Shown here in pieces: positions 1 to 64,000 of a stretch of 64,000 nucleotides of DNA. Source of the stretch: an uncultured Ignavibacteria bacterium (GTDB taxonomy: Bacteria > Bacteroidota > Ignavibacteria > Tepidaquicellales > OLB5); the NCBI GenBank assembly GCA_937873695.1, contig CALMYL010000006.1:415185-479184 (forward strand). Reading direction: 5' to 3'. The translations under genes and the position numbers were made by a program. The notes beneath the pieces were generated by a model that saw only the letters and a list, made by a program, of their open reading frames with translations, did not search any database and was not told where the DNA came from. Every line of letters begins with the position of its first letter. Within the stretch, counting starts at the first letter, position 1.

Positions 1-390
1 TCAGGGGATAAGCTAACCGGCTATGTAACACATTACGATTCTATCCTCTATATGTCCGGAGGGTATTATTCGGTATCATTATACAATGCCGATAGCGTTA
101 ATCCGTTCAACCGCGTTCCGGTAAGAACAGATTCGCTGAATTTAAAAACCAGGGACTGGTTATATGAAACTCCATTTTCAATGGAAGGAATTCCCTCAGG
201 CAGATATTATCTTGCAGCAACGTGGTCCAGTTATCCCAGAGATCCAAACGAAATTCCGATAGTACTTGGAACACTTGGCTGTGATACTGCCATGAATTGT
301 ACGAATTATAAACTGCTGGTGTATCCCAACTACGAAGGAAAATTCAGGAATATTACTGCGTGGACAAATCCGGCGAAAAGACTGAACTGA
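1..390 (+). CDS. C-terminal fragment of an unrecognised protein
   Basis: The reading frame is open from base 1 and ends at TGA 388-390, so only the last 129 codons are visible and the start lies outside the window. The fragment is rich in Tyr, Ser, Asn and beta-branched residues and contains GIPSGRYYLAATW, which resembles the core strand pair of carboxypeptidase-regulatory-like or Ig-like beta-sandwich domains that describe values passed through an exported protein. No T9SS sorting domain and no transmembrane segment is present at the end. The gene converges on the cupin gene and shares a bidirectional terminator with it. I do not recognise the family; an exported beta-sandwich protein is only an inference. 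Confidence 0.6.
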   Translation, partial: SGDKLTGYVTHYDSILYMSGGYYSVSLYNADSVNPFNRVPVRTDSLNLKTRDWLYETPFSMEGIPSGRYYLAATWSSYPRDPNEIPIVLGTLGCDTAMNCTNYKLLVYPNYEGKFRNITAWTNPAKRLN

Positions 391-406
391 GCAGGCTGAA
401 TTTTGC

Positions 407-437
407 AAAAAAGGCGGATCTTTGATCCGCCTTTTTG
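407..437. terminator. Bidirectional intrinsic terminator
   Basis: Arms GGCGGATC (413-420) and GATCCGCC (424-431) form an 8 bp stem with a TTT loop. It is preceded by six A and followed by five T, so it can end transcription from both the left-hand gene and the convergent cupin operon. Confidence 0.85.
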
Positions 438-523
438 TTTATCAGTTATAATGTGAACGACTTAATATATTCTCAATTACCTGAAATTCTATATTTGCTG
501 TATTTCTTTTTTTCTTTATAGTT

Positions 524-895
524 TTATACTTCCCTGTGAACTTTTTCAGCAGTAAATGCAGGCATACACACAGAAATGTATTCTACCGGTTCACTGAAGG
601 GATTAGAGTACTTTACCCTTGTGCCTTTTGTTACACAGATTGCCTGATTCTTTTCCAATACAATATTACTTCCGTCAATTTCGAAATGCTTCTTCCCTTT
701 TATTATGTAAGTTATCTCGTCAAATTCAGGTGTTTGGAATGGTTCGCTCCATCCCGGTGGAGCTATCATATGGGCGAAACTCATTTCACCACCGGCTGTG
801 TTTAAACTTGCCAGCCCGAAAAATTCTTCTATCAGTTTATTATCAGCTGCCGGTACAACAAAGGGCTTTTTCTGAATTATGTAATTCCGCTTCAT
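524..895 (-). CDS. Small cupin-domain protein (EutQ-like cupin)
   Basis: A 123-residue protein that is essentially one cupin barrel. The segments FDEITYIIKGKKHFEIDG (about residues 58-75) and VTKGTRVKYSNP (about 88-99) give the two cupin motifs, closest in wording to EutQ-like cupins (DE..I.G...., then KGT...YS.P). The usual HxH metal ligands of motif 1 are not evident, so metal-dependent chemistry is doubtful. The start is ATG at 895, which lies 53 nt inside the 3' end of the upstream histidine kinase gene; no clear Shine-Dalgarno site precedes it, so translational coupling is likely. It would be the last gene of the three-kinase leftward operon. A ligand-binding role in that pathway is inference. 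Confidence 0.8.
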   Translation of the reverse strand: MKRNYIIQKKPFVVPAADNKLIEEFFGLASLNTAGGEMSFAHMIAPPGWSEPFQTPEFDEITYIIKGKKHFEIDGSNIVLEKNQAICVTKGTRVKYSNPFSEPVEYISVCMPAFTAEKVHREV

Positions 896-2669
896 TGGTT
901 TTTTTTAATTTAATTGTGAACTTTGATCCTTTTTGCTCAATGGAGCTGAGCATGATTTCCGCGCCCAAGAGATCACACAGTTTCTTGACAATAGAAAGTC
1001 CTAGACCGGTTGAGTGTTCGTTGCCGGTAGGTTTTGCGCTTAGTTTGGCAAAATTTGAATAAAGCCTTTTCCTGTCACTCTCAGAAAATCCGGGCCCCTC
1101 ATCTTCAATTTCGAATAGATCATACCCAACGTTATTAAAACAGCGAAGGTAAATACGGGATCCCGGTGGTGAGAATTTAATGGAATTGGAAAGCAGGTTT
1201 TCAAGCACCTGGTACAGAATTTCCATATCGGTCACCAGTTTCATTCCGCCGCATGTACATTCACTGATTATTTCAATATCTTTTTTGACAGCATTTATTC
1301 TCGCATTTTTCATAAGCTTTTCTGAGAGCTCTGTGGAAACGAATGAAGAGATATTAAGTGGAATGCTCCCGCTTTCTATAGCTCTGTAATCCAGCAGTCT
1401 GTTGATCAGGTTCAGCATCCTGCCTGATTGCTCTTTGATATTGTTCTCCATCTCGTCCCGGAACCCGGTATCTTCTTTTTCCTGCCGTATCAGCTTTAAT
1501 GATGAAAGTATGCTTTGCAGCGGGTTCTTCAGGTCATGAGCAAGTATCCCCATCAGGCTGTTCTTTTCTTCGTGCATGGTTTTTAACTCGTCATTAAGAG
1601 CATTAACGCTCAACAATGCTTTTTTCAGATTTGTATTATTCTCTTTTTCGATCTCAATTTGTTTTTTAATCGAAGCCGATTCATTTTCCAGGTCTATTTG
1701 TTCGATCTTCAGTTTTATATCATCTTCCAGATGCTTAACGTGCTCTTTATACAGCACAGGATAAAGTTCTGTGATCTTCTCCTTGTTTCCGGTTATTTTG
1801 TATGTTTCTATCATATTTTGCAGTGCTGCAAATCGGATCGTACGGTCACCTTTGTCTTTAACCACATCCAGCGTTTTCTGAAAGTACTCCAGGGCTTCGC
1901 TGTATTTACCATTTTCAAATCTAATTCTGCCAAGCTGTCTTAATCCCAGCGCTTCAAATTCATGATAGTTGTTTTCACGGCATATCTCTATCTGTCTTAA
2001 AGCCAGTTTTTCGCTTTCTTCATAGCAGCCTTCATCAAATTTTATATGTGATATAAAATGAAAGGCATTTGCTTCCGCGAAATCATTGCTTGAAAGTTTA
2101 AGCGATTCATCAAGATACTCCCTGGCCTTATCATATTCTTTCATTTTGTAATAACAGGCTCCTATAGACATCAGTGATGCCTGCAGCGGCCCATCTTCGC
2201 CACTTTGTAAAGCTATTTCAAGCGATCTTTCTGTATAAGAAAGAGCCCGTTTGTAAAGTTTAAGTTTGGTGTACAAAGAGGCAATTCCCTGGTATACCAT
2301 ATGAAGGTTCGGCATGTTCCAGGATTGAATACTCGCGCTTTCAGACAGGTAAAAATATTTCAGGGCTTCCTTATAGTTATACTTTCTGGCGTGATTGCCG
2401 GCTATTCCGCGCAAAATCTCCGCATACAGCTCAGGATTATTCAGCGCATATTCCGTATTAAGCGCTTTCTGGAAATAGGAAATTGACTTATCATAGTCAG
2501 TAAGTATCAGATATGTGATTGCTATGTTAAAAAGGGATATAGCCATGTATTCTTCATCTGAGTTCAGCTCAGATTCACTAAGTGCCTCTTTAAACATAAC
2601 AAGTGCATCCGCAGGCATACTTTGCCTTATCTTTGTTCCTTCATCAATAAGAGTTGACAGGTTTTTCAT
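843..2669 (-). CDS. Soluble TPR-sensor histidine kinase (copy 1)
   Basis: A 608-residue kinase with no signal peptide or membrane segment. Residues about 1-305 are tetratricopeptide-like helical repeats, and 310-370 is a charged coiled coil. The HisKA phosphoacceptor motif LAHDLKNPLQ carries the predicted phospho-His at 378. The HATPase_c domain follows, with N box (ENLLSNSIKFS), G1 (DEGPGF) and G2 (STGLGLSIV) all intact. The TPR region replaces a conventional sensor and presumably binds a protein or peptide partner. It is the third of three tandem paralogues, 93 nt after copy 2. Compared with its paralogues it has about 17 extra C-terminal residues, encoded by the part that overlaps the cupin gene. 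No response regulator is encoded on this strand. Confidence 0.9.
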   Translation of the reverse strand: MKNLSTLIDEGTKIRQSMPADALVMFKEALSESELNSDEEYMAISLFNIAITYLILTDYDKSISYFQKALNTEYALNNPELYAEILRGIAGNHARKYNYKEALKYFYLSESASIQSWNMPNLHMVYQGIASLYTKLKLYKRALSYTERSLEIALQSGEDGPLQASLMSIGACYYKMKEYDKAREYLDESLKLSSNDFAEANAFHFISHIKFDEGCYEESEKLALRQIEICRENNYHEFEALGLRQLGRIRFENGKYSEALEYFQKTLDVVKDKGDRTIRFAALQNMIETYKITGNKEKITELYPVLYKEHVKHLEDDIKLKIEQIDLENESASIKKQIEIEKENNTNLKKALLSVNALNDELKTMHEEKNSLMGILAHDLKNPLQSILSSLKLIRQEKEDTGFRDEMENNIKEQSGRMLNLINRLLDYRAIESGSIPLNISSFVSTELSEKLMKNARINAVKKDIEIISECTCGGMKLVTDMEILYQVLENLLSNSIKFSPPGSRIYLRCFNNVGYDLFEIEDEGPGFSESDRKRLYSNFAKLSAKPTGNEHSTGLGLSIVKKLCDLLGAEIMLSSIEQKGSKFTIKLKKTNEAELHNSEKALCCTGS

Positions 2670-2762
2670 TTTATCTCTTTGTTTTGATATCCCGTATAGT
2701 GAATTCCGGGCTATAAGTGTTATTGAAAAGTTATTTAATGTTATAGTGGATCTTTAAAGATA

Positions 2763-4538
2763 TTATACAGGGTCCACCAGGATCCTGAATTTCGCCCCGC
2801 TGCCCGGTTCGCTTTCCAGAACAAGCTCTGCGTTTATCAGTCTGCTGAGCTTTTTTGCGATAGCAAGACCAAGTCCGGTAGAACTTTCTCCCATAGTAGG
2901 CTGCGCGCTAAGTTTCGAAAACTTCCGGTACATCTTCTTTTTGTCATCTTCACTGAAACCCGGGCCTTCGTCCTTTATCTCGTACAGTATGCGGCCGTTT
3001 TCTGTATTCAGGCTAAGGAAGATATTTTTGTTATTAGGAGAGAACTTTATTGCGTTTGATACCAGGTTGCACATTATCTGGTATAATATATCATAATCTG
3101 TGTTTAATTTATTGCCGTTGCAATGGTTGATGAAATTCAAATTAAGCTGTTTCCGCACGGCAGCTTCTCTGTAATCATTCATAACATCCCTCAAAACGGA
3201 TTCTGCCCTGAATTCACTCTTGCTGATCTTTATCTTTCCTTCTTCGGCGATATTATGATCAAGAAGTTTCCTTATAAGGTTAAACATGCGGTCTGTTTGC
3301 TGCATTATGTTTTCTGAAAGGTCAATTATGTTTTCCTCAGGGCTGCTTCTCCTTATGAGCCTTGCTGTTGAAAGTATGTTTTGCAGTGGGTTTTTCAGGT
3401 CATGCACCGCAATTGCCATAAACTCATTCTTTTCAAGATTAAGAACCTCAAGCTCTTCATTCAGCTTTTTTACTTTATCAAGCGCTTCTCTAAGTTCAAC
3501 GTTTTTCAGCCTTTCAATTTCCGCTTCATCTTTGGCTTTTTCTATCTGGTGTTCTGAATTCAGCTGCTTTATCTTCAGTTTTGACCGGTTTTCAAGATAC
3601 TCAATGTGATATTCATACAGCTTCTCGTATGCTTCAGATTTTTTTATGTAATCACCGGTTCTGTCATAAGCTTTTATCAGGTCCTTGTAAAGACTGAAGT
3701 AGATCCTTTTGTTGTCAATCTTCCCGGATATTCTTATTGCTTCTTCAATAAATGCGATGGCTCCTGCAGGGTTCCCTGATTCAAGGAAAATAGATCCTTT
3801 CATTCCGGTGCAAAGCGCATGATAGTCATTTATCATGAATTTTTCAGAAACCGCTATACCTTCATTTGCAAAATTAAGCGCTTTTGTATTTTCCTTTTTA
3901 TCAAAATACAACTTTGAAAGGTAATAGCAGGCATTTGCCTTTGTGTAATTGGTTTGTTCACCCGAATTAGCTTTCATCAGGTATAATTCAGCTTTGCTGC
4001 TGTCTCCCATCAGGTAATAGCATGAACCAATTCCAAGGTAAGAATAATTTATCATAAGATCTGAATTCATTTTCTTTGCGAGTTCAAGAGACCTCAGTTC
4101 ATGCTCAAGTGCTTTATCGAACATTTTAAGCTGTATATAAACCGAACCAAGTGTGGATTCCACCATGTGCAGGTTCTCATCATAACCGCAGCTTTTGCTC
4201 ACACGTTCGCTTTCATACAGGTAATTTATGGCATCTTCAATTTTGTTCTGCCTTATATACTGCACCGCCAGGCATCTTAACAGGTTTGATTTGAGGAAAA
4301 GGTCTTCATGTCTGAATTTATCGCTGAGTGCCAGCTTAAATATTGCCGCAGCTTCTGTATGCAGTGAAAGATCGTGCTTGGTAACACCCAGCTCAAAAAG
4401 AGCTTCAAGCTGTTGGTTCTGGTCACCTGAAGTTATAGCAATCCCATACGCTTTTTCAAATAAACTTAATGCTTCATTCGGATTGGATTCTCGTAAGTTT
4501 TGCCCGTTTTCAAGCAATTTGCTAAATTCTGCTCTCAT
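2763..4538 (-). CDS. Soluble TPR-sensor histidine kinase (copy 2)
   Basis: A 591-residue paralogue with the same architecture. TPR-like repeats span about residues 1-305, a coiled coil about 310-375, and HisKA the motif VHDLKNPLQN with the phosphoacceptor His at 379. HATPase_c has N box (CNLVSNAIKFS), G1 (DEGPGFSEDD) and G2 (SSTGLGLAIA). It ends cleanly after the kinase domain (KFRILVDPV). Lying 82 nt after copy 3 and 93 nt before copy 1, it looks co-transcribed with both. TPR sequences differ more between copies than the kinase core does, which suggests the three share output chemistry but sense different partners (inference). Confidence 0.9.
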   Translation of the reverse strand: MRAEFSKLLENGQNLRESNPNEALSLFEKAYGIAITSGDQNQQLEALFELGVTKHDLSLHTEAAAIFKLALSDKFRHEDLFLKSNLLRCLAVQYIRQNKIEDAINYLYESERVSKSCGYDENLHMVESTLGSVYIQLKMFDKALEHELRSLELAKKMNSDLMINYSYLGIGSCYYLMGDSSKAELYLMKANSGEQTNYTKANACYYLSKLYFDKKENTKALNFANEGIAVSEKFMINDYHALCTGMKGSIFLESGNPAGAIAFIEEAIRISGKIDNKRIYFSLYKDLIKAYDRTGDYIKKSEAYEKLYEYHIEYLENRSKLKIKQLNSEHQIEKAKDEAEIERLKNVELREALDKVKKLNEELEVLNLEKNEFMAIAVHDLKNPLQNILSTARLIRRSSPEENIIDLSENIMQQTDRMFNLIRKLLDHNIAEEGKIKISKSEFRAESVLRDVMNDYREAAVRKQLNLNFINHCNGNKLNTDYDILYQIMCNLVSNAIKFSPNNKNIFLSLNTENGRILYEIKDEGPGFSEDDKKKMYRKFSKLSAQPTMGESSTGLGLAIAKKLSRLINAELVLESEPGSGAKFRILVDPV

Positions 4539-4620
4539 TCTGTTGTAAAGATATAAGGCTTTTAAACAAATGGAATAACGTGAATAAGTTATGCGGAAGC
4601 TTATATTTAACAGCTATTTA

Positions 4621-6429
4621 CTACCAATTTTTTAAACTAATTGTGAATTTTGCCCCTTCATCCTTTTTGCTTTCAAGTTTTAAAGTCGCGCCAATCAGCT
4701 CACAAAGCTTTTTCACAATTGAAAGACCGAGACCGGTTGAATGTTCATCCCCTGTAGGTTTGGCGCTCAGCCGGGCAAATTTGCTGAACATTTTCCGTTT
4801 GTCTTCATCACTGAACCCCGGGCCCTGGTCTGCAACTTCCAGTTTTATATTCTTTTCATCCGCGTATACGCTCAATATTATGTTTTTGAATTCCGTAGAG
4901 AATTTTATTGCATTCGAAACAAGGTTCTGAAGAATTTCATACAGGATGACTTTATCTGTATTGATGCTCACTTCTTCCGGGGCTTTACGCAGCATAAGGT
5001 TCAGTTTTTTTCTCTCTGACTCTTCTTTAAAATTGCTGACAATTTCTTCAGCCAAAGAATTGACATCAAAGTTGGTGATCTTAAGTTTAAGTTCACCCTG
5101 ATCTATTGCATTATGATCAAGCAGCTTTTTGATGATATTGAACATCCTGTCTGTCTGGTTAATAATATTTGCAGTAAATTCATCCATTTCAGATTTCGGG
5201 AGTTCGCTGCTTCTTTTCAGTATTCTTGCTGTTGAAAGAATATTCTGAAGGGGATTTTTAAGATCATGCACAGCAATAGCCATAAATTCATTTTTCTCAT
5301 CATTAAGTTCTTTAAGGTTCACATTCAGTTTTTTTACATCTTCCAGTGCCTGCGCAAGTTCTATATTTTTCAGCCTCTGAATTTCCGCTTCTTTCTGCGC
5401 CTGTTCAATTTCAAGTTGTGTTGATATGTTTCTTGCTCTTATTTCCGCCTCTTCCTTCAGAAGTTCCAATTCTTTCCTGTATGCTATCTTGAGATGATAC
5501 AGCGCCTTTGCAGAATCTTCAATTCTTTCATATGCGTCAGAAAGCATTTTATGCAGTTCGTGAACAGATCTCTTTATTCCCAGTTCAGTGGCCAGCTCAA
5601 GCGCTTTTTCAAGGTTGGCTTTTGCTTCGGTCATATTATTCTCAAGCAGGTGCATATGTCCAAGTGTGCTGTAAACTTTTACCAGGCCGCGTTTGTCTTC
5701 AAGCTCCAGTTTCAGTTTCCTGCTCTCTTCAAAAAGTCTGAATGCTTCACCGGTTTTGTTAAGTTTGATATTTGTATCTGCAATATGATCCAGGGCCAGC
5801 GAGGCTCTTCGTTTATCGTTTGAGTTTGTTGCCTGGTCAAAAGCATCGTAAAGAAACTTCAGAGCCTCTTCAAAATTGCCCAGTTGTGAGTGAGTTAAGC
5901 CAATATTAATATTGGTGATAAGCAGAGACTCAGCATCGTTTTCTTCTTCCGCGATATCAAGCGCATGTGAATAGAACTTTAATGCATTGCGGTAATCCTT
6001 AATATTGGTATATATCAAACCGATATTAGAAAGGACAATTGCGGTTTTTTTGTTCTCCTTTACATCTTCATAGATCTTCAGCGCCCTGAAGTATGCCTTA
6101 AGTGCGTTAGAGTAATTATTCAGGTTATCATGAATTACGCCAACGTAATTAAGTGCATCTCCCATTATCTTCTTTTCACCAAGCTGCTGCGCTAGTTTTA
6201 TCGCCTCAGAAAGGAATTTCATTGCCTGAGGGTAGCTTGAACTGATCTCGTGGCACACCCCAAGTACATACAAACAGTTTGCCTCCAGCACTTCATCGGC
6301 TGATTTGAGCGCCTGTACATACACAAAATTTGCAAGTTCAAGCGCCTTCTGAGGTTCGCTGAATTTCAGCTTGTGTACTTCTTCAAGCAAATTATAAAGT
6401 TTTCCGTTATATCCGGAAGGAAGATTCAT
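4621..6429 (-). CDS. Soluble TPR-sensor histidine kinase (copy 3, operon leader)
   Basis: A 602-residue protein and the first gene of the leftward kinase array. The TPR signatures are the clearest of the three (for example ALNYVGVIHDNLNNYSNALK, about residues 92-111), with about eight repeats over residues 1-315. A coiled coil follows at about 318-385. HisKA has VHDLKNPLQN with His388; HATPase_c has N box, G1 (DQGPGFSDED) and G2 (HSTGLGLSIV). The start ATG at 6429 is the first in frame. The 268 bp upstream separate it from the divergent membrane histidine kinase, so the two operons may share control elements; I could not find a consensus promoter there on this strand. Confidence 0.9.
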   Translation of the reverse strand: MNLPSGYNGKLYNLLEEVHKLKFSEPQKALELANFVYVQALKSADEVLEANCLYVLGVCHEISSSYPQAMKFLSEAIKLAQQLGEKKIMGDALNYVGVIHDNLNNYSNALKAYFRALKIYEDVKENKKTAIVLSNIGLIYTNIKDYRNALKFYSHALDIAEEENDAESLLITNINIGLTHSQLGNFEEALKFLYDAFDQATNSNDKRRASLALDHIADTNIKLNKTGEAFRLFEESRKLKLELEDKRGLVKVYSTLGHMHLLENNMTEAKANLEKALELATELGIKRSVHELHKMLSDAYERIEDSAKALYHLKIAYRKELELLKEEAEIRARNISTQLEIEQAQKEAEIQRLKNIELAQALEDVKKLNVNLKELNDEKNEFMAIAVHDLKNPLQNILSTARILKRSSELPKSEMDEFTANIINQTDRMFNIIKKLLDHNAIDQGELKLKITNFDVNSLAEEIVSNFKEESERKKLNLMLRKAPEEVSINTDKVILYEILQNLVSNAIKFSTEFKNIILSVYADEKNIKLEVADQGPGFSDEDKRKMFSKFARLSAKPTGDEHSTGLGLSIVKKLCELIGATLKLESKKDEGAKFTISLKNW

Positions 6430-6697
6430 ATGATCATTTTATTATTTTTACAAATATTGTAAAGATTATGTTAATTTAAAACCCTTTTGAGGAACTATTC
6501 ACGTTATTTTATAGGAATTCTTATCCTGTTACATTTATGTTTATTCTGGGTTTGCACTGTTTTTTGACTTGAAGTACTGTGTAAAGAACATAATATTGTA
6601 ATGTCTGCTAGAAATGCTCTTTTGAATGGGGCTCCCTGATTTTAGTTATTGCACTGAGACCCTATATTTTTAATTTTCGAAAAACAGAATTCTCATT

Positions 6698-8629
6698 ATG
6701 AAAGAAACATCTCGTTCTGATACGGCTGTACGTGTTTGCGGATATATAAATATCATTACAGGTATAATGTTCTTTACAGGTCTTATTCTGGGTATAGCAC
6801 CGTTTCTGAACGTTTTGCCCGGGTACGTTCCTATGAATTCTGTAACCGCGCTGTGTTTTATTGCCCTGGGTTCTGCTTTGGTTTTGCTGGCTGCAAAAAA
6901 ACGGCACAGAAATCTGATAATATTGATCTCGGTTTTCGTAATAAGCAATTCAATGCTGGCACTGCTTCATTATGTTTCAGGGGTTTATATTACTTTAGAT
7001 CTTATTATCCCGCCGGTACTTCAAAGTTCAAGTAAGATGGCTCCTAATACCGCAGTTCTTCTTCTGGCAGGAGGAATTGTGGTCCTTTTTTTAAAAAATC
7101 CCAAACCACTTATCAGGAATATTGTCCAGTATACTTTATTTGGCGCCGGCTTTGTTTCGTTGTTCGCTGCACTTGGATTCCTTTACAAAATTTCCTCTTT
7201 TTACCATGTTGGCAATTATACGCCAATGGCACTAAATACTTCTGCAATGTTTCTTGTATTTTTCGGAGGGGTGACCCTTGCCGATAAACAAAGTTTTTTC
7301 ATGCAGCTTGTGAACGGCAATTCGGCAAGTGCAGTCATCAGCAGAAGAATGATTCCCTTGGTTTTAATTCTGCCTGTGATTCTGGGGTGGCTTAGGATTT
7401 TTGGAGAAAATGCGGGACTTTATGGTTACTCAACAGGAGTGGCAATTTTTGTAATTTGCGTTATTGCGGCTCTGTTCATCATGGTGATATATAATGCCGC
7501 TCGCCTGAAAAAACAGGAAGACGAAAAAAGCAAATATGAAAATGATATTATAGAAAGTGAAAGGAAGTTAAGAGCGGTAATTGATAATTCAACTTCAGCA
7601 ATTTACCTTAAGGATCTTAACAGAAGGTTCATAATGGTCAACAAGGCAACTCAGCAGAACCACGGACTCAGTGAAAAAGAATTCCTTGGAAAAACACTTA
7701 CAGACCTGTTTCCCGGGCACCCTGATGCCGTAAAGGTATATGAAGAACACGACCGCATGGTAATTGAAAGCCTTAACCCGCATGAGTTTGAAGAGACCGC
7801 GGTGTTACCCGATGGTATTCACACTTATCTTTCTCAGAAGTTTCCGTTGACTGATGTTGGAGGAAAAGTATATGCTATGTGCGGAATTTCTACCGATATT
7901 ACCGAGAGAAAAAGATCTGAAGAACAGACAATAACGCTGAATACATTACTGCAGCAAAGCAACAACGAGCTTGAATCATTCAGTTATTCGGTGTCTCATG
8001 ATCTGAGAGCGCCGCTAAGGCATATTATTGGATTTGGAGAAAAACTGAAAAGAATTTCTGAAGACCATTTGAGCGATGAAGAATTGAGATTGCTGGGCAA
8101 GATAAATACCAGTGCCGCTAAAATGGGTAGACTGATAGACGACCTGCTCATGTTCTCAAGAGTTGGAAGAACGGGACTATCTTTTTCCAGGATCGAGTTG
8201 AACGATATAATAGATGAATTTATTTCTGAGTACAACCATAATCCTAAAGATGATGATATAATCTGGAATATTGAAAAGCTGCCGGCCGTAAATGCCGACC
8301 CGTTCCAGATGAAGATCGTTCTTGATAATCTGCTTTCGAATGCGGTTAAATATACATCAAGATCTGAAAAGAGAATAATAAAAGTCTCAGGAATAGCTAA
8401 TGAAAAGGAGAATGTTTATACTATCAAAGATTCTGGCTGCGGTTTTGATATGAATTATGCCGATAAACTATTCGGAGTATTCCAGAGGCTGCACAGGGAT
8501 GATGAATATGAAGGAACAGGCATAGGGCTTGCTACTGTAAGAAGGATAATCAGCAGGCATAACGGTACAGTATGGGCCCACAGCACACCCGGAGATGGAG
8601 CCTCATTCCATTTTTCATTACCCAGGTAA
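6698..8629 (+). CDS. Membrane-bound PAS sensor histidine kinase
   Basis: A 643-residue protein. Residues 12-265 contain about eight hydrophobic segments, forming a MASE-like integral-membrane input domain. A PAS domain follows at about 288-405 (AIYLKDLNRRFIMVNKA; ends at DITERKRSEEQ). The HisKA motif FSYSVSHDLRAPLRHI has the phosphoacceptor His at 434, and HATPase_c contains N box (DNLLSNAVKYT), G1 (DSGCGFDMNY) and G2 (GTGIGLATV). The HisKA wording is that of phytochrome-type kinases such as Cph1, although no GAF/PHY photosensory module is present. The next gene, 39 nt downstream, encodes a Rcp1-like response regulator, the usual partner of this kinase class. Confidence 0.9.
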   Translation: MKETSRSDTAVRVCGYINIITGIMFFTGLILGIAPFLNVLPGYVPMNSVTALCFIALGSALVLLAAKKRHRNLIILISVFVISNSMLALLHYVSGVYITLDLIIPPVLQSSSKMAPNTAVLLLAGGIVVLFLKNPKPLIRNIVQYTLFGAGFVSLFAALGFLYKISSFYHVGNYTPMALNTSAMFLVFFGGVTLADKQSFFMQLVNGNSASAVISRRMIPLVLILPVILGWLRIFGENAGLYGYSTGVAIFVICVIAALFIMVIYNAARLKKQEDEKSKYENDIIESERKLRAVIDNSTSAIYLKDLNRRFIMVNKATQQNHGLSEKEFLGKTLTDLFPGHPDAVKVYEEHDRMVIESLNPHEFEETAVLPDGIHTYLSQKFPLTDVGGKVYAMCGISTDITERKRSEEQTITLNTLLQQSNNELESFSYSVSHDLRAPLRHIIGFGEKLKRISEDHLSDEELRLLGKINTSAAKMGRLIDDLLMFSRVGRTGLSFSRIELNDIIDEFISEYNHNPKDDDIIWNIEKLPAVNADPFQMKIVLDNLLSNAVKYTSRSEKRIIKVSGIANEKENVYTIKDSGCGFDMNYADKLFGVFQRLHRDDEYEGTGIGLATVRRIISRHNGTVWAHSTPGDGASFHFSLPR

Positions 8630-8668
8630 CAGAAAGCAGTTTTTTTATAATATAATAACTTAAACACA

Positions 8669-9109
8669 ATGGCCGTTGATAATTTAAACAGAATATTAAT
8701 AGTTGAAGATAATGAAAATGATCTGGAATTAACGATTGACGCGTTATCTGAGCATAATTTTGCGAATTTTATTGATGTTGCAAGAGATGGAGAAGAGGCG
8801 TTAGACTATCTTTATAAACGCGGGAAGTTTTCAGGCAGAGCAAACGGAAATCCTGTAGTTATCCTTCTTGATCTTAAATTGCCGAAAATAAACGGGCAGG
8901 AGGTACTTGATGAGATAAAAAGTTCACCTGATTTTAAATCGATCCCTGTGGTTATTTTAACATCATCAAAAGAAGAATCGGATCTTATAGCAAGCTATCA
9001 GAAGGGCGTGAATGCATATGTTGTTAAGCCCGTTGATTTTCATGATTTTGTCGATGCGGTTAAGAACCTTGGAATATTCTGGGCTTTGATAAATGAAACT
9101 CCGCGGTAA
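8669..9109 (+). CDS. Single-domain response regulator (Rcp1-like)
   Basis: A 146-residue stand-alone REC domain. The acidic pair is E13/D14 (VEDN), the phosphoacceptor is D68 in LLDLKLPKINGQE, the switch Thr is T98 (ILTSS) and the conserved Lys is K120 (VVKPVD). The long beta3-alpha3 insertion around YLYKRGKFSGRANGNP is typical of Rcp1-type regulators that pair with phytochrome-like kinases. There is no output domain, so it probably relays phosphate to another protein or acts by protein binding. It sits between its likely kinase (39 nt upstream) and a REC-PAS-kinase hybrid (26 nt downstream). Confidence 0.92.
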   Translation: MAVDNLNRILIVEDNENDLELTIDALSEHNFANFIDVARDGEEALDYLYKRGKFSGRANGNPVVILLDLKLPKINGQEVLDEIKSSPDFKSIPVVILTSSKEESDLIASYQKGVNAYVVKPVDFHDFVDAVKNLGIFWALINETPR

Positions 9110-9135
9110 TCTTTTTTAAATTTATTTATACTGTT

Positions 9136-10551
9136 ATGTCTGATAAACTTAGTATTTTGCACCTTGAAGATAATGATAATGATTCGGAACTCGTGATCAA
9201 TGAACTTGAACTTGCCGGCTGGAATTTTGACTACAAGAGGGTTGATAACGAAAGGGATTTTACAGATTGCCTTGTTAACTCTGATTATGATATAATCTTC
9301 AGTGATTTTAGTCTTCCTTCGTATAATGGACTCAAAGCCCTGGAAAGATCAATGAGCATTCGACCGGAAATACCGTTTATTCTTGTTTCGGGTACAATGG
9401 GTGAGGATGCCGCAGTTGAATCAATGAAAAAAGGAGCTACAGACTACGTTCTTAAGAACAAGCTTTACAAACTGCAGCCAACCATAAACCGGGCTTTAGT
9501 TGAAGCCAGGGAAAAGAAACTGAGAGAATACGCTGAAAACAGGTATGGGCTTCTTATCGAATCTGCAAGAGATATTATCTATACTTTATCCACAGAAGGG
9601 ATCATCATTTCTCTTAACAAAGCATTTGAAGAAATTACCGGACTCAAAAGAAAAGACTGGATAGGCAGGAATTTTTCGGGGCTTATTCACCCTGATGACC
9701 TTGGATTGGCGTTAACCAGATTCAGTGGTACAAAACAAGGCAGCAGATCGCAAAGCTATGAAATGAGATTTGTCAATTCCAAAGGAGAGTTTCTCTATGG
9801 AGAGGTTCTTACAACACTTATGGATCGCGGAATTGTGAACGGAGAGATTCTTGGTATAGTAAGAAATGTTACTGAACGAAGAAACGCCGAATTGATTATA
9901 CTTAATTCATTGAGAGAAAAAGAGGTACTGCTTAAGGAAATTCACCACCGGGTAAAAAACAATCTGCAGGTTATAATCAGCCTGATAAATATGCAGTCTG
10001 CTGAAATAGAAGATCCGGCTGTTTTAAATTCCTTCCGCGAAATTCAGAACAGGGTCGTATCCATGTCGCTGATCCACCAGAGTTTTTACCAGTCAAACAG
10101 CCTTTCTGAAATAGACTTTTCGCTGTATATTAAACGCCTTGCTGATAATCTTCTAAAGATCTTCGGGGTAAGCAATGAAAAAATTGAACTTATTATTGAT
10201 ACATCCGGTATAAGAATTAGTATTGATACGGCTATTCCGCTTGGGCTGCTTATTAATGAAATATTTACCAACTCACTTAAGCACGCATTTGCAGACCGTG
10301 GTTCAGGAAAAATATACTTTGAATTGAAGGTAACAGGTCCTGAATATTTTCTGAAAATTGGCGATAACGGGGGAGGTCTTCCTGAAGATGTTTTGCCGGG
10401 CAGAACAAAAACTCTTGGTATGACCCTTATAAAAATGCTCTGCGATCAAATTGATGGTGTGATAGAGTGTAACATAGATAGCGGAACTGAATATCTTATT
10501 AAGTTTCCTTCCAAAAGTTACCGTGATAGACTTGATGGTATCAGGAAGTAA
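9136..10551 (+). CDS. Hybrid REC-PAS-HisKA_2 histidine kinase
   Basis: A 471-residue soluble kinase. The N-terminal receiver (1-120) has acidic residues E11/D12 and phosphoacceptor D57 (IIFSDFSLPSYNG). PAS spans about 133-250 (DIIYTLSTEGIIISLNKAFE). The HisKA_2 dimerisation motif EIHHRVKNNLQVIISL places the likely phospho-His at 271. The HATPase domain follows (LGLLINEIFTNSLKHAF; GDNGGGLPED; LGMTLIKML). Receiver-first kinases of this type usually accept phosphate from an upstream kinase and pass the signal on. With the two genes before it this gives a plausible relay: membrane PAS kinase, Rcp-like regulator, then this protein (inference from gene order). Confidence 0.9.
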   Translation: MSDKLSILHLEDNDNDSELVINELELAGWNFDYKRVDNERDFTDCLVNSDYDIIFSDFSLPSYNGLKALERSMSIRPEIPFILVSGTMGEDAAVESMKKGATDYVLKNKLYKLQPTINRALVEAREKKLREYAENRYGLLIESARDIIYTLSTEGIIISLNKAFEEITGLKRKDWIGRNFSGLIHPDDLGLALTRFSGTKQGSRSQSYEMRFVNSKGEFLYGEVLTTLMDRGIVNGEILGIVRNVTERRNAELIILNSLREKEVLLKEIHHRVKNNLQVIISLINMQSAEIEDPAVLNSFREIQNRVVSMSLIHQSFYQSNSLSEIDFSLYIKRLADNLLKIFGVSNEKIELIIDTSGIRISIDTAIPLGLLINEIFTNSLKHAFADRGSGKIYFELKVTGPEYFLKIGDNGGGLPEDVLPGRTKTLGMTLIKMLCDQIDGVIECNIDSGTEYLIKFPSKSYRDRLDGIRK

Positions 10552-10632
10552 ACTATCTGCTTGTAATTAATTAAGTTAACGCGAAATATGTAAGGAATTT
10601 ATTATTATATATTAAAACCAGGCTGTGCACCT

Positions 10633-10640
10633 TATATTTG
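10633..10640 (+). promoter_or_regulatory. Possible -7 promoter element for the C25 protease gene
   Basis: TATATTTG matches the Bacteroidota-type TAnnTTTG element and lies 51 nt before the protease start. No TTTG is visible at the expected upstream spacing, so this is a half-match only. Confidence 0.4.
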
Positions 10641-10690
10641 TACGGTGTAACTCGTTCTAAAAAATAATTCTTACACCAGGAGCTAAAAAC

Positions 10691-13600
10691 ATGAAGCGCT
10701 TTACTGCAGCCGTGATTGCTGTTGTTTTGCTGTGCACGGCAGTAAGTTTTGTTTCATATTCGCAAAGCATTAACAGCGTTAAACTGTCTAATGCGCAAAA
10801 CGGGTATGAAATAGAATTCAGCCTTCCGGCAAATAGTTTACAAACCGTAAGCAGGGAAGGTGAATCATTTGATATCATAAATGCAGAAAATTTTGGTATC
10901 ACCCCAACTGAAGGCTTGCCAATGTTACCCCAGCTCACTTTCATCCTCATCATAGATAAAGCAGAAACATCTCCGGAATTTTATATACAAAACCAATCTG
11001 TTGAAGAAAAGTATCTTCAGCATAAAGTATTTCCCTCCCAGGCCCCCTGGGAAAAATCCAAAGCGCTGGATGACCGTCCGTTTACAATTAACCGTAATTA
11101 CTATACTACATCCGGAAGTATTATGGATCCGCTTGTAAGGATTTCCGAACCGGTTGTGATCGGCGGTGTTAAAGCGGTTTTGATATCTATATTTCCGTTC
11201 AGGTATGATCCGTCAACCGGAAGACTTTCTTATACCAGGAATGCGCGGATCAATATTAAGCTTTCCGCGGGTGTACCCCGGTATTCGTCCATTGCGCCTT
11301 CTTTCAGAGAGATCTTCAATGCGCTGGCTGTTAATTCAGAAACAGTTGATTACACGGGTACAAATAATTACCTCATAATTACACCGCCTGAATATGAATC
11401 CGTTATGGGACCCTTTGCTGCATATAAATCAAGCATGGGGTATAGCGTCTTAATGGTAAATACCAGTACTACGGGCACTACAACTACAGCTATACAGAGC
11501 TATATTCAGAACAGGTATAATAACATTTCTACCCGCCCGGAATTTATTCTGCTGGCCGGTGATGTAGATAAAATACCTGAATGGACAGGTATCGGTTCTG
11601 ATAATCCGCACACAGATCTGAATTATACTTTGCTTGAAGGCAGCGATCCTTTCGCCGATGCTTTTATTGGCAGATTTTCATGTGCCAGCACCTCGGAATT
11701 AACCAATATTATCACTAAAACAATATACATGGAAAGTAATATTGGCGCGTTGCCCAAGAAAAATATTTTCATGGCTTCAACGGATAACTGGGCTATTACA
11801 GAAGGTACTCATAATTTTGTGATTGATAGTTTCTTTACAGCTCCCGCATATACAAATGTAAAATTATATACTCATACTTACAGCGCAACTACCCAGCAGC
11901 TTATTGATGCCCTCAACAATAACCAGGTATTTGCAATTTATTCAGGGCATGGCAGCACAACAAGCTGGGCTGACGGACCGCCGCTGAATCAAACACAGGT
12001 AAATGCGCTTAACAACAGCTATTTCCCGTATGTTTATTCATTTGCCTGTCTTACAGGGCAATATCAGAATTCCGAGTGCTTTGGTGAAACATGGATACGC
12101 AGACCCAAAGCAGGTTCAGTATTCTGGGGCTCATCTGTTAATTCATTTTGGGATGAAGATGATATTCTTGAGCGCAGGCTTTACAGGGCAATGTTCACCG
12201 ATGGATTGAAAAAAACCGCACCGATGTTTGTAATGGCAAAATATTACCTGGTGCAGCATTACGGCAGTATTACAAGTGATATAAGAAGATATCTTGAAAT
12301 GTATAATTGTTTCGGCGATCCTTCCATTTACCAGGCTGCATACGGTCCGGTTATTGCGCACACCTGTTTGCCTAATACCGAAGACCTGAATGGTCCTTAT
12401 AATGTAAACTGCGTTATAACTCCTTCGGGTTCAGCAATTGATCCTGCGAAAACTAAGCTCTTCTGGACAAGGGGTAGTAATTTTACTGATAGTATTGCAA
12501 TGACAAATTCATCTGGCAATAACTGGAGCGCCTCAATCCCAGGCAGTGGTTCAGCCGCCGTTTACAGGTATTATTTAAAAACATGCGATATGCTTAACAG
12601 GGTAACAATACTGCCCCCGGATGCGCCTTCAGGATATTTCACTTTCACTGCTTCAGCAGATGTAACTCCTCCTGTTATCACTCACACACAGATAATGGAT
12701 GTAGGACAGCCTATGTGGCCGGTTAATGTTACCGGCAATGTAACTGATAATATAGGGATTGACAGTGTATGGGTTGAGTGGTATAAAAACTCACCTTCTC
12801 CGCTTAAATCGTTCAGGTTAAATAATACCGGCGGCAGTACTTTTACAGGCTTGTTCAATTCCGCCAATAGCGAAGTTACTCCGGGTGATTCTATTTTCTA
12901 TGTAATCAAAGCCAGGGATAATTCTTCTAACCACAATACCGGAAGTCTCCCTGCATCAGGATATTTCAGGTTCAGCATAACTACACAGGCCTCACAGAAC
13001 TTCTGCAGGCAAACCTACCTGCCTATCAGGGATAATCAGATATCTTATGATACATTATTTATTTCACAGTCAGGCACTATTGTTGATCTTAATTTTAAAA
13101 TGGAATCACTGCTTCATACATATGACGGTGACATATCATTCAGTATAATCTCGCCGACCGGAATCGAAGTATCACTTTCCAACAGGCGGGGCTCAGGGGG
13201 TGATAATTATATAAATACTTTGTTTGATGATTCCTCGGCCGTTTCCATATCAACAGGAACCGCGCCGTTTACAGGTACATTCAGACCCGAGAGTCCGTTG
13301 AGTGTTTTTAACGGACTTGATGTTCACGGAAACTGGATACTTAAAGTACACGACCAGGCGGCAAGTGATACAGGCAGGGTTGAAAGTTACTGCCTGAACA
13401 TAATATACAATGCTGTTTTAGCAGTAAACAATCAGCAGATACCTGTTAAGTTTGAACTGGCACAGAATTATCCAAACCCGTTTAATCCAATTACCAGGAT
13501 TAAGTATTCCGTTCCGAAACAATCATTTGTAGCAATTAAAATATATGATGTTTTGGGCAGGGAAGTTAAGACACTGGTTAATGAATTAAAAACAGCGGGA

Positions 13601-13708
13601 AATTATGAAGTAGAATTTAATGCTTCTTACCTTGCAAGCGGTGTTTACTTCTACAGAATGGAATCAGGTGATTTCACTGATGTGAAAAAGCTTGTACTTC
13701 TAAAGTAA
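10691..13708 (+). CDS. Gingipain-like C25 cysteine protease with T9SS sorting domain
   Basis: A 1005-residue exported endopeptidase. A signal peptide (residues 1-25, ending SFVSYSQS) is followed by a propeptide to about 215. The C25 catalytic domain has His420 in IYSGHGSTT and Cys453 in SFACLTGQYQNS, a 33-residue spacing equal to that in gingipain R. Ig-like modules occupy about 555-765. A proprotein-convertase P domain lies at about 770-905 (ISFSIISPTGIEVSLSNR). The type A sorting domain is at about 922-1005 (AQNYPNPFNPITR), which in this phylum directs outer-membrane passage and surface attachment or release by the type IX system. The start is ATG 10691, 9 nt after a CCAGGAG stretch. It is transcribed alone, with an intrinsic terminator after it. 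The exact cleavage specificity cannot be read from the sequence. Confidence 0.93.
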   Translation: MKRFTAAVIAVVLLCTAVSFVSYSQSINSVKLSNAQNGYEIEFSLPANSLQTVSREGESFDIINAENFGITPTEGLPMLPQLTFILIIDKAETSPEFYIQNQSVEEKYLQHKVFPSQAPWEKSKALDDRPFTINRNYYTTSGSIMDPLVRISEPVVIGGVKAVLISIFPFRYDPSTGRLSYTRNARINIKLSAGVPRYSSIAPSFREIFNALAVNSETVDYTGTNNYLIITPPEYESVMGPFAAYKSSMGYSVLMVNTSTTGTTTTAIQSYIQNRYNNISTRPEFILLAGDVDKIPEWTGIGSDNPHTDLNYTLLEGSDPFADAFIGRFSCASTSELTNIITKTIYMESNIGALPKKNIFMASTDNWAITEGTHNFVIDSFFTAPAYTNVKLYTHTYSATTQQLIDALNNNQVFAIYSGHGSTTSWADGPPLNQTQVNALNNSYFPYVYSFACLTGQYQNSECFGETWIRRPKAGSVFWGSSVNSFWDEDDILERRLYRAMFTDGLKKTAPMFVMAKYYLVQHYGSITSDIRRYLEMYNCFGDPSIYQAAYGPVIAHTCLPNTEDLNGPYNVNCVITPSGSAIDPAKTKLFWTRGSNFTDSIAMTNSSGNNWSASIPGSGSAAVYRYYLKTCDMLNRVTILPPDAPSGYFTFTASADVTPPVITHTQIMDVGQPMWPVNVTGNVTDNIGIDSVWVEWYKNSPSPLKSFRLNNTGGSTFTGLFNSANSEVTPGDSIFYVIKARDNSSNHNTGSLPASGYFRFSITTQASQNFCRQTYLPIRDNQISYDTLFISQSGTIVDLNFKMESLLHTYDGDISFSIISPTGIEVSLSNRRGSGGDNYINTLFDDSSAVSISTGTAPFTGTFRPESPLSVFNGLDVHGNWILKVHDQAASDTGRVESYCLNIIYNAVLAVNNQQIPVKFELAQNYPNPFNPITRIKYSVPKQSFVAIKIYDVLGREVKTLVNELKTAGNYEVEFNASYLASGVYFYRMESGDFTDVKKLVLLK

Positions 13709-13726
13709 GAGAAATTACAGTAAACT

Positions 13727-13754
13727 AAAGCCCGGCTGCAGCCGGGCTTTTTTG
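13727..13754 (+). terminator. Intrinsic terminator of the C25 protease gene
   Basis: A perfect 10 bp stem, AAAGCCCGGC (13727-13736) with GCCGGGCTTT (13741-13750), has a TGCA loop and is followed by further T residues. Confidence 0.9.
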
Positions 13755-13765
13755 TGAGCAATAAA

Positions 13766-14086
13766 TTATTCCGTAGCAGTTGGATCAATTGTTATATAGA
13801 TAACTATATATATCACCCATATAATTGGAATAAAAAAATTTATAATACTTAATTTTAAATAAATATCTTTTATTGCTCTGAAAGGTATCACTATCAGTGA
13901 AAGTAGTGCCAATATGAAGTTTATAGGAAATAATATAAATGGATTTACAAAGTAAAAATAAGGATTTGGGATATTAGTAAATAATGAATCATATAATCCT
14001 ATAACAATTGAAACATAAAGAAATATTGAATAAATATTAGAGCAGAATATTAAGATTACTGAGGTTTTGTATATTTTTTCAAACAT
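13766..14086 (-). CDS. Small hypothetical membrane protein
   Basis: A 106-residue, very AT-rich gene encoding an almost entirely hydrophobic protein with three or four predicted membrane helices (about residues 8-30, 40-66 and 78-100) and a short polar tail ending TIDPTATE. No family is recognised. It sits immediately downstream of the two leftward tRNA-Ser genes, 4 nt from the end of tRNA-Ser(GGA), so it could be read from the tRNA transcript. Base composition is more AT-rich than neighbouring genes, which could mean recent arrival or simply the Phe/Ile-rich content. Real coding is likely but unproven. Confidence 0.5.
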   Translation of the reverse strand: MFEKIYKTSVILIFCSNIYSIFLYVSIVIGLYDSLFTNIPNPYFYFVNPFILFPINFILALLSLIVIPFRAIKDIYLKLSIINFFIPIIWVIYIVIYITIDPTATE

Positions 14087-14090
14087 TTTG

Positions 14091-14177
14091 CGGAGAAGGT
14101 GGGATTCGAACCCACGATACCCTTGCAGGTATACTACCTTTCCAGGGTAGCCTCTTCAACCACTCGAGCACCTCTCC
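14091..14177 (-). tRNA. tRNA-Ser (anticodon GGA)
   Basis: The 87 nt span from the acceptor GGAGAGG at 14177 to CTTCTCC plus discriminator G at 14091 (one G-U pair). The anticodon loop CTGGAAA places GGA opposite 14141-14143. The T arm reads GGGTTCGAACCC, and a long class II variable arm typical of serine tRNAs is present. CCA is not encoded. Confidence 0.95.
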
Positions 14178-14188
14178 TGAACAGAATG

Positions 14189-14214
14189 AAACAAGGGGTT
14201 ACAACCCCTTGTTT
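14189..14214. other. Hairpin between the two tRNA-Ser genes
   Basis: An 11 bp inverted repeat, AAACAAGGGGT (14189-14199) with ACCCCTTGTTT (14204-14214) and a TACA loop, lies exactly between the tRNAs. On the tRNA strand it is not followed by a T run, so it looks more like a processing or stabilising stem than a strong terminator. Confidence 0.6.
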
Positions 14215-14226
14215 ATAATATATTTG

Positions 14227-14308
14227 CGGAGAGCGAGGGACTCGAACCCCCACAGGCTTGCGCCCGGCGGTTTTCAAGACCGCTGCAATACCATTATGCG
14301 AGCTCTCC
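14227..14308 (-). tRNA. tRNA-Ser (anticodon TGA)
   Basis: The 82 nt span has acceptor GGAGAGC (from 14308) pairing with GCTCTCC (to 14228) and discriminator G at 14227. The anticodon stem GCGGT/ACCGC encloses loop CTTGAAA, giving anticodon TGA for UCA codons. A GC-rich variable stem and a T arm with GGTTCGAGTCC are present. CCA is not encoded. Confidence 0.95.
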
Positions 14309-14325
14309 TCTATAATGATTAGAGG

Positions 14326-14333
14326 CAAATATA
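14326..14333 (-). promoter_or_regulatory. -7 promoter element for the tRNA-Ser pair
   Basis: Read leftward, this is TATATTTG, the TAnnTTTG element, ending 18 nt before the 5' end of tRNA-Ser(TGA). That spacing suits initiation a few bases upstream of the mature tRNA. No TTTG was seen at the matching upstream distance. Confidence 0.5.
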
Positions 14334-14537
14334 CTTATTTTTTACATTTTGTAAAACCCTCTTTTTTTGTCCACAAACCAGGTAATTTAGCTGATTTATT
14401 AAAAATTGAATTGAATATACACTTATTAAATGATACTTTTAAATACAGCAAAATTCGAAAATTTGTATCTCATTTCTGCCTTCATCCAAAGGTATGTTTC
14501 CAGAAAAATTCAATTTATCCGGAGGAAGGATAGTGAA

Positions 14538-16775
14538 ATGAAAACACAAATATTAATTTTTTTGTTTACAATTTCTTTTATTTCCTTTAACAGTCTTTCT
14601 CAAACAGATGAATTCGGTGAATTAAGTTACAATGGTTACCTGGCTGGTCTTAACAGTAACAGTAATTTTGTAAGCGTACCATCGAATACTTTATTCAACC
14701 AAAACACGGGCGGCTCAATGGAAATGTGGATCTATCCGTTGAGTGTTTCCGGGACACAACAGCTTATTGGTAAAGGTGTTTCTTCCAATGTGCAGTTCAT
14801 TTGGGGTCTAACCGGCAATATTCAGTTTTTCAGAATTGGTAACACCTCTGTAGTAAATAACGGCGGAGCGACTATTGCAGCAAACCAGTGGACCCATATT
14901 GCTGTTACATGGGGCGGCAGCGGTCCGTATAATATCAATTTTTATGTAAATGGTTCTGTCAGTGGGTCTACTCAGGTACTTTCAAATGCCTGGGTAAGCA
15001 ACACCGATCCGCTAAAGATCGGGGGAACTTCAGGTGGTTTCACTACCCAATTCTTTAACGGTTTCATTGATGAAGTAAGGTTCTGGGATCCGGAAAGAAC
15101 AGCCCTTGAAATTAAGGATAACCGCTTTGTCGGAATCGGCGACGGAGCGAATTCCAATAGCTCGGCAGCTTTAACAAGTTCATCTTCTTATACCAGTTTA
15201 ATAGCCTCATGGAGTTTTAATACATCCGGAACTGCGTTTGATTATATTAACGGACTAAATGGAACCTACACAGGTTCAGCATTTTCACAGCAGGCTTTAG
15301 GATCTCAGCCTATACCTTATAATTTTGCACTAAGATGTCCGGGTTCTGGGAATAACTCATTTGTAACTATACCGCATAATACAAATTTCAACCAAACAAC
15401 TGACGGCACTATGGAGGCATGGGTTTATACTGCCGTAAATAATCAGCAGAAAGTAATAGTTAGCAAGGGGAATTCGAGCAATGTTTCTTACCTTTTCGGA
15501 ATGGCAAGCAATGGCAAGCTTTTTGCGCGTTTCGGTACTTCGGCCATCACAAATAACGATGGTGTAACTCTGCCGGTTAATCAATGGGTTCATGTCGCGT
15601 GGACATGGTTTCTTAATGCCGGATCTTTTTCTGTCACTTTTTATGTGAACGGTCAGGTTTCAGGTACGCCGCTTTCCAACGGAGGTACATTCAGTGTAAA
15701 CAGTGACCCCATGACAATTGGCAGCAGCGCTGCTTTTACATTTGAAACCTGGAATGGATACATTGACGAAGTCAGATATTGGAGCGATATTAAATCGATT
15801 GACTGGATCAAAGCTAATATGTTTGGCTCAGTTCGCGGTAAAACAAGTAACGCCGGTTTAGTTGGTGCATGGAATTTTGACGGAAATCTTCTGAACAGGT
15901 CTTCAATATCGGGAATAAACGGCTCATTTAATACCGGAGGTACTAACGATTGCCGGTTAAGCGGCTTTGTAAATGAAACGACAGCAGGCGCTTTGGGGCT
16001 GGCTTATATTGCGCACAACACAGTTGTGAACAGGCTCGCTTCCGGAAATCCGTTTCCTGGTGGCTTTGCAGTGCGCGCACCATTTAAAAATATACCGGAC
16101 CTTATTACAATAAAAGATACTATCACTTTAGGAGGAAATGCATTCGCCAATTCAGTGGAAGTTTTCCTGTCTGTAAGGCATCCATGGGTCGCAGATCTTA
16201 CTATTGCGCTGACTGCACCAAACGGGCAGGTGAGAGAACTCACATCAGGCAATGGCGGCTCCGGCGATCATATCCTGACGTTTTTTGTCGATGGCCAGAC
16301 CAGCGTAACCAATACTTCCTACCTGCCGCCGTGGTCAAATATCTGTGCATCAGAGCAGACTTTCGGGAATTTCGGAAATTCTCTTGCACAGGGTAACTGG
16401 GTTCTTACTGTAAGCGATGTGGCCTCAGGTGATCTTGGGGTGCTGCAGGGCTGGGGTATCAGAATAAATAATGGCGTTACCGGAAATCAGCAGGCTGGAA
16501 ACACAGTCCCCGCGGAATTTTCGCTGTATCAAAATTATCCGAATCCGTTTAATCCTTCTACTTCAATTAAGTATGATATAGCCCGGAACTCTGATGTAAA
16601 AATAGCTTTATATGATATTTTAGGAAGGGAAGTTCAGATTCTTGTAAACCAATTTCTGAATGCGGGCACATATGAAGTCAATTTGGACGCTTCTAACTTT
16701 GCTACAGGGACCTATTTTTATAAGATAAGCGCAGGTAATTTTACTGATATCAAAAAGTTGGTTATTATCAAATAA
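14538..16775 (+). CDS. LamG-domain exported protein with P domain and T9SS sorting domain
   Basis: A 745-residue protein. I choose ATG 14538 over an in-frame start 36 codons earlier because it follows GGAGGAAGGA (14521-14530) and begins a clear signal peptide (MKTQILIFLFTISFISF, cut near SLSQ). Two concanavalin A-like LamG domains follow, about 25-225 (GGSMEMWIYPL; FIDEVRFWD) and 265-455 (DGTMEAWVYT; YIDEVRYWS). A proprotein-convertase-type P domain is at about 500-650 (LTIALTAPNGQVRELTSG) and the type A sorting domain at 659-745 (YQNYPNPFNPSTS). LamG domains usually bind glycans or proteins. No catalytic domain is visible, so an adhesin or binding role is inferred. It ends at an intrinsic terminator. 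Confidence 0.9.
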   Translation: MKTQILIFLFTISFISFNSLSQTDEFGELSYNGYLAGLNSNSNFVSVPSNTLFNQNTGGSMEMWIYPLSVSGTQQLIGKGVSSNVQFIWGLTGNIQFFRIGNTSVVNNGGATIAANQWTHIAVTWGGSGPYNINFYVNGSVSGSTQVLSNAWVSNTDPLKIGGTSGGFTTQFFNGFIDEVRFWDPERTALEIKDNRFVGIGDGANSNSSAALTSSSSYTSLIASWSFNTSGTAFDYINGLNGTYTGSAFSQQALGSQPIPYNFALRCPGSGNNSFVTIPHNTNFNQTTDGTMEAWVYTAVNNQQKVIVSKGNSSNVSYLFGMASNGKLFARFGTSAITNNDGVTLPVNQWVHVAWTWFLNAGSFSVTFYVNGQVSGTPLSNGGTFSVNSDPMTIGSSAAFTFETWNGYIDEVRYWSDIKSIDWIKANMFGSVRGKTSNAGLVGAWNFDGNLLNRSSISGINGSFNTGGTNDCRLSGFVNETTAGALGLAYIAHNTVVNRLASGNPFPGGFAVRAPFKNIPDLITIKDTITLGGNAFANSVEVFLSVRHPWVADLTIALTAPNGQVRELTSGNGGSGDHILTFFVDGQTSVTNTSYLPPWSNICASEQTFGNFGNSLAQGNWVLTVSDVASGDLGVLQGWGIRINNGVTGNQQAGNTVPAEFSLYQNYPNPFNPSTSIKYDIARNSDVKIALYDILGREVQILVNQFLNAGTYEVNLDASNFATGTYFYKISAGNFTDIKKLVIIK

Positions 16776-16801
16776 AATTAAGCTGATAAGCTTTAATCGT
16801 T

Positions 16802-16834
16802 AACCCGGTTCAGTATATTGAACCGGGTTTTTTA
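16802..16834 (+). terminator. Intrinsic terminator of the LamG gene
   Basis: AACCCGGTTCA (16802-16812) pairs with TGAACCGGGTT around a short AT loop, followed by a T run. Confidence 0.88.
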
Positions 16835-16862
16835 TTATACTTTGGCGATTCCAATTCAAAAG

Positions 16863-17681
16863 TCACTTTACCTGAAAATAGATATACGGTGTGCCGTTTT
16901 GTGTAATGCACCTATTGTTATAATATATAGAATCATATACCTTCCATCCGCCCGGCATATCAAAATTGATTTTCCCTTTATAGATACCGCCGCCAATGTA
17001 AACAGGATTTTCATTTCCTTCAGATGCATGGTTCAGGGAATCAAGTTTTGGAGTCAGAAACATGGAAGCTGAATTTACCTGCGTAAAATTTACAAAATCG
17101 GGAGATTCATGCAGCAGGCATGAGAAATCATTGATTCCCCTTGACGGCTCCTGCGGAGCAGTCATGGTAATCAAATAACTAAGCTGCGCGCCTAAATCTG
17201 TAAAAATTTTAAATTTTGTTCTTGAATCCCATCCTACATCAAAATTTGCAGAATCAACACTGATCATGTCGTTATAATTATAGTAACCATACCATCGGCT
17301 TGATGTATCTGAAGGCATCAGCATTATAATGTAACCCGTGAACATCCCAAGCGCCGCATCGTAATTGTATTGAGGTTCTACCGGTGTTGCATGGAAATCT
17401 GTTGAAGTGAAATGAAACATCTTCGCATAAAATTTAACATAGCCGGAATTCTTTTCATTGCCGGATTCATATACTTTAAACCCAACTTTGTTGTATCCGG
17501 TCATCAAAGTATCGTTGCCTGTTGTCCATACTTCAAATCTCAAATTCCCGTCTTCCGCGGTGATTATTTTCTGATACACCTCACCCTGAGGGCTATTAGT
17601 TAAGTTATCATGACCGTTACCACAGCCAGTAATGCAGAGAGAAATAATGATTGTTATATACAGAAAGTTGTTCATGTTCAT
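16863..17681 (-). CDS. Hypothetical lipoprotein
   Basis: A 272-residue protein whose signal sequence ends in a lipobox (SLCITGC, Cys at residue 20), so it should be lipidated and membrane-anchored. After a short linker it forms two similar beta-rich halves. The first contains LRFEVWTTGNDTLMTGYNKV and MFHFTSTDFHATPVEP, and the second ends in a strand motif FDMPGGWKVYDSIYY. The pattern of a strand, a His-containing MFH segment and a final MPGGW-type strand resembles YtkA/FixH-like domains, but the match is weak and I do not assign a function. It is a single gene converging on the LamG gene. Confidence 0.75.
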   Translation of the reverse strand: MNMNNFLYITIIISLCITGCGNGHDNLTNSPQGEVYQKIITAEDGNLRFEVWTTGNDTLMTGYNKVGFKVYESGNEKNSGYVKFYAKMFHFTSTDFHATPVEPQYNYDAALGMFTGYIIMLMPSDTSSRWYGYYNYNDMISVDSANFDVGWDSRTKFKIFTDLGAQLSYLITMTAPQEPSRGINDFSCLLHESPDFVNFTQVNSASMFLTPKLDSLNHASEGNENPVYIGGGIYKGKINFDMPGGWKVYDSIYYNNRCITQNGTPYIYFQVK

Positions 17682-17826
17682 GAATAAAAATGCAATTTAA
17701 TGAAACTCAACTGAAAAATTAATGATATTTGTCGCTATCTATTCTGCATAAGTAAACCCGTATTGATATATGTCATATTAAAATATGATTCTTATCTTTA
17801 ATTAATATTTAACTGTTTTTGGTTAG

Positions 17827-17856
17827 TTTGCATCTCAAATGCAGAAATTATATTTG
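17827..17856 (+). promoter_or_regulatory. TTTG-N18-TAnnTTTG promoter of the beta-helix gene
   Basis: TTTG at 17827-17830, 18 nt, then TATATTTG at 17849-17856 match the Bacteroidota consensus at both elements. The start codon at 17891 leaves a leader of about 30 nt. An AT-rich inverted repeat (TCATATT/AATATGA, 17773-17788) lies just upstream. Confidence 0.7.
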
Positions 17857-17890
17857 AATCAGATAATTTTAAACCTTTGCTTTAACTTTT

Positions 17891-20800
17891 ATGAAAACAT
17901 CAATACTACTTTTACTTTCTTTTGTTTGTGTGCCTTTTCTTCTGTCTCAATCAAATTCATACAATTTCAGCAGTTCGTCAGGTTCATTTTCTGCAATAAG
18001 CGGAGGCACTGTTTTAGGATCAACTGCTAATGATGATGAGGTCTTTAATAACAACACTTCCGGTGAAACAGGTACCCATACAGATATTGGATTTCCTATA
18101 GGATTTGATTTCAGTTACAATGGTACTGTTTACGATAGGTTTGCAGTAAATACTAACGGCTGGATAAAACTTGGTTCAGGTACTTTCACAATTGGGAATA
18201 CTTATACACCAATTAGTTATTCAGGTACAACCGGATTTGAAAATATTTTTTCAGCCCTTGGGCGCGACCTGCAGGGGCAAACAGGCTCTCAGCTGAGTTA
18301 TCTGCTTACCGGCAGCTCACCTAACAGAGTATTAGTTATTCAATGGTTAAATTACAGGAAATACAACGGTTCTTCAAATGAAAGCTATGATTTCCAGATC
18401 AGGCTAAATGAAAGCAATTCTTCCGTTGCATTTGTTTACGGTGATGTAACCACTGCAAACACAAGCACATCAACATCAAACAATCCTACTCAAGTTGGCA
18501 TACGCGGGCTTACAAATACCGATTACAGGAACAGGAGCACAACAAGCAGCTGGTCATCCAGTTCAAATGGTTCATCAAATACTTCAACTATGAGACTAAC
18601 AACAAGTGTAAAGCCCTCTTCCGGACTTACTTACACTTTCACACCCGCCAATATGTCTTATAGCTCCTGCAACACATTACTTGCCGATACATCAGCAGTA
18701 AAGAAAGGTTCAGTGAATAACCCGGTCATAAGAATTCAGGTAGTTGTAAGCGGTCTGCTGAATCCTTTGTCAGTAACTTCAATTTCCTGTAAAACCAACG
18801 GTACAACAAGCACATCTGATATAGCAAATGCAAGAATCTGGTATACCGGAACTTCGCCGGTTTTCTCAGCAGCAAATCAGTACGGAAATGTTATTACCAA
18901 TCCGGGCGGAACAATAAATTTCAGCGATACCCGTTCTTTAAGCAGCGGTACAAACTATTTCTGGCTGACATACGACGTTCCCCTGACGGCTGTAACAGGT
19001 AACTCAATTGATGGTGAGTGCAGTTCAATAACGGTTGGCTCATCCAGAACACCATCAACGCAGGCTCCATCAGGAAACAGGAAGATCGCAAGCAATCCGC
19101 TTGCAGGTACCTATTCTGTTGGTATTGCATTGTTTAATCTGGTATCAGGTAAAAACCTGCACTACAAAAAAATTGAAAAAACGGTATCAATTACAAAATT
19201 CACAAAGGATGTTTTGAAGAACGGAAAATTTCAAAGTGATAAGGATAATTTTGATATCTTTCAGAATTTAACAGCTTCTGAATTTTCATCTGAAGTTGAT
19301 ACGTTCATTCTGATGGACGGCAGTGTTCAGTACACGGCGCCCGGCTATGTGGAAATTACTCCAGAATTGAGGACCCGGTTCGGAAGATCAATATTGGGAG
19401 ATGAGATCAACGGAATTTATTCCAGTCTCACGGCAGCAGTGAATGACCTTGGAAGCAGGGGTATTCAGGGTCCCGTGCTGTTCAGTCTTGTTGATGAATT
19501 GTACAGCACAGAAACATTTCCAATTACTTTGAACAGCGTTTATGGAACCGGCGGCGAAAATACAGTTACATTTAAACCTGCTGCTGGTGTATCACCTCAG
19601 ATAGTAATGAACTCAGGCACATCGGTCTTTAAAATTTTCAATTCAAGTAACATAATTATTGATGGATCAAATACAGTTAATGGAAGCAGCAGGGATCTTA
19701 GTATAATAAGCAATTACTCAAATGTATCAAACTGTATCTGGGTTGGTTCATCCGGAACGGTTGAGGTTACTAATGTTACGATCAAGAATTGTAATATTAA
19801 GACAGGCGAAAACAGCCTCGGTTCATCTTCTATTATGATTTCAGATGGTTCAGTTGCCGGGAACGAAGGATATTTTTCTGATATCACTATTAACAACAAT
19901 TCCATACAAAAAGGGAGGCAGGGGATATATCTAAATGGAGGAATAAATCCGCAGAATGGATCCAATATCTATATATATAATAATGTGATTAATTCTACGG
20001 GTGCAGATGCTACAGGATACCTGGGAATTTATATTCAGGGAGTGAATAATGCAGTCATACGCGGCAACGAGGTGGCAAATTTGAACAATACTGCTAATGA
20101 AGATGATAAAGCCATTTGGGTCGCTAACGGTTCACACGGTGTAATAGTAGAAGGAAACAAAATTTATGATATTGGTTATTCAGGATCAAATGGGCAGGGA
20201 GGTCACGGAATTTATGTATCCGCTAATCACGTGAATGCTGATGTAACTCTTAAGAATAACCTTATATATAACATATATGGCGACGGATGGAATCACAATG
20301 ATGCTTCTTATTTTCTTGATAATCCCGCCGGAATAATGCTTTATTCATCTACCCCGCAGAGCGGAATTAATATATTCAACAACTCAATAAATCTCTTCGG
20401 AAATACTTTAAACAATGTCTCAGCTGTTTCCAGCGGTATTTTCCTTACTTCGGGAACAACTGCTGATATCAGAAATAATTCGATCGTCAATAATCTTGGA
20501 GTGAACAGTGACTCTGCTTTCGGCAGTTGTGCTGTGTTTGCTCAAACCGGTGCATCACAGTTCCTGAATATTGATTATAATAATTATTATGTTTCCCCTT
20601 CCGGAAACGGCGTAAAAGCGATCGGAAAGATATCAGGCAGCGCTTCATTAACTCTGCAGCAGTGGGTTATTGCAACGGGTATGGACCGCAGCTCACTTAA
20701 CTACAATCCCGGCTATTCTTCAAATGAGAATCTCATTCCGGATATAAATAATTCAGACTGCTGGTCTCTTAACGGCAGGGGAACACAGATCTCTTCAGTA

Positions 20801-21868
20801 AACAATGATTATTCAGGTAATGCCAGAAGCACCTCACCGGCGGGGGGAGCGCCTGATATTGGAGCTTATGAATTTACCCCGTCAGCAGAACCTCCTGCTT
20901 TGAGCCAGTCAGGTTCAATTTCTGAAGGCGGCACTACCCTGTTCATGTTTGGAGGCGACAGCGTTGCCGCGGTTACATGGCATGGCGGCACTCTTCCTGT
21001 TTCTGTAACGGCAAAGTACTACTCCGGCACAAATCCGCCGCTTGCTTCAACCGGCAAGTTCGGAAATGCATATATTTCGTTTGCTCCGGTGGGTGGTAAT
21101 GGGTATACTTTTGATATTAAATTATACTACGATCCTGCACTAATAGGTACTATTTCAAATGAAAACAGGATCTCGATGGCCAATTATGTGAACAGTGAAT
21201 GGACACATTATGATACCGAACTTGATAATATGTTAAGAACTGTAAATAAAACAGGACTTGCTGATCTTACTTTATTCTCGATAGATGATTACGATTACCC
21301 GATGCCTGTACAGTTAGAATCATTTACAGGCTCTGTTTCAGGAAGAAACGTTTTTTTAAACTGGAAAACAAGTTTTGAAATTAATAATGCGGGGTTTGAA
21401 GTTGAACGGCGTTCTGAATTTGACAGTAAATGGAAAAAAATTGGATTTATTCAGGGCAATGGTACCAAAAACAGTGAAAGCATTTACAGCTATAATGATA
21501 TGGATTTGAATACCGCCAAATATAATTACAGGCTGAAACAGGTAAATTATAATAATAGTTTTGAATACTATGCATTAAACAGCGATATTGTTATAGGTAA
21601 ACCTGCTGAATATGATATTTCCCAGAATTATCCAAATCCTTCTAATCCAAGTTCACAGATAAAATTCCAGCTGCCGGCTGATGCAAATGTTACATTGAAA
21701 GTGTATGACATACAGGGAAGGGAAGTAAAAACTTTGATAGAAAACTATCTTGCAGCCGGGTATTACTCTGCATTATTTGATGGTACGAATATTGCAAGCG
21801 GTATATATTTCTACCGCTTGAAGGCAGATGGCTTTTCAAAAACTCTGAAACTGATTCTGGTAAAATAG
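17891..21868 (+). CDS. Large exported right-handed beta-helix protein with T9SS sorting domain
   Basis: A 1325-residue protein. The signal peptide is residues 1-20 (LLLSFVCVPFLLSQ). Residues about 55-215 form a beta-sandwich (FPIGFDFSYNGTVYDRFAVN). Residues about 258-395 match the module known as the BNR-repeat neuraminidase N-terminal domain (ISCKTNGTTSTSDIANARIW). Residues about 500-930 are parallel beta-helix coils rich in NN, NNS and NNIY turns (IIIDGSNTVNG; IYIYNNVINSTG). A fibronectin-like segment is at about 1135-1235 and the type A sorting domain at about 1240-1325, with the variant QNYPNPSNPSS. Beta-helices of this kind are found in polysaccharide lyases and adhesins, but no lyase residues can be assigned. 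A Ycf48-like gene follows after 28 nt and is probably co-transcribed. Confidence 0.88.
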   Translation: MKTSILLLLSFVCVPFLLSQSNSYNFSSSSGSFSAISGGTVLGSTANDDEVFNNNTSGETGTHTDIGFPIGFDFSYNGTVYDRFAVNTNGWIKLGSGTFTIGNTYTPISYSGTTGFENIFSALGRDLQGQTGSQLSYLLTGSSPNRVLVIQWLNYRKYNGSSNESYDFQIRLNESNSSVAFVYGDVTTANTSTSTSNNPTQVGIRGLTNTDYRNRSTTSSWSSSSNGSSNTSTMRLTTSVKPSSGLTYTFTPANMSYSSCNTLLADTSAVKKGSVNNPVIRIQVVVSGLLNPLSVTSISCKTNGTTSTSDIANARIWYTGTSPVFSAANQYGNVITNPGGTINFSDTRSLSSGTNYFWLTYDVPLTAVTGNSIDGECSSITVGSSRTPSTQAPSGNRKIASNPLAGTYSVGIALFNLVSGKNLHYKKIEKTVSITKFTKDVLKNGKFQSDKDNFDIFQNLTASEFSSEVDTFILMDGSVQYTAPGYVEITPELRTRFGRSILGDEINGIYSSLTAAVNDLGSRGIQGPVLFSLVDELYSTETFPITLNSVYGTGGENTVTFKPAAGVSPQIVMNSGTSVFKIFNSSNIIIDGSNTVNGSSRDLSIISNYSNVSNCIWVGSSGTVEVTNVTIKNCNIKTGENSLGSSSIMISDGSVAGNEGYFSDITINNNSIQKGRQGIYLNGGINPQNGSNIYIYNNVINSTGADATGYLGIYIQGVNNAVIRGNEVANLNNTANEDDKAIWVANGSHGVIVEGNKIYDIGYSGSNGQGGHGIYVSANHVNADVTLKNNLIYNIYGDGWNHNDASYFLDNPAGIMLYSSTPQSGINIFNNSINLFGNTLNNVSAVSSGIFLTSGTTADIRNNSIVNNLGVNSDSAFGSCAVFAQTGASQFLNIDYNNYYVSPSGNGVKAIGKISGSASLTLQQWVIATGMDRSSLNYNPGYSSNENLIPDINNSDCWSLNGRGTQISSVNNDYSGNARSTSPAGGAPDIGAYEFTPSAEPPALSQSGSISEGGTTLFMFGGDSVAAVTWHGGTLPVSVTAKYYSGTNPPLASTGKFGNAYISFAPVGGNGYTFDIKLYYDPALIGTISNENRISMANYVNSEWTHYDTELDNMLRTVNKTGLADLTLFSIDDYDYPMPVQLESFTGSVSGRNVFLNWKTSFEINNAGFEVERRSEFDSKWKKIGFIQGNGTKNSESIYSYNDMDLNTAKYNYRLKQVNYNNSFEYYALNSDIVIGKPAEYDISQNYPNPSNPSSQIKFQLPADANVTLKVYDIQGREVKTLIENYLAAGYYSALFDGTNIASGIYFYRLKADGFSKTLKLILVK

Positions 21869-21896
21869 ATTTTTTAAACAAATGGAGTAAAATTAA

Positions 21897-23186
21897 ATGA
21901 AACCTTCAAAAGATACAAATAGATCGATCTTCAGATACAGCATATACACAATTATGTTTTTAAGTATGTTCTTATTATCGAATTCATTATCCCAGCAAAG
22001 GCCTGCTGGAAATGATCTGTGGTGTATGGAATTTGTTGATGATGTTACGGGAATAACCATTGGTGCAAACGGGACAATTAGGCAGACATCCGACGGCGGT
22101 TTGAATTGGGTAAACAGAACGAGCGGGACAATAAATACATTGAAAAAAACCGCAATTTTGAGCGATGAGGAAATTATTGTTGTTGGAACCAGGGGTACGA
22201 TCCTGAAAACCACTGATCTGGGTTCAACATGGTCGCCAAGAACCGCGGGTGTAAACCTTGACCTTTACGGAGTTTCATTTGGCGGGAGGCTTTCAGAAGT
22301 TGGTGTTGCTGTCGGAGATAACGGTACGATCCTTAGAACAACTGACCGGGGTGAAACATGGGCAGCGGTGCTTATGGACGTGAATGTTCCTAAACAGGTA
22401 AATTTCCGCTCTGTTGCTTTTGGCAGCGGGAACAATGGCGTAATTGTTGGACAGAACGGCGTTATTCTGCTTACTTCCAATGGCGGAATTTCATGGTTCA
22501 GTTCTCCTTCTTATACACCGAATGTTGACTATGTATTTGCAATCATGGTTGATGAATATACGGCATTTGCTACCGGAAGCAATGGTGTTATAATTAAAAC
22601 CACCAATATGGGCGAGAGCTGGCAAACAATAGCTACCGGGGTTAATAATACCTTATACAGGATACGATTTGCCGATGATCAAAATGCAATTTCTGTAGGA
22701 ACCGAGGGGACAATCCTGAAAACGACCGATGGCGGTGTAAGTTGGGTTAATCAAACAAGCGGTATTTCCAATAACCTTAATTGCTTATTTGTCGTCGATG
22801 ATCAGATCTCATATACCGGCGGCTCAGATGGAATAATTCTCAAAACAACTGATGGCGGCATTACTTGGTTTGCCCAGGGCGATAACCTGTCATCATTCGG
22901 TATATCAAACTCTCAGGAAGTACAATTAACAGTATTTCCAAATCCTTCAAATCCGAATTCAATTATCAGCTATACGGTTTCAGAATTATCTTTCGTATCT
23001 ATGAGAGTATTTGATATTCTTGGCAAAGAGCTTGATATAATAGTAGATGAAATTCAGAATAAAGGCTCGTACTCTGTGAATTTTGACGGAACGAAGCTTT
23101 CAAGCGGTATGTATTTCTGTACACTGATTATTCAGAATTATAATGGCATCACGGCTAAAACGATGAAGATCATTTTAGTTAAGTAA
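21897..23186 (+). CDS. Exported Ycf48-like beta-propeller with T9SS sorting domain
   Basis: A 429-residue protein with an N-terminal signal segment (about residues 12-35). Seven Ycf48/BNR-type repeats follow, each closing with a motif such as GTILKTTDLGSTW or GIILKTTDGGITW, which predicts a seven-bladed propeller. The C-terminal type A sorting domain (about 347-429) begins FPNPSNPNS. In cyanobacteria and plants the Ycf48 fold assists photosystem II assembly. In non-photosynthetic Bacteroidota the T9SS-linked versions have no defined role, so I make no functional claim beyond a surface or secreted propeller. It sits 28 nt after the beta-helix gene and is followed by a terminator. Confidence 0.9.
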   Translation: MKPSKDTNRSIFRYSIYTIMFLSMFLLSNSLSQQRPAGNDLWCMEFVDDVTGITIGANGTIRQTSDGGLNWVNRTSGTINTLKKTAILSDEEIIVVGTRGTILKTTDLGSTWSPRTAGVNLDLYGVSFGGRLSEVGVAVGDNGTILRTTDRGETWAAVLMDVNVPKQVNFRSVAFGSGNNGVIVGQNGVILLTSNGGISWFSSPSYTPNVDYVFAIMVDEYTAFATGSNGVIIKTTNMGESWQTIATGVNNTLYRIRFADDQNAISVGTEGTILKTTDGGVSWVNQTSGISNNLNCLFVVDDQISYTGGSDGIILKTTDGGITWFAQGDNLSSFGISNSQEVQLTVFPNPSNPNSIISYTVSELSFVSMRVFDILGKELDIIVDEIQNKGSYSVNFDGTKLSSGMYFCTLIIQNYNGITAKTMKIILVK

Positions 23187-23190
23187 AGGT

Positions 23191-23226
23191 AAAAAAAGCC
23201 GGTATGTTATTAGTGCCGGCTTTTTG
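23191..23226. terminator. Bidirectional terminator between the propeller gene and tag
   Basis: AAAAAGCCGG (from 23192) pairs with CCGGCTTTTT (to 23226) around a 14 nt partly paired loop. The flanking A and T runs suit both convergent genes. Confidence 0.85.
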
Positions 23227-23231
23227 ATTTT

Positions 23232-23804
23232 TTATTTTACTTTTCTGTACCTGTGGCAATCAGTCAAATGATCATTCACCATTCCTGTTGCCTGCATGTG
23301 GGCGTAACAAATTGTGGACCCCACGAACTTGAATCCATCTTTGATCAATTGTTTGCTCATCGCGTCTGATTCTGGGGTTCTTGCCGGAATCTCTCTCAAT
23401 GATTTCCACCTGTTTAATTTAACTTTTCCATCAGTAAACTGCCACAAATAATCCGTGAACGAACCCGTTTTATCCTGAATATCCAGAAATGCCCTGGCAT
23501 TTGTTATTGTTGCTGCAATTTTCAAACGGTTTCGGATTATGCCCGTGTCATTCAGCAGTTTTGTTACCTTGTTCTCATTATATCGCGCAATTTTTTGCGC
23601 ATTAAATCCGTCAAATGCTTTCCTGAAATTTTCGCGTTTGTGAAGTATTGTCCTCCAGCTCAATCCCGCCTGAAAACCTTCCAGGATCAGGAATTCAAAA
23701 AGTTTATCATCATCTCTTAGTGGTACACCCCATTCTTCATCATGGTATCTCATATAAATCGGGTCAGTGCCGCACCATCCGCAGCGTATAATTTCTTTTG
23801 GCAT
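23232..23804 (-). CDS. tag: DNA-3-methyladenine glycosylase I
   Basis: A 190-residue base-excision repair enzyme that removes 3-methyladenine from alkylated DNA. It has the zinc ligands Cys8 and His21 (13 apart as in E. coli Tag) and the C-terminal pair in NDHLTDCHRY (His and Cys four apart). The conserved FLILEGFQAGLSW segment supplies Glu42, equivalent to Glu38 of E. coli. The length matches the family. The gene is monocistronic, with a consensus promoter at 23859-23890 giving a leader of about 50 nt that carries an inverted repeat (23821-23838). Confidence 0.96.
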   Translation of the reverse strand: MPKEIIRCGWCGTDPIYMRYHDEEWGVPLRDDDKLFEFLILEGFQAGLSWRTILHKRENFRKAFDGFNAQKIARYNENKVTKLLNDTGIIRNRLKIAATITNARAFLDIQDKTGSFTDYLWQFTDGKVKLNRWKSLREIPARTPESDAMSKQLIKDGFKFVGSTICYAHMQATGMVNDHLTDCHRYRKVK

Positions 23805-23820
23805 TCCGTTTTCTGCAGGC

Positions 23821-23838
23821 GGCGTATATTAATACGCC
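23821..23838. promoter_or_regulatory. Inverted repeat in the tag leader
   Basis: Perfect 7 bp arms GGCGTAT (23821-23827) and ATACGCC (23832-23838) around ATTA, between the divergent tag and cdaA genes and downstream of the predicted tag promoter. It could be an operator or an mRNA leader hairpin. Confidence 0.45.
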
Positions 23839-23858
23839 ATTAGTTTACGATAATTATT

Positions 23859-23890
23859 CAAAATTATTAACTATTATGTAAAAAGCCAAA
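23859..23890 (-). promoter_or_regulatory. TTTG-N20-TAnnTTTG promoter of tag
   Basis: Read leftward, TTTG (23890-23887), 20 nt, then TAATTTTG (23866-23859). Both elements and the spacing fit the Bacteroidota consensus. Transcription would begin near 23850. Confidence 0.65.
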
Positions 23891-23894
23891 TCAT

Positions 23895-23902
23895 TAAATT
23901 TG
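23895..23902 (+). promoter_or_regulatory. Possible -7 element of cdaA with a very short leader
   Basis: TAAATTTG ends 7 nt before the cdaA start codon at 23910. If functional, the mRNA would be nearly leaderless. No upstream TTTG at the right spacing is seen, so the call is weak. Confidence 0.35.
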
Positions 23903-23909
23903 CAGCAAC

Positions 23910-24725
23910 ATGGAACTGTTCAAAATAGGCTTTATTACCGTAAATTTAATTGACATAATTGATATAATTATAGTCACTTATATATTTTACAAGCTATACC
24001 TTGTAATGCGCGGTACTATTGCCTCGCAGATCTTTCTTGGGTTAACGCTCATAATACTTGCCTCTTTAATTGCACAGACATTTAACATGAAATCCCTTGG
24101 CTGGATCTTCAGCCGGCTGACAGATATATGGGTTATAGCTTTCATCATTCTGTTTCAGCCTGAAATAAGAAGGCTGCTTCTGGTAATTGGCAGAACAAGG
24201 ATAGCGCGCTATTTTCTGAAGATTAATGCCAGTGAAACCATTAATGAAATTGTTGAAGGCCTGAGCGAACTTAAAGATCGAAAGCAGGGAGCATTGATTG
24301 TTATTTCAATGGGTGACAGGCTCACAAGTTTTGTAGAAACAGGTGAGCAGCTTCAGGCAAAGGTCAGCAAAGAACTGCTTGTATCAATTTTCAGCACTAA
24401 ATCACCCCTGCATGATGGCGCGGTGATTATTAATAATAATATTATAGAAGCGGCACGCTGTATTTTACCGCTCTCATCCACAGAAAAAATAGGTACGCGC
24501 AAACTTGGTACTCGCCATCGCGCCGGACTTGGCGCATCAGAAGATGTAAATGCTATGGTGATAATTCTTTCAGAAGAAACAGGCGGTATTTCTATTGCCG
24601 AAGACGGCAAACTGAAATTTGTAAATTCACTGGAAGAGCTGAAACGGCAAATGAAGAAAGAACTGGAATCAACCGACGTTAAAGAAGAGGTGAAGGAAAT
24701 TTTCGAAGAAATGGACGAGGAGTAG
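23910..24725 (+). CDS. cdaA: Membrane diadenylate cyclase CdaA
   Basis: A 271-residue enzyme that makes cyclic di-AMP from two ATP. Three N-terminal membrane helices (about residues 10-95) and a short coiled linker precede the DisA_N catalytic domain. The diagnostic motifs are DGA in SPLHDGAVII (about 166-175) and RHR in GTRHRAGLG (about 198-206). The length and arrangement match CdaA/DacA rather than DisA. No CdaR-type regulator gene is next to it; instead pcm follows after 5 nt and miaA after that, so the three are probably one transcript. The Bacteroidota role of c-di-AMP is mostly osmotic and envelope homeostasis (family knowledge). Confidence 0.95.
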   Translation: MELFKIGFITVNLIDIIDIIIVTYIFYKLYLVMRGTIASQIFLGLTLIILASLIAQTFNMKSLGWIFSRLTDIWVIAFIILFQPEIRRLLLVIGRTRIARYFLKINASETINEIVEGLSELKDRKQGALIVISMGDRLTSFVETGEQLQAKVSKELLVSIFSTKSPLHDGAVIINNNIIEAARCILPLSSTEKIGTRKLGTRHRAGLGASEDVNAMVIILSEETGGISIAEDGKLKFVNSLEELKRQMKKELESTDVKEEVKEIFEEMDEE

Positions 24726-24730
24726 TATCT

Positions 24731-25369
24731 ATGCTTTTGCTGGAAGAAGAAAAACGGAAACTCGTCGAAGGACTATGGGATAAAGGAATCAAAGATGAAA
24801 GTGTGCTTAAGGCAATATATGATATTCCCCGCGAAAAATTCATTTCTGATGCTTTAAGGAAATTTGCGTATGATGACAATGCCCTCCCAATAGAATGCGC
24901 TCAAACAATTTCGCAGCCCTTTACGGTAGCATATATGACACAGGTTCTTGCGATAAAGCACGGTGATAAGATTCTCGAAATCGGCACCGGATCCGGTTAC
25001 CAGGCTGCCGTACTTTGTAAATTAGGAGCGGAAGTATATTCTGTTGAGAGAATTGAAAAACTGTATGAAAACGCATCAGGTCTTCTTCGGCAGCTGGGAT
25101 ATAATGTACATCTGAAACTTGATGACGGCACCCTTGGCTGGGAGGAGAATGCGCCCTATGATAAAATTATTGTTACTGCCGGCGCGCCGGATATTCCCCA
25201 TCATTTGGTTGAACAGCTTAACATTGGCGGAAAATTGGTGATTCCTGTAGGCGACCAGCAGACTCAGCGGCTGCTTGAAATTACAAGAACTGAAAAGGGC
25301 GTTGAAAAAAAATTTTATGAACATTTCAAATTTGTACCTCTTATCGGCGCCGAAGGCTGGAAGGCTTAA
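24731..25369 (+). CDS. pcm: Protein-L-isoaspartate O-methyltransferase
   Basis: A 212-residue SAM-dependent enzyme that repairs isoaspartyl damage in proteins. The SAM-binding motif I is KILEIGTGSGYQAAVL (about residues 78-93) and the post-I acidic residue is in VYSVERIEKL. The family motif TISQPFTVAYMTQ is at about 57-69, and GGKLVIPVGDQQTQ forms the later core. The start ATG lies 5 nt after the cdaA stop, so it is translated from the same mRNA. Confidence 0.96.
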   Translation: MLLLEEEKRKLVEGLWDKGIKDESVLKAIYDIPREKFISDALRKFAYDDNALPIECAQTISQPFTVAYMTQVLAIKHGDKILEIGTGSGYQAAVLCKLGAEVYSVERIEKLYENASGLLRQLGYNVHLKLDDGTLGWEENAPYDKIIVTAGAPDIPHHLVEQLNIGGKLVIPVGDQQTQRLLEITRTEKGVEKKFYEHFKFVPLIGAEGWKA

Positions 25370-25377
25370 GCTGTGGT

Positions 25378-26310
25378 ATGAAGAAACACAAAGTAATAGT
25401 TATCACAGGTCCAACCGCCTCCGGGAAAACATCTCTTGCATTACAGACAGCGCAAAATATTAAAGATAAAACTGGCAAAATTGTTGAGATAATCTCTGCT
25501 GATTCAAGGCAGGTGTATAAACATATCCCCATTACAACAGCACAGCCTGCCCGGGAAGAATTAAGCAGGTTCAGACATCATTTCGTAAATACTCTGGAGC
25601 TTGAAGAAGAATTTAATGCAGGTGAGTTCGGCGCACAGGCCAGGATTCTGATTGATAAGCTGTTCGATGAAGGAAAAATTCCGCTGGTTGTTGGCGGAAG
25701 CGGTCTGTATGTTAATTCACTGGTGTACGGATTCTTTGAAATTGGCAGCGATGATAAGCAGCTTGCTGAAAAGTTTAAAATTATGCGTGATGAAATTTAC
25801 AAACTTAAGGAAGAAAAAGGTTTTCCTTTTTTGCTGGATGAACTTAAGAAATATGATCCTGTTACTTTCGCCCGGATGAAAGAAGTTAAAGAGAGGCGCG
25901 TTATACGCGCGCTGGAGGTGTTTTACGTAACAGGTATTCCGATCTCCCGGCACCAAAGCCATAAAATTGATGTGAATTTTGATGCTGAAATGTACTGCAT
26001 TCAAATTGAGCGAAGCGAATTATATGAGAGGATCAACAAAAGAACAGATTTTATGTTAAACAGCGGAATGATTGAAGAAATTAAATCACTGAAGGACTTG
26101 GGGTACAACTACAAAACTCATAATTCATTAAATACAGTTGGAGCCAGGGAAATATTTGATTTCCTCGATGGACTGATTACAAAAGAAAGAATGACCGAAC
26201 TTATTAAACAAAATACCCGCCGCTTTGCAAAACGGCAATTGACCTGGTTCAGAAGAGATGAGAATATTAAATGGATAGAAAAGGATTCTGAAATCTTTGG
26301 AATGCACTGA
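25378..26310 (+). CDS. miaA: tRNA dimethylallyltransferase
   Basis: A 310-residue enzyme adding the dimethylallyl group to A37 of tRNAs that read UNN codons. The P loop GPTASGKTSLA is at about residues 11-21, followed by SADSRQVYKHIPITTA (substrate-binding Asp and Arg), the GGSGLYVNSLVYG motif and RRVIRALEV. TRRFAKRQLTWFRR near the C terminus completes the family. It starts 8 nt after pcm. The stop codon TGA (26308-26310) lies inside the first arm of an intergenic palindrome, so the repeat has been fitted exactly to the gene end. Confidence 0.96.
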   Translation: MKKHKVIVITGPTASGKTSLALQTAQNIKDKTGKIVEIISADSRQVYKHIPITTAQPAREELSRFRHHFVNTLELEEEFNAGEFGAQARILIDKLFDEGKIPLVVGGSGLYVNSLVYGFFEIGSDDKQLAEKFKIMRDEIYKLKEEKGFPFLLDELKKYDPVTFARMKEVKERRVIRALEVFYVTGIPISRHQSHKIDVNFDAEMYCIQIERSELYERINKRTDFMLNSGMIEEIKSLKDLGYNYKTHNSLNTVGAREIFDFLDGLITKERMTELIKQNTRRFAKRQLTWFRRDENIKWIEKDSEIFGMH

Positions 26311-26344
26311 CTGAGTCAGTGCGCATTGACGCAGTCAACGCACT
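26303..26344. repeat. Double palindrome at the miaA end
   Basis: GCACTGAC-TGA-GTCAGTGC (26304-26322) is followed with a shared GTGC by a second, imperfect stem whose arms include TTGAC/GTCAA and end in GCAC. A relative of the second stem occurs at 38952-38980. The position between convergent genes suits a terminator, but there is no T run. Confidence 0.6.
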
Positions 26345-26355
26345 CCCAAAAAGAA

Positions 26356-27030
26356 TTAATTATAAAACCTCTTTTTCAAATTCACCATTTCCTTTAATAA
26401 TGGGTGCGGCCTGTAGCGGTCTTCACCAAGATCACGCTGCAAAGCAGCAAGAATATTGTAAACCAGCTCAACTCCAAGTCTGTCAGCCCACTCCAAAGGA
26501 CCGAACGGGTAATTGGTACCCAGCTTCATTGCAGTATCAATATCTTCCTTTGATGCTATTTTTTCGCTGTATACCTGCGCAGCCTCATTTATTATCATCG
26601 AAACTATCCTCGGGAATATCAACCCAACTCTATCCGGCACAATAGAGTACTTTACCCCGGCTTCGCTCAAAAAATTTTCTGCATTTTTAAGTATTGCTGC
26701 ATCTGTTATTTTTGATGGCGCTATTTCAATTCTTTTCGCATTCGAAAAAGTGTTATATAAGCCGATACCTAACAATCTTTCGGGGGCTTCACAGCAGGTA
26801 CTCTGCTGCGATACCGGAAAACAAAGTGAGGATGTAAATACTGGGACTTCTTTGGTTGAATGAGACTCTATATATTTCAGTTCTTCCTCAATTTCTGAAT
26901 AAGGGAAATTGGTTGTATTAATAATTATTTCAGCTGTCTCTATGCTGTTAATGAATTCGGCTTTTCCGTGCAGAAACGTTTTGATCTCGTTATTTATTGA
27001 TTCTGAACCTGTTAGATAAACTTTTGTCAT
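26356..27030 (-). CDS. Divergent 3-hydroxyacyl-CoA dehydrogenase-like protein, probably inactive
   Basis: A 224-residue protein whose C-terminal half fits the all-helical 3HCDH domain (MIINEAAQVYSEKIASKEDI, TNYPFGPLEWADRLG). The N-terminal half is a shortened Rossmann-like segment that lacks the GxGxxG NAD motif. Aligned by eye, the catalytic His of HFFNP is Leu (GIGLYNTF) and the conserved Asn of GFIVNR is Pro (GLIFPR). A normal dehydrogenase role is therefore unlikely; a regulatory, CoA-binding or altered-chemistry role is possible. Short members of this type may be a real subfamily rather than a decayed gene, as the frame is intact and well conserved. The start ATG at 27030 is 7 nt from the divergent TTG of the next gene. 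Confidence 0.75.
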   Translation of the reverse strand: MTKVYLTGSESINNEIKTFLHGKAEFINSIETAEIIINTTNFPYSEIEEELKYIESHSTKEVPVFTSSLCFPVSQQSTCCEAPERLLGIGLYNTFSNAKRIEIAPSKITDAAILKNAENFLSEAGVKYSIVPDRVGLIFPRIVSMIINEAAQVYSEKIASKEDIDTAMKLGTNYPFGPLEWADRLGVELVYNILAALQRDLGEDRYRPHPLLKEMVNLKKRFYN

Positions 27031-27037
27031 TTCAATA

Positions 27038-27814
27038 TTGAATAATTCTGAATTAAAAGAAAAATTAGAAGCTCACTATAAAAACTACAGGAAAAAATTT
27101 TCATCCAAAGATCCTGTCTGGATACTTCACAGGTTCAGTGATGAAAGAGATATTGAGCTGATCGGGCTGGTAACAGCTGCATATGCTTACGGTTCCGTTG
27201 AAATGATAAACAGCTTCATCAACCTGCTTCTCCGAAAAACCGGCAATAAACCATACGAATTTACCATTAATTTTTCCAAACGAAAAGATAAAAAGCATTT
27301 GTCAGGCCTTTATTACAGGTTCAATTCTTATAACGATCTGCTTGATATGTTCAGCGCATTAAAAAATGCGCTTGTAAAATATGGTTCGCTCAAAAACTTA
27401 TTTCTTTCACATATTAAACGCAGTGACCGTAATATTATTCCGGCCCTGACCGGATTTACAAGCGAGCTGAACAAGAACATTCCCGTATTTTCAGATAGAT
27501 ATTACCATTATTTGTTCTCAAATCCGGCTAACCGGAGCACCTGCAAAAGAATGAACCTTTACCTGCGCTGGATGGTTAGAAGCGATGAAATTGATACAGG
27601 GCTGTGGAAAGAGATAGATGCTTCGAAACTTGTGATGCCTGTTGATACCCACATCGCAAAGATATCCAAAGCGCTTAAATTGACCGAAAGGAAAACTATA
27701 GACCTGAAATTTGCACTGGAGCTCACTGAAAAACTGAAGCAGTTCGATCCCCGCGACCCTGTTAAGTATGATTTTGCGTTATGCCACATTGGTATTGATA
27801 AAAAAGAATTTTGA
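27038..27814 (+). CDS. TIGR02757 family protein (DUF2400)
   Basis: A 258-residue protein of a Bacteroidota-centred family of unknown function. The C-terminal signature VMPVDTHIAKISKALKLTER (about residues 198-217) and FDPRDPVKYDFALCHIGI (about 236-253) are characteristic, as is LVTAAYAYG near residue 47. The family resembles HhH-GPD base-excision glycosylases in overall helical layout, but catalytic residues cannot be assigned. No ATG is available before residue 76, and an in-frame stop lies 21 nt upstream, so TTG at 27038 is the best start. Any promoter must lie inside the divergent neighbour. Confidence 0.88.
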   Translation: MNNSELKEKLEAHYKNYRKKFSSKDPVWILHRFSDERDIELIGLVTAAYAYGSVEMINSFINLLLRKTGNKPYEFTINFSKRKDKKHLSGLYYRFNSYNDLLDMFSALKNALVKYGSLKNLFLSHIKRSDRNIIPALTGFTSELNKNIPVFSDRYYHYLFSNPANRSTCKRMNLYLRWMVRSDEIDTGLWKEIDASKLVMPVDTHIAKISKALKLTERKTIDLKFALELTEKLKQFDPRDPVKYDFALCHIGIDKKEF

Positions 27815-27934
27815 ATCTGATCCGTCTTAATATAAAAGGCTATACTTGGGTGTTAGTAACTATAAACATTAATTCTTATTTTACAACTCTCAGTTAATCA
27901 GCGATCCAGGAATTTTTCTAAATACATATTATTT

Positions 27935-29095
27935 ATGAGAATAGGTATTCTTTGTTATCCAACTTACGGCGGAAGCGGAGTTGTGGCTACAGAACTTGGC
28001 ATAGAGCTTGCTGCACGCGGCCACCAGGTACATTTCATTTCTTACAATATGCCCATGAGATTAAATATGGGCTTTTCAGATAATATATCATTTCACAAAG
28101 TTGAAATGGCTTCTTACCCGCTGTTTGATTTTCCGCTTTACAGCATCGCGCTGGCAAGCAAAATTGTTGAAGTAGCAAAGTTCAACGGGCTCGATCTGGT
28201 TCACGCACATTACGCAATACCCCATGCTACAAGCGCGTATCTGGCCCGTGAGATCATTAAGGAAGAGGTTCTTTCGAAGAAAAAGAACAACAGGAACATT
28301 AAGATCATCACTACGCTTCACGGAACTGATATTACATTAACAGGATTGGAAATAAGTTTTCTGCCTACAATGAAATTCTCTGTTCAGAAATCTGATGGTG
28401 TTACCGCAGTTTCAGAATTCCTGAAAACCAAAACACAATCGCAGTATGAAATAACCAAAGAGATCAAGGTAATTCCGAATTTTATCAACCAGGATATCTA
28501 CAAGAAAGTTGATAACAACGAGACGAAATGCCTTAAAGAAAGACTCTCAAAAAATGGTGAAAAAATACTTGTGCATACTTCCAATTTTCGCCCGCTGAAA
28601 CGGGTTGATGATGCCATAAAAGCTTTCAAAATAATCAACGATAAATTGCCTTCAAAACTGCTGCTTATTGGTGACGGACCCGAGCGAAGCAAGTGTGAAT
28701 ACCTTGTAAAGGATCTTGGACTGGTAGATAATGTAAAATTCTACGGTGAGCAGGAGTCATTTACAGAAATACTCTCAGTTTCAGACTTATTCCTGATGCC
28801 TTCGCAATCCGAGAGCTTCGGCCTTTCAGCCCTGGAGGCAATGGCTTGCGGTGTACCTGTTATCTCTTCCAACGCGGGAGGTTTGCCTGAACTGAATCTG
28901 CATGGTGAAACCGGTTACATTGCCGAAATTGGCGATGTTGACAAAATGGCCGATTACGCATTAAGGCTGCTGGAAGACCCCAACAGGTACAAGGTTTTTT
29001 CTGAAAACGCGCTTGATAGAGCCACCACGCTTTTTTCCGCTGAAAAAATTATTCCTGAATACGAAAAGTACTACGAGGAAATTCTTTCTGAATAA
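27935..29095 (+). CDS. bshA: N-acetyl-alpha-D-glucosaminyl L-malate synthase (bacillithiol)
   Basis: A 386-residue GT4 glycosyltransferase that joins UDP-GlcNAc to L-malate in the first step of bacillithiol synthesis. The N-terminal CYPTYGGSGVVATELG (about residues 7-22) is diagnostic of BshA. The sugar-nucleotide site contains HTSNFRPLKRVDD (about 209-221), the conserved EX7E region QSESFGLSALEAMACG (about 291-306), and GEQE. bshB and bshC are not in the window. A TauE/SafE gene follows after 25 nt on the same strand, so an operon linking thiol metabolism and sulfur-compound transport is plausible (inference). Confidence 0.95.
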   Translation: MRIGILCYPTYGGSGVVATELGIELAARGHQVHFISYNMPMRLNMGFSDNISFHKVEMASYPLFDFPLYSIALASKIVEVAKFNGLDLVHAHYAIPHATSAYLAREIIKEEVLSKKKNNRNIKIITTLHGTDITLTGLEISFLPTMKFSVQKSDGVTAVSEFLKTKTQSQYEITKEIKVIPNFINQDIYKKVDNNETKCLKERLSKNGEKILVHTSNFRPLKRVDDAIKAFKIINDKLPSKLLLIGDGPERSKCEYLVKDLGLVDNVKFYGEQESFTEILSVSDLFLMPSQSESFGLSALEAMACGVPVISSNAGGLPELNLHGETGYIAEIGDVDKMADYALRLLEDPNRYKVFSENALDRATTLFSAEKIIPEYEKYYEEILSE

Positions 29096-29120
29096 AAAGA
29101 ACTAATTAATACGTGAAATT

Positions 29121-29942
29121 ATGCTTGTTGAGCTTAGCCTTGTAATTATCGGCTTCGCTATTGGAACGTTTGGAACACTTGTTGGTGCCGGCGGGGGTTT
29201 TGTGCTTATGCCCGTACTTCTGCTTATGTTCCCTCAACAGGATCCGGAAACCCTTACAAGTATTTCGCTTGCAGTTGTTTTTTTTAATGCGGCCTCAGGC
29301 TCTCTTGCATATTCCAGAATGAAAAAGATCGATTACCGTTCAGGACTGGTTTTTTCGCTTGCTGCGGTACCCGGGGCAATTGCGGGTTCATATTCCGTTA
29401 AGTACATCAACAGAGATATTTTTAATATTATCTTTGGTCTCATCCTTGTTGGGGTTTCAGTTTATTTATATTTCAGAAATGCAAGGGCAGTTGTGTCAAG
29501 ATCCGCACCAGGGCATTATGCCAAAAGATATATAATTGACAGTGAAAACAATGAATATGCTTACGCATTTGAACATAAAACCGGCATAATTATAAGTGTT
29601 CTTGTTGGATTTGTTTCAAGCCTGCTTGGTATTGGAGGCGGAATCATCCACGTACCGGCAATGGTAAATATGCTTAACTTTCCTGTGCATATTGCCACAG
29701 CAACATCTCATTTTATACTCGCTATTATGGCTTTCGCGGGAACTTTGACTCACATTTTTGACGGTTCATATACCTGGGATAGTGCATCAAAAACGCTTTA
29801 CCTGGGTATTGGTGTTATTGCAGGGGCACAGCTTGGTGCAAAACTTTCTAAAAAAATGAAAGCAAATTTCATTATCAAAGCATTGGCAATTGCATTATGT
29901 ATTGTTGGTGTAAGGATATTTCTACTAACTTTAATGAAGTAG
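29121..29942 (+). CDS. TauE/SafE family transporter
   Basis: A 273-residue membrane protein with two homologous halves of about four helices each. The repeated glycine motif is GTLVGAGGGFVLMPVLL (about residues 14-30) in the first half and SSLLGIGGGIIHVPAM (about 165-180) in the second. Characterised members export sulfite, sulfoacetate or other organosulfonates; the substrate here cannot be read from sequence. It is placed 25 nt after bshA. A second family member begins at the right end of the window. Confidence 0.92.
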   Translation: MLVELSLVIIGFAIGTFGTLVGAGGGFVLMPVLLLMFPQQDPETLTSISLAVVFFNAASGSLAYSRMKKIDYRSGLVFSLAAVPGAIAGSYSVKYINRDIFNIIFGLILVGVSVYLYFRNARAVVSRSAPGHYAKRYIIDSENNEYAYAFEHKTGIIISVLVGFVSSLLGIGGGIIHVPAMVNMLNFPVHIATATSHFILAIMAFAGTLTHIFDGSYTWDSASKTLYLGIGVIAGAQLGAKLSKKMKANFIIKALAIALCIVGVRIFLLTLMK

Positions 29943-29953
29943 AGTAAGGCTTT

Positions 29954-31456
29954 TCATAAATTTTTCAATTCGCCGGCTTTTTCAATCAGCCAGGATTTAT
30001 GCGGCAGCATACTTGCTGCAGCCAATTCGTTCCTTATTTCGTTATTCTTCCTGGAATTCCCGCTTTCTGCCTTTGCTTTCAATATTTCCCTGTAAAAATT
30101 CAGGAATCTCAGATAGTTATTTATTTCGTTTTTCCTTATTTTTTTGTTTGAAATAAGAAAATGCGAAAATGAATCGATGAGTGAATACGCTTCTTCAATG
30201 TAGTTCAGTTCATAATAGAGCTTTAACATCAATACTTTTACAGGAAGCTTAAGCCTGAATAGTTTTAATTTCACCTTTGAAAGCGAAGCAAGTGATCTTT
30301 CGAATTGTTTTTTGCTGAAAAACAATTCTGCGAATGAATACCCTGTCATATCTTGAGAGTATTCCGGCGAGATCTGCTCGCCATATTTCCGCAGAAATTC
30401 CGCCGCCCAGTCGCTTTCGTTAAGCTGCAGAGCTGTCTGGAAAATAATTAAAAAATTATTTACATCCATATATTGCGCTGTATATGATGTATATAGATCA
30501 AGTGATGCCGCTCTTTTTATTATTTCAAAGTTTATTCTTTGATATTTTTCATCGTTCAAAGAAGTTCGTTTCCTGTTGCAGCATGTCGTAAGCATTAAAT
30601 GAAGGTTCTGCAGTTCATTTTTCCCGAACATATCCGAATACATCCCTACATAGTCGTTCATTTTGTTGAAATATTTTTCATCTTTCTCATCCAGTATGGT
30701 TATCATAAAACACAGGTATATCTTAAGAACTTTCAGCAATCGGCCGTTTTCGGCAACTGCTTCTCCGTTGTTTTCATTAACTTCAATAAATTCGAGTATC
30801 TTCCTGTAATTAATATTTCTAAGATACTCAAAAACTATGTTTTCTTTTAATGGTATGTTGTATGACTGGCTTACCTGGTGCAGTATCTGGTAAACATGAG
30901 AAAGCTCAACAAACGAACTGAAAAGCTGTACTTCACCCCACTCATATCTTTTTTCAAGTATCGGTTCCTGAATATTAGAAAGAAAATAAAGCTGGTGCCA
31001 TATCAGATTAGTATCCTCTTTGTTATAAATATACTCGCCGCCAATTAGATTATTTTTGTCCAGCACGCTTTCAAGTACTGCCAGATTTTTTCGCGCCAAT
31101 CCAAATAACCTGCGTTCAGTCATGTCATCAATCGTGTATTTCTTCATCTCTGTATCGTTTCTTTCAAACAGAGATACAGCAAGGTACTTTTCTAACAGGC
31201 TGTATAATGTTGAAAGAAGGTAACGGTATGTTTTTTCATCATACTTTCTTGAACCGTAGATCTTTCTGAACAGTGCCTCAGGGCTCGTTCTTCGGGCGGT
31301 AATATCAAATTCAGGATATAATGCTGCTATTAATTTAAAAAGTTTTATGACGCTTTCATTGGTATTAAAATAATCTGAACTGATGAAGCGCCTGAATTGC
31401 TTTAATTCAGCCTTATCAAACGTTTTTAATATCTCTGTAAGTTTTTTTAGAAGCAT
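29954..31456 (-). CDS. Uncharacterised alpha-helical repeat protein (copy A)
   Basis: A 500-residue soluble protein with no signal peptide. It is predicted almost entirely helical, with TPR-like helix pairs. The N terminus LLKKLTEILKTFDKAELKQF (residues 2-21), then FRRFISSDYFNTNESVIKLF and LYSLLEKYLAV, belong to a recurrent but unnamed family seen in Ignavibacteria and other Bacteroidota (recall, not a search). It is paralogous to the 513-residue gene at 33990-35531, and each copy lies back to back with a rightward T9SS propeller gene. No catalytic motif is visible. A scaffold or regulatory role tied to the exported neighbour is speculation based on repeated gene order. Confidence 0.8.
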   Translation of the reverse strand: MLLKKLTEILKTFDKAELKQFRRFISSDYFNTNESVIKLFKLIAALYPEFDITARRTSPEALFRKIYGSRKYDEKTYRYLLSTLYSLLEKYLAVSLFERNDTEMKKYTIDDMTERRLFGLARKNLAVLESVLDKNNLIGGEYIYNKEDTNLIWHQLYFLSNIQEPILEKRYEWGEVQLFSSFVELSHVYQILHQVSQSYNIPLKENIVFEYLRNINYRKILEFIEVNENNGEAVAENGRLLKVLKIYLCFMITILDEKDEKYFNKMNDYVGMYSDMFGKNELQNLHLMLTTCCNRKRTSLNDEKYQRINFEIIKRAASLDLYTSYTAQYMDVNNFLIIFQTALQLNESDWAAEFLRKYGEQISPEYSQDMTGYSFAELFFSKKQFERSLASLSKVKLKLFRLKLPVKVLMLKLYYELNYIEEAYSLIDSFSHFLISNKKIRKNEINNYLRFLNFYREILKAKAESGNSRKNNEIRNELAAASMLPHKSWLIEKAGELKNL

Positions 31457-31585
31457 TGTCCCGCTTTATTTTCTGAGGGAAATTACTTGAATTTTAAATT
31501 AAAGTAAATGCCGTTTTCATAGAGATTTCAGTCATTTTCAGCTCGTTCATAGTAAAGAAATCACTCTAATCTTTCAGAAAACTTC

Positions 31586-31617
31586 TTTGTCAGGGTGCAC
31601 ACTGCCGGGTATCTTTG
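31586..31617 (+). promoter_or_regulatory. TTTG-N20-TAnnTTTG promoter of the RHH regulator
   Basis: TTTG (31586-31589), 20 nt, then TATCTTTG (31610-31617) are both perfect consensus matches. A GTGCAC hexamer (31594-31599) lies in the spacer and a double copy lies just downstream, so a repressor bound there would cover the promoter. Confidence 0.75.
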
Positions 31618-31628
31618 TAACATAAAAA

Positions 31629-31640
31629 GTGCACGTGCAC
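31629..31640. promoter_or_regulatory. Perfect 12 bp palindrome, candidate operator
   Basis: GTGCACGTGCAC is two abutting copies of GTGCAC, about 5-15 nt downstream of the predicted start site and 18 nt before the regulator's ATG. With the spacer copy at 31594-31599 it gives three half-site clusters over the promoter. Confidence 0.65.
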
Positions 31641-31657
31641 GTTATTTAGAACCGAGT

Positions 31658-31855
31658 ATGAGAAAGAAACAGAATAACATAACTGAAGCGGTTGCAAAGG
31701 GATACAGACTGAAACCCGAAACACACGAATTGGTTGAGAAATTAAGCATTAAGATTAAGGGTACCAAAAACGATGTTATTAGCAGAGCCTGCAGAATGTT
31801 TGAAAGTTCAGTTAACAGATCAATCAAAAGAAAAAACAGCAAAAACATAATCTAA
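31658..31855 (+). CDS. Small ribbon-helix-helix-like DNA-binding protein
   Basis: A 65-residue basic protein. ATG 31658 is preferred because an earlier in-frame start would place the coding region over the promoter and palindrome. The central segment has a beta-strand (KGYRLKPETHELVEKLS, about residues 13-29), then helix, a GTK turn and helix (NDVISRACRMFES). This is the size and layout of ribbon-helix-helix repressors, and the C terminus is Lys/Arg-rich. The GTGCAC palindrome directly upstream suggests autoregulation. The T9SS propeller gene follows after 53 nt and is probably under the same promoter, so the regulator may control expression of that exported protein (inference). Confidence 0.7.
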   Translation: MRKKQNNITEAVAKGYRLKPETHELVEKLSIKIKGTKNDVISRACRMFESSVNRSIKRKNSKNII

Positions 31856-31908
31856 CAGAATAAATTAACAATAATATAATCATCAACTAAACAAAAAGGA
31901 GTAATCAA

Positions 31909-33834
31909 ATGAGACACTATTCATCCATTAAAACCAGGAGTTCACTGTGCTTTATGCTCTCTGCCGTACTTTTGTTTCTTTTCACATTTAACTTAAGGCT
32001 AATAGCACAGGATAAATCCGGGGTAGATATCCCCGCGCAGTTCAACTATTCAACCAGCAATACCGGAAGTACATCGGAGCCAATGATGACTTCTCTTCAG
32101 CCCGGCGAACAGCAGTTTGCCCCGGAAAAAAGATCGTTACTTGACCAGTTAAGGAATGCAAGACTGAATAATGACCTTGTTAAGGCAGAGGAGCTTCGTA
32201 CAACTCTTGATCAATTGGACGGTTTAACAGCATACGTACCTCAGGAAAACAATGATCCTTCGAACAATCCTATAAGGGAAAAGTTTGTAACCATGAATGT
32301 TAAACCTCCGTTTGTGTACGAAGGTGATTTTTCGGTTTCAACAATTTCATCCGCGGGAATTTGGGCGGTAGCAACAGCAAGCTCTAACCGTTCAACAGCT
32401 ATCTTTGCCGCTACTACAGAGTATGTTAGCGGGGCAGGTGATAATGTTAAAATATTTGTATCTTATAATGGCGGCGCAACATGGAACCTGAAGTATACTT
32501 ATAACGGTTTTGCCTCAGGGGTTGATTGCCGTGCTGGCGAGCTTGATATTGAACCTATCATCAGCGGAAGCGATACTTTAGTATATTGTGCAGTTGGAAT
32601 AAATTATAATAGTCATGCCTGGTCAACAATGATTGTTGCAAATATAGGTACCGGGGCAGGCTCCGGTGCTACATGGAGTTTTGGAGGATATTTGAGTGCA
32701 AATGTTAATTATTATAATCCAAAAGTAACAAGCGATAATACGACTTATTCAAATGCGTCTTATATTTATATGACCTCCTCATTTGATTCGGCCGGCACTA
32801 CACGCTATACCACCAGGTATCTTCTTGTTACAAGTCCCTTTACAACTTCACCAACTTACATCTACAGGCAGCCCAATGCTCCTAACGGTTTCTGGTGGCA
32901 ATCAAATGGACTTACTCCGAATACTTATCTGCATCAGGATATATGCTATTATAATACAGGGAGTGTTGACAGAATTTATACTGTTTATAATCATGCGGGT
33001 ACCGCAACAGACAAAAGAGTTTACATAGCATGGAGCAATGATTATGGTGTAACTGTTGGCGCGGGCAATACGCTTACACTTACTGAAACAAATAATATAC
33101 TTAGTGCAGTTTGCGCCGCAAACGGGGGAATCGGCAGGCAAACAGTAGCAATAGGATACAGGATGCTTTATTCTGCCGGTGACTGGGATTACCGCATACA
33201 ATATTCACCCTCAGGCGGAACGTCTTCGGGAGTTTTTACGGGTCAGTATATGGAATATACAAGCGATACATCTAAGCTTATAAGTCTTCAGGCTGTTGAT
33301 CTTGCTAACGGCAAGTTTGTAACAGGGAATGCTATGAATGGCGGTGAGCACTACTACAGATCGTTTAACGGAACCGCTGTGGGAACAATATACCAGACAA
33401 ACAATATACCGGGTGATTTCAGTTACGGCGGATGCCGTGCCGGCTACTGGAACTCAACGAATCCTGATTCATGTGTAGTAGTATGGTCGCCAAACCTTGG
33501 CGCAGGAGCGCTCTGCTCACGGCTGATCTGCAGTACCGTTGGGATACAAAATAACGGTAATGGTGTGCCATCTGAGTTTTCTTTAAAGCAAAATTATCCT
33601 AATCCGTTCAATCCGGTGACTAATATCAAATTCAGCATACCAAGATCATCATTTGTAAAGATCACAGTGTTCGATATTACAGGAAAAGAGATCGCAAAAA
33701 TTGTTAATGAAAATATGAACGCTGGTACTTACACGGTTGATTTCAATGCATCTAACCTGGCTACCGGAGTTTATTTATACAGGATTGATGCCGAAGGATT
33801 TACTGATGTGAAGAAAATGATGCTGATAAAGTAA
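31909..33834 (+). CDS. Exported sialidase-fold propeller protein with T9SS sorting domain (copy A)
   Basis: A 641-residue protein. The signal peptide ends near residue 36 (LRLIAQDK). A short charged helix (LLDQLRNARLNNDLVKAEEL, about 76-95) precedes a beta-propeller-like region with BNR/Asp-box motifs such as VSYNGGATWNLKY. The type A sorting domain is at about 556-641 (KQNYPNPFNPVTN). The sialidase Arg triad cannot be placed with confidence, so enzymatic activity is not claimed. It is a paralogue of the 610-residue protein at 35714, sharing the N-terminal helix and propeller. It probably lies in one transcript with the small RHH regulator, 53 nt upstream. Confidence 0.87.
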   Translation: MRHYSSIKTRSSLCFMLSAVLLFLFTFNLRLIAQDKSGVDIPAQFNYSTSNTGSTSEPMMTSLQPGEQQFAPEKRSLLDQLRNARLNNDLVKAEELRTTLDQLDGLTAYVPQENNDPSNNPIREKFVTMNVKPPFVYEGDFSVSTISSAGIWAVATASSNRSTAIFAATTEYVSGAGDNVKIFVSYNGGATWNLKYTYNGFASGVDCRAGELDIEPIISGSDTLVYCAVGINYNSHAWSTMIVANIGTGAGSGATWSFGGYLSANVNYYNPKVTSDNTTYSNASYIYMTSSFDSAGTTRYTTRYLLVTSPFTTSPTYIYRQPNAPNGFWWQSNGLTPNTYLHQDICYYNTGSVDRIYTVYNHAGTATDKRVYIAWSNDYGVTVGAGNTLTLTETNNILSAVCAANGGIGRQTVAIGYRMLYSAGDWDYRIQYSPSGGTSSGVFTGQYMEYTSDTSKLISLQAVDLANGKFVTGNAMNGGEHYYRSFNGTAVGTIYQTNNIPGDFSYGGCRAGYWNSTNPDSCVVVWSPNLGAGALCSRLICSTVGIQNNGNGVPSEFSLKQNYPNPFNPVTNIKFSIPRSSFVKITVFDITGKEIAKIVNENMNAGTYTVDFNASNLATGVYLYRIDAEGFTDVKKMMLIK

Positions 33835-33956
33835 AGCTGATCAAATAATGTAATTTCATTTTTGCCCGGTAAAAAATGTGAATGTGTGACCGGAAATCAA
33901 CAATAGCGGGAAGGGAAATATACATAAAATTCTTCTTACACTTCACAAATATTGAT

Positions 33957-33990
33957 AAAAAGAGACTTCCTGATAGAAGTCTCTTTTTAT
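33957..33990. terminator. Bidirectional terminator
   Basis: A perfect 13 bp stem, AAAAAGAGACTTC (33957-33969) with GAAGTCTCTTTTT (33976-33988), serves both convergent genes. Confidence 0.92.
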
Positions 33991-35531
33991 TAAACAGCTT
34001 TCTTTTTTAAGATATTCAGCATACCGGTATGCGTAAGCTTGCTTTCAATCCACGAAACAAAATCAAACTGCTCAAGAATATTCTTTTCAAATTTGTCATT
34101 TGATATTTTCTCTATTGAGTATTTCAGTTCTTCGTATAACCCAAGTCTTTGCTCATCGCTGCTGTAATTCATTGCGCGTGTTATAAAATCAAGTATCAGC
34201 TTCTCGAATTTGAATATTCTGTTAGATCTTTCAAGGAATCTGCGGGTTGATCTTACTGTGTATTCCAGCAGGTCATAATTGCCTGCCTCAAAATGCACTA
34301 TCAGGCTTCTTATTCTGGCGAATATATTCTGCTCGGGATCAATTTTGGGATTGGAAACATTCAGTATACGGTTCAAATAAAAAATACATCTGTCAAAATC
34401 TTTCATCAAAAAATATGCATATGCCATCCTGTTGTATATAGAAAGCTTCCTGTTCTCGCTGATGGATTTTTTGAACTTTTCGAAACCAGATTCAATACTG
34501 CCCGTAATACTTTTAAGGCTGTCTGTTTTCAGAGATCTTATCGCGTAATTCAGCTCCAGATCACTTGTGAGCAAAAATATCCTTGATTGGATCTCAATGT
34601 ATTCCTTTTTGTTTTCAAACTGCTTTGAAAACAGCTTGAGTTTCCTCATGTAAATATCAAAATCAGAATGTTTGCCGGTAATTACACAGGCATGAAGATA
34701 ATTATTCAACGCAAGAACATAACTTCTCGGGTTTTCACGGATGTACTTCTTATCACTTTCCATCAAAAGAACAAGTTCTTTGCGGTATTTAAGCCACTGC
34801 GGACGGTCATCAATAATCCTGTAATAATGACCGAGTACTGTGTAAAATTTGAATTTTGAATCAAAAGTCTTCGCGCAAGATACATCTTGCATCAGATGAT
34901 TGTTGACAATGCTGTTCAGTTTTTCCAGGTCTTTTTCGTTGCGTATGTTCCCGGTTTCTTTTGTGAACATAAACATATCATTATATATGATGTGATATTG
35001 TTCGTTAATGCTCAGGTTCTCAAGATTTTCAAGGGTATTCCTTTTCAGGGCCGCATAATTCACTTCATCATTGTTGGCATAGTAATCTGTCGCAAGGCTT
35101 GTCAATGCCTTGTTGTATAGCAGCGCCAGATAAAAAGGCTTGTCATTTTCTCTTGCCATTGCAATAGATTTATTAAGAAGGGTTCTGAATTGTTTGTATA
35201 GCCCCTTTTCAAACAGGACATTCAGCTCTATCATCATCATATTCAGTTTTGATACCGCGAATTTTTCCGCGTGGTAAGAACTTAGAGCCTTAAGTATCAG
35301 ATTAAAAAGGTAATTTTTCGTTGAATAGAGTTTTTCAGCGAATTTTTCACCTTTAAATCTCACTTTTATCTGCGGTTCGTCATATTCGCTAAGAGCGTCT
35401 ATCGCATCAAAGAGCTTTACATATGTATTTTTTTCACCGATCGTATGTTTTGATGCAAATTTCTTAAAATAACCCTTTTCTGATTTGCTCATAGATTTGA
35501 TCAGCTGGAACAGATCATCTGATGTTCTCAT
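33990..35531 (-). CDS. Uncharacterised alpha-helical repeat protein (copy B)
   Basis: A 513-residue soluble helical protein, paralogous to the gene at 29954-31456. They share an N-terminal pattern of a hydrophobic helix, SKSEKGYFKKFAS (here residues 15-27), a KLF helix, and a K-Y-K-rich helix before LKALSSYHAEK. Later helix pairs are TPR-like (FYLALLYNKALTSLATDYY; RMAYAYFLMKDFDRCIFYL). There is no signal peptide, membrane segment or catalytic motif. Its start is 182 nt from the divergent start of the second T9SS propeller, repeating the arrangement of copy A. The function is unknown. Confidence 0.8.
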   Translation of the reverse strand: MRTSDDLFQLIKSMSKSEKGYFKKFASKHTIGEKNTYVKLFDAIDALSEYDEPQIKVRFKGEKFAEKLYSTKNYLFNLILKALSSYHAEKFAVSKLNMMMIELNVLFEKGLYKQFRTLLNKSIAMARENDKPFYLALLYNKALTSLATDYYANNDEVNYAALKRNTLENLENLSINEQYHIIYNDMFMFTKETGNIRNEKDLEKLNSIVNNHLMQDVSCAKTFDSKFKFYTVLGHYYRIIDDRPQWLKYRKELVLLMESDKKYIRENPRSYVLALNNYLHACVITGKHSDFDIYMRKLKLFSKQFENKKEYIEIQSRIFLLTSDLELNYAIRSLKTDSLKSITGSIESGFEKFKKSISENRKLSIYNRMAYAYFLMKDFDRCIFYLNRILNVSNPKIDPEQNIFARIRSLIVHFEAGNYDLLEYTVRSTRRFLERSNRIFKFEKLILDFITRAMNYSSDEQRLGLYEELKYSIEKISNDKFEKNILEQFDFVSWIESKLTHTGMLNILKKKAV

Positions 35532-35659
35532 CGACTTCTATAAACCCCCGTCCTATTTTCTACGAAAATATGCAAAAAATGAACATTTAACTGTGTAATT
35601 AGCGGTATTGACTTATGAAATATTCAAAAGAATGATTTTTTAAGCAAATTAACTGAATA

Positions 35660-35667
35660 TATATTTG
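35660..35667 (+). promoter_or_regulatory. -7 element of the second T9SS propeller gene
   Basis: TATATTTG matches TAnnTTTG, 46 nt before the start codon. The upstream TTTG partner is not evident. Confidence 0.45.
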
Positions 35668-35713
35668 CAGTAATTAGGGGGAATTAATTAAACTAATATA
35701 AACGGAGAACAAA

Positions 35714-37546
35714 ATGAAACGATTCAAACTTCTTGCAGTTTTAACTGCATTTTTATTCAGCGGGATTCTTTCCGCACAAGACGAGATCGGCTCCTCGCCG
35801 AGTACTAATCAGCCTACGGCCATAGAACAGCAGCGTGGTCAGTTCAATGAAGGCGACAGGTTTTACCCGGCGTACCTTGATGACCAGCTTAAAGCTGCCC
35901 AGGAATCAGGCAATGAAATTGAGGCTAAACGAATTATGGAACTGATGGATAGTAAGATTCCAGCCGTGAATAAATTCAACGCTATGGATCACAAAGCTGG
36001 GCTTGAAGTTCCGGTGCAGACCGGATCTGTTCAGCCGCCATTCAATTCTGACTGGTATAGCAATGATGTAACTGTTTACTCGGGTTCAGTTAAGTTTGGT
36101 GACCCGTATTTCAGACAGGTAGATATGAAAATGGGTGAAGACGGTAACATGTATGTTGCATATAACCGCGCCCCGGTATCCGGAACAAACGGCAGAATTG
36201 ACGTTTACAGGTCATCTAACGGCGGTGCGTCGTGGGTATATACAAACGGTATTCAGTATGCCGGAAGCTATATAGGTACTGTTAGCTTGCTTGTAGAGTT
36301 AAGAGACGGTGGCGGAAATCCTGATTCAACAAGGATCTTTGTATTCTACACTGTTTCATCAACAAGTAACAACGATGGAGCAACAATGTCTTTTGGCAGC
36401 TGGAGAAGGAACGGATCCGCCTGGTACGCAGGCAATATAGCTTCTCCGCCGGCAGGACAGGAGTATTCCTTTGCATCTGCAGTAAGCGATGGTGCATTCT
36501 ATACAACAGCAACCTGGATCGGCGTTATGTGCACAGAATCAAACAATGCACTGACAACCACCAATAATTTTAAATATTACAGAAGCGTTAACTGGGGTCA
36601 GACCTGGACAGGAGTTACATTTTCTTCAGGATGGAATGATTTCTATCCAAGTGCTGAATTAAGACCCGGTTCAGGCTCATCAAGTGATTCAGTGTGGATT
36701 GCCGTAGAAAGACGTTTCAGCGCTACAAATTATGAGATCAGGATAATCAGGACACCATGGACACCTGTGGCATCAAATAATACATACTTTGTTACTTCAG
36801 GCGGTTCAGGTGTAAAATATGAAAAACCGTCACTTACTGTTAAACAGAACAGGTCATGTGACTCTGCTATGTTTACAGTAACCAAGAACGGTGTTTCATA
36901 CTATTGCCCCACAGTAAACGGCGGAGGCGCATGGAGCGTTGACTTTACACTTGGCGGTACAAGTAACGGCAATAACAAAGCATTTACCTGGTGTTCGTCA
37001 AATCCAAATGGTAACGAGCCTTTCAATGGAATCTGGGTATCCAGTGATGGAGACTCAATTAACTTAAGAGTTGGCGGAAGGATTGGAAGTCTTGGAGCTA
37101 CTGTATACAAAAGGAACAGTAATACTGCATCAACATCCGTATCGCCAACTTGTATGGTTTATTCACCTGCACCCACTACCAGTTTATGCGCATTTTCATA
37201 TGCCGGTTTTGGGCCAACCAATATATATGCAAATCAGGAAGGTTTGATTACAGGTATTAATCAGAACAATACAGAGGTACCTGAACTGTATTCTTTAAGC
37301 CAGAATTATCCTAATCCGTTCAATCCGGTTACCAATATCAAGTTTTCAATTCCCGCAAGCGGAAATGTTAAACTGACAGTATTTGATATTACCGGAAGGG
37401 TAGCTGCTGTTCTTCTGGATAAGAATATGAATGCCGGAAATTATACCGCTGATTTTGATGCGTCGGGGCTTTCGAGCGGTATATACTTCTATACTTTATC
37501 TTCAGGTAGTTTTACCGATACCAAAAAGATGATTCTTGTAAAATAA
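35714..37546 (+). CDS. Exported sialidase-fold propeller protein with T9SS sorting domain (copy B)
   Basis: A 610-residue protein. The signal peptide spans residues 1-21 (LTAFLFSGILSAQ). A charged helix (LKAAQESGNEIEAKRIMEL, about 56-74) is the counterpart of that in copy A. Asp-box-containing blades follow (VYRSSNGGASWVYT; YRSVNWGQTWTGVT), and the type A sorting domain occupies about 525-610 (SQNYPNPFNPVTN). The start ATG 35714 follows CGGAGAAC by a few bases. Enzymatic residues are not assignable, and adhesion or binding is equally possible. It probably forms a functional pair with the divergent helical protein, as in copy A (inference). Confidence 0.87.
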   Translation: MKRFKLLAVLTAFLFSGILSAQDEIGSSPSTNQPTAIEQQRGQFNEGDRFYPAYLDDQLKAAQESGNEIEAKRIMELMDSKIPAVNKFNAMDHKAGLEVPVQTGSVQPPFNSDWYSNDVTVYSGSVKFGDPYFRQVDMKMGEDGNMYVAYNRAPVSGTNGRIDVYRSSNGGASWVYTNGIQYAGSYIGTVSLLVELRDGGGNPDSTRIFVFYTVSSTSNNDGATMSFGSWRRNGSAWYAGNIASPPAGQEYSFASAVSDGAFYTTATWIGVMCTESNNALTTTNNFKYYRSVNWGQTWTGVTFSSGWNDFYPSAELRPGSGSSSDSVWIAVERRFSATNYEIRIIRTPWTPVASNNTYFVTSGGSGVKYEKPSLTVKQNRSCDSAMFTVTKNGVSYYCPTVNGGGAWSVDFTLGGTSNGNNKAFTWCSSNPNGNEPFNGIWVSSDGDSINLRVGGRIGSLGATVYKRNSNTASTSVSPTCMVYSPAPTTSLCAFSYAGFGPTNIYANQEGLITGINQNNTEVPELYSLSQNYPNPFNPVTNIKFSIPASGNVKLTVFDITGRVAAVLLDKNMNAGNYTADFDASGLSSGIYFYTLSSGSFTDTKKMILVK

Positions 37547-37886
37547 TTGAACCGCCGGCTTCTTTTCGTTAAGCTTAAGAAATAAGTTAATTGAAACAGA
37601 GCTTCTTTATATTACCCCCGTAGTACAAAGGAAGAGGAAGCAGCGAGGACAAAAAACCGGCGGCGGGAATGGCCGCCCCGGTCTAAAGGGAGGGAACTTT
37701 ATTCTAAAGTTCCTTCTTTTATTATGTAAATACTGCATTTTCACAGAAATTGCAGGTGCTAAAATTACAGGTTTTATCGTTTGAATTGCCCCGGTTTTCT
37801 TTACATTTCTTTACATTTGTAGTAGTATTAATCAATTGATTTAATAACCATTAATTATTATTCTGTATTTAATAAAATAGCAAAAA
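37547..37886 (+). other. Intergenic region with two strong hairpins, possible structured RNA
   Basis: This 340 bp stretch has no plausible gene. It holds a GC-rich stem at about 37655-37682 (arms ACCGG plus GGCGG pairing with CCGCC plus CCGGT across one bulged base). A second stem, GGAACTTTA/TAAAGTTCC (37693-37713), is followed by TTCTTTT and acts as an intrinsic terminator. A purine-rich run (GGAAGAGGAAGCAGCGAGG) precedes the first stem. The whole could be a long 3' untranslated region of the T9SS gene or a small RNA. At its right end TACATTTG (37812-37819) fits a -7 element for the next gene. Confidence 0.5.
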
Positions 37887-38381
37887 ATGAAAAAAATAGC
37901 ATTAATAGCAGTTATTTTAGCCCTCGTTACAGGTATTTCATTTTCGCAGTTTAAAGAGATCCCAAATAAGACCAAAACTAAGCTTAAATCAGGTAACGGA
38001 CTTCTGCTTGGTTTCATAAATCCCAAGAATTTCTCTATATCTCATTCATTCAGTATGAATGTTATGACAGGCGGAAATACTTCAGTAAGTCTTGCATCTT
38101 ATACTGCAACTATGAATTATAAAGTGTTAAAGAACCTGAATCTGAGCGCTGATGTAACTATGCAGTATTCACCATATGCGTCAATAGGCTCAAACAATCC
38201 TGCTATAAATAAAGATTTCCAGAATTCTTTGAACGGAATTAATCTAAGCAGAGTATCGCTTGATTACAGCCCAGCAAAGGATATGCACATAAGCATAAAT
38301 TATTTTAACACCAAAGGCAGTTATTACGGTTACGATAATTATTACAACAGTTATTACAATCCATACTGGCTTGGCAGGTAA
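37887..38381 (+). CDS. Small exported hypothetical protein
   Basis: A 164-residue protein with a clear signal peptide (residues 1-20, ALVTGISFSQ). The mature part alternates polar and hydrophobic residues in short strands (ISHSFSMNVMTG, YTATMNYKVLKNLNLSADVTMQYS, RVSLDYSPAKDMHISINYF), resembling outer-membrane beta-strands. It ends with a Tyr/Asn-rich tail (GYDNYYNSYYNPYW). It is too short for a usual barrel, so an outer-membrane-associated or oligomeric beta protein is a guess. It is followed after 45 nt by the LytR_C gene and may be the first gene of that transcript. No family is recognised. Confidence 0.7.
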   Translation: MKKIALIAVILALVTGISFSQFKEIPNKTKTKLKSGNGLLLGFINPKNFSISHSFSMNVMTGGNTSVSLASYTATMNYKVLKNLNLSADVTMQYSPYASIGSNNPAINKDFQNSLNGINLSRVSLDYSPAKDMHISINYFNTKGSYYGYDNYYNSYYNPYWLGR

Positions 38382-38426
38382 AAGCCGGAGCCGGTTACAA
38401 CATTCATTTAATTAATACGGTTATTA

Positions 38427-38942
38427 ATGCCACAGGCAAATTCAGGTGAATTTGTAAGTAAGTTCAAAAATTATTCCATTAACATTTTAATTGTTCTGCT
38501 GGCAGTTGTAACAATTTACCTTTTCTATAATCTTTTTAAGCGCCTTACAACTCCCCAAACAGATGTGAAAACGCAGGTAGTTGATTCAACTACCTATCTA
38601 ACCAAGCAGCCATCCGGCGGCACACTGCAAATAGATGTGCAAAACGGCTGCGGAGTATCAGGCATAGCCGATAAATTCACAGAATACCTGCGCACAAAAG
38701 GATTTGATGTGGTTGAAATGGGCAACTTCACTACCCAGGATATTAAAACAACTATGGTTATAGACCGCGCCGGTAATATGAAAAACGCCAAACGCGTCGC
38801 CCAGTCTTTGGGTGTGTCTGATAAATTTGTAATTCAGCAGATGAATAAAAACTATTTCCTTGATGCGACTGTTGTTATAGGGAAAGATTACGAAGAACTC
38901 ATGCCGTTTAAGCACCAAACTGAGACTCAAACAAAACCATAA
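38427..38942 (+). CDS. LytR C-terminal domain membrane protein
   Basis: A 171-residue protein with one N-terminal membrane helix (about residues 19-38, ILIVLLAVVTIYLFYNLF). A linker leads to a LytR_C domain (about 66-160) with LQIDVQNGCGVSGIADKFTEYL and VIDRAGNMKNAKRVAQSL. In other bacteria this domain is attached to LytR-CpsA-Psr wall-polymer ligases; here it stands alone, facing the periplasm. It is located directly before rsfS, an arrangement I recall from related genomes. It ends at a palindrome (38952-38980) that may terminate the transcript. Confidence 0.85.
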   Translation: MPQANSGEFVSKFKNYSINILIVLLAVVTIYLFYNLFKRLTTPQTDVKTQVVDSTTYLTKQPSGGTLQIDVQNGCGVSGIADKFTEYLRTKGFDVVEMGNFTTQDIKTTMVIDRAGNMKNAKRVAQSLGVSDKFVIQQMNKNYFLDATVVIGKDYEELMPFKHQTETQTKP

Positions 38943-38951
38943 TTTCTTTCT

Positions 38952-38980
38952 TGGAGTGCATTGACTGTGTCAATGCTCCA
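38952..38980. repeat. Palindrome after the LytR_C gene
   Basis: TGGAG-T-GCATTGAC (38952-38965) pairs with GTCAATGCTCCA (38969-38980) with one bulged T. It shares the TTGAC/GTCAA core with the repeat after miaA (26303-26344). Confidence 0.6.
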
Positions 38981-39018
38981 TCAAATTTTAAAAAAAATAT
39001 ATAGAAAGTTTATACAAT

Positions 39019-39516
39019 TTGGATTCCAAAACACTTGCTTTTAAACTCGCAGAGCTTGCCTTGACCAAAAAGGCTGATGATATCAGAATACTTGATCTTA
39101 GGAAAATTACCACAATTGCGGATTTTTTTGTGATATGTACGGCGCATTCAGAACCGCAGGTTAAAGCTGTGGCAGATGCTGTACTGGAAGGCGCAAAAAA
39201 GGACGGTGAAACCGTTTGGCACAAAGAAGGCACAAATATGAGATCTTGGGTGCTTCTTGATTTTGTTGATGTTGTAGTACATATATTTCTTAAGGATACA
39301 CGCAGTTTTTATTCCCTTGAAAAACTGTGGGGAGACGCCGAGATCACTGAAATAACGGACGAGGCACCTAAGGGAAAAGTTATGACAAACGCAGCCAAAC
39401 CGAAAGCGGTAAAAAAGCCTGCAGTAAAGAAATCAGCAGCGAAGAAAAAACCTGCACCTAAAAATCCGGCGGCTAAGAAACCAGTGGCAAAAAGAAAGCC
39501 GGCTTCGAAAAAATAA
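39019..39516 (+). CDS. rsfS: Ribosome silencing factor RsfS with Lys/Ala/Pro-rich tail
   Basis: A 165-residue protein that binds L14 of the large ribosomal subunit and blocks subunit joining when nutrients are short. The core (residues 1-115) has KKADDIRILDLRKITTIADF, THSE-type segment ICTAHSEPQVKAVAD, and SWVLLDFVDVVVHIF. The start is TTG at 39019, directly before DSKTLAFKLAEL; no ATG suits. Residues about 123-165 are an unusual 43-residue tail of KKPA-type repeats like histone H1, absent from typical RsfS, which could add RNA affinity (inference). An intrinsic terminator follows. Confidence 0.93.
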   Translation: MDSKTLAFKLAELALTKKADDIRILDLRKITTIADFFVICTAHSEPQVKAVADAVLEGAKKDGETVWHKEGTNMRSWVLLDFVDVVVHIFLKDTRSFYSLEKLWGDAEITEITDEAPKGKVMTNAAKPKAVKKPAVKKSAAKKKPAPKNPAAKKPVAKRKPASKK

Positions 39517-39545
39517 TTAATTATTTTCACCATATTAGTGGAAAC

Positions 39546-39574
39546 AAAAACGGGCTTTAAAAAAGCCCGTTTTA
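39546..39574. terminator. Bidirectional terminator between rsfS and accC
   Basis: The arms AAAACGGGCTTT and AAAGCCCGTTTT are separated by a few A; flanking A/T runs serve both convergent genes. Confidence 0.9.
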
Positions 39575-39611
39575 ATTTGTAATTTGTAATTTGTAATATT
39601 AAATCTGTAAT
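39574..39611. repeat. Degenerate heptamer array
   Basis: Three exact AATTTGT units (39574-39594) are followed by two diverged units, one being AATCTGT (39602-39608), all in a strict 7 nt period. The array stops three bases before the accC stop codon. Confidence 0.8.
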
Positions 39612-39613
39612 CC

Positions 39614-40951
39614 CTATGCCAATCCGTATTTTTCAATAAAGCTGGTATCAAAATCACCGTCAATGAATTTCTCATGACGCATAACCTTTTTGTGGAAAGG
39701 TATTGTAGTATACACGCCTTCAATTATAAATTCATCCAGTGCTCTGTACATTCTTTTGATCGCTTCTTCCCTGTCATCAGCTGTTACTATCAGCTTTGCT
39801 ATCATACTATCGTAGAACGGCGGTATATAGTAATTCGCATAAGCATGAGTATCCACACGGACTCCGATACCGCCCGGCATATGGAAAGAGGTTATTTTAC
39901 CGGGTGAGGGAGCAAAATTTTTATCAGGATTTTCAGCATTTATTCTGCATTCAATTGAGTGTCCGGTACGTTTTACATCCTTCACTTTCAGCTTTAACCC
40001 CGAGGCGACAGCTATTTGTTCGCGGATAAGATCTACACCTGTAACCTGTTCGGTTACCGGATGCTCAACCTGTATACGGGTATTCATTTCCATGAAATAG
40101 AAATTTTTGTTCTTATCAACTATGAACTCAACAGTGCCCGCTCCTTCGTAATTAACAGATTTGGCGCCCTTTACGGCTGCTGCGCCCATTGCCTCGCGAA
40201 TTTCATCCGTAATAAACGGCGAAGGGGTTTCTTCTATAAGCTTTTGGTGCCTGCGCTGAACAGAACAATCACGTTCACCAAGATGTACTACATTCCCGAA
40301 CTGGTCGCCAAGCACCTGTATTTCAATGTGCCTGGGATTTTCAACAAACTTTTCAACATATACTTCACCGTTTCCAAATGCGTTAAGAGCTTCATTGGTT
40401 GCCATATTGAAAGCAGTCTCCATTTCGCTATCCTGGTTAACTATCCTCATACCTTTGCCCCCGCCTCCGGCAGAAGCTTTTATAAGTACGGGGTAACCAA
40501 ACTCTGCGGCTATCTTCTTTGCGTCTTCAACGCTTGAGATCACTCCATCGCTGCCGGGAACAACGGGTACACCAGATTTTCTCATTGTGTCTTTTGCGTA
40601 GGCCTTATCACCCATTGATTTTATCATATCAGCGGATGGTCCGATAAACTTGATCTCTGATTCCCTGCAAATTTCCGAAAATTCAGCATTTTCGGCAAGG
40701 AATCCGTATCCAGGGTGTATTGCATCCGCATTGGTAATTTCCGCCGCGGCAATTATTCTGGGAATACTTAAGTAACTCTCTCTTGATGGCGGGGGGCCTA
40801 TACATACCGCCTCGTCAGCAAACCTTACATGCAGAGATTCTTTATCTGCTTCGGAATATACGGCAACTGTTTTGATGCCCATATCCCTGCAGGTCCGTAT
40901 TATTCTCAGGGCTATTTCGCCCCTGTTGGCAATTAATATTTTATTTAACAA
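39614..40951 (-). CDS. accC: Acetyl-CoA carboxylase, biotin carboxylase subunit
   Basis: A 445-residue ATP-grasp enzyme that carboxylates biotin on AccB in the first step of fatty acid synthesis. The N-terminal [20 protein letters not shown], the glycine-rich ATP loop [14 protein letters not shown] (about residues 159-172), [15 protein letters not shown] (about 219-233) and the catalytic [14 protein letters not shown] (about 285-298) are all present. The length is normal. It lies 74 nt after accB in the usual accB-accC order. The carboxyltransferase subunits are not in the window. Confidence 0.97.
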
Positions 40952-41025
40952 TTTTTTAGGTAGTCTTTATAATATTTTTAAAGAGCCGGAAAAATTTCGG
41001 CTCCATTGCAGTGTATGAAGCCTCT

Positions 41026-41535
41026 TTAGTTGGGCTCTACAAGGAAAAGTACCTGGTTGTATTCAACCGGCTGTGCATTTTCAACAAGTATCTTTGTTAT
41101 TTTGCCTTCGTATTCGCATTCAATCTCATTCATCAGTTTCATAGCCTCAATGATACACAGTATATTCCCTTTTGAAACCTGCTGGCCCACTGCTACGTAT
41201 GGATCTGCATTTGGAGAAGGGGCGCGGTAGAACGTCCCCACTATTGGTGAACGAACTTCAATTAAGTCCTTTCCGCCGGCAGAAATGTTTTCTTTCTTCT
41301 CATCGGTCTTAACTGCCGGTGCAGTTGGCGAAGCCGCTACGGGAGCTGCTGCCTGTGGTGCCTGCTGCATCGGTGGTGCAGCATAGGTTATCATCTGCGG
41401 TGCCTGCACGGCTTCCTGCGGTTTTGATTTTACAACTCTAACCCTGGTGCCTTCTTCTTCGATCTCGATCTCATTGATCTCGCCTGATTCCAGGATCTTT
41501 AAAAGCTTTTTGATGTAGTTTAGATCAGTTTTCAT
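41026..41535 (-). CDS. accB: Acetyl-CoA carboxylase biotin carboxyl carrier protein
   Basis: A 169-residue carrier. I prefer ATG at 41535 ([16 protein letters not shown], the normal AccB start) to one seven codons upstream. The N-terminal helix is followed by an Ala/Pro/Gln-rich flexible linker (about residues 55-95, [14 protein letters not shown]). The biotinyl domain has the attachment lysine in [13 protein letters not shown]. It is co-transcribed with accC. The 212 bp between accB and the upstream efp gene contain a CCCGC/GCGGG palindrome (41717-41739). Confidence 0.95.
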
Positions 41536-41716
41536 TTGCTTTAATTTTATCCTCACATTGTTAATAGATTGTGGGTGTTAGACATTTTTGTCTTCAATTT
41601 TTACTGCTTATATTCTTTAAAAAATCTGAATTTATGTTTCTAATGTTTTTTGTTTCCTTATTTGCTTTTGACTCTATTTTTGCTTTCAGCTTTTTCACTT
41701 TCTGCGTTTCCTGCAG

Positions 41717-41739
41717 TCCCGCTTTTTTACTTAGCGGGA
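41717..41739. repeat. TCCCGC...GCGGGA palindrome
   Basis: Arms TCCCGC (41717-41722) and GCGGGA (41734-41739) surround an AT-rich 11 nt loop, between efp and accB. Similar palindromes lie at 51563 and 55132. Confidence 0.55.
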
Positions 41740-41747
41740 TGTTTTTA

Positions 41748-42311
41748 TTACTTCTTCACTCTCTCAAGATAAGCGGCATTCCTTGTATCAACTTTAATTA
41801 CATCACCTTCATTAATGAACATTGGTACATTCACTGTTGCCCCCGTTTCAACTACTACGGGTTTCGTACCGCCTGTTGCGGTATCGCCTTTGTTGCCGGG
41901 CGGTGCTTCTATTACTTTTAGTTCTACGTGAGGGGGAATTTCTACTGTAACCGGTTTTTCACCGTCAAACATAATCTGGCAATTTTCGCTTTCCTTCAGG
42001 TACTGTGCCTGGTCGCCAACTATATCATCAGCGATAGATACCTGGTCATAATTGTTGTTATCCATAAATACATAGCCTGAACCATCGTGGTAAAGGTATT
42101 GGTATTCGCGTGTTTCCATTCTAACAACTTCAATTTCTTCCCCTGAACGGAAGCGGTTTTCAATTGTCTTTCCATTTTTCAGATTCTTCATCTTCACCTG
42201 GTAAAATGCTCTCAGGTTTCCGGGTGTTCTGTGTTCCCATTTGATGACGATGTGAAGCTCTCCATTGTACTTTATTACTAAGCCGTTGCGCAGATCTGAT
42301 GTTGAACCCAT
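41748..42311 (-). CDS. efp: Elongation factor P with Asn at the modification site
   Basis: A 187-residue three-domain factor that relieves ribosome stalling at polyproline stretches. The N-terminal KOW-like domain carries the loop HRTPGNLRAF. The residue normally lysylated, rhamnosylated or aminopentanolated (Lys34 or Arg32 in other bacteria) is Asn32 here, so none of the known modifications could occur. The remaining domains are standard (NRFRSGEEIEVV; GDQAQYLKESENCQIMF; ETGATVNVPMFINEGDVIKV). A TTG-N20-TATATTTG promoter is seen about 130 nt upstream. Confidence 0.95.
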   Translation of the reverse strand: MGSTSDLRNGLVIKYNGELHIVIKWEHRTPGNLRAFYQVKMKNLKNGKTIENRFRSGEEIEVVRMETREYQYLYHDGSGYVFMDNNNYDQVSIADDIVGDQAQYLKESENCQIMFDGEKPVTVEIPPHVELKVIEAPPGNKGDTATGGTKPVVVETGATVNVPMFINEGDVIKVDTRNAAYLERVKK

Positions 42312-42439
42312 AAAATGCCCAAATTCTCCTTATTTTATTGTTATCGATTTTGAGTGATTTTTACTCTGATTTGATTGAAATTACGGGCATTTTGATCAAA
42401 AACACCTCAAAATACCCTCATTTCGGTTAAAAACATTCA

Positions 42440-42470
42440 CAAATATACTTATCTGCAGAGTTAATATCAA
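42440..42470 (-). promoter_or_regulatory. TTG-N20-TAnnTTTG promoter of efp
   Basis: Read leftward: TTG (42470-42468), 20 nt, TATATTTG (42447-42440). It predicts an efp leader of about 120 nt, in the 306 bp gap shared with the divergent exported-protein gene. Confidence 0.6.
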
Positions 42471-42520
42471 TGTTCTATATCATATTCTAGGCAGCCTGTG
42501 ATATCTGAGAGTAATTGTAA

Positions 42521-42532
42521 GTTCTATAGAAC
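42521..42532. promoter_or_regulatory. Perfect 12 bp palindrome, candidate operator
   Basis: GTTCTATAGAAC lies between the divergent efp and exported-protein promoters. A partial copy (GTTCTATA, from about 42472) lies nearer efp. This is the only other structure in the 306 bp gap besides the promoter elements. Confidence 0.45.
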
Positions 42533-42575
42533 ATAATACTTTCTGAAGCAAGTAGGTATTATATATTTTATTAAC

Positions 42576-42583
42576 TATCTTTG
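42576..42583 (+). promoter_or_regulatory. -7 element of the small exported-protein gene
   Basis: TATCTTTG fits TAnnTTTG, 34 nt before the start codon at 42618. No TTTG at the expected upstream distance. Confidence 0.5.
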
Positions 42584-42617
42584 CAGTAACATTTTAATAA
42601 CCAATAAATAAAACCAA

Positions 42618-42977
42618 ATGAAAAGAATTCTTGTAGCAGCTTCAATGTTGGCAGTTTTTTTCCTTTTTGCCGAAAGCAGCACCCAGTCTCAGGCGCTTTA
42701 TTTCTTTGTAACCAATAACACCGGTGTTACGCTGAATAACATCTACGTTACTCCCGCGGAAACAGGTAACTGGGGAAATGACATTCTGCCAAACGACCTG
42801 TTTGAAAACAGTACATCTGTCAGGGTTGATATTCCTGCAGATTACGGCGCAACTTGCATGTTTGATATGAAAATAACCGATTTGGCAGGCAATTCTATTA
42901 CTTTTTCCGGCATGGATGCCTGCAAGCTGCATACCCTGATCCTGAATGCAGATGGTACATACACTGCCATGGAATAA
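42618..42977 (+). CDS. Small exported protein with a compact beta domain
   Basis: A 119-residue protein with signal peptide (residues 1-24, VFFLFAESSTQSQ) and a single small domain. The domain begins YFFVTNNTGVTLNNIYVTPAETGNWGND, in two short pieces, and contains a pair of Cys (ATCMFDMKITD and MDACKLHTL) that probably form a disulfide. I recall many periplasmic proteins with the same pattern (N-N-TG, YV-P, WG-D-L, C-x-D, C near the end), but no function is known to me. It is monocistronic, with its own promoter element and a terminator. Confidence 0.8.
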   Translation: MKRILVAASMLAVFFLFAESSTQSQALYFFVTNNTGVTLNNIYVTPAETGNWGNDILPNDLFENSTSVRVDIPADYGATCMFDMKITDLAGNSITFSGMDACKLHTLILNADGTYTAME

Positions 42978-43003
42978 TTCAGCAATCCTGCATAATTTTT
43001 TGT

Positions 43004-43038
43004 GCCTGCCCCTCTTTACCGGGCGGGCTTTTTTATTT
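43004..43038 (+). terminator. Intrinsic terminator
   Basis: GCCTGCCC (43004-43011) pairs with GGGCGGGC (43021-43028, one G-T pair), followed by TTTTTTATTTT. Confidence 0.9.
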
Positions 43039-43081
43039 TACATTGAATAAATCTGCATTTTTCGGTATTTTTACGTTTTAC

Positions 43082-43101
43082 TTACTGAATTTCTTCAGTA
43101 A
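43082..43101 (+). promoter_or_regulatory. Inverted repeat in the gapA upstream region
   Basis: Perfect 8 bp arms TTACTGAA and TTCAGTAA around TTTC, 39 nt before the gapA start codon. It could be an operator or a 5' mRNA-stabilising stem. A good ribosome site AGGAG lies between it and the start. Confidence 0.5.
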
Positions 43102-43133
43102 TCAAAGAACTTAAAAGTAGAACAGGAGTTTAA

Positions 43134-44186
<1,053 letters not shown>

Positions 44187-44203
44187 TCTTTTCATTGCAA
44201 TAA

Positions 44204-44304
44204 AAACCACTGAAGTGGTTTAGTGAAAAATATAATTTTATGGCCCACGGCTTAAGCCGTGGGCTAAGAATATAAATGATAATTGAAACCGTTTCAACGG
44301 TTTC
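44204..44304. repeat. Cluster of three different palindromes between gapA and pgk
   Basis: Three units occur in a row. AAACCACT/AGTGGTTT spans 44204-44221. A perfect 22 bp palindrome with arm GCCCACGGCTT spans 44243-44264. GAAACCGTT/AACGGTTTC spans 44285-44304. They resemble REP-like elements that are mobilised by RAYT transposases (inference); no such gene is in the window. The last unit ends 13 nt before the pgk start. Confidence 0.75.
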
Positions 44305-44317
44305 TAAAAGTGAATAT

Positions 44318-45523
44318 ATGAACAAACTAACAATAGAAGACCTTTCGAAAAACGGAGAATTAAGATCCAAACGGGTTTTGGTTCGTGTCGATTTCAACGT
44401 CCCGATGTCAAAGGAAACCGAAGGCAGAATTACCGATGATAAAAGAATTGTTGAATCATTGCCGACAATTACAAAAGTGATATCCGAAGGCGGAAAGCTC
44501 ATTTTAATGAGCCACATGGGCAGACCCAAAGGCGAAAAGAATCTCAAGTACTCACTCAGACCCATTGCAATGCATCTTTCGGAATTACTGGATAGACCCG
44601 TTCTTTTTGCGGATGACTGCATTGGCGAAAGCACTGAAGCAATTGTAAATGACCTGCAGGACGGTGATATCCTGCTTCTTGAGAATCTGCGGTTCTATAA
44701 CGAAGAAGAAAAAAATAACCCAGAGTTTGCCAAAAAACTCGCATCATACGGTGATATCTATATTAACGATGCTTTCGGCACCGCTCACCGCGCGCATGCT
44801 TCAACAGAAGGTGTGACGAAGTACATCACTAAATGCGCAGCCGGATACCTGATGCAGAAGGAGCTTGAGTATCTTTCAAAAGCTGTTTCACACCCTGAGC
44901 ATCCCTATGTTGCGATACTTGGCGGCAGCAAAATTTCAGGTAAAATTGATGTAATAAAGAACCTGCTCGGCAAAGCTGATAAAATACTTGTTGGCGGCGG
45001 AATGATATTTACATTCTACAAAGCAATGGGATACGGGATTGGCAAATCACTGCTTGAAGAAGACAGAGTTGAGCTTGCAAAAGAGCTTATTGCCGAAGCC
45101 GGAAATAAATTAATGCTTCCGGTTGATATTGTTGCTGCAGATAAGTTTGAAAACGATTCGGCTTACTCAACCGTTGATGCTGATAAAATTCCCGCTGATA
45201 AAATCGGAATGGATATCGGCTCAAAAACAATTTCATTGTTCAAAGATGAGATCCTGAAAGCTAAAACAATTGTGTGGAACGGCCCAATGGGCGTGTTTGA
45301 AATGGATAACTTTGCGAAGGGTACCTTTGAGGTTGCGAAGGCGCTTGCTGAAGCAACCAAAAAGGGCGCTGTAACTGTTATAGGTGGCGGGGATTCTGCT
45401 GCAGCTATAGCTAAAGCAGGACTCGATAAAGATGTAAGCCACGTCTCAACGGGCGGCGGCGCAAGCCTTGAGTTCCTTGAAGGAAAAGTCCTTCCCGGGG
45501 TTGAGGCACTAACTAATAACTAA
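44318..45523 (+). CDS. pgk: Phosphoglycerate kinase
   Basis: A 401-residue glycolytic enzyme transferring phosphate between 1,3-bisphosphoglycerate and ADP. I place the start at ATG 44318 ([13 protein letters not shown]) because the in-frame start 14 codons upstream would translate palindrome sequence. It has RVDFNVPMS (about residues 22-30), the substrate loop SHMGRPKG (about 66-73), [15 protein letters not shown], and the nucleotide-binding [13 protein letters not shown] near 360. The aminotransferase gene follows after only 5 nt. Confidence 0.97.
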
Positions 45524-45528
45524 TTTTT

Positions 45529-46674
45529 ATGGCAAAAGAAAAGAAAAAAGCAAAAAAATCATCCGGTACCAAAAAGTCAGTTAAAAAGACAAAAGCAGAT
45601 AAAGGCAGCAAATATCCAAAAGAACCTTTGTTTTTAGATAGAAATGAATCTCAGACCGGACCTGTTCCGGAAGTGTACAAATTCCTTAAGAATGTGGATA
45701 TGCAGCTGCTTTCATGGTATTCCCGCGATTTTATGCAGGGCATAAAATCAAGGCTCTCAAAAAGGATTGCTGATGATTTTGGCTTCGATGAAAAACATGT
45801 ACTCTTAAGTTACGGCTCAGAAGATCTTCTGAAACAGATCATTCACTGTTATGTTAATCCGGGTGATAAGATACTTATTCCCCGTGAAGCATGGTGGTAC
45901 TACAAAAAAGTCGCCTCCGAGCGCGGCGGAACAAATGTTGAGTACCCGATGAAAAAAGGTACAATGGATGGTATTCCGTATTACCTGTATGATGTTGATA
46001 CAATGATACAGATATACAATGATACCAAACCAAAAGTTGTTGTTATTGCCTCGCCAAACAATCCAACTGGCAACCGTATAGATTCCAAAGACCTGAAAAA
46101 ATTCCTTGATGCTACCAAGGATACTATCACTATGATAGATGAAGCATACTGGGGATTTGGCTCAACTGAAAATGAATACGTTAAGCCATACATTGATGAA
46201 TATCCAAACCTGATTATCTGCAGAACTTTTTCAAAGTTCTTCGCACTTGCAGGTTTCCGCATAGGCTTCGCGTTTGCCGGCAAAAATCTGGATGTACTTA
46301 TTAACTTCACAACCAGGTATCTTGGCTACAACCGTGTATCAGAAAAACTCGGTGAAATTGCACTTGATAATATTAAGTGGTATCTTAAAATTGGCAAGCA
46401 GTATGAAAAAGACAAAGAAATGATGTACAGAACATTCCTGAATTTGAAAGGATTTGTTCCTTTCAAATCCTATGCCAACTTTATGCTGGTTGATATTCCC
46501 GTGGATATACGCATGGGATTGAAAAAATACCTTGATGACCGTAACCTGCGGATAAAGTTCCTTGATGAGGATGCGTTCAGAACTGAAGCGAGAATTTCTC
46601 TTGGAACAAAAGAAGAGAATAAACTGCTTATGGATACAATTGTTAAATACTGCAGAGAGATAAACTGGAAATAA
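45529..46674 (+). CDS. PLP-dependent aminotransferase, HisC-like, with lysine-rich N terminus
   Basis: A 381-residue fold-type I aminotransferase. Residues 1-29 are an unusual Lys/Ala/Ser tail (KEKKKAKKSSGTKKSVKK). The catalytic core follows, with the substrate-side motif IASPNNPTGNRID (about 178-190), TMIDEAYWGFG (about 203-213) and the PLP lysine in RTFSKFFALAGFRIG. The closest family by wording is histidinol-phosphate aminotransferase, but no other his genes are nearby. It sits 5 nt after pgk and just before a CDP-alcohol phosphatidyltransferase. Related gene pairs supply amino-alcohol head groups or phosphonates, which is only a possibility here. Confidence 0.9.
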   Translation: MAKEKKKAKKSSGTKKSVKKTKADKGSKYPKEPLFLDRNESQTGPVPEVYKFLKNVDMQLLSWYSRDFMQGIKSRLSKRIADDFGFDEKHVLLSYGSEDLLKQIIHCYVNPGDKILIPREAWWYYKKVASERGGTNVEYPMKKGTMDGIPYYLYDVDTMIQIYNDTKPKVVVIASPNNPTGNRIDSKDLKKFLDATKDTITMIDEAYWGFGSTENEYVKPYIDEYPNLIICRTFSKFFALAGFRIGFAFAGKNLDVLINFTTRYLGYNRVSEKLGEIALDNIKWYLKIGKQYEKDKEMMYRTFLNLKGFVPFKSYANFMLVDIPVDIRMGLKKYLDDRNLRIKFLDEDAFRTEARISLGTKEENKLLMDTIVKYCREINWK

Positions 46675-46715
46675 CTTATGGCACGGGCCGCTATTTACGA
46701 ACTGAAAAATAAATA

Positions 46716-47630
46716 TTGAGTCTATACAGCCAATACAAGTCATCTCTGAAAGCTATTGAGGTCGAAGAAATATTCGACCTCATTGTTTACCGTCCGCTTG
46801 CCTTCCTTTTTGTTAAGGCAACTTACTCATTGAATATAACCCCAGATATGGTTTCTTTAGCTGCGCTTTCAATCGGCTCAACTGCGGGAATAATGTTTGG
46901 ATTTGGCAGCTATACATTTCTGGTCATTGGTGCGGTCTTATATTTCACCAGCAATGTGCTTGATTGCGCCGACGGGCAGATTGCCCGTCTGAAAAAGAAC
47001 GGCACAAAGGTCGGCAGGATAGTTGACGGATTTGTGGATTACATAGTAAGTATATTTGTATTCATTGGTATTGGTATCGGGCTGGCAAAACAGTATCATT
47101 GGCATGAGGTTAATCTTTGGGGAAATTCTTTTTTGCAGTGGGATCCCGTTGTGTATATATGGGTAACGGCAATACTTGGAGGAATTTCATCGGCTGTACA
47201 GGCGTTCTATTTTGATTTCTACAGGAACAAATTTCTTGAAGTTGTTTACGGAAGGGCGCAGAATATCATAGAGGAGATCAGGGAATATGAAGAAGAAAGC
47301 CAGCGACTTAAAGAAAACGGTTCACATCCTTTCCAGCGGTTTTTAATATCTGTGTATCTGAAATATTCGGCTCTTCAGCTTAAAATACAGAAAGACCACG
47401 AAGAAAATCACAATGAACAGAAGCCGAATCCAAAAGTTTATTACGCTAAGAACCGCCTGCTTCTCAGGCTGTGGAGTTATGTTGGCTCAACAACTCACAT
47501 AACACTGTGCGTAATTACTGCCCTTCTTGGAAATATGGAAGCTTTCCTTATAATCTGCATTTTGCCTTTAAATTTACTTATGTTAGTTTTATTTTTAGTA
47601 CAGAAACAGGTAAATAAAGTTACTGTTTAA
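46716..47630 (+). CDS. CDP-alcohol phosphatidyltransferase family protein
   Basis: A 304-residue integral membrane enzyme. The complete active-site signature D-x2-D-G-x2-A-R-x8-G-x3-D-x3-D occurs at about residues 88-113, starting DCADGQIARLKKNG and ending GRIVDGFVD. About six membrane helices are predicted, with an acidic, charged loop (about 190-235) between the helix pairs. The alcohol acceptor is unknown. The start is TTG 46716 (SLYSQYKSSLKAIE); no in-frame ATG precedes it. A 13-codon reading frame from ATG 46678 ends at a TGA overlapping this TTG, which could give coupled re-initiation. Confidence 0.88.
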   Translation: MSLYSQYKSSLKAIEVEEIFDLIVYRPLAFLFVKATYSLNITPDMVSLAALSIGSTAGIMFGFGSYTFLVIGAVLYFTSNVLDCADGQIARLKKNGTKVGRIVDGFVDYIVSIFVFIGIGIGLAKQYHWHEVNLWGNSFLQWDPVVYIWVTAILGGISSAVQAFYFDFYRNKFLEVVYGRAQNIIEEIREYEEESQRLKENGSHPFQRFLISVYLKYSALQLKIQKDHEENHNEQKPNPKVYYAKNRLLLRLWSYVGSTTHITLCVITALLGNMEAFLIICILPLNLLMLVLFLVQKQVNKVTV

Positions 47631-47649
47631 ATAATAGGCTGCAAGTTTT

Positions 47650-47686
47650 CCCGCAATCGGGATTTCAATCAGTTTTTTAAACTGAT
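47650..47686. repeat. Two short palindromes after the phosphatidyltransferase gene
   Basis: CCCG-CAAT-CGGG (about 47650-47661) and AATCAGTTT-TTT-AAACTGATT (about 47668-47688). The arrangement resembles the palindromes between gapA and pgk. It may also terminate the operon. Confidence 0.5.
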
Positions 47687-47692
47687 TTCAAC

Positions 47693-47741
47693 AGGTGACA
47701 GGTTACTAGTTACAAATTGCAAGTGACAGGTTATAAGTTGT
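47693..47741. repeat. Degenerate heptamer array
   Basis: Seven consecutive 7 nt units, such as AGGTTAC and AAGTGAC. On the opposite strand they read AACCTGT, AATTTGT and similar, the same family as the arrays at 39574, 52820 and 53248. Confidence 0.7.
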
Positions 47742-47813
47742 TTTTGCATTAGAGCAGGATCTGTTGTTAAGAATTATAAAATTTTTTAATCAAAAAAAAT
47801 TATCAGATAAGTC

Positions 47814-49130
47814 ATGAAAAAGGTAAAATTTACAAAATTTATTTTACTTTCGTTTTTGCCGGTTATTCTGTTCATTTCTTCGGGATGTTTTGATGTGAAA
47901 AGAGATATCAAAATGTATCCTGATGGTTCAGGTGACGAGAATCTTTACGTAACGCTTGATAAGGAATTTTTTGAACGGATGGATATACTTGCAACCAGCG
48001 ATGCCACGGGTAAATGGAAAAAACGCGCTGATAGCGTTAAAAATAACAGCATGATAGAAGACCGCATCAAAATGGATATGGGCAGGGTTGGGGGAACATC
48101 TGTAAAAGAAGTGAAAGTTACCGATAACGCAGATGGTTCTAAGGAAATTTTTATGCAGTACCATTTTGATGAGCCGATAGTACTGCTTAAGGTAATTAAG
48201 GAATGTACTTTCAGCTGGTCTAACCAGCTTCCGGTGCAGTTCAGTACATTAAAATTCCAGTATGATGAAGGAGACCTGTTCTTTAAACACACAACACGCA
48301 AAGCTGATCGCAGCTTTGATGATGAACTGATGAACAGCGTATTCAGCCCGACCTATCCCGCAAAAAGAGTTACTTATACCATTGAATTCCCGTTTGATGT
48401 AAAGGAATCCAATGCAATGACTTCTTCCGGCAGGATACTGACCTGGGAAATGACTATGGAAAATATCATGTTCAACCAGCAGACCGATACCGCTTCGCTG
48501 GTGAAAGACCCGACTTTAGAATTAACGTACGCTGAAAAAATTGACCGGTCAATTGGCAAGGTAAGCCAGAAAGAAAATCCTTTAATAAGAGTGCAGGTTT
48601 ATAACAGGAATAAAGAACCCGTCAAAATAGGAACCGGAGTTGTATTAAAAGAAGGACTGTTGGTTACCAATTTTGAACTTATGAACCTGATAGAAGGGGC
48701 AGGTTTCTTCAGTGTCATATTGCCTTCTGATTCACTTGCGGGTATTGATGATATGAACGAAAAAGATCTTGACCAGAAGCAGGACCTTGTGTTCTTAAGA
48801 TACGGTGCGCCTGATAAATTTAAATCAATTAAATATGCTTTATTATCCTCGGCGAAGTATGGCGATAAAGTTAAGTTGTTCTACTATCCTAACACGCTCT
48901 CTTCAGTAGTGTATTCAATGGATGGAATGATGTCCGCAACTAAAAAATGGACAAACAACACGAGTGTAATTGAGATTAAACCCAACAAACCTATATCGCT
49001 TGATGGCGGCGCGGTATTTAACGAGGCAGGTGATTTCCTTGGAATGATAACTAAGGCTTATGACGGAGAAGTGGGCAAGATTTATCTTGTTCCTGCGGAG
49101 TATATTAAATCACAAATACCGGGTAAGTAA
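47814..49130 (+). CDS. Lipoprotein with a catalytically dead trypsin-like domain
   Basis: A 438-residue protein. The lipobox ISSGC places the lipidated Cys at about residue 25. Residues 26-245 form a mixed beta domain similar in layout to LppM-type lipoprotein domains (KRDIKMYPDGSGDENLYVTLD). Residues about 260-435 look like a chymotrypsin-fold protease: GTGVVLKEGLLVTNFELM, DLVFLRYG, and SLDGGAVFNEAGDFLGMI. The His position (TNxHV) is Glu, and the nucleophile position (GxSGG) is Asp, so it should not cleave peptides. It could serve as a binding module. It is monocistronic, followed by a terminator. Confidence 0.8.
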   Translation: MKKVKFTKFILLSFLPVILFISSGCFDVKRDIKMYPDGSGDENLYVTLDKEFFERMDILATSDATGKWKKRADSVKNNSMIEDRIKMDMGRVGGTSVKEVKVTDNADGSKEIFMQYHFDEPIVLLKVIKECTFSWSNQLPVQFSTLKFQYDEGDLFFKHTTRKADRSFDDELMNSVFSPTYPAKRVTYTIEFPFDVKESNAMTSSGRILTWEMTMENIMFNQQTDTASLVKDPTLELTYAEKIDRSIGKVSQKENPLIRVQVYNRNKEPVKIGTGVVLKEGLLVTNFELMNLIEGAGFFSVILPSDSLAGIDDMNEKDLDQKQDLVFLRYGAPDKFKSIKYALLSSAKYGDKVKLFYYPNTLSSVVYSMDGMMSATKKWTNNTSVIEIKPNKPISLDGGAVFNEAGDFLGMITKAYDGEVGKIYLVPAEYIKSQIPGK

Positions 49131-49156
49131 GGTTATCATAATAATCAAAATTTTTG

Positions 49157-49188
49157 AAAAGTCAGGTTACAACCTGACTTTTTTTATT
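49157..49188 (+). terminator. Intrinsic terminator
   Basis: Perfect 12 bp stem, AAAAGTCAGGTT with AACCTGACTTTT (49157-49182), followed by further T. Confidence 0.92.
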
Positions 49189-49285
49189 TAAAATTTATTT
49201 CCTGGTTCCAATATATAATTTAATTCTTGGATATTCACCTTCAAGCATAAGAAAAATTATTCTGTGGTGGCATATCTATCCTCCT

Positions 49286-50572
49286 TTATTTTATCAGAAT
49301 CATTTTTTTGCTTTCTGAATATCTTTTAATTACTACCGTATTTAATGTTGTTGCATCAATTTTATATAAATATACACCGTTTGATAAGTTACTTCCATCA
49401 AACTCAACTTCATATACTCCAGTTTCAAAAGTGCCCTTTACTAGCGTTTTAATTTCTTTACCTTGTATATCGTATACCTTTATATCAACTTTAGAAGGAT
49501 TACCAAGTTTAAATTTAATTTTTGTTGTAGGATTAAACGGATTTGGATAATTTTGCAATATTGAAAATTCGGTTGGTTTTTCAGTTATTGTATTTTGAAG
49601 CAACCAGTTTTCTCCTGCGTTTGTCGTTTTATACAGCAAACCGCCCGGATAAATTTGCCCAACAACCCAACCCGTGTTTTCGTTTAAAAAAAATATATCA
49701 TAAAATTCAGAGGTATCCACAAAAACCTGCTCTTTCCAGGTAAGACCTCCATCTGCTGTTTTTAGTATAATACCACTACCTCCTGCAGCAAAACCTAAAA
49801 CAGGATTAATAAATTCAATAACATTCAAATTTGTATTTGAATTGATATAGTTTTCAAACCAGGTTTTACCGGAATTCTCGGTTTTAAGGATTAAACAATT
49901 ATTAGAATTAGTTATATATCCCGCTGCATAAGCTATATTAGAATCTATTGCATCAACACTGAATAAATTATAATAACTGAAAATTGATTGAGTAATGGTT
50001 TCTCCGCCATTTGTAGTTTTTAAAACTATTCTGTTCCCAACTGCATAGCCTGTATTTCCATTTATAAAGTCAACGTCCCCTAAATCTAAATTTGTATCTA
50101 GCGGTATATTAATCCAGTTAACACCTCTATTTGTGGTTTTAAGAAATGCAGGATTAAAGAAACCAGCCCCGCTCATATATCCTATATTATTAATGAAACA
50201 AATTCCTGATATTCCCGTGAATGTATTATAAATATTATTCCAGGTATGTCCCCCATCCGACGTTCTAAACAAAGACCCCCCGCCAGTAACAAATATATCA
50301 TTTTGGTCAAAAATCCAAAAATGAGAGTAGATAAAAGACGGATCATTTTGCAGCATTAACCAGTTTAAACCTCCATTAGTGGTTTTTCTGATTTCACCTT
50401 GTATATTTTTATCAGCTCCCGCTGTGAAACCTGTATTTTCATTAATAAAGTGGACAGTAAACGGTCTTTCCATAAAATTTCCAGTCACAATTTGCTGTGT
50501 TAGGGAAAAATTATGAAAACAACATATTGCAATACCGAATAAAAATACTTTTTGCATTTTACAAAAGTTCAT
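49286..50572 (-). CDS. Exported Ycf48-like propeller with T9SS sorting domain (AT-rich)
   Basis: A 428-residue protein with a signal peptide (residues 6-25, FGIAICCFHNFSLTQQ). Seven Ycf48/BNR-type blades end in motifs such as GEIRKTTNGGLNW and GIILKTADGGLTW. The type A sorting domain is at about 338-428 (LQNYPNPFNPTTK). The architecture matches the gene at 21897. The DNA is visibly more AT-rich than surrounding genes and codons favour A/T, so recent acquisition is possible. It is isolated, on the strand opposite to its upstream neighbour, with about 435 bp of non-coding DNA before it. Confidence 0.9.
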   Translation of the reverse strand: MNFCKMQKVFLFGIAICCFHNFSLTQQIVTGNFMERPFTVHFINENTGFTAGADKNIQGEIRKTTNGGLNWLMLQNDPSFIYSHFWIFDQNDIFVTGGGSLFRTSDGGHTWNNIYNTFTGISGICFINNIGYMSGAGFFNPAFLKTTNRGVNWINIPLDTNLDLGDVDFINGNTGYAVGNRIVLKTTNGGETITQSIFSYYNLFSVDAIDSNIAYAAGYITNSNNCLILKTENSGKTWFENYINSNTNLNVIEFINPVLGFAAGGSGIILKTADGGLTWKEQVFVDTSEFYDIFFLNENTGWVVGQIYPGGLLYKTTNAGENWLLQNTITEKPTEFSILQNYPNPFNPTTKIKFKLGNPSKVDIKVYDIQGKEIKTLVKGTFETGVYEVEFDGSNLSNGVYLYKIDATTLNTVVIKRYSESKKMILIK

Positions 50573-51007
50573 AAAATTGTTTTTTAAACCTTTTGTATAA
50601 TTTTGAAGAGCTGCTATTTAACCAACGTGCATTAAGTTTCTAACAAAAGGGTTTCCGCAATAATGAAGCTGTAATATATAACTAAGGAAGCCCATTTGTG
50701 AATTGATTAGTTGGTCAAATATAATACAAACATTTTCCAAAAAAAATGATGGGCATCATAGAAAAGAATGATGACAAGATAGAGTAATCCTTTTTGGATT
50801 ATTTATAACGGTTAATCTAACGTGTAACAATGAATTTTCCGGCATCATAATTTATTATATGCCGCTTACAATTTCTCCATCAGGGAGCACATCGTACAGC
50901 AGTGCATGACACCAACAACTAGGTATATAAAATGTAATTTGTATCACAAAAAAGCGCTCATTTAATTGTACGCTTTTTTTGCTTTCTCAATGAACTTCAT
51001 GAAATAT
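50573..51007. other. Non-coding gap before the paa cluster
   Basis: No credible gene in 435 bp. It holds a TATATTTG element on the minus strand (50723-50716) that could drive the Ycf48-like gene with a leader of about 140 nt. At 50948-50979 there is a terminator-like stem, AAAAAAGCG/CGCTTTTTT, suited to the end of the leftward paa operon. The middle is AT-rich with no other recognisable element. Confidence 0.55.
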
Positions 51008-51514
51008 TTAATCTACCGGTTTGAATTGCTCAAATGCGTTTAGGCATTCATTGCAGTAATGCATTGAGCGGCACAGGGTGGGTCCGAAGGGTGTTTTAAG
51101 CGTTGTATTTCTGCTGCCGCAATGTGGACACTTTACTTTTTGAAGTATTTCTATCTGTACCAGTCCGTTATGTTTTTCCGGCGGGGCGAGTCCGTGTTTT
51201 TTTAATCCTTCAATTCCCTTTGGCGATATCATATTGGTGCACCACGGTGTATCAAAATTCGTTGTAACCTCAACACCGCTTATGTTCATAAGTTCAATTC
51301 GTTCCTTAACCATATTTTCCATTATCTTGAGCGCCGGACAGCCTGAAAATGTAGGAGTCATTGTAACCTTTACAAAATTATCATCATCTACTTCAACACC
51401 GGTAATTATACCAAGATCAACAACGCTAATGGTCGGAATCTCAGGATCTTTTACATCCTGAAGCGCTTCGAGTACATATTCTTTGGTAATATTGATCAAT
51501 GTGCTGAATCTCAT
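51008..51514 (-). CDS. paaD: Phenylacetyl-CoA epoxidase subunit PaaD
   Basis: A 168-residue MIP18/DUF59-type protein thought to assist metal-cluster assembly in the phenylacetyl-CoA epoxidase complex. The DUF59 core has DVKDPEIPTISVVDLGII (about residues 20-37) and TPTFSGCPALKIME. The C-terminal metal-binding module has CPHCGS (about 134-139) and CRSMHYCNEC, as in PaaD. It is the last gene of the leftward cluster, separated from paaC by 115 bp that contain a CCCGC/GCGGG palindrome rather than a tight operon junction. Confidence 0.93.
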   Translation of the reverse strand: MRFSTLINITKEYVLEALQDVKDPEIPTISVVDLGIITGVEVDDDNFVKVTMTPTFSGCPALKIMENMVKERIELMNISGVEVTTNFDTPWCTNMISPKGIEGLKKHGLAPPEKHNGLVQIEILQKVKCPHCGSRNTTLKTPFGPTLCRSMHYCNECLNAFEQFKPVD

Positions 51515-51562
51515 TTACTTACTGCTTTTATTGTTTTTTGCCTTTCCGGCGCTGTTTGCCGG

Positions 51563-51590
51563 TCCCGCGCTTCTGCATAGCGGGATGACA
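51563..51590. repeat. TCCCGC...GCGGGATGACA palindrome between paaC and paaD
   Basis: Arms TCCCGC (51563-51568) and GCGGGA (51580-51585) with an 11 nt loop, followed by TGACA. The same GCGGGA(A)TGAC edge appears at 55144-55154. Confidence 0.6.
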
Positions 51591-51629
51591 TTTCACGCTT
51601 GCCTTAATCCACGCAGTGGAGGAAGGCTA

Positions 51630-52400
51630 TTACCATTCCGCCTTCGGATCAAGCCTGAAAACCTCACCCATTTCCTCAAGCATCGGCTCAAGATACTCAG
51701 TGTGATACCCTTTTCTTCCGCCGTAAACCGGCTGCCATGCCGATGGCTCCGGTAATACAAGCGTTGACTGCTCAAGCAGGGGAGTGATCACTTCTATCCA
51801 TTTATACTGCAATTCTTTTTCACCGGGGAAAATATTAAGATCTTTTAATGTATCAGCAAATTCACTTTCTTCAAATATCCCAAGCGCAAGGTTGAATGTT
51901 TCATTCAGGGCTGTCTGCATTCTGGCGTAGCTTTCTTCATTTGCCCTGCCCAGCTGCTTAACCCATGTATTGGCATGCATTGTGTGATACTTTATTTCAC
52001 CGCGGTATTTTTTAGCCAGCTTGGCAAGCGGCTCAAGTCCGCAGTTTACCAGCATTTCAAATCTTATCTGCTCCGCGTGGTTGAAAAGAAAATTACGCAT
52101 CAGACTGAAATCATATTCACCAATGGGGTACTCAGCCAAATGGCAGCTCTTAAAATCCGCTGCATTGCGAGTGAATGCGATCGTGTCGGCATCCGCTTCG
52201 CCGAGTGAATGAAGTATCTCATATATATGCTGCGCCTGTCCGATCTTATCCTGCGCAATCGATGAAAACGCGATATCTTCTTCAACCAGCGGACCCAATC
52301 CTGTCCATTCGCTGTTCCTGTGACCTATGATAAGCTGATCATCAGCAATTTTATACAAAAGTTCCTTTACTGCCTTTAGCTGTGTTTCGTTATAATTCAT
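51630..52400 (-). CDS. paaC: Phenylacetyl-CoA epoxidase subunit PaaC
   Basis: A 256-residue ferritin-like structural subunit that pairs with PaaA in the epoxidase. The family marks are LYKIADDQLIIGHRNSEWTG (residues 15-34), GPLVEEDIAFSSIAQDKIGQ (36-55, acidic residues retained from the diiron fold), and KYHTMHANTWVKQLG. The start is 3 nt after the paaB stop, a tight operon junction. The length is normal. Confidence 0.95.
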   Translation of the reverse strand: MNYNETQLKAVKELLYKIADDQLIIGHRNSEWTGLGPLVEEDIAFSSIAQDKIGQAQHIYEILHSLGEADADTIAFTRNAADFKSCHLAEYPIGEYDFSLMRNFLFNHAEQIRFEMLVNCGLEPLAKLAKKYRGEIKYHTMHANTWVKQLGRANEESYARMQTALNETFNLALGIFEESEFADTLKDLNIFPGEKELQYKWIEVITPLLEQSTLVLPEPSAWQPVYGGRKGYHTEYLEPMLEEMGEVFRLDPKAEW

Positions 52401-52403
52401 GGC

Positions 52404-52820
52404 TTAAACTGACTCCTTTTTCTTTCTTCTGTCTTCTTTGCGGTCATGAATACCGTGCTCCTGCTGGTATTTCCTGATCCTATCCATGCAGTAATAATCA
52501 CTTGCTTCGCGGTAGGTTTTCTCAGGGGTAGTTTCAAAAATGTCTGAGTCATCATATGAAGTAGCGGTCACATCACGTGTTTTTACAACCCACAGGTTTG
52601 TTGTCTGCCTCCTGCGGGCGTACTGTTCTTTTGCAAGCAGTAATGCCATTTCAGCCGAAGCTGCGTGAACTATACCAACGTGCACGTGCTGGTCGCCGCG
52701 CTTTTTCTGGTGGAATACTTCGTAGGTCTCCCACTGTTCAAGTTCATCAAGTACATTTTTCCCGTCGTCATTTGCGGGCAGGTCGAGTCGGTTTATTCTT
52801 GGATCAATTGATTTTTTCAT
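52404..52820 (-). CDS. paaB: Phenylacetyl-CoA epoxidase subunit PaaB
   Basis: A 138-residue subunit needed to organise the epoxidase complex. The core motif WETYEVFHQKKRGDQHVHVG is at about residues 30-49, followed by HAASAEMALLLAKEQYARR and the NLWVVKTRDV strand. Charged extensions at both ends (MKKSIDPRINRLD; DRKEDRRKKKESV) make it longer than the usual about 95 residues. The start codon (52818-52820) touches a heptamer array. In most genomes paaB directly follows paaA; here a four-helix-bundle gene stands between them. Confidence 0.94.
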   Translation of the reverse strand: MKKSIDPRINRLDLPANDDGKNVLDELEQWETYEVFHQKKRGDQHVHVGIVHAASAEMALLLAKEQYARRRQTTNLWVVKTRDVTATSYDDSDIFETTPEKTYREASDYYCMDRIRKYQQEHGIHDRKEDRRKKKESV

Positions 52821-52854
52821 ATTGCAAATTGCAGATTACAGATTTCAGATTATT
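52820..52854. repeat. Degenerate heptamer array, left boundary of the four-helix-bundle cassette
   Basis: Five 7 nt units on the plus strand (e.g. AATTGCA, GATTACA, GATTTCA). Read on the minus strand they become AATCTG-type units, so the array is inverted relative to the one at 53248-53288. It overlaps the stop codon of the four-helix-bundle gene. Confidence 0.75.
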
Positions 52855-53224
52855 TATTATTGTAATTTTTTAAATATTGGATAAAACCGAATAATTGTTT
52901 TGAAAGTGAAGATACTTTTTCATATAAAAAGGAATATCTGTCTTTTTCAATAAACTCTATCCTTACCAGCAAATTTAACATATTTCTTACTTCGCCTGTG
53001 GATCCCTTGGAATACCTTAAAAACTTTATGAAATCTTTCTTATTGTCATATTCAAATCCTTCGGCAATATTATTTGATATTGAAACAGCTGCTCTCGTTA
53101 TTTGATCCTTTAATCCGTAATCTTTTGATAATTTTCCTTGTGAAGTTAACTCATAAACATAAATTGATATATCCAATGCATTTTTATAAACTTCTAAATC
53201 TTCAAATCTTTGTATTTTTGCCAT
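52850..53224 (-). CDS. Four-helix-bundle protein (23S rRNA intervening-sequence family)
   Basis: A 124-residue all-helical protein of the family first seen in 23S rRNA intervening sequences and related to Avd of diversity-generating retroelements. Signature pieces are FEDLEVYKNALDISIYVYEL (7-26), LKDQITRAAVSISNNIAEG (38-56) and DFIKFLRYSKGSTGEVRNML (64-83). The family binds nucleic acid in the Avd case; the role of stand-alone copies is unknown. It lies in the same direction between paaA and paaB, is more AT-rich than both, and is bracketed by inverted heptamer arrays, which suggests insertion as a unit. Confidence 0.92.
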   Translation of the reverse strand: MAKIQRFEDLEVYKNALDISIYVYELTSQGKLSKDYGLKDQITRAAVSISNNIAEGFEYDNKKDFIKFLRYSKGSTGEVRNMLNLLVRIEFIEKDRYSFLYEKVSSLSKQLFGFIQYLKNYNNK

Positions 53225-53247
53225 TTAATATTATAAGTTATTTTTTA

Positions 53248-53288
53248 AATTTGCAATCTGTAATTTGAAATATGTAATCTGAAATTAA
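53248..53288. repeat. Degenerate heptamer array, right boundary of the four-helix-bundle cassette
   Basis: Six 7 nt units, including AATTTGC, AATCTGT and AATCTGA. The paaA stop codon (53285-53287) lies in the last unit, so the array abuts the coding end directly. Confidence 0.78.
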
Positions 53289-54283
53289 GCTAATGGCACA
53301 GTATACTTAGATTCAGCTTTCAAAAGCGCTCTTCTCACCCATGCGCCCTTTTCTTCAGCCCACCTTCTTACCTGAAGGCGTTCTTTGTTGCAGGGTCCGT
53401 CTCCGTTTATAACTCTTTTGAATTCTTCCCAGTCAGGCTCTGTGTATTCCCATACTCCGGTTTTCTCATTCTTTTTCAACTTGTGGTCTGGGATTGTCAA
53501 ACCAAGATCCCATATCTTTGGAACATATTCTTCAAGGAAACGGTGACGCATATCATCGTTTGAAGCCATTTTTACTTTCCATCTCATAAGTATCTCAGTA
53601 TGGTCGCTTACCTTATCCGGCGGGCCGTGGAAGTGCATGATCGGCTGCCACCACCTGTTAAGCGCATCCTGAACCATTTCGCGCTGCTGGGGTGTGCCGG
53701 TAGCTAGGAATACAACATTATCATGTCCGTATTTTAAATGGAATGATTCCTCGCTGCAAATCCTTTCAAGGGCGCGGCAATATGGACCGTAGGAACCCTT
53801 GGAGTTTGTTACCTGGTTGATAATCGCTCCAGCATCTATAAGCCATGCAATTATCGCAGTATCTGCCCAAGTCATAGCAGGGTAATTAAACACATTTGAG
53901 TATTTTGATTTCCCGTTTATCAGGTCATTTATCATATCTTCGCGGGTTTTGCCCAGCGTTTCCGCCGCACTGTATAATAATTGCGCATGCCCGACTTCAT
54001 CCTGAACCTTTGCCATTAACGCAAGCTTTCTTCTGAAGCCCGGCGCGCGGGTTATCCACGTGCCTTCAGGCAATGCGCCGATAATTTCGCTGTGTGCATG
54101 CTGCTCTATCATTCTGATTAGCTGCTTACGGTATGCCTTTGGCATCCAGTCTTTTGGTTCAATTTTATCACCCGCTGTTATTCTTGCTTCAAACTCAGCA
54201 AGTTTTACAGGGTCTTCACCCTCTGTAAGGCTCTTTGCCTTATCTTTTGTGTCGATTTGTGCGTTTCCGTACATAGTTTTCAT
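53285..54283 (-). CDS. paaA: Phenylacetyl-CoA epoxidase catalytic subunit PaaA
   Basis: A 332-residue diiron oxygenase subunit that epoxidises phenylacetyl-CoA in aerobic phenylacetate breakdown. Ligand-bearing helices are visible in [17 protein letters not shown] (about residues 54-70), [19 protein letters not shown] (about 90-108) and [15 protein letters not shown] (about 192-206). The family segment [15 protein letters not shown] follows. The length is normal. It is the first structural gene after the TetR regulator, 125 nt away across a CCCCGCA/TGCGGGG hairpin. The reductase gene paaE and the downstream paa genes are not present here. Confidence 0.96.
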
Positions 54284-54289
54284 CCTGAG

Positions 54290-54308
54290 CCCCGCATCAA
54301 GTGCGGGG
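54290..54308. repeat. CCCCGCA/TGCGGGG hairpin between tetR and paaA
   Basis: A 7 bp perfect stem with a TCAAG loop. It sits within a longer string (CATCCTGAGC ... GCGAAGGATCTC) whose ends are also inversely repeated (ATCCT/AGGAT). It may be a mobile palindrome or an attenuator. Confidence 0.55.
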
Positions 54309-54408
54309 TAAACTGCGCGAAGGATCTCATCGCGCTGTTATTAGTTTATGGATTCTGGTTTCTTATTAAATTATTCAACGGATAAACCGCAGTCATCCGA
54401 TGAATTTT

Positions 54409-54993
54409 TCATACAGCTGCCTTGACTCTCAGCCCTGTTGTAATAAATCTGTACAAATGCACCGATATTTCATCAGGTGTCATATTACCTTTCGGACTGT
54501 ACCACTCGGTTATCCAGTTTACTGCTGATAGTATCGTAAGCACCGCGAATTTTTTATCCGGCGCCTCAAATACATTTTCATTTTCACCATTGATGAGTAT
54601 CTGCATAAAGCCGTCTTCATATTTGTTGCGGAGCTTAACGAATTCCGCCAGCTTGCCTGCAGGAAGCCTGCGCCACTCACGAAGAAATACCGTTGATGAA
54701 TCAAGATCATCGGTAACAATCTTAACATGATTTTTAATTGCAGTGGCAAGTTTTTCTTCCGCGTTAAAGTACACGTCGTTTACTTCATCAATGGCTTTAA
54801 TAAGCTCATCAGCCATACGGAAACATATCGTTTCGAGTATCTCATCTTTACTTTTTATGTGGCTGTACAGACTCGCCGCCTCAATACCAAGTTCAGCGGC
54901 TATATCTCTCATTGAGGCTGCTTCGAAACCTTTTTGCCTGAAAAGTTTTGCCGAAGTGGTTATTATTTGCTCTTTTCGTGAAATAGTATCCAT
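54409..54993 (-). CDS. TetR/AcrR family regulator of the paa cluster
   Basis: A 194-residue repressor. The helix-turn-helix occupies residues 9-52 (IITTSAKLFRQKGFEAASMR, then DIAAELGIEAASLYSHIKSK). The C-terminal ligand-binding domain resembles those of acyl-CoA-responsive regulators next to paa genes (REWRRLPAGKLAEFVKLRNKYE). Phenylacetyl-CoA is the likely inducer by analogy with PaaR. A perfect inverted repeat (55026-55039) lies at its own predicted start site, implying autorepression. Read-through to paaA would put the catalytic genes under the same control, since no separate paaA promoter was found. Confidence 0.92.
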   Translation of the reverse strand: MDTISRKEQIITTSAKLFRQKGFEAASMRDIAAELGIEAASLYSHIKSKDEILETICFRMADELIKAIDEVNDVYFNAEEKLATAIKNHVKIVTDDLDSSTVFLREWRRLPAGKLAEFVKLRNKYEDGFMQILINGENENVFEAPDKKFAVLTILSAVNWITEWYSPKGNMTPDEISVHLYRFITTGLRVKAAV

Positions 54994-55025
54994 TTTTTAG
55001 TAAAAATCTACATTTACCGGAATTA

Positions 55026-55039
55026 CTAACGTTTGTTAG
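55026..55039. promoter_or_regulatory. TetR operator
   Basis: CTAAC-GTTT-GTTAG, a perfect inverted repeat, 33 nt upstream of the regulator's start codon and immediately downstream of the -7 element. The spacing would let the bound repressor block initiation. Confidence 0.75.
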
Positions 55040-55040
55040 G

Positions 55041-55072
55041 CAAAAATAACTACTTTATTGCAAATATGCAAA
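55041..55072 (-). promoter_or_regulatory. TTTG-N20-TAnnTTTG promoter of the tetR-paa operon
   Basis: Read leftward: TTTG (55072-55069), 20 nt, TATTTTTG (55048-55041). It is perfect at both elements and directly followed by the operator. Confidence 0.75.
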
Positions 55073-55131
55073 TCCAGTAAGCGAGAAGATAATTGGGTAT
55101 GTTAAATTCTTTGATAAAGGTACATTAATAG

Positions 55132-55154
55132 ATTCCCGCCTACGCGGGAATGAC
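55132..55154. repeat. ATTCCCGC...GCGGGAATGAC palindrome
   Basis: Arms TTCCCGC (55133-55139) and GCGGGAA (55144-55150) around CTAC, just after the MATE gene end. The motif resembles widespread ATTCCCGC/GCGGGAAT intergenic repeats and the copies at 41717 and 51563. Confidence 0.65.
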
Positions 55155-55161
55155 GAGCAGG

Positions 55162-56559
55162 CTAATGTATATCAAACTTCTCTATGGGCGATTCGACCGG
55201 TTCATCAGGTTTTTTCCCAAGGGCAAACTTACGGTTTTTCCATCTGCCCAAGCGCCACCAAAAAGCTATTAGTACACCTTTTGTAATCGAAGTTGCGAAT
55301 ATCGCGATCCATATCCCGTTCATGCCGTACTCCGGAGCGAGTATTGCCGCAAGCGGTATCCTTAGAGCTGTAACAGGCAAGTATATAGCCAAAGGCGGCA
55401 ATGAGTTGCCCGCTCCCGCAAATGCGCCGGAAAATATCTGCTCGCTCATAGCGAAAAATATGCTGAATGCCGCTATCATATTATAGATTTTTGCTGTTTC
55501 AATTACCGACTGGTCGGTTGTGAATATTCCAGCTATCTGCGCAGGAAAAAAGAACAGTACAACACCATAGATTGCCATTGGTATCCATGAAAGATACAAT
55601 ACGCGCCATGCGCCCTTGTTTGCGCGGTCATAATTTCCCGCGCCAATGTTCTGACCCACAACAATTGAGGCGGTTATTGCGAATGCTTCGCCGACCTGGT
55701 AGGGGATGGCCTCCGAACGGTGGCCTATGCCGAGCGCTGCCAGACCCGTTGTGCCGAAATCAGCCACATAGCGGCTTACGAATATGTAAATGAAAGAAAA
55801 CGCGAGACCCTCAAGCGATAGCGGCAAACCTATCTTTATGGTTTCCTTTGTGACCTTCCAGTTGTAATTAACATCTTTTATTATCTTGGAAAATTTCTTT
55901 TGTACTGAACTGATGAAACCTTTTCTTTTTAACAGAACCAGCATTATCAAAAAAACACTTCCGTATGATGTCATTGTGGCAATTGATGCGCCGCGAATAC
56001 CGAGATCAAATGTGAATATAAGGAGGGGGGAGAGTACTATCTTTAATCCAAATACAACCAATAATAATCTAAATGGTGTTTGTGTATTACCGTGACCCCT
56101 GAATATGGCACTGCCTGATTCAAACAATATAATTGCCGGAAGTAAAACAAGTATCGGGAAAAGATATTCATTGGCTAGAATTGCCTTTGGTGCATCAAGA
56201 TTTGTGAAACCGTACAGTACAGGCAGTAAGGGAATCATTATAGCCGCAATTAACAATCCCCATATTACGGAATTCACAAGATTAAGCGTGCCAACATGCC
56301 GGGCGGAATCTTCATCCTTGGCTCCCACTGATTGCGATACCAGCGCATTTGTGCCTATCGGCACAAGTTCGCCCAGCGCAAAAGCGCCCCATGAAAGGAA
56401 CGTGCCCACAGCCAGCGCGGCAAGATGCTCGCTGGATATCTTGCCTATCCAGTATGAATCTAGTATCGCCACCGCAAGACTCCTGCCAAGGTTCTGCAAA
56501 AACACCGGCCATGCAAGTCTTACTATCTGTTTATTTAAATTTCCTGATGTAGTTAGCAA
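55162..56559 (-). CDS. MATE family efflux transporter
   Basis: A 465-residue membrane protein with about twelve helices in two homologous halves. Family marks are LAWPVFLQNLGRSLAVAILD (residues 14-33), GTNALVSQSVGAKDEDSARH (about 68-87) and, in the second half, VGEAFAITASIVVGQNIGAG (about 283-302). It exports drugs or metabolites in exchange for Na+ or H+; the substrate is not predictable. It is monocistronic, flanked by intergenic repeats on both sides. Confidence 0.93.
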   Translation of the reverse strand: MLTTSGNLNKQIVRLAWPVFLQNLGRSLAVAILDSYWIGKISSEHLAALAVGTFLSWGAFALGELVPIGTNALVSQSVGAKDEDSARHVGTLNLVNSVIWGLLIAAIMIPLLPVLYGFTNLDAPKAILANEYLFPILVLLPAIILFESGSAIFRGHGNTQTPFRLLLVVFGLKIVLSPLLIFTFDLGIRGASIATMTSYGSVFLIMLVLLKRKGFISSVQKKFSKIIKDVNYNWKVTKETIKIGLPLSLEGLAFSFIYIFVSRYVADFGTTGLAALGIGHRSEAIPYQVGEAFAITASIVVGQNIGAGNYDRANKGAWRVLYLSWIPMAIYGVVLFFFPAQIAGIFTTDQSVIETAKIYNMIAAFSIFFAMSEQIFSGAFAGAGNSLPPLAIYLPVTALRIPLAAILAPEYGMNGIWIAIFATSITKGVLIAFWWRLGRWKNRKFALGKKPDEPVESPIEKFDIH

Positions 56560-56584
56560 AGATTTGTCTTAATTTGTAATTGTT

Positions 56585-56679
56585 TTCGTGCCACGAATAT
56601 ATTTAGAGTTATCTCTGAATAAATATGTAATCAGGGTTCATATAATAATTTCTGCATAGCCGATTTCGTGGCACGAATA
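56585..56679. repeat. Pair of TTCGTGSCACGAATA repeats
   Basis: TTCGTGCCACGAATA (56585-56599) and TTCGTGGCACGAATA (56665-56679) differ only at the centre base. Each is nearly palindromic (TCGTG/CACGA). They bracket an 65 bp AT-rich spacer between the MATE gene and tadA. Confidence 0.65.
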
Positions 56680-56703
56680 GCTTCGCAAAAATATCAGTCA
56701 GAT

Positions 56704-57153
56704 CTATCTCTTCACATCAAAAAAACTTCTCAGCAGCTCACCGCATTTATCATCCATTATGCCTCCGGTAACATTAAGCCTGTGATTCAGCGCCTTATTA
56801 TTTGTTATATTCAGCACGCTGCCGCATGCCCCTGATTTATTATCATACGCCCCGAAGAACAGTGCATCCAGCTTCGCAAGCACAATTGCGCCTGCGCACA
56901 TTGAGCATGGCTCAAGTGTTACATACATTGTACATCCCAGCAGTACCTTTGATGTGAGGTATTCAGCCGCTGATGTGAGTGCGATGATCTCAGCATGAGC
57001 TGTAGGATCCTTAAGTGTTTCAACCTGGTTGTGACCCTTACCTATTATCATGTTATCAAAAACAATTACCGCGCCAATGGGGATTTCACCCTTTTCATAA
57101 GCCTTTTCAGCTTCGCGGTACGCGTACTGCATCCATATTTCGTGTGGTGACAT
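56704..57153 (-). CDS. tadA: tRNA-specific adenosine deaminase
   Basis: A 149-residue zinc deaminase that converts A34 of tRNA-Arg(ACG) to inosine. The zinc and proton-shuttle residues lie in PTAHAEIIAL (about 50-59, HAE) and TLEPCSMCAGAIV (about 79-91, PCxxC). GEIPIGAVIV precedes them. The length is typical. It is a single gene, followed upstream by a repeat-rich gap towards mutS. Confidence 0.95.
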   Translation of the reverse strand: MSPHEIWMQYAYREAEKAYEKGEIPIGAVIVFDNMIIGKGHNQVETLKDPTAHAEIIALTSAAEYLTSKVLLGCTMYVTLEPCSMCAGAIVLAKLDALFFGAYDNKSGACGSVLNITNNKALNHRLNVTGGIMDDKCGELLRSFFDVKR

Positions 57154-57170
57154 GTATAAAAAAATTATTT

Positions 57171-57368
57171 AACAACAGAGTAACAGAGATTCAGAGAAAC
57201 TGAGAAATATGTTAATTTCAAATGTCTCTGATTCTCTGTTGTTCACTTGCCTTTGTTCAGTTACTTAAAAATTCTCTTTAATTGCCTTATCTAAGTTGAC
57301 AATAAATTGACATCAGTTTATTGATTTATTCCAAACTCAGTGTCTCTGATTCTCTGTTGTTCATTTGC
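57171..57368. repeat. CTCTG-rich repeats between tadA and mutS
   Basis: A 28 nt sequence containing TCTCTGATTCTCTG occurs twice as a direct repeat (57223-57250 and 57341-57368) with one mismatch. An inverted, diverged copy lies at 57171-57200. The second direct copy covers the mutS stop codon. Confidence 0.7.
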
Positions 57369-59976
57369 TTTTATTAAGGTCTTTTGAGATCTTCTTCAAC
57401 TCCTGAAGTTTATTCAGTGCGTCCAATGGAGTCATATTCTCAAGGTCTATTTTATTCAGGATATCATTCAGTTCATTATCCTTATATTCAAACAGGTTTA
57501 TCTGGAATTCATCCTTCCTTCTTGTGCGCTCTTCGCGTTTTTCAAGGTTACCCAGAATTTCCTTTGCGCGTTTTGTTACCATATCAGGCAGACCCGCCAT
57601 TTGGGCAACGTGAATTCCAAAGCTGTGGTCAGCGGTACCTTCATTTATCCTGTGAAGGAAAATCACTTTTTCGCCAACTTCCTTAACCTCTACCCTAGAG
57701 TTTTTTATCCTTGGGTACAGACTCGCAAGCGCATTTAATTCATGGTAATGCGTTGCAAAAAGTGTTTTGGCTTTTGCATTCGGATTTTCGTGGATATACT
57801 CTGTAATTGCCCATGCTATCGATATACCATCATATGTGCTTGTACCCCTGCCAACCTCATCAAGCAGCACAAGGCTCTTAGGCGTTAAGTTATTCAGTAT
57901 ATTTGCTGATTCCTGCATTTCCACAAGGAAAGTACTTTCACCCCGTGCAATATTATCCATAGCTCCAACACGGGTAAATATTCGGTCACAAATTCCGATG
58001 GTAGCCTTCTTTGCAGGTACAAATGAACCAATCTGAGCAAGCAGTACAATTAAACCAACCTGCCGCAGGTAACTCGATTTACCGCTCATGTTAGGACCGG
58101 TAATAATTATTACCTGCGAATCATCAGGGTCAAGTGTTGTATCGTTGGGTACGTACTTCTCTCCCGCAGGAAGCAATTGCTCAATTACTGGATGCCTGCC
58201 TTCAGTTATTCTAAGATCATTATTATCGCTTATATCAGGTTTGGTGTATTTACATTGTCTTGCGATTTCAGCGAAGCCAAGAAGTACATCAATTACGCCT
58301 ATCATTGCGGCGTTCAGCTGAATATCAGCGGCAAATTCCACAACACTCTGCCTTACATCAGCAAACAGCTTCGATTCAAGCGCGGAAATTTTTTCATTGG
58401 CGGTTAATATCTTCTCTTCGTATTCCTTTAATTCCTGTGTAATATAACGCTCAGCGTTAACAAGCGTCTGCTTGCGTATATAGCCTTCAAGCCCTTCGGC
58501 TTTATCCTTATTGGCTTTTGATATTTCTATATAATAACCAAATACTTTGTTATAACTTACCTTCAGCGAGTTTATCTTTGTGCGTTCGCGCTCCCTGCGC
58601 TGGTAATTTTCCATCCACGCTTCGCCGCTGTTAAGTATGCTGCGCAATTCATCAAGCTCTGCATTATAACCGGGCTTTATAGTAATGCGTGTATCAGTGG
58701 TTAATGGACTCTCCTCATTAATACTCTTATCTATCAGCTCAACAACTTCTTTTAATTCCTTAAGATTATTATTTATATCCTTCAGCGTTTTTGCCTCAGC
58801 CTTTAGAAGCTCCTGTTTTACCTCACTAATATTTTTAAGAGAATATTTCAGGTTGATCAGATCACGGGCAACTGCCCTTGCAGTCGCGATCTTTGAAATG
58901 AGCCTTTCAAGATCGCCGATATTCTTAAATTGCGCGGTAAGATTCCCCCAAAGAGGTTTGTTCTCATAGAATTCCACAACGCACTGCTGCCTTTTGTGTA
59001 TCTGGGAAAGTTTCTTCAGCGGGCGCGATATCCAGTTCTTAAGCAGTCTTGCGCCCATTGCTGTCTGTGTTCTGTCCAAAATTGATATCAGTGTACCTTC
59101 GCGGGAGCCGCCTGCCATTGATGAAATAATTTCAAGGTTACGTTTTGTGGAATCATCCAGTATTATATAATCGCTGGTATCGTAATACGCGATTTTGTTA
59201 ATATGGGTTAAGTTACCTTTTTGAGTTTCGTTGATGTAACTCATTATTCCGCCGGCAGCAATTACGCCAAGCGGGTATTCATCAAGTCCGTAGCCTTTTA
59301 ACGATTTAGTTTTAAACTGCGCGAGCAATAATTCATTGCAATAGTCAAAATTGAATATCCATTCATCAAGCTTGGTTATAGTCATACGCGCCTGTACCAA
59401 TGGATTATGTTCCATATCAATCACATTCGCAAAGAGCGCTTTTTGTGATTTGGAAATAATTATTTCAGCAGGACCGATCAGTTCAAGCTGATCCTTGACA
59501 TTCTTGAATGCAATTTCACACGCAAGAAATTCACCGGTTGATATATCACAAAAAGCCATGCCGCATTTTTCATCGCGTGTAAACAGGCAGGCTATATAAT
59601 TATTGGTTTTGTGGTCAAGCAGCTTATCAGAAAACGTCAGGCCGGGGGTAACAACTTCAACAACATCACGTTTTACTATTCCTTTGGCAAGCTTTGGGTC
59701 TTCAAGCTGTTCGCAGACGGCTACTTTGTAGCCTGCTTTAACAAGTTTTGGCAGGTAATTATCAATGGCGTGGTGGGGGAAGCCCGCAAGCGCAACATCG
59801 CTTGCGCCGCCGTTTGAGCGTTTGGTAAGCGTTATCCCCAGTACTTTTGATGCAATGGCGGCATCAGTATCAAACGTCTCGAAGAAATCACCCATGCGGA
59901 ATAACAGGATAGTATCGGGGTACTTTGCCTTAATTTGGGAATATTGCCGCATAAGCGGTGTCTGGGTTTCTGCCAT
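57361..59976 (-). CDS. mutS: DNA mismatch repair protein MutS
   Basis: An 871-residue MutS1 protein that recognises mismatches and recruits MutL. The mismatch-reading motif is in RMGDFFETF (about residues 27-35, Phe-x-Glu). The connector, lever and clamp domains follow. The ATPase has the Walker A loop TGPNMSGKSSYLRQVG (about 622-637), Walker B LVLLDEVGRGTSTYDG, and the conserved FATHYHEL. A short C-terminal extension (ERTRRKDEFQINLFEYKD) precedes a Leu-rich end that resembles the tetramerisation tail. mutL is not in the window. Its stop codon lies in a repeat shared with the gap to tadA. Confidence 0.97.
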   Translation of the reverse strand: MAETQTPLMRQYSQIKAKYPDTILLFRMGDFFETFDTDAAIASKVLGITLTKRSNGGASDVALAGFPHHAIDNYLPKLVKAGYKVAVCEQLEDPKLAKGIVKRDVVEVVTPGLTFSDKLLDHKTNNYIACLFTRDEKCGMAFCDISTGEFLACEIAFKNVKDQLELIGPAEIIISKSQKALFANVIDMEHNPLVQARMTITKLDEWIFNFDYCNELLLAQFKTKSLKGYGLDEYPLGVIAAGGIMSYINETQKGNLTHINKIAYYDTSDYIILDDSTKRNLEIISSMAGGSREGTLISILDRTQTAMGARLLKNWISRPLKKLSQIHKRQQCVVEFYENKPLWGNLTAQFKNIGDLERLISKIATARAVARDLINLKYSLKNISEVKQELLKAEAKTLKDINNNLKELKEVVELIDKSINEESPLTTDTRITIKPGYNAELDELRSILNSGEAWMENYQRRERERTKINSLKVSYNKVFGYYIEISKANKDKAEGLEGYIRKQTLVNAERYITQELKEYEEKILTANEKISALESKLFADVRQSVVEFAADIQLNAAMIGVIDVLLGFAEIARQCKYTKPDISDNNDLRITEGRHPVIEQLLPAGEKYVPNDTTLDPDDSQVIIITGPNMSGKSSYLRQVGLIVLLAQIGSFVPAKKATIGICDRIFTRVGAMDNIARGESTFLVEMQESANILNNLTPKSLVLLDEVGRGTSTYDGISIAWAITEYIHENPNAKAKTLFATHYHELNALASLYPRIKNSRVEVKEVGEKVIFLHRINEGTADHSFGIHVAQMAGLPDMVTKRAKEILGNLEKREERTRRKDEFQINLFEYKDNELNDILNKIDLENMTPLDALNKLQELKKISKDLNKSK

Positions 59977-60052
59977 TAAATCACTTTAAAATAATTGGGA
60001 ATTTGTAAAAATACCTTAAAATTGAGGGAGTTTCAATTGAGAAATGGGGATA

Positions 60053-60358
60053 TTAATTAATTGATATTCTTTCACGCCAGTTTTTGGGGTCTCTGCTAAG
60101 ATGAGTTACTGATAATATATTCACAATTTCATTTTCAATTATATAGTATATCCCAAACGGAAACTTGTGCAAAAGTGCTCTTCTTACGTTTTTATATACA
60201 ATTTGGTAAAGCATTGGGTTTGTTTCTAACAACAGTAAATTAGTTTCAATTTCTTTCAAGAACGTTTTTCCGAGGCCATCTTTTTCATTTTCGTACCAAT
60301 TGTAAGCATCCAGCATATCAAGTTCTGCTGAATCTTTTACATTAATTCTGTAATTCAT
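60053..60358 (-). CDS. RelE/ParE family toxin
   Basis: A 101-residue toxin. The family core is visible in YRINVKDSAELDMLDAYNWY (3-22), LGKTFLKEIETNLLLLETNP, RRALLHKFPFGIYYIIE (about 59-75) and the C-terminal VTHLSRDPKNWRERI. The Arg-rich strand and the ending HxxRDPxxWxxR are typical of ParE-like toxins, which poison gyrase, or of RelE-like ribosome-dependent nucleases; sequence alone does not decide. It overlaps the antitoxin stop by ATGA (60355-60358), the classic coupled arrangement. Confidence 0.9.
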   Translation of the reverse strand: MNYRINVKDSAELDMLDAYNWYENEKDGLGKTFLKEIETNLLLLETNPMLYQIVYKNVRRALLHKFPFGIYYIIENEIVNILSVTHLSRDPKNWRERISIN

Positions 60359-60573
60359 TTAGACCCCAGAATGCGTGCTTTTACTTCATCCCATGAAGAT
60401 CCGCTTTCCGGGTTCTTATAATGAGCCTCAAGTCTTCTATCTAATTCCTCTTTTTGTTCATCAGTAAGAGGAATATCGTTTGGATTAGATAGGCTATCCC
60501 AAAGATCTCCAATTAATTCCAATTTTTCAGCATCAGGTAATTTCAGGACTTCTTTTAAAATATTTGTATCCAT
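60355..60573 (-). CDS. Addiction-module antitoxin (TIGR02574-like)
   Basis: A 72-residue acidic protein of the addiction-module component family. ILKEVLKLPDAEKLELIGDL (5-24), then WDSL, then LTDEQKEELDRRLEAHYKNP (36-55) and SWDEVKARI are the family pattern. It precedes and overlaps its toxin by four bases, so the two are translated together. Such antitoxins wrap the toxin and usually repress the operon. No clear promoter was found in the 59 bp gap upstream. Confidence 0.9.
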   Translation of the reverse strand: MDTNILKEVLKLPDAEKLELIGDLWDSLSNPNDIPLTDEQKEELDRRLEAHYKNPESGSSWDEVKARILGSK

Positions 60574-60632
60574 ATGATATGTGATTTTCTTAAATCTATA
60601 AATTCAAATTAAAAAATACAATGTAAAGTATA

Positions 60633-61175
60633 TCATTGTTCCTTTATCAAATAAAGCCTGTTATCTTCAACAAGGTACATCATCGGGGCGATCTTTATTT
60701 TGGGATAAACTTTCCTTAAGCGGATAGTTTCGCTGAGTATAAAATCAATTTCATTCCCAATCTCAAATTTAGGCGCTGATTCATCAAATTGTTTTTCAGC
60801 CTGTTCCCTTGTCCATCCCGCGCGTTCCATCAAACCTTTTATGAAAATATCCTTCTTCGAGGCAAGATCCACCATGCCACAATGATTATGTCCTATCAAG
60901 GCGATCTGTTTGGCTCCTCCCACGGATATTGCGAAGGATACTTTGAACTCACTGTAACGCAGGTTTGCGCCTCCGGCGCGGATGATGAAGGCGAAGTTAT
61001 CCGGAATATTCAGATGTTTACGGTTATCCATACACATACCAATAAGCAGCTGCGCGCTGGTATATGCCGTGAACGGCTTGTTTAAGTTATGATATTCCAG
61101 CAGGTTGCCAATCGGCTGATCCTTGTACTCAGCAGGAATATCTGTAATCGCTTCTATTTTTTGCAGTCTGTTCAT
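60633..61175 (-). CDS. Beta-class carbonic anhydrase
   Basis: A 180-residue zinc enzyme that interconverts CO2 and bicarbonate. The zinc and catalytic residues are Cys48, Asp50 and Arg52 in IGMCMDNRKHL, and His96 with Cys99 in LIGHNHCGMVDL. IRAGGAN (about 65-71) is the second family mark. The length matches the short clade of beta enzymes. It supplies bicarbonate, for instance to the AccC reaction, but it is not linked to accBC in this window. It is monocistronic. Confidence 0.92.
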   Translation of the reverse strand: MNRLQKIEAITDIPAEYKDQPIGNLLEYHNLNKPFTAYTSAQLLIGMCMDNRKHLNIPDNFAFIIRAGGANLRYSEFKVSFAISVGGAKQIALIGHNHCGMVDLASKKDIFIKGLMERAGWTREQAEKQFDESAPKFEIGNEIDFILSETIRLRKVYPKIKIAPMMYLVEDNRLYLIKEQ

Positions 61176-61307
61176 TTTCTTGCAGTTTTTAAATTTTATC
61201 AGGCAAAATATAAAAATTTATGATACCATAAAATGTCAATTTAATTAAACCAATTAAATAGTTAATTTAAAAGGATTTTATAAAATTTTTTGGGCTGAAG
61301 TATATTT

Positions 61308-61931
61308 ATGTTTATTACATTTGAGGGACTGGATTTTTCGGGGAAGTCAACACAGGCACGGCTGCTGCATGAATACCTTAAGAGAAGGAAAATAAAATCG
61401 ATATTACTGAGGGAGCCCGGCGGAACAACCATATCAGAAAAAGTACGTGAGATAATCCTTGACCGGGAACATATTGAAATGACTCCGCTTACTGAATTTA
61501 TGCTCTTTTCGGCATCACGCTCACAGCTTGTAAGCCAGGTAATTAAACCTCATTTAAAAAAAGGTTATGTTGTGATCTGTGACAGGTATTATGATTCATC
61601 AACTGCATACCAGTCATATGGCGGCAAAATGGAACTTAAGCAGGTTTTAGAGGTTAATGATATAGCAACCGGCGGCTTAAAGCCTGATATGACCATACTT
61701 ATTGATATCGGACCCAAAGCAGCATTTGCCCGAGCAAATATGAGGGGCAATGCCAAGGACCGCATGGAAAACAAAAATCTGGCTTTTTATACCAAGGTTT
61801 ATAAAGGATTTAAAGACATAGCAAACCATAATAAGAAAAGATTTGTTGTAATTAACGGTACTCTTACGATAGACGAGATACATCATACCATCACTCAAAG
61901 AATAAATAAAAAATTAAATATATCAAATTAA
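61308..61931 (+). CDS. tmk: Thymidylate kinase
   Basis: A 207-residue kinase that phosphorylates dTMP. The P loop GLDFSGKSTQA is at about residues 6-16 (the common DG is DF here). Other conserved parts are REPGGTTISEKVREIIL (35-51), the catalytic CDRYYDSSTAYQSYGG (about 90-105) and the lid region ANMRGNAKDRME. The S41 protease gene follows after 9 nt, so they are co-transcribed. Confidence 0.96.
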   Translation: MFITFEGLDFSGKSTQARLLHEYLKRRKIKSILLREPGGTTISEKVREIILDREHIEMTPLTEFMLFSASRSQLVSQVIKPHLKKGYVVICDRYYDSSTAYQSYGGKMELKQVLEVNDIATGGLKPDMTILIDIGPKAAFARANMRGNAKDRMENKNLAFYTKVYKGFKDIANHNKKRFVVINGTLTIDEIHHTITQRINKKLNISN

Positions 61932-61940
61932 TAGTTTAAC

Positions 61941-63602
61941 ATGATCAATTTAAAAAATTTCCATAAGCTCTCACTAATTTTTCTTATCTTTTTTGCTTTC
62001 ACCGGCGCAAGCCTGCCGGGCGGAGGTGATGATGATGTATACACGCAGATAAACCGCAATATGGATGTGTTCGGCAAGCTGTATAAGGAAATCATGCTCG
62101 ATTACGTCGATGAAATTGACGGTGATAAGTTCATGAAGGCAGGCATTGAAGGAATGCTTGGTACACTTGATCCGTACACGAACTTCCTTGATGAATCCCG
62201 CAAAGATGAGATAGATCTTATCACTACCGGCAAATACGGCGGGGTTGGCATTACAGTCGGTATGAAGGACAGCATGATAGTTGTAACCGATATTCTTGAA
62301 GGTTATTCTGCGCAAAAAGAAGGTTTAAGAAGGGGAGACAAGATTATTGAAATTGACGGCACTACTATGCTGGGTAAAAAAGTTGGTGATGTAAGGACAT
62401 ATACCCGCGGTGAACCCGGCACCCAAATGAAAATGAAGGTACTAAGAGGAGAAAAGGAAGTTGATTTTACTCTCACCCGCCAGGAAATTCAGCTGAAAAA
62501 TGTAAGTTATAAAGGTACTTTGGAAGATGGCATTGGATATATAAAGCTTGACCGCTTTAGCCGTTATGCTGAAAACGAAATAGTTGATGCTATTACTGAG
62601 ATAAAATCAAAAGGTGAAGTGAAGGGAATAATCCTTGATCTAAGAGGTAACCCCGGCGGTTTGCTTGATGCGGCGATCGGTATTCTGAATAAATTCACAA
62701 ATAAAGGCGACCTGCTTCTTACAACCAAGGGAAGAAAGCTTGATTCAGAGCGGAAATATTTCGCCACAGAAAATCCAATGCTCAGCAGCGATGTACCACT
62801 TGTTGTCTTAATTGATGAAGGATCTGCTTCCGCCAGCGAAATTGTTGCGGGAGCTATACAGGATCTTGATCGCGGCGTACTTGTTGGTACAAAATCATTT
62901 GGCAAAGGTCTTGTACAGGTTTTCCAGCCTTTAAGCTTCGGCAATCAGTTAAAGATCACTAATCAGAAGTATTTCACCCCCAGCGGAAGGTGGATACAGG
63001 CTAAGAATTATTTCAAGGAAAACAAGTACGGGGTGTTCAAACCGAATCCGTATTTTAACCAGAAGGAATTTAAAACTCTTGGCGGCAGGATAGTATTTGC
63101 CGAAGGCGGCATAACACCTGACCGGGTTATTGATATAATTAAAGATAATGAACTGCTTGAAGCTTTGAACTACGAAGATATGTATTACAGGTTCGCAGTG
63201 AAGTTTACCGAAGAAAATCCGGATGGGAACAATTTTGTTATGAATGATGATATTATGAACAGGTTTCTTGAATTTATAAGTACAACCGATTTTGCTTTCA
63301 ATACCAGCGCAGAGCAGGAGCTTGCACAGTTGAAAAAGAACGCTGATGAAAAAATGTATTCAGAAAAAGTGAAAAGCTACATCGGACTTCTTGAAGGCGA
63401 ACTTAAGGCAGAGAAATTCAAGGATTTCGAAAGCTCAGAGCCTGTCATTAAGCAGAAATTAGAAATTGAAATATTGCGGAAATATAACAAACCCGAAAAA
63501 ATGATTGTAGAACTTTCTGCAAAAGATGACCAGCAGCTGCAGGAGGCATTGAAGATAGTAAAAGACAGAGGCCTGTACAACAGCATGCTTCAGCCAAAAT
63601 AG
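61941..63602 (+). CDS. S41 family carboxy-terminal processing protease
   Basis: A 553-residue periplasmic protease of the CtpA/Prc type. A signal peptide is followed by a helical N-terminal part with LGTLDPYTNFLDESRKDEID. The PDZ domain spans about residues 95-180 (GKYGGVGITVGMKDSMIVV; LRRGDKIIEIDG). The catalytic domain has LDLRGNPGGLLDAAIGILN. The Ser is in DEGSASASEIVAGAIQD (about 293-309), and the Lys is in GTKSFGKGLVQ (about 318-328). The C-terminal helical region is longer than in minimal members. It probably trims envelope proteins. It is in one transcript with tmk and the TauE/SafE gene. Confidence 0.94.
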   Translation: MINLKNFHKLSLIFLIFFAFTGASLPGGGDDDVYTQINRNMDVFGKLYKEIMLDYVDEIDGDKFMKAGIEGMLGTLDPYTNFLDESRKDEIDLITTGKYGGVGITVGMKDSMIVVTDILEGYSAQKEGLRRGDKIIEIDGTTMLGKKVGDVRTYTRGEPGTQMKMKVLRGEKEVDFTLTRQEIQLKNVSYKGTLEDGIGYIKLDRFSRYAENEIVDAITEIKSKGEVKGIILDLRGNPGGLLDAAIGILNKFTNKGDLLLTTKGRKLDSERKYFATENPMLSSDVPLVVLIDEGSASASEIVAGAIQDLDRGVLVGTKSFGKGLVQVFQPLSFGNQLKITNQKYFTPSGRWIQAKNYFKENKYGVFKPNPYFNQKEFKTLGGRIVFAEGGITPDRVIDIIKDNELLEALNYEDMYYRFAVKFTEENPDGNNFVMNDDIMNRFLEFISTTDFAFNTSAEQELAQLKKNADEKMYSEKVKSYIGLLEGELKAEKFKDFESSEPVIKQKLEIEILRKYNKPEKMIVELSAKDDQQLQEALKIVKDRGLYNSMLQPK

Positions 63603-63620
63603 GATACTTAATCAGGATAA

Positions 63621-64000
63621 TTGAGCTTAGAGACGGTATTAATACTTGTATCAATAGGCATTGCAGCCGGAGTGCTTTCAGGATTGTTCGGAGTTGGGGG
63701 CGGTATCATTATCGTCCCTTCGCTTCTGGCTGTGTATGGTTTTAACCACTTTGATTCTCCTTATATTGTCCATATTGCTATTGCAACCAGCCTGTTCACA
63801 ATAATATTCACAAGTCTTTCTTCAGCACATAAGCATTTCAGCCATGGAAACGTTGAGTGGAAGGCAGCCCTGTTTATAGGACTAACAAGCGCGGTAACGG
63901 TTTTCCTGTTTTCAAAAATCGCCATATTATTACCGGGTGAGACCCTAAAGCAGACTTTTTCTGTGGTATTGATAATTGTCGCATTAAAAATGCTGTTCGA
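63621..64000 (+). CDS. TauE/SafE family transporter, N-terminal part
   Basis: The reading frame is open from TTG 63621 to the right edge, giving 126 residues of a membrane protein cut off by the window. The first glycine motif VLSGLFGVGGGIIIVPSLLA (about residues 18-37) identifies the family, and three further hydrophobic segments follow. The TTG start follows AGGATAA and lies 18 nt after the S41 protease stop. It is distinct from the complete copy at 29121-29942, sharing only family features. The substrate is unknown. Confidence 0.88.
   Translation, partial: MSLETVLILVSIGIAAGVLSGLFGVGGGIIIVPSLLAVYGFNHFDSPYIVHIAIATSLFTIIFTSLSSAHKHFSHGNVEWKAALFIGLTSAVTVFLFSKIAILLPGETLKQTFSVVLIIVALKMLF

Follow-up and report, generated by a model that had tools for sequence, protein, structure and literature searches.

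A lineage-specific ribbon-helix-helix protein family and its putative GTGCAC operators before exported-protein genes in Ignavibacteria

Two modules with divergent genes

The window, a 64-kb stretch of DNA from an uncultured Ignavibacteria bacterium, holds two neighbouring modules, in each of which a reverse-strand gene diverges from a forward-strand gene for an exported protein. In the first module, the divergent gene (29954-31456, reverse strand) encodes a 500-residue TPR-like solenoid protein. The forward strand carries the gene for a 65-residue protein (31658-31855; ATG at 31658, stop codon ending at 31855), which we propose to be an autorepressor of the ribbon-helix-helix (RHH) type. About 50 bp after the RHH gene begins the gene for a 641-residue exported protein (31909-33834, forward strand), which is the proposed regulated cargo. 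No terminator-like site was found between the RHH gene and the cargo gene, and the two are probably co-transcribed. The cargo protein carries a type A sorting domain of the type IX secretion system (T9SS) at residues 563-638 (PF18962, E 8.8e-12; TIGR04183, E 1.5e-10). A reading of this DNA from the sequence only had described it as a T9SS propeller. The T9SS part of that description holds, but the propeller is not established, as the BNR match reaches E 0.31 only.

The second module (33990-37546) serves for comparison and lies outside the proposed switch. It consists of a divergent gene for a protein of the BT_2802_fam type (33990-35531, reverse strand) and a gene for another exported T9SS protein (35714-37546, forward strand). 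Neither a small RHH ORF nor a GTGCAC sequence is present between the divergent genes of this module, in agreement with the earlier remark that the RHH gene occurs in the first module only. This anatomy is consistent with one of the two neighbouring exported proteins being switchable and the other not.

A Bacteroidota-type promoter precedes the RHH gene and can be read directly on the forward strand. The -33 element TTTG (31586-31589) is followed after 20 nt by the -7 element TATCTTTG (31610-31617). The whole promoter, TTTG-N20-TATCTTTG, spans 31586-31617, as the sequence-only reading had it, and fits the Bacteroidota consensus TAnnTTTG (PMC6414381). Three copies of the strand-neutral hexamer GTGCAC, the putative operator sites, start at -15, +19, and +25 when counted from the first base of the -7 element. 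Site 1 lies in the promoter spacer at 31595-31600, one base away from the 31594-31599 first given for it, and its offset is the same in the orthologues of genomes G011 and G005. Sites 2 and 3 are abutting palindromes that form the 12-bp palindrome GTGCACGTGCAC at or after the expected start site (31629-31640, the position reported before). This palindrome is kept in six orthologous promoters, one of which shows a single substitution, although much of the sequence around it has diverged. The sequence-only reading had proposed a search for GTGCACGTGCAC elsewhere; the copy described here is the single exact one in the 64-kb window and in the whole 3.78-Mb genome.

Counts within the window prove nothing alone. 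GTGCAC by itself is not enriched there (8 seen, 8.9 expected), and the promoter pattern TTTG-N18-22-TAnnTTTG has 10 matches against 3.4 expected. The idea was therefore tested by comparison across homologues.

The intergenic DNA ahead of the -33 element, toward the divergent gene (31480-31570), also contains an inverted repeat, AGATTAAAGT ... ACTTTAATCT. It is partly conserved in the orthologues and not in the wider homologue set, and is possibly a site for another regulator.

The 65-residue protein and its family

The ORF of 65 residues is under purifying selection, which points to its being translated: its dN/dS against two orthologues is 0.02-0.09, a rough range since dS is near saturation. 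In the orthologues of G011 and G005, in-frame stops lie a few codons upstream of its ATG. The protein is predicted to form a beta strand at about residues 14-19 (KGYRLK) and two helices (residues 20-33 and 37-62). The AlphaFold model has a confident core (pLDDT about 92) with the helices placed after an extended KGYRLK segment; the ribbon strand itself is not formed in this monomer model. The top structure matches (Foldseek and VIA-align) are mostly RHH proteins, namely CopG, Arc, PutA, TacA1, and MazE6. Their Z-scores of 4.5-6.2 fall in the range of common arrangements, and the best Foldseek E of 0.79 is not significant for so short a model, with the top list still mostly RHH. These modest individual scores are due to the small size of the protein.

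The family shows no significant match in Pfam and NCBIfam, and a PDB sequence search with it returned chance matches only. However, PHROG 3887 (transcriptional regulator) matches 11 of 53 family members (E 3e-5), and PHROG 7325 (CopG-like) matches one. The core of the family reads K/R-G-Y-R-L-x-x-x-T-H and is followed by two helices. G15, Y16, R17, L18, and T22 are invariant across the 53 sequences. An RHH fold is thus supported by the model, its structure matches, and the PHROG hits, which agrees with the initial description of the first gene as encoding a 65-residue RHH-like protein.

Small autoregulated RHH proteins are often antitoxins, and TacA1, MazE6, and AtaR are among the structure matches. 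It is nevertheless very improbable that the 65-residue protein is the antitoxin of a toxin-antitoxin pair, as the genes that follow it in the family encode exported proteins and not small toxins. A gene with a T9SS sorting domain is found in 58 of the 65 readable RHH operons, and most of the others open with a signal-peptide-like sequence. A recurrent family of exported-looking proteins starting with ...QNITNTLGTSGTFTIKDG... is present at L029, L086, L090, and other loci. It has no T9SS signal, and is often first in RHH operons with a short T9SS protein next.

By profile search, the RHH family is present in 21 of the 44 genomes of the order. These include every one of the 13 genus genomes, at 2-10 copies each, members of both other sampled genera of the same taxonomic family, and six genomes from a second one, where one match is weak. 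Among 395 sampled genomes of the phylum, clear matches were obtained in this genus only, and four others had E 0.002-0.008. A search with a narrow alignment of the RHH family gave 12 named loci, and the named relatives are "Ignavibacteria bacterium" MAGs and OLB5, Candidatus Tepidaquicellales. By these sequence searches, the family is lineage-specific and confined to one order of Ignavibacteria. The same cassette recurs at most homologues and is composed of a divergent TPR-like gene, an operator-bearing promoter, the RHH gene, and exported genes. Judged by gene order, the locus in the window is one of many copies of this cassette, with a RusR-like TPR gene, a GTGCAC promoter, an RHH gene, and exported genes.

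GTGCAC sites and the divergent RusR-like genes

Hexamers were counted upstream of 75 RHH homologues, over the 200 bp that precede the GYRL codons. The expectation for each hexamer was taken from flanking DNA, and 200 sets of dinucleotide shuffles served as the control. GTGCAC was the top enriched hexamer: 132 copies were seen where 1.5 were expected, and no shuffled set had more than 8. At least one copy is present at 69 of the 75 loci, and at least two copies at 53. The significance of GTGCAC comes from this enrichment across homologues and not from the window. Within the genus, 64 of 66 RHH loci have the hexamer. Of the two others, one is truncated at a contig end, and the RHH gene of the second, G003:C343, has been separated from its promoter. 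Outside the genus, four homologues lack a perfect GTGCAC, one of these being degenerate. The 13 genus genomes contain 34 close pairs (GTGCAC-N0-8-GTGCAC), 31 of which immediately precede an RHH gene; a control search with the pattern reversed matched once.

The arrangement TTTG-N18-22-TAnnTT(T/C)G is found at 61 of the 75 homologous loci. Relative to the first base of the -7 element, GTGCAC starts mainly at -19 or -12, that is, in the promoter spacer, or at +13 or +25. The number and spacing of the sites vary (6, 7, 11-12, 20-25, 32, and 44), and 14 of the 64 loci with a divergent partner have at most one perfect GTGCAC in 200 bp. We considered and rejected the possibility that site spacing forms a code linked to the RHH clades. 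Similarity was marginally higher between pairs of the same class (difference -0.026, more extreme than any of 2000 permutations), but this was no longer seen after removal of close relatives, and shared descent alone may account for it.

These counts and positions bear on two other explanations. The first is that the repeats are due to chance or form an RNA-level leader element. The count of GTGCAC in the window would fit it, but 132 sites do not arise where 1.5 are expected, and the many sites at -19 to -12 precede the start site, which places them outside the RNA. We consider this explanation hardly credible. The second is that the RHH protein does bind GTGCAC but activates, or has an architectural or dual role, with repression coming from the divergent TPR protein or another factor. 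Some RHH factors, such as AmrZ, both activate and repress. Part of the family has a single site in the spacer (-19 to -12), where a DNA-bending factor might help. Most sites, however, coincide with or follow the expected start site (+13 and +25), which is hard to reconcile with activation, and we regard this explanation as unlikely.

At two natural loci, the operator also precedes a cargo gene without an RHH gene of its own. At G003:C343 (L099 near 3041; near 17540), an operator pair lies before a cargo gene with a signal-peptide-like start, 4 kb from an RHH gene. At G010:C91 (L080, 1235-1560), a GTGCAC operator and a cargo gene form a module that adjoins an RHH module. At both loci, the RHH gene is thus a few kilobases off. 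This arrangement points to the cargo promoter itself as a target, which may be reached in trans.

The divergent proteins are related to RusR, which we take to be BT2802. The protein encoded at 33990-35531 matches the NCBIfam BT_2802 model with E 6.4e-58 and 197 bits, below the curated cut-off of 550 bits. The protein encoded at 29954-31456 has no direct match to this model. Its distant homology to the former was found by an iterative search (E 1.6e-25), and by these sequence matches it is a relative, not a member, of the BT_2802/RusR family. A divergent gene for a protein of about 490 residues lies within 600 bp of 64 of the 75 RHH genes. The RusR-like model is an all-helical TPR-like solenoid, and its structure matches are without a DNA-binding domain, an absence that proves little. 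Its match to Rap proteins is weak and is taken as a lead only.

The genome from which the window comes (3.8 Mb) has about 38 near full-length RusR-like genes, most of them divergent to exported genes. This paralogue family (for example, 29954-31456 and 33990-35531 in the window, and L151-L180) is large and unexplained. At L165, L168, L171, and L174, the RusR-like modules start, in place of an RHH gene, with proteins of 56-111 residues that by eye resemble one single fibronectin type III domain. At L156, L160, and L177, RusR-like genes are divergent to proteins of about 60-70 residues with a signal-peptide-like start.

GTGCAC could instead be bound by the divergent RusR-like protein or another regulator, with the RHH protein being a bystander or a protein antagonist. 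A RusR-like gene adjoins most RHH loci, and the distances of the RHH and RusR-like proteins correlate (Mantel r 0.43, permutation maximum 0.12), as this explanation would expect. However, an RHH gene is present at 4 of the 30 RusR-like loci examined in the genome of the window, and GTGCAC is found on the divergent side at exactly those 4 and near none of the 26 without RHH. This exact coincidence means that GTGCAC accompanies the RHH gene and not the RusR-like gene. GTGCAC also occurs where no RusR-like gene adjoins (G002:C1:717291), and the solenoid model counts slightly in the same direction. A RusR-like binder is therefore quite improbable. The upstream regions of RusR-like genes in general share no motif beyond promoter elements. 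The near one-to-one linkage across paralogues and genomes supports GTGCAC as the putative operator of the RHH family, the role proposed for it in the window at the outset.

A predicted autorepressor of exported proteins

Taken together, it is very likely that the RHH protein is an autorepressor that gates an exported protein, with dimers on GTGCAC placing a T9SS-cargo operon under negative autoregulation. We infer DNA binding and repression by the RHH protein; the sign, repression and not activation, is deduced only from where the GTGCAC sites lie. The 65-residue protein would act as a dimeric RHH transcription factor, whose beta ribbon with the invariant K/R-G-Y-R-L would read GTGCAC. One dimer would occupy the spacer that separates the -33 and -7 elements, and another two, bound next to each other on GTGCACGTGCAC at the start site, would block RNA polymerase. 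This block would repress the RHH gene jointly with the T9SS-exported protein encoded after it. The divergent TPR-like protein would be the obvious candidate for relieving repression.

A broader reading is more tentative, with a fairly low probability. A lineage-specific, expanded cassette of three parts would control both surface and secreted proteins. Its divergent RusR/Rap-like TPR protein would sense a signal and relieve the RHH repressor sitting on GTGCAC, leaving each cell to produce a selected part of the T9SS cargo. Since one half-site is common to all RHH paralogues, cross-talk between paralogues within a genome is possible, and the spacing of sites may tune which repressor acts where.

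The closest known parallel is CopG, an RHH autorepressor that binds TGCA palindromes in its own promoter (PMC6678401). Like CopG of pMV158 at the copG-repB promoter, the Ignavibacteria protein is a tiny RHH protein encoded by the first gene of an operon with TGCA-core palindromes in its own promoter (PMC6678401, PMC6607859), and CopG is among the best structure matches of its model. Unlike CopG, which controls plasmid replication, the family is chromosomal, multi-copy, and found in Ignavibacteria only, and its targets are T9SS exports. The two share about 20% identity over the aligned part, and the family differs in promoter type and has several site spacings. By analogy, the family would work like CopG, but it is separate and lineage-specific. 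The predicted strand-helix-helix order, a two-stranded ribbon reading DNA, and operators of repeated sub-sites also recall Arc, PutA, and MetJ, but no sequence relation to these repressors was detected and the operator sequence is different.

RusR has been reported as a regulator of ribose scavenging at the ribose locus of Bacteroides thetaiotaomicron (PMC12596196). The divergent proteins in the window are its distant relatives, but their many copies mostly lie beside exported genes and not a ribose operon. We know of no RHH partner of RusR in Bacteroides. Our literature search found no paper joining RHH proteins and type IX secretion, nor the RHH family, its confinement to a single order, or the systematic association of this family with RusR-like proteins and T9SS cargo. 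RHH autorepressors with TGCA-core operators are already known; what appears to be new is a lineage-specific RHH family and its linkage to RusR-like proteins and T9SS.

Little is known about how individual T9SS cargo proteins are controlled in Bacteroidota and their relatives. In the present case, more than a dozen genomes show a small regulator side by side with its putative operator and target operon. The pairing of RHH and GTGCAC at almost all of about 75 related genes very probably reflects a real self-regulating switch for secreted proteins. The outcome is a testable regulon in uncultured Ignavibacteria, together with GTGCAC as the predicted recognition sequence of an RHH family that lacks annotation, and the cassette gives a link to the poorly understood RusR/BT2802-like proteins.
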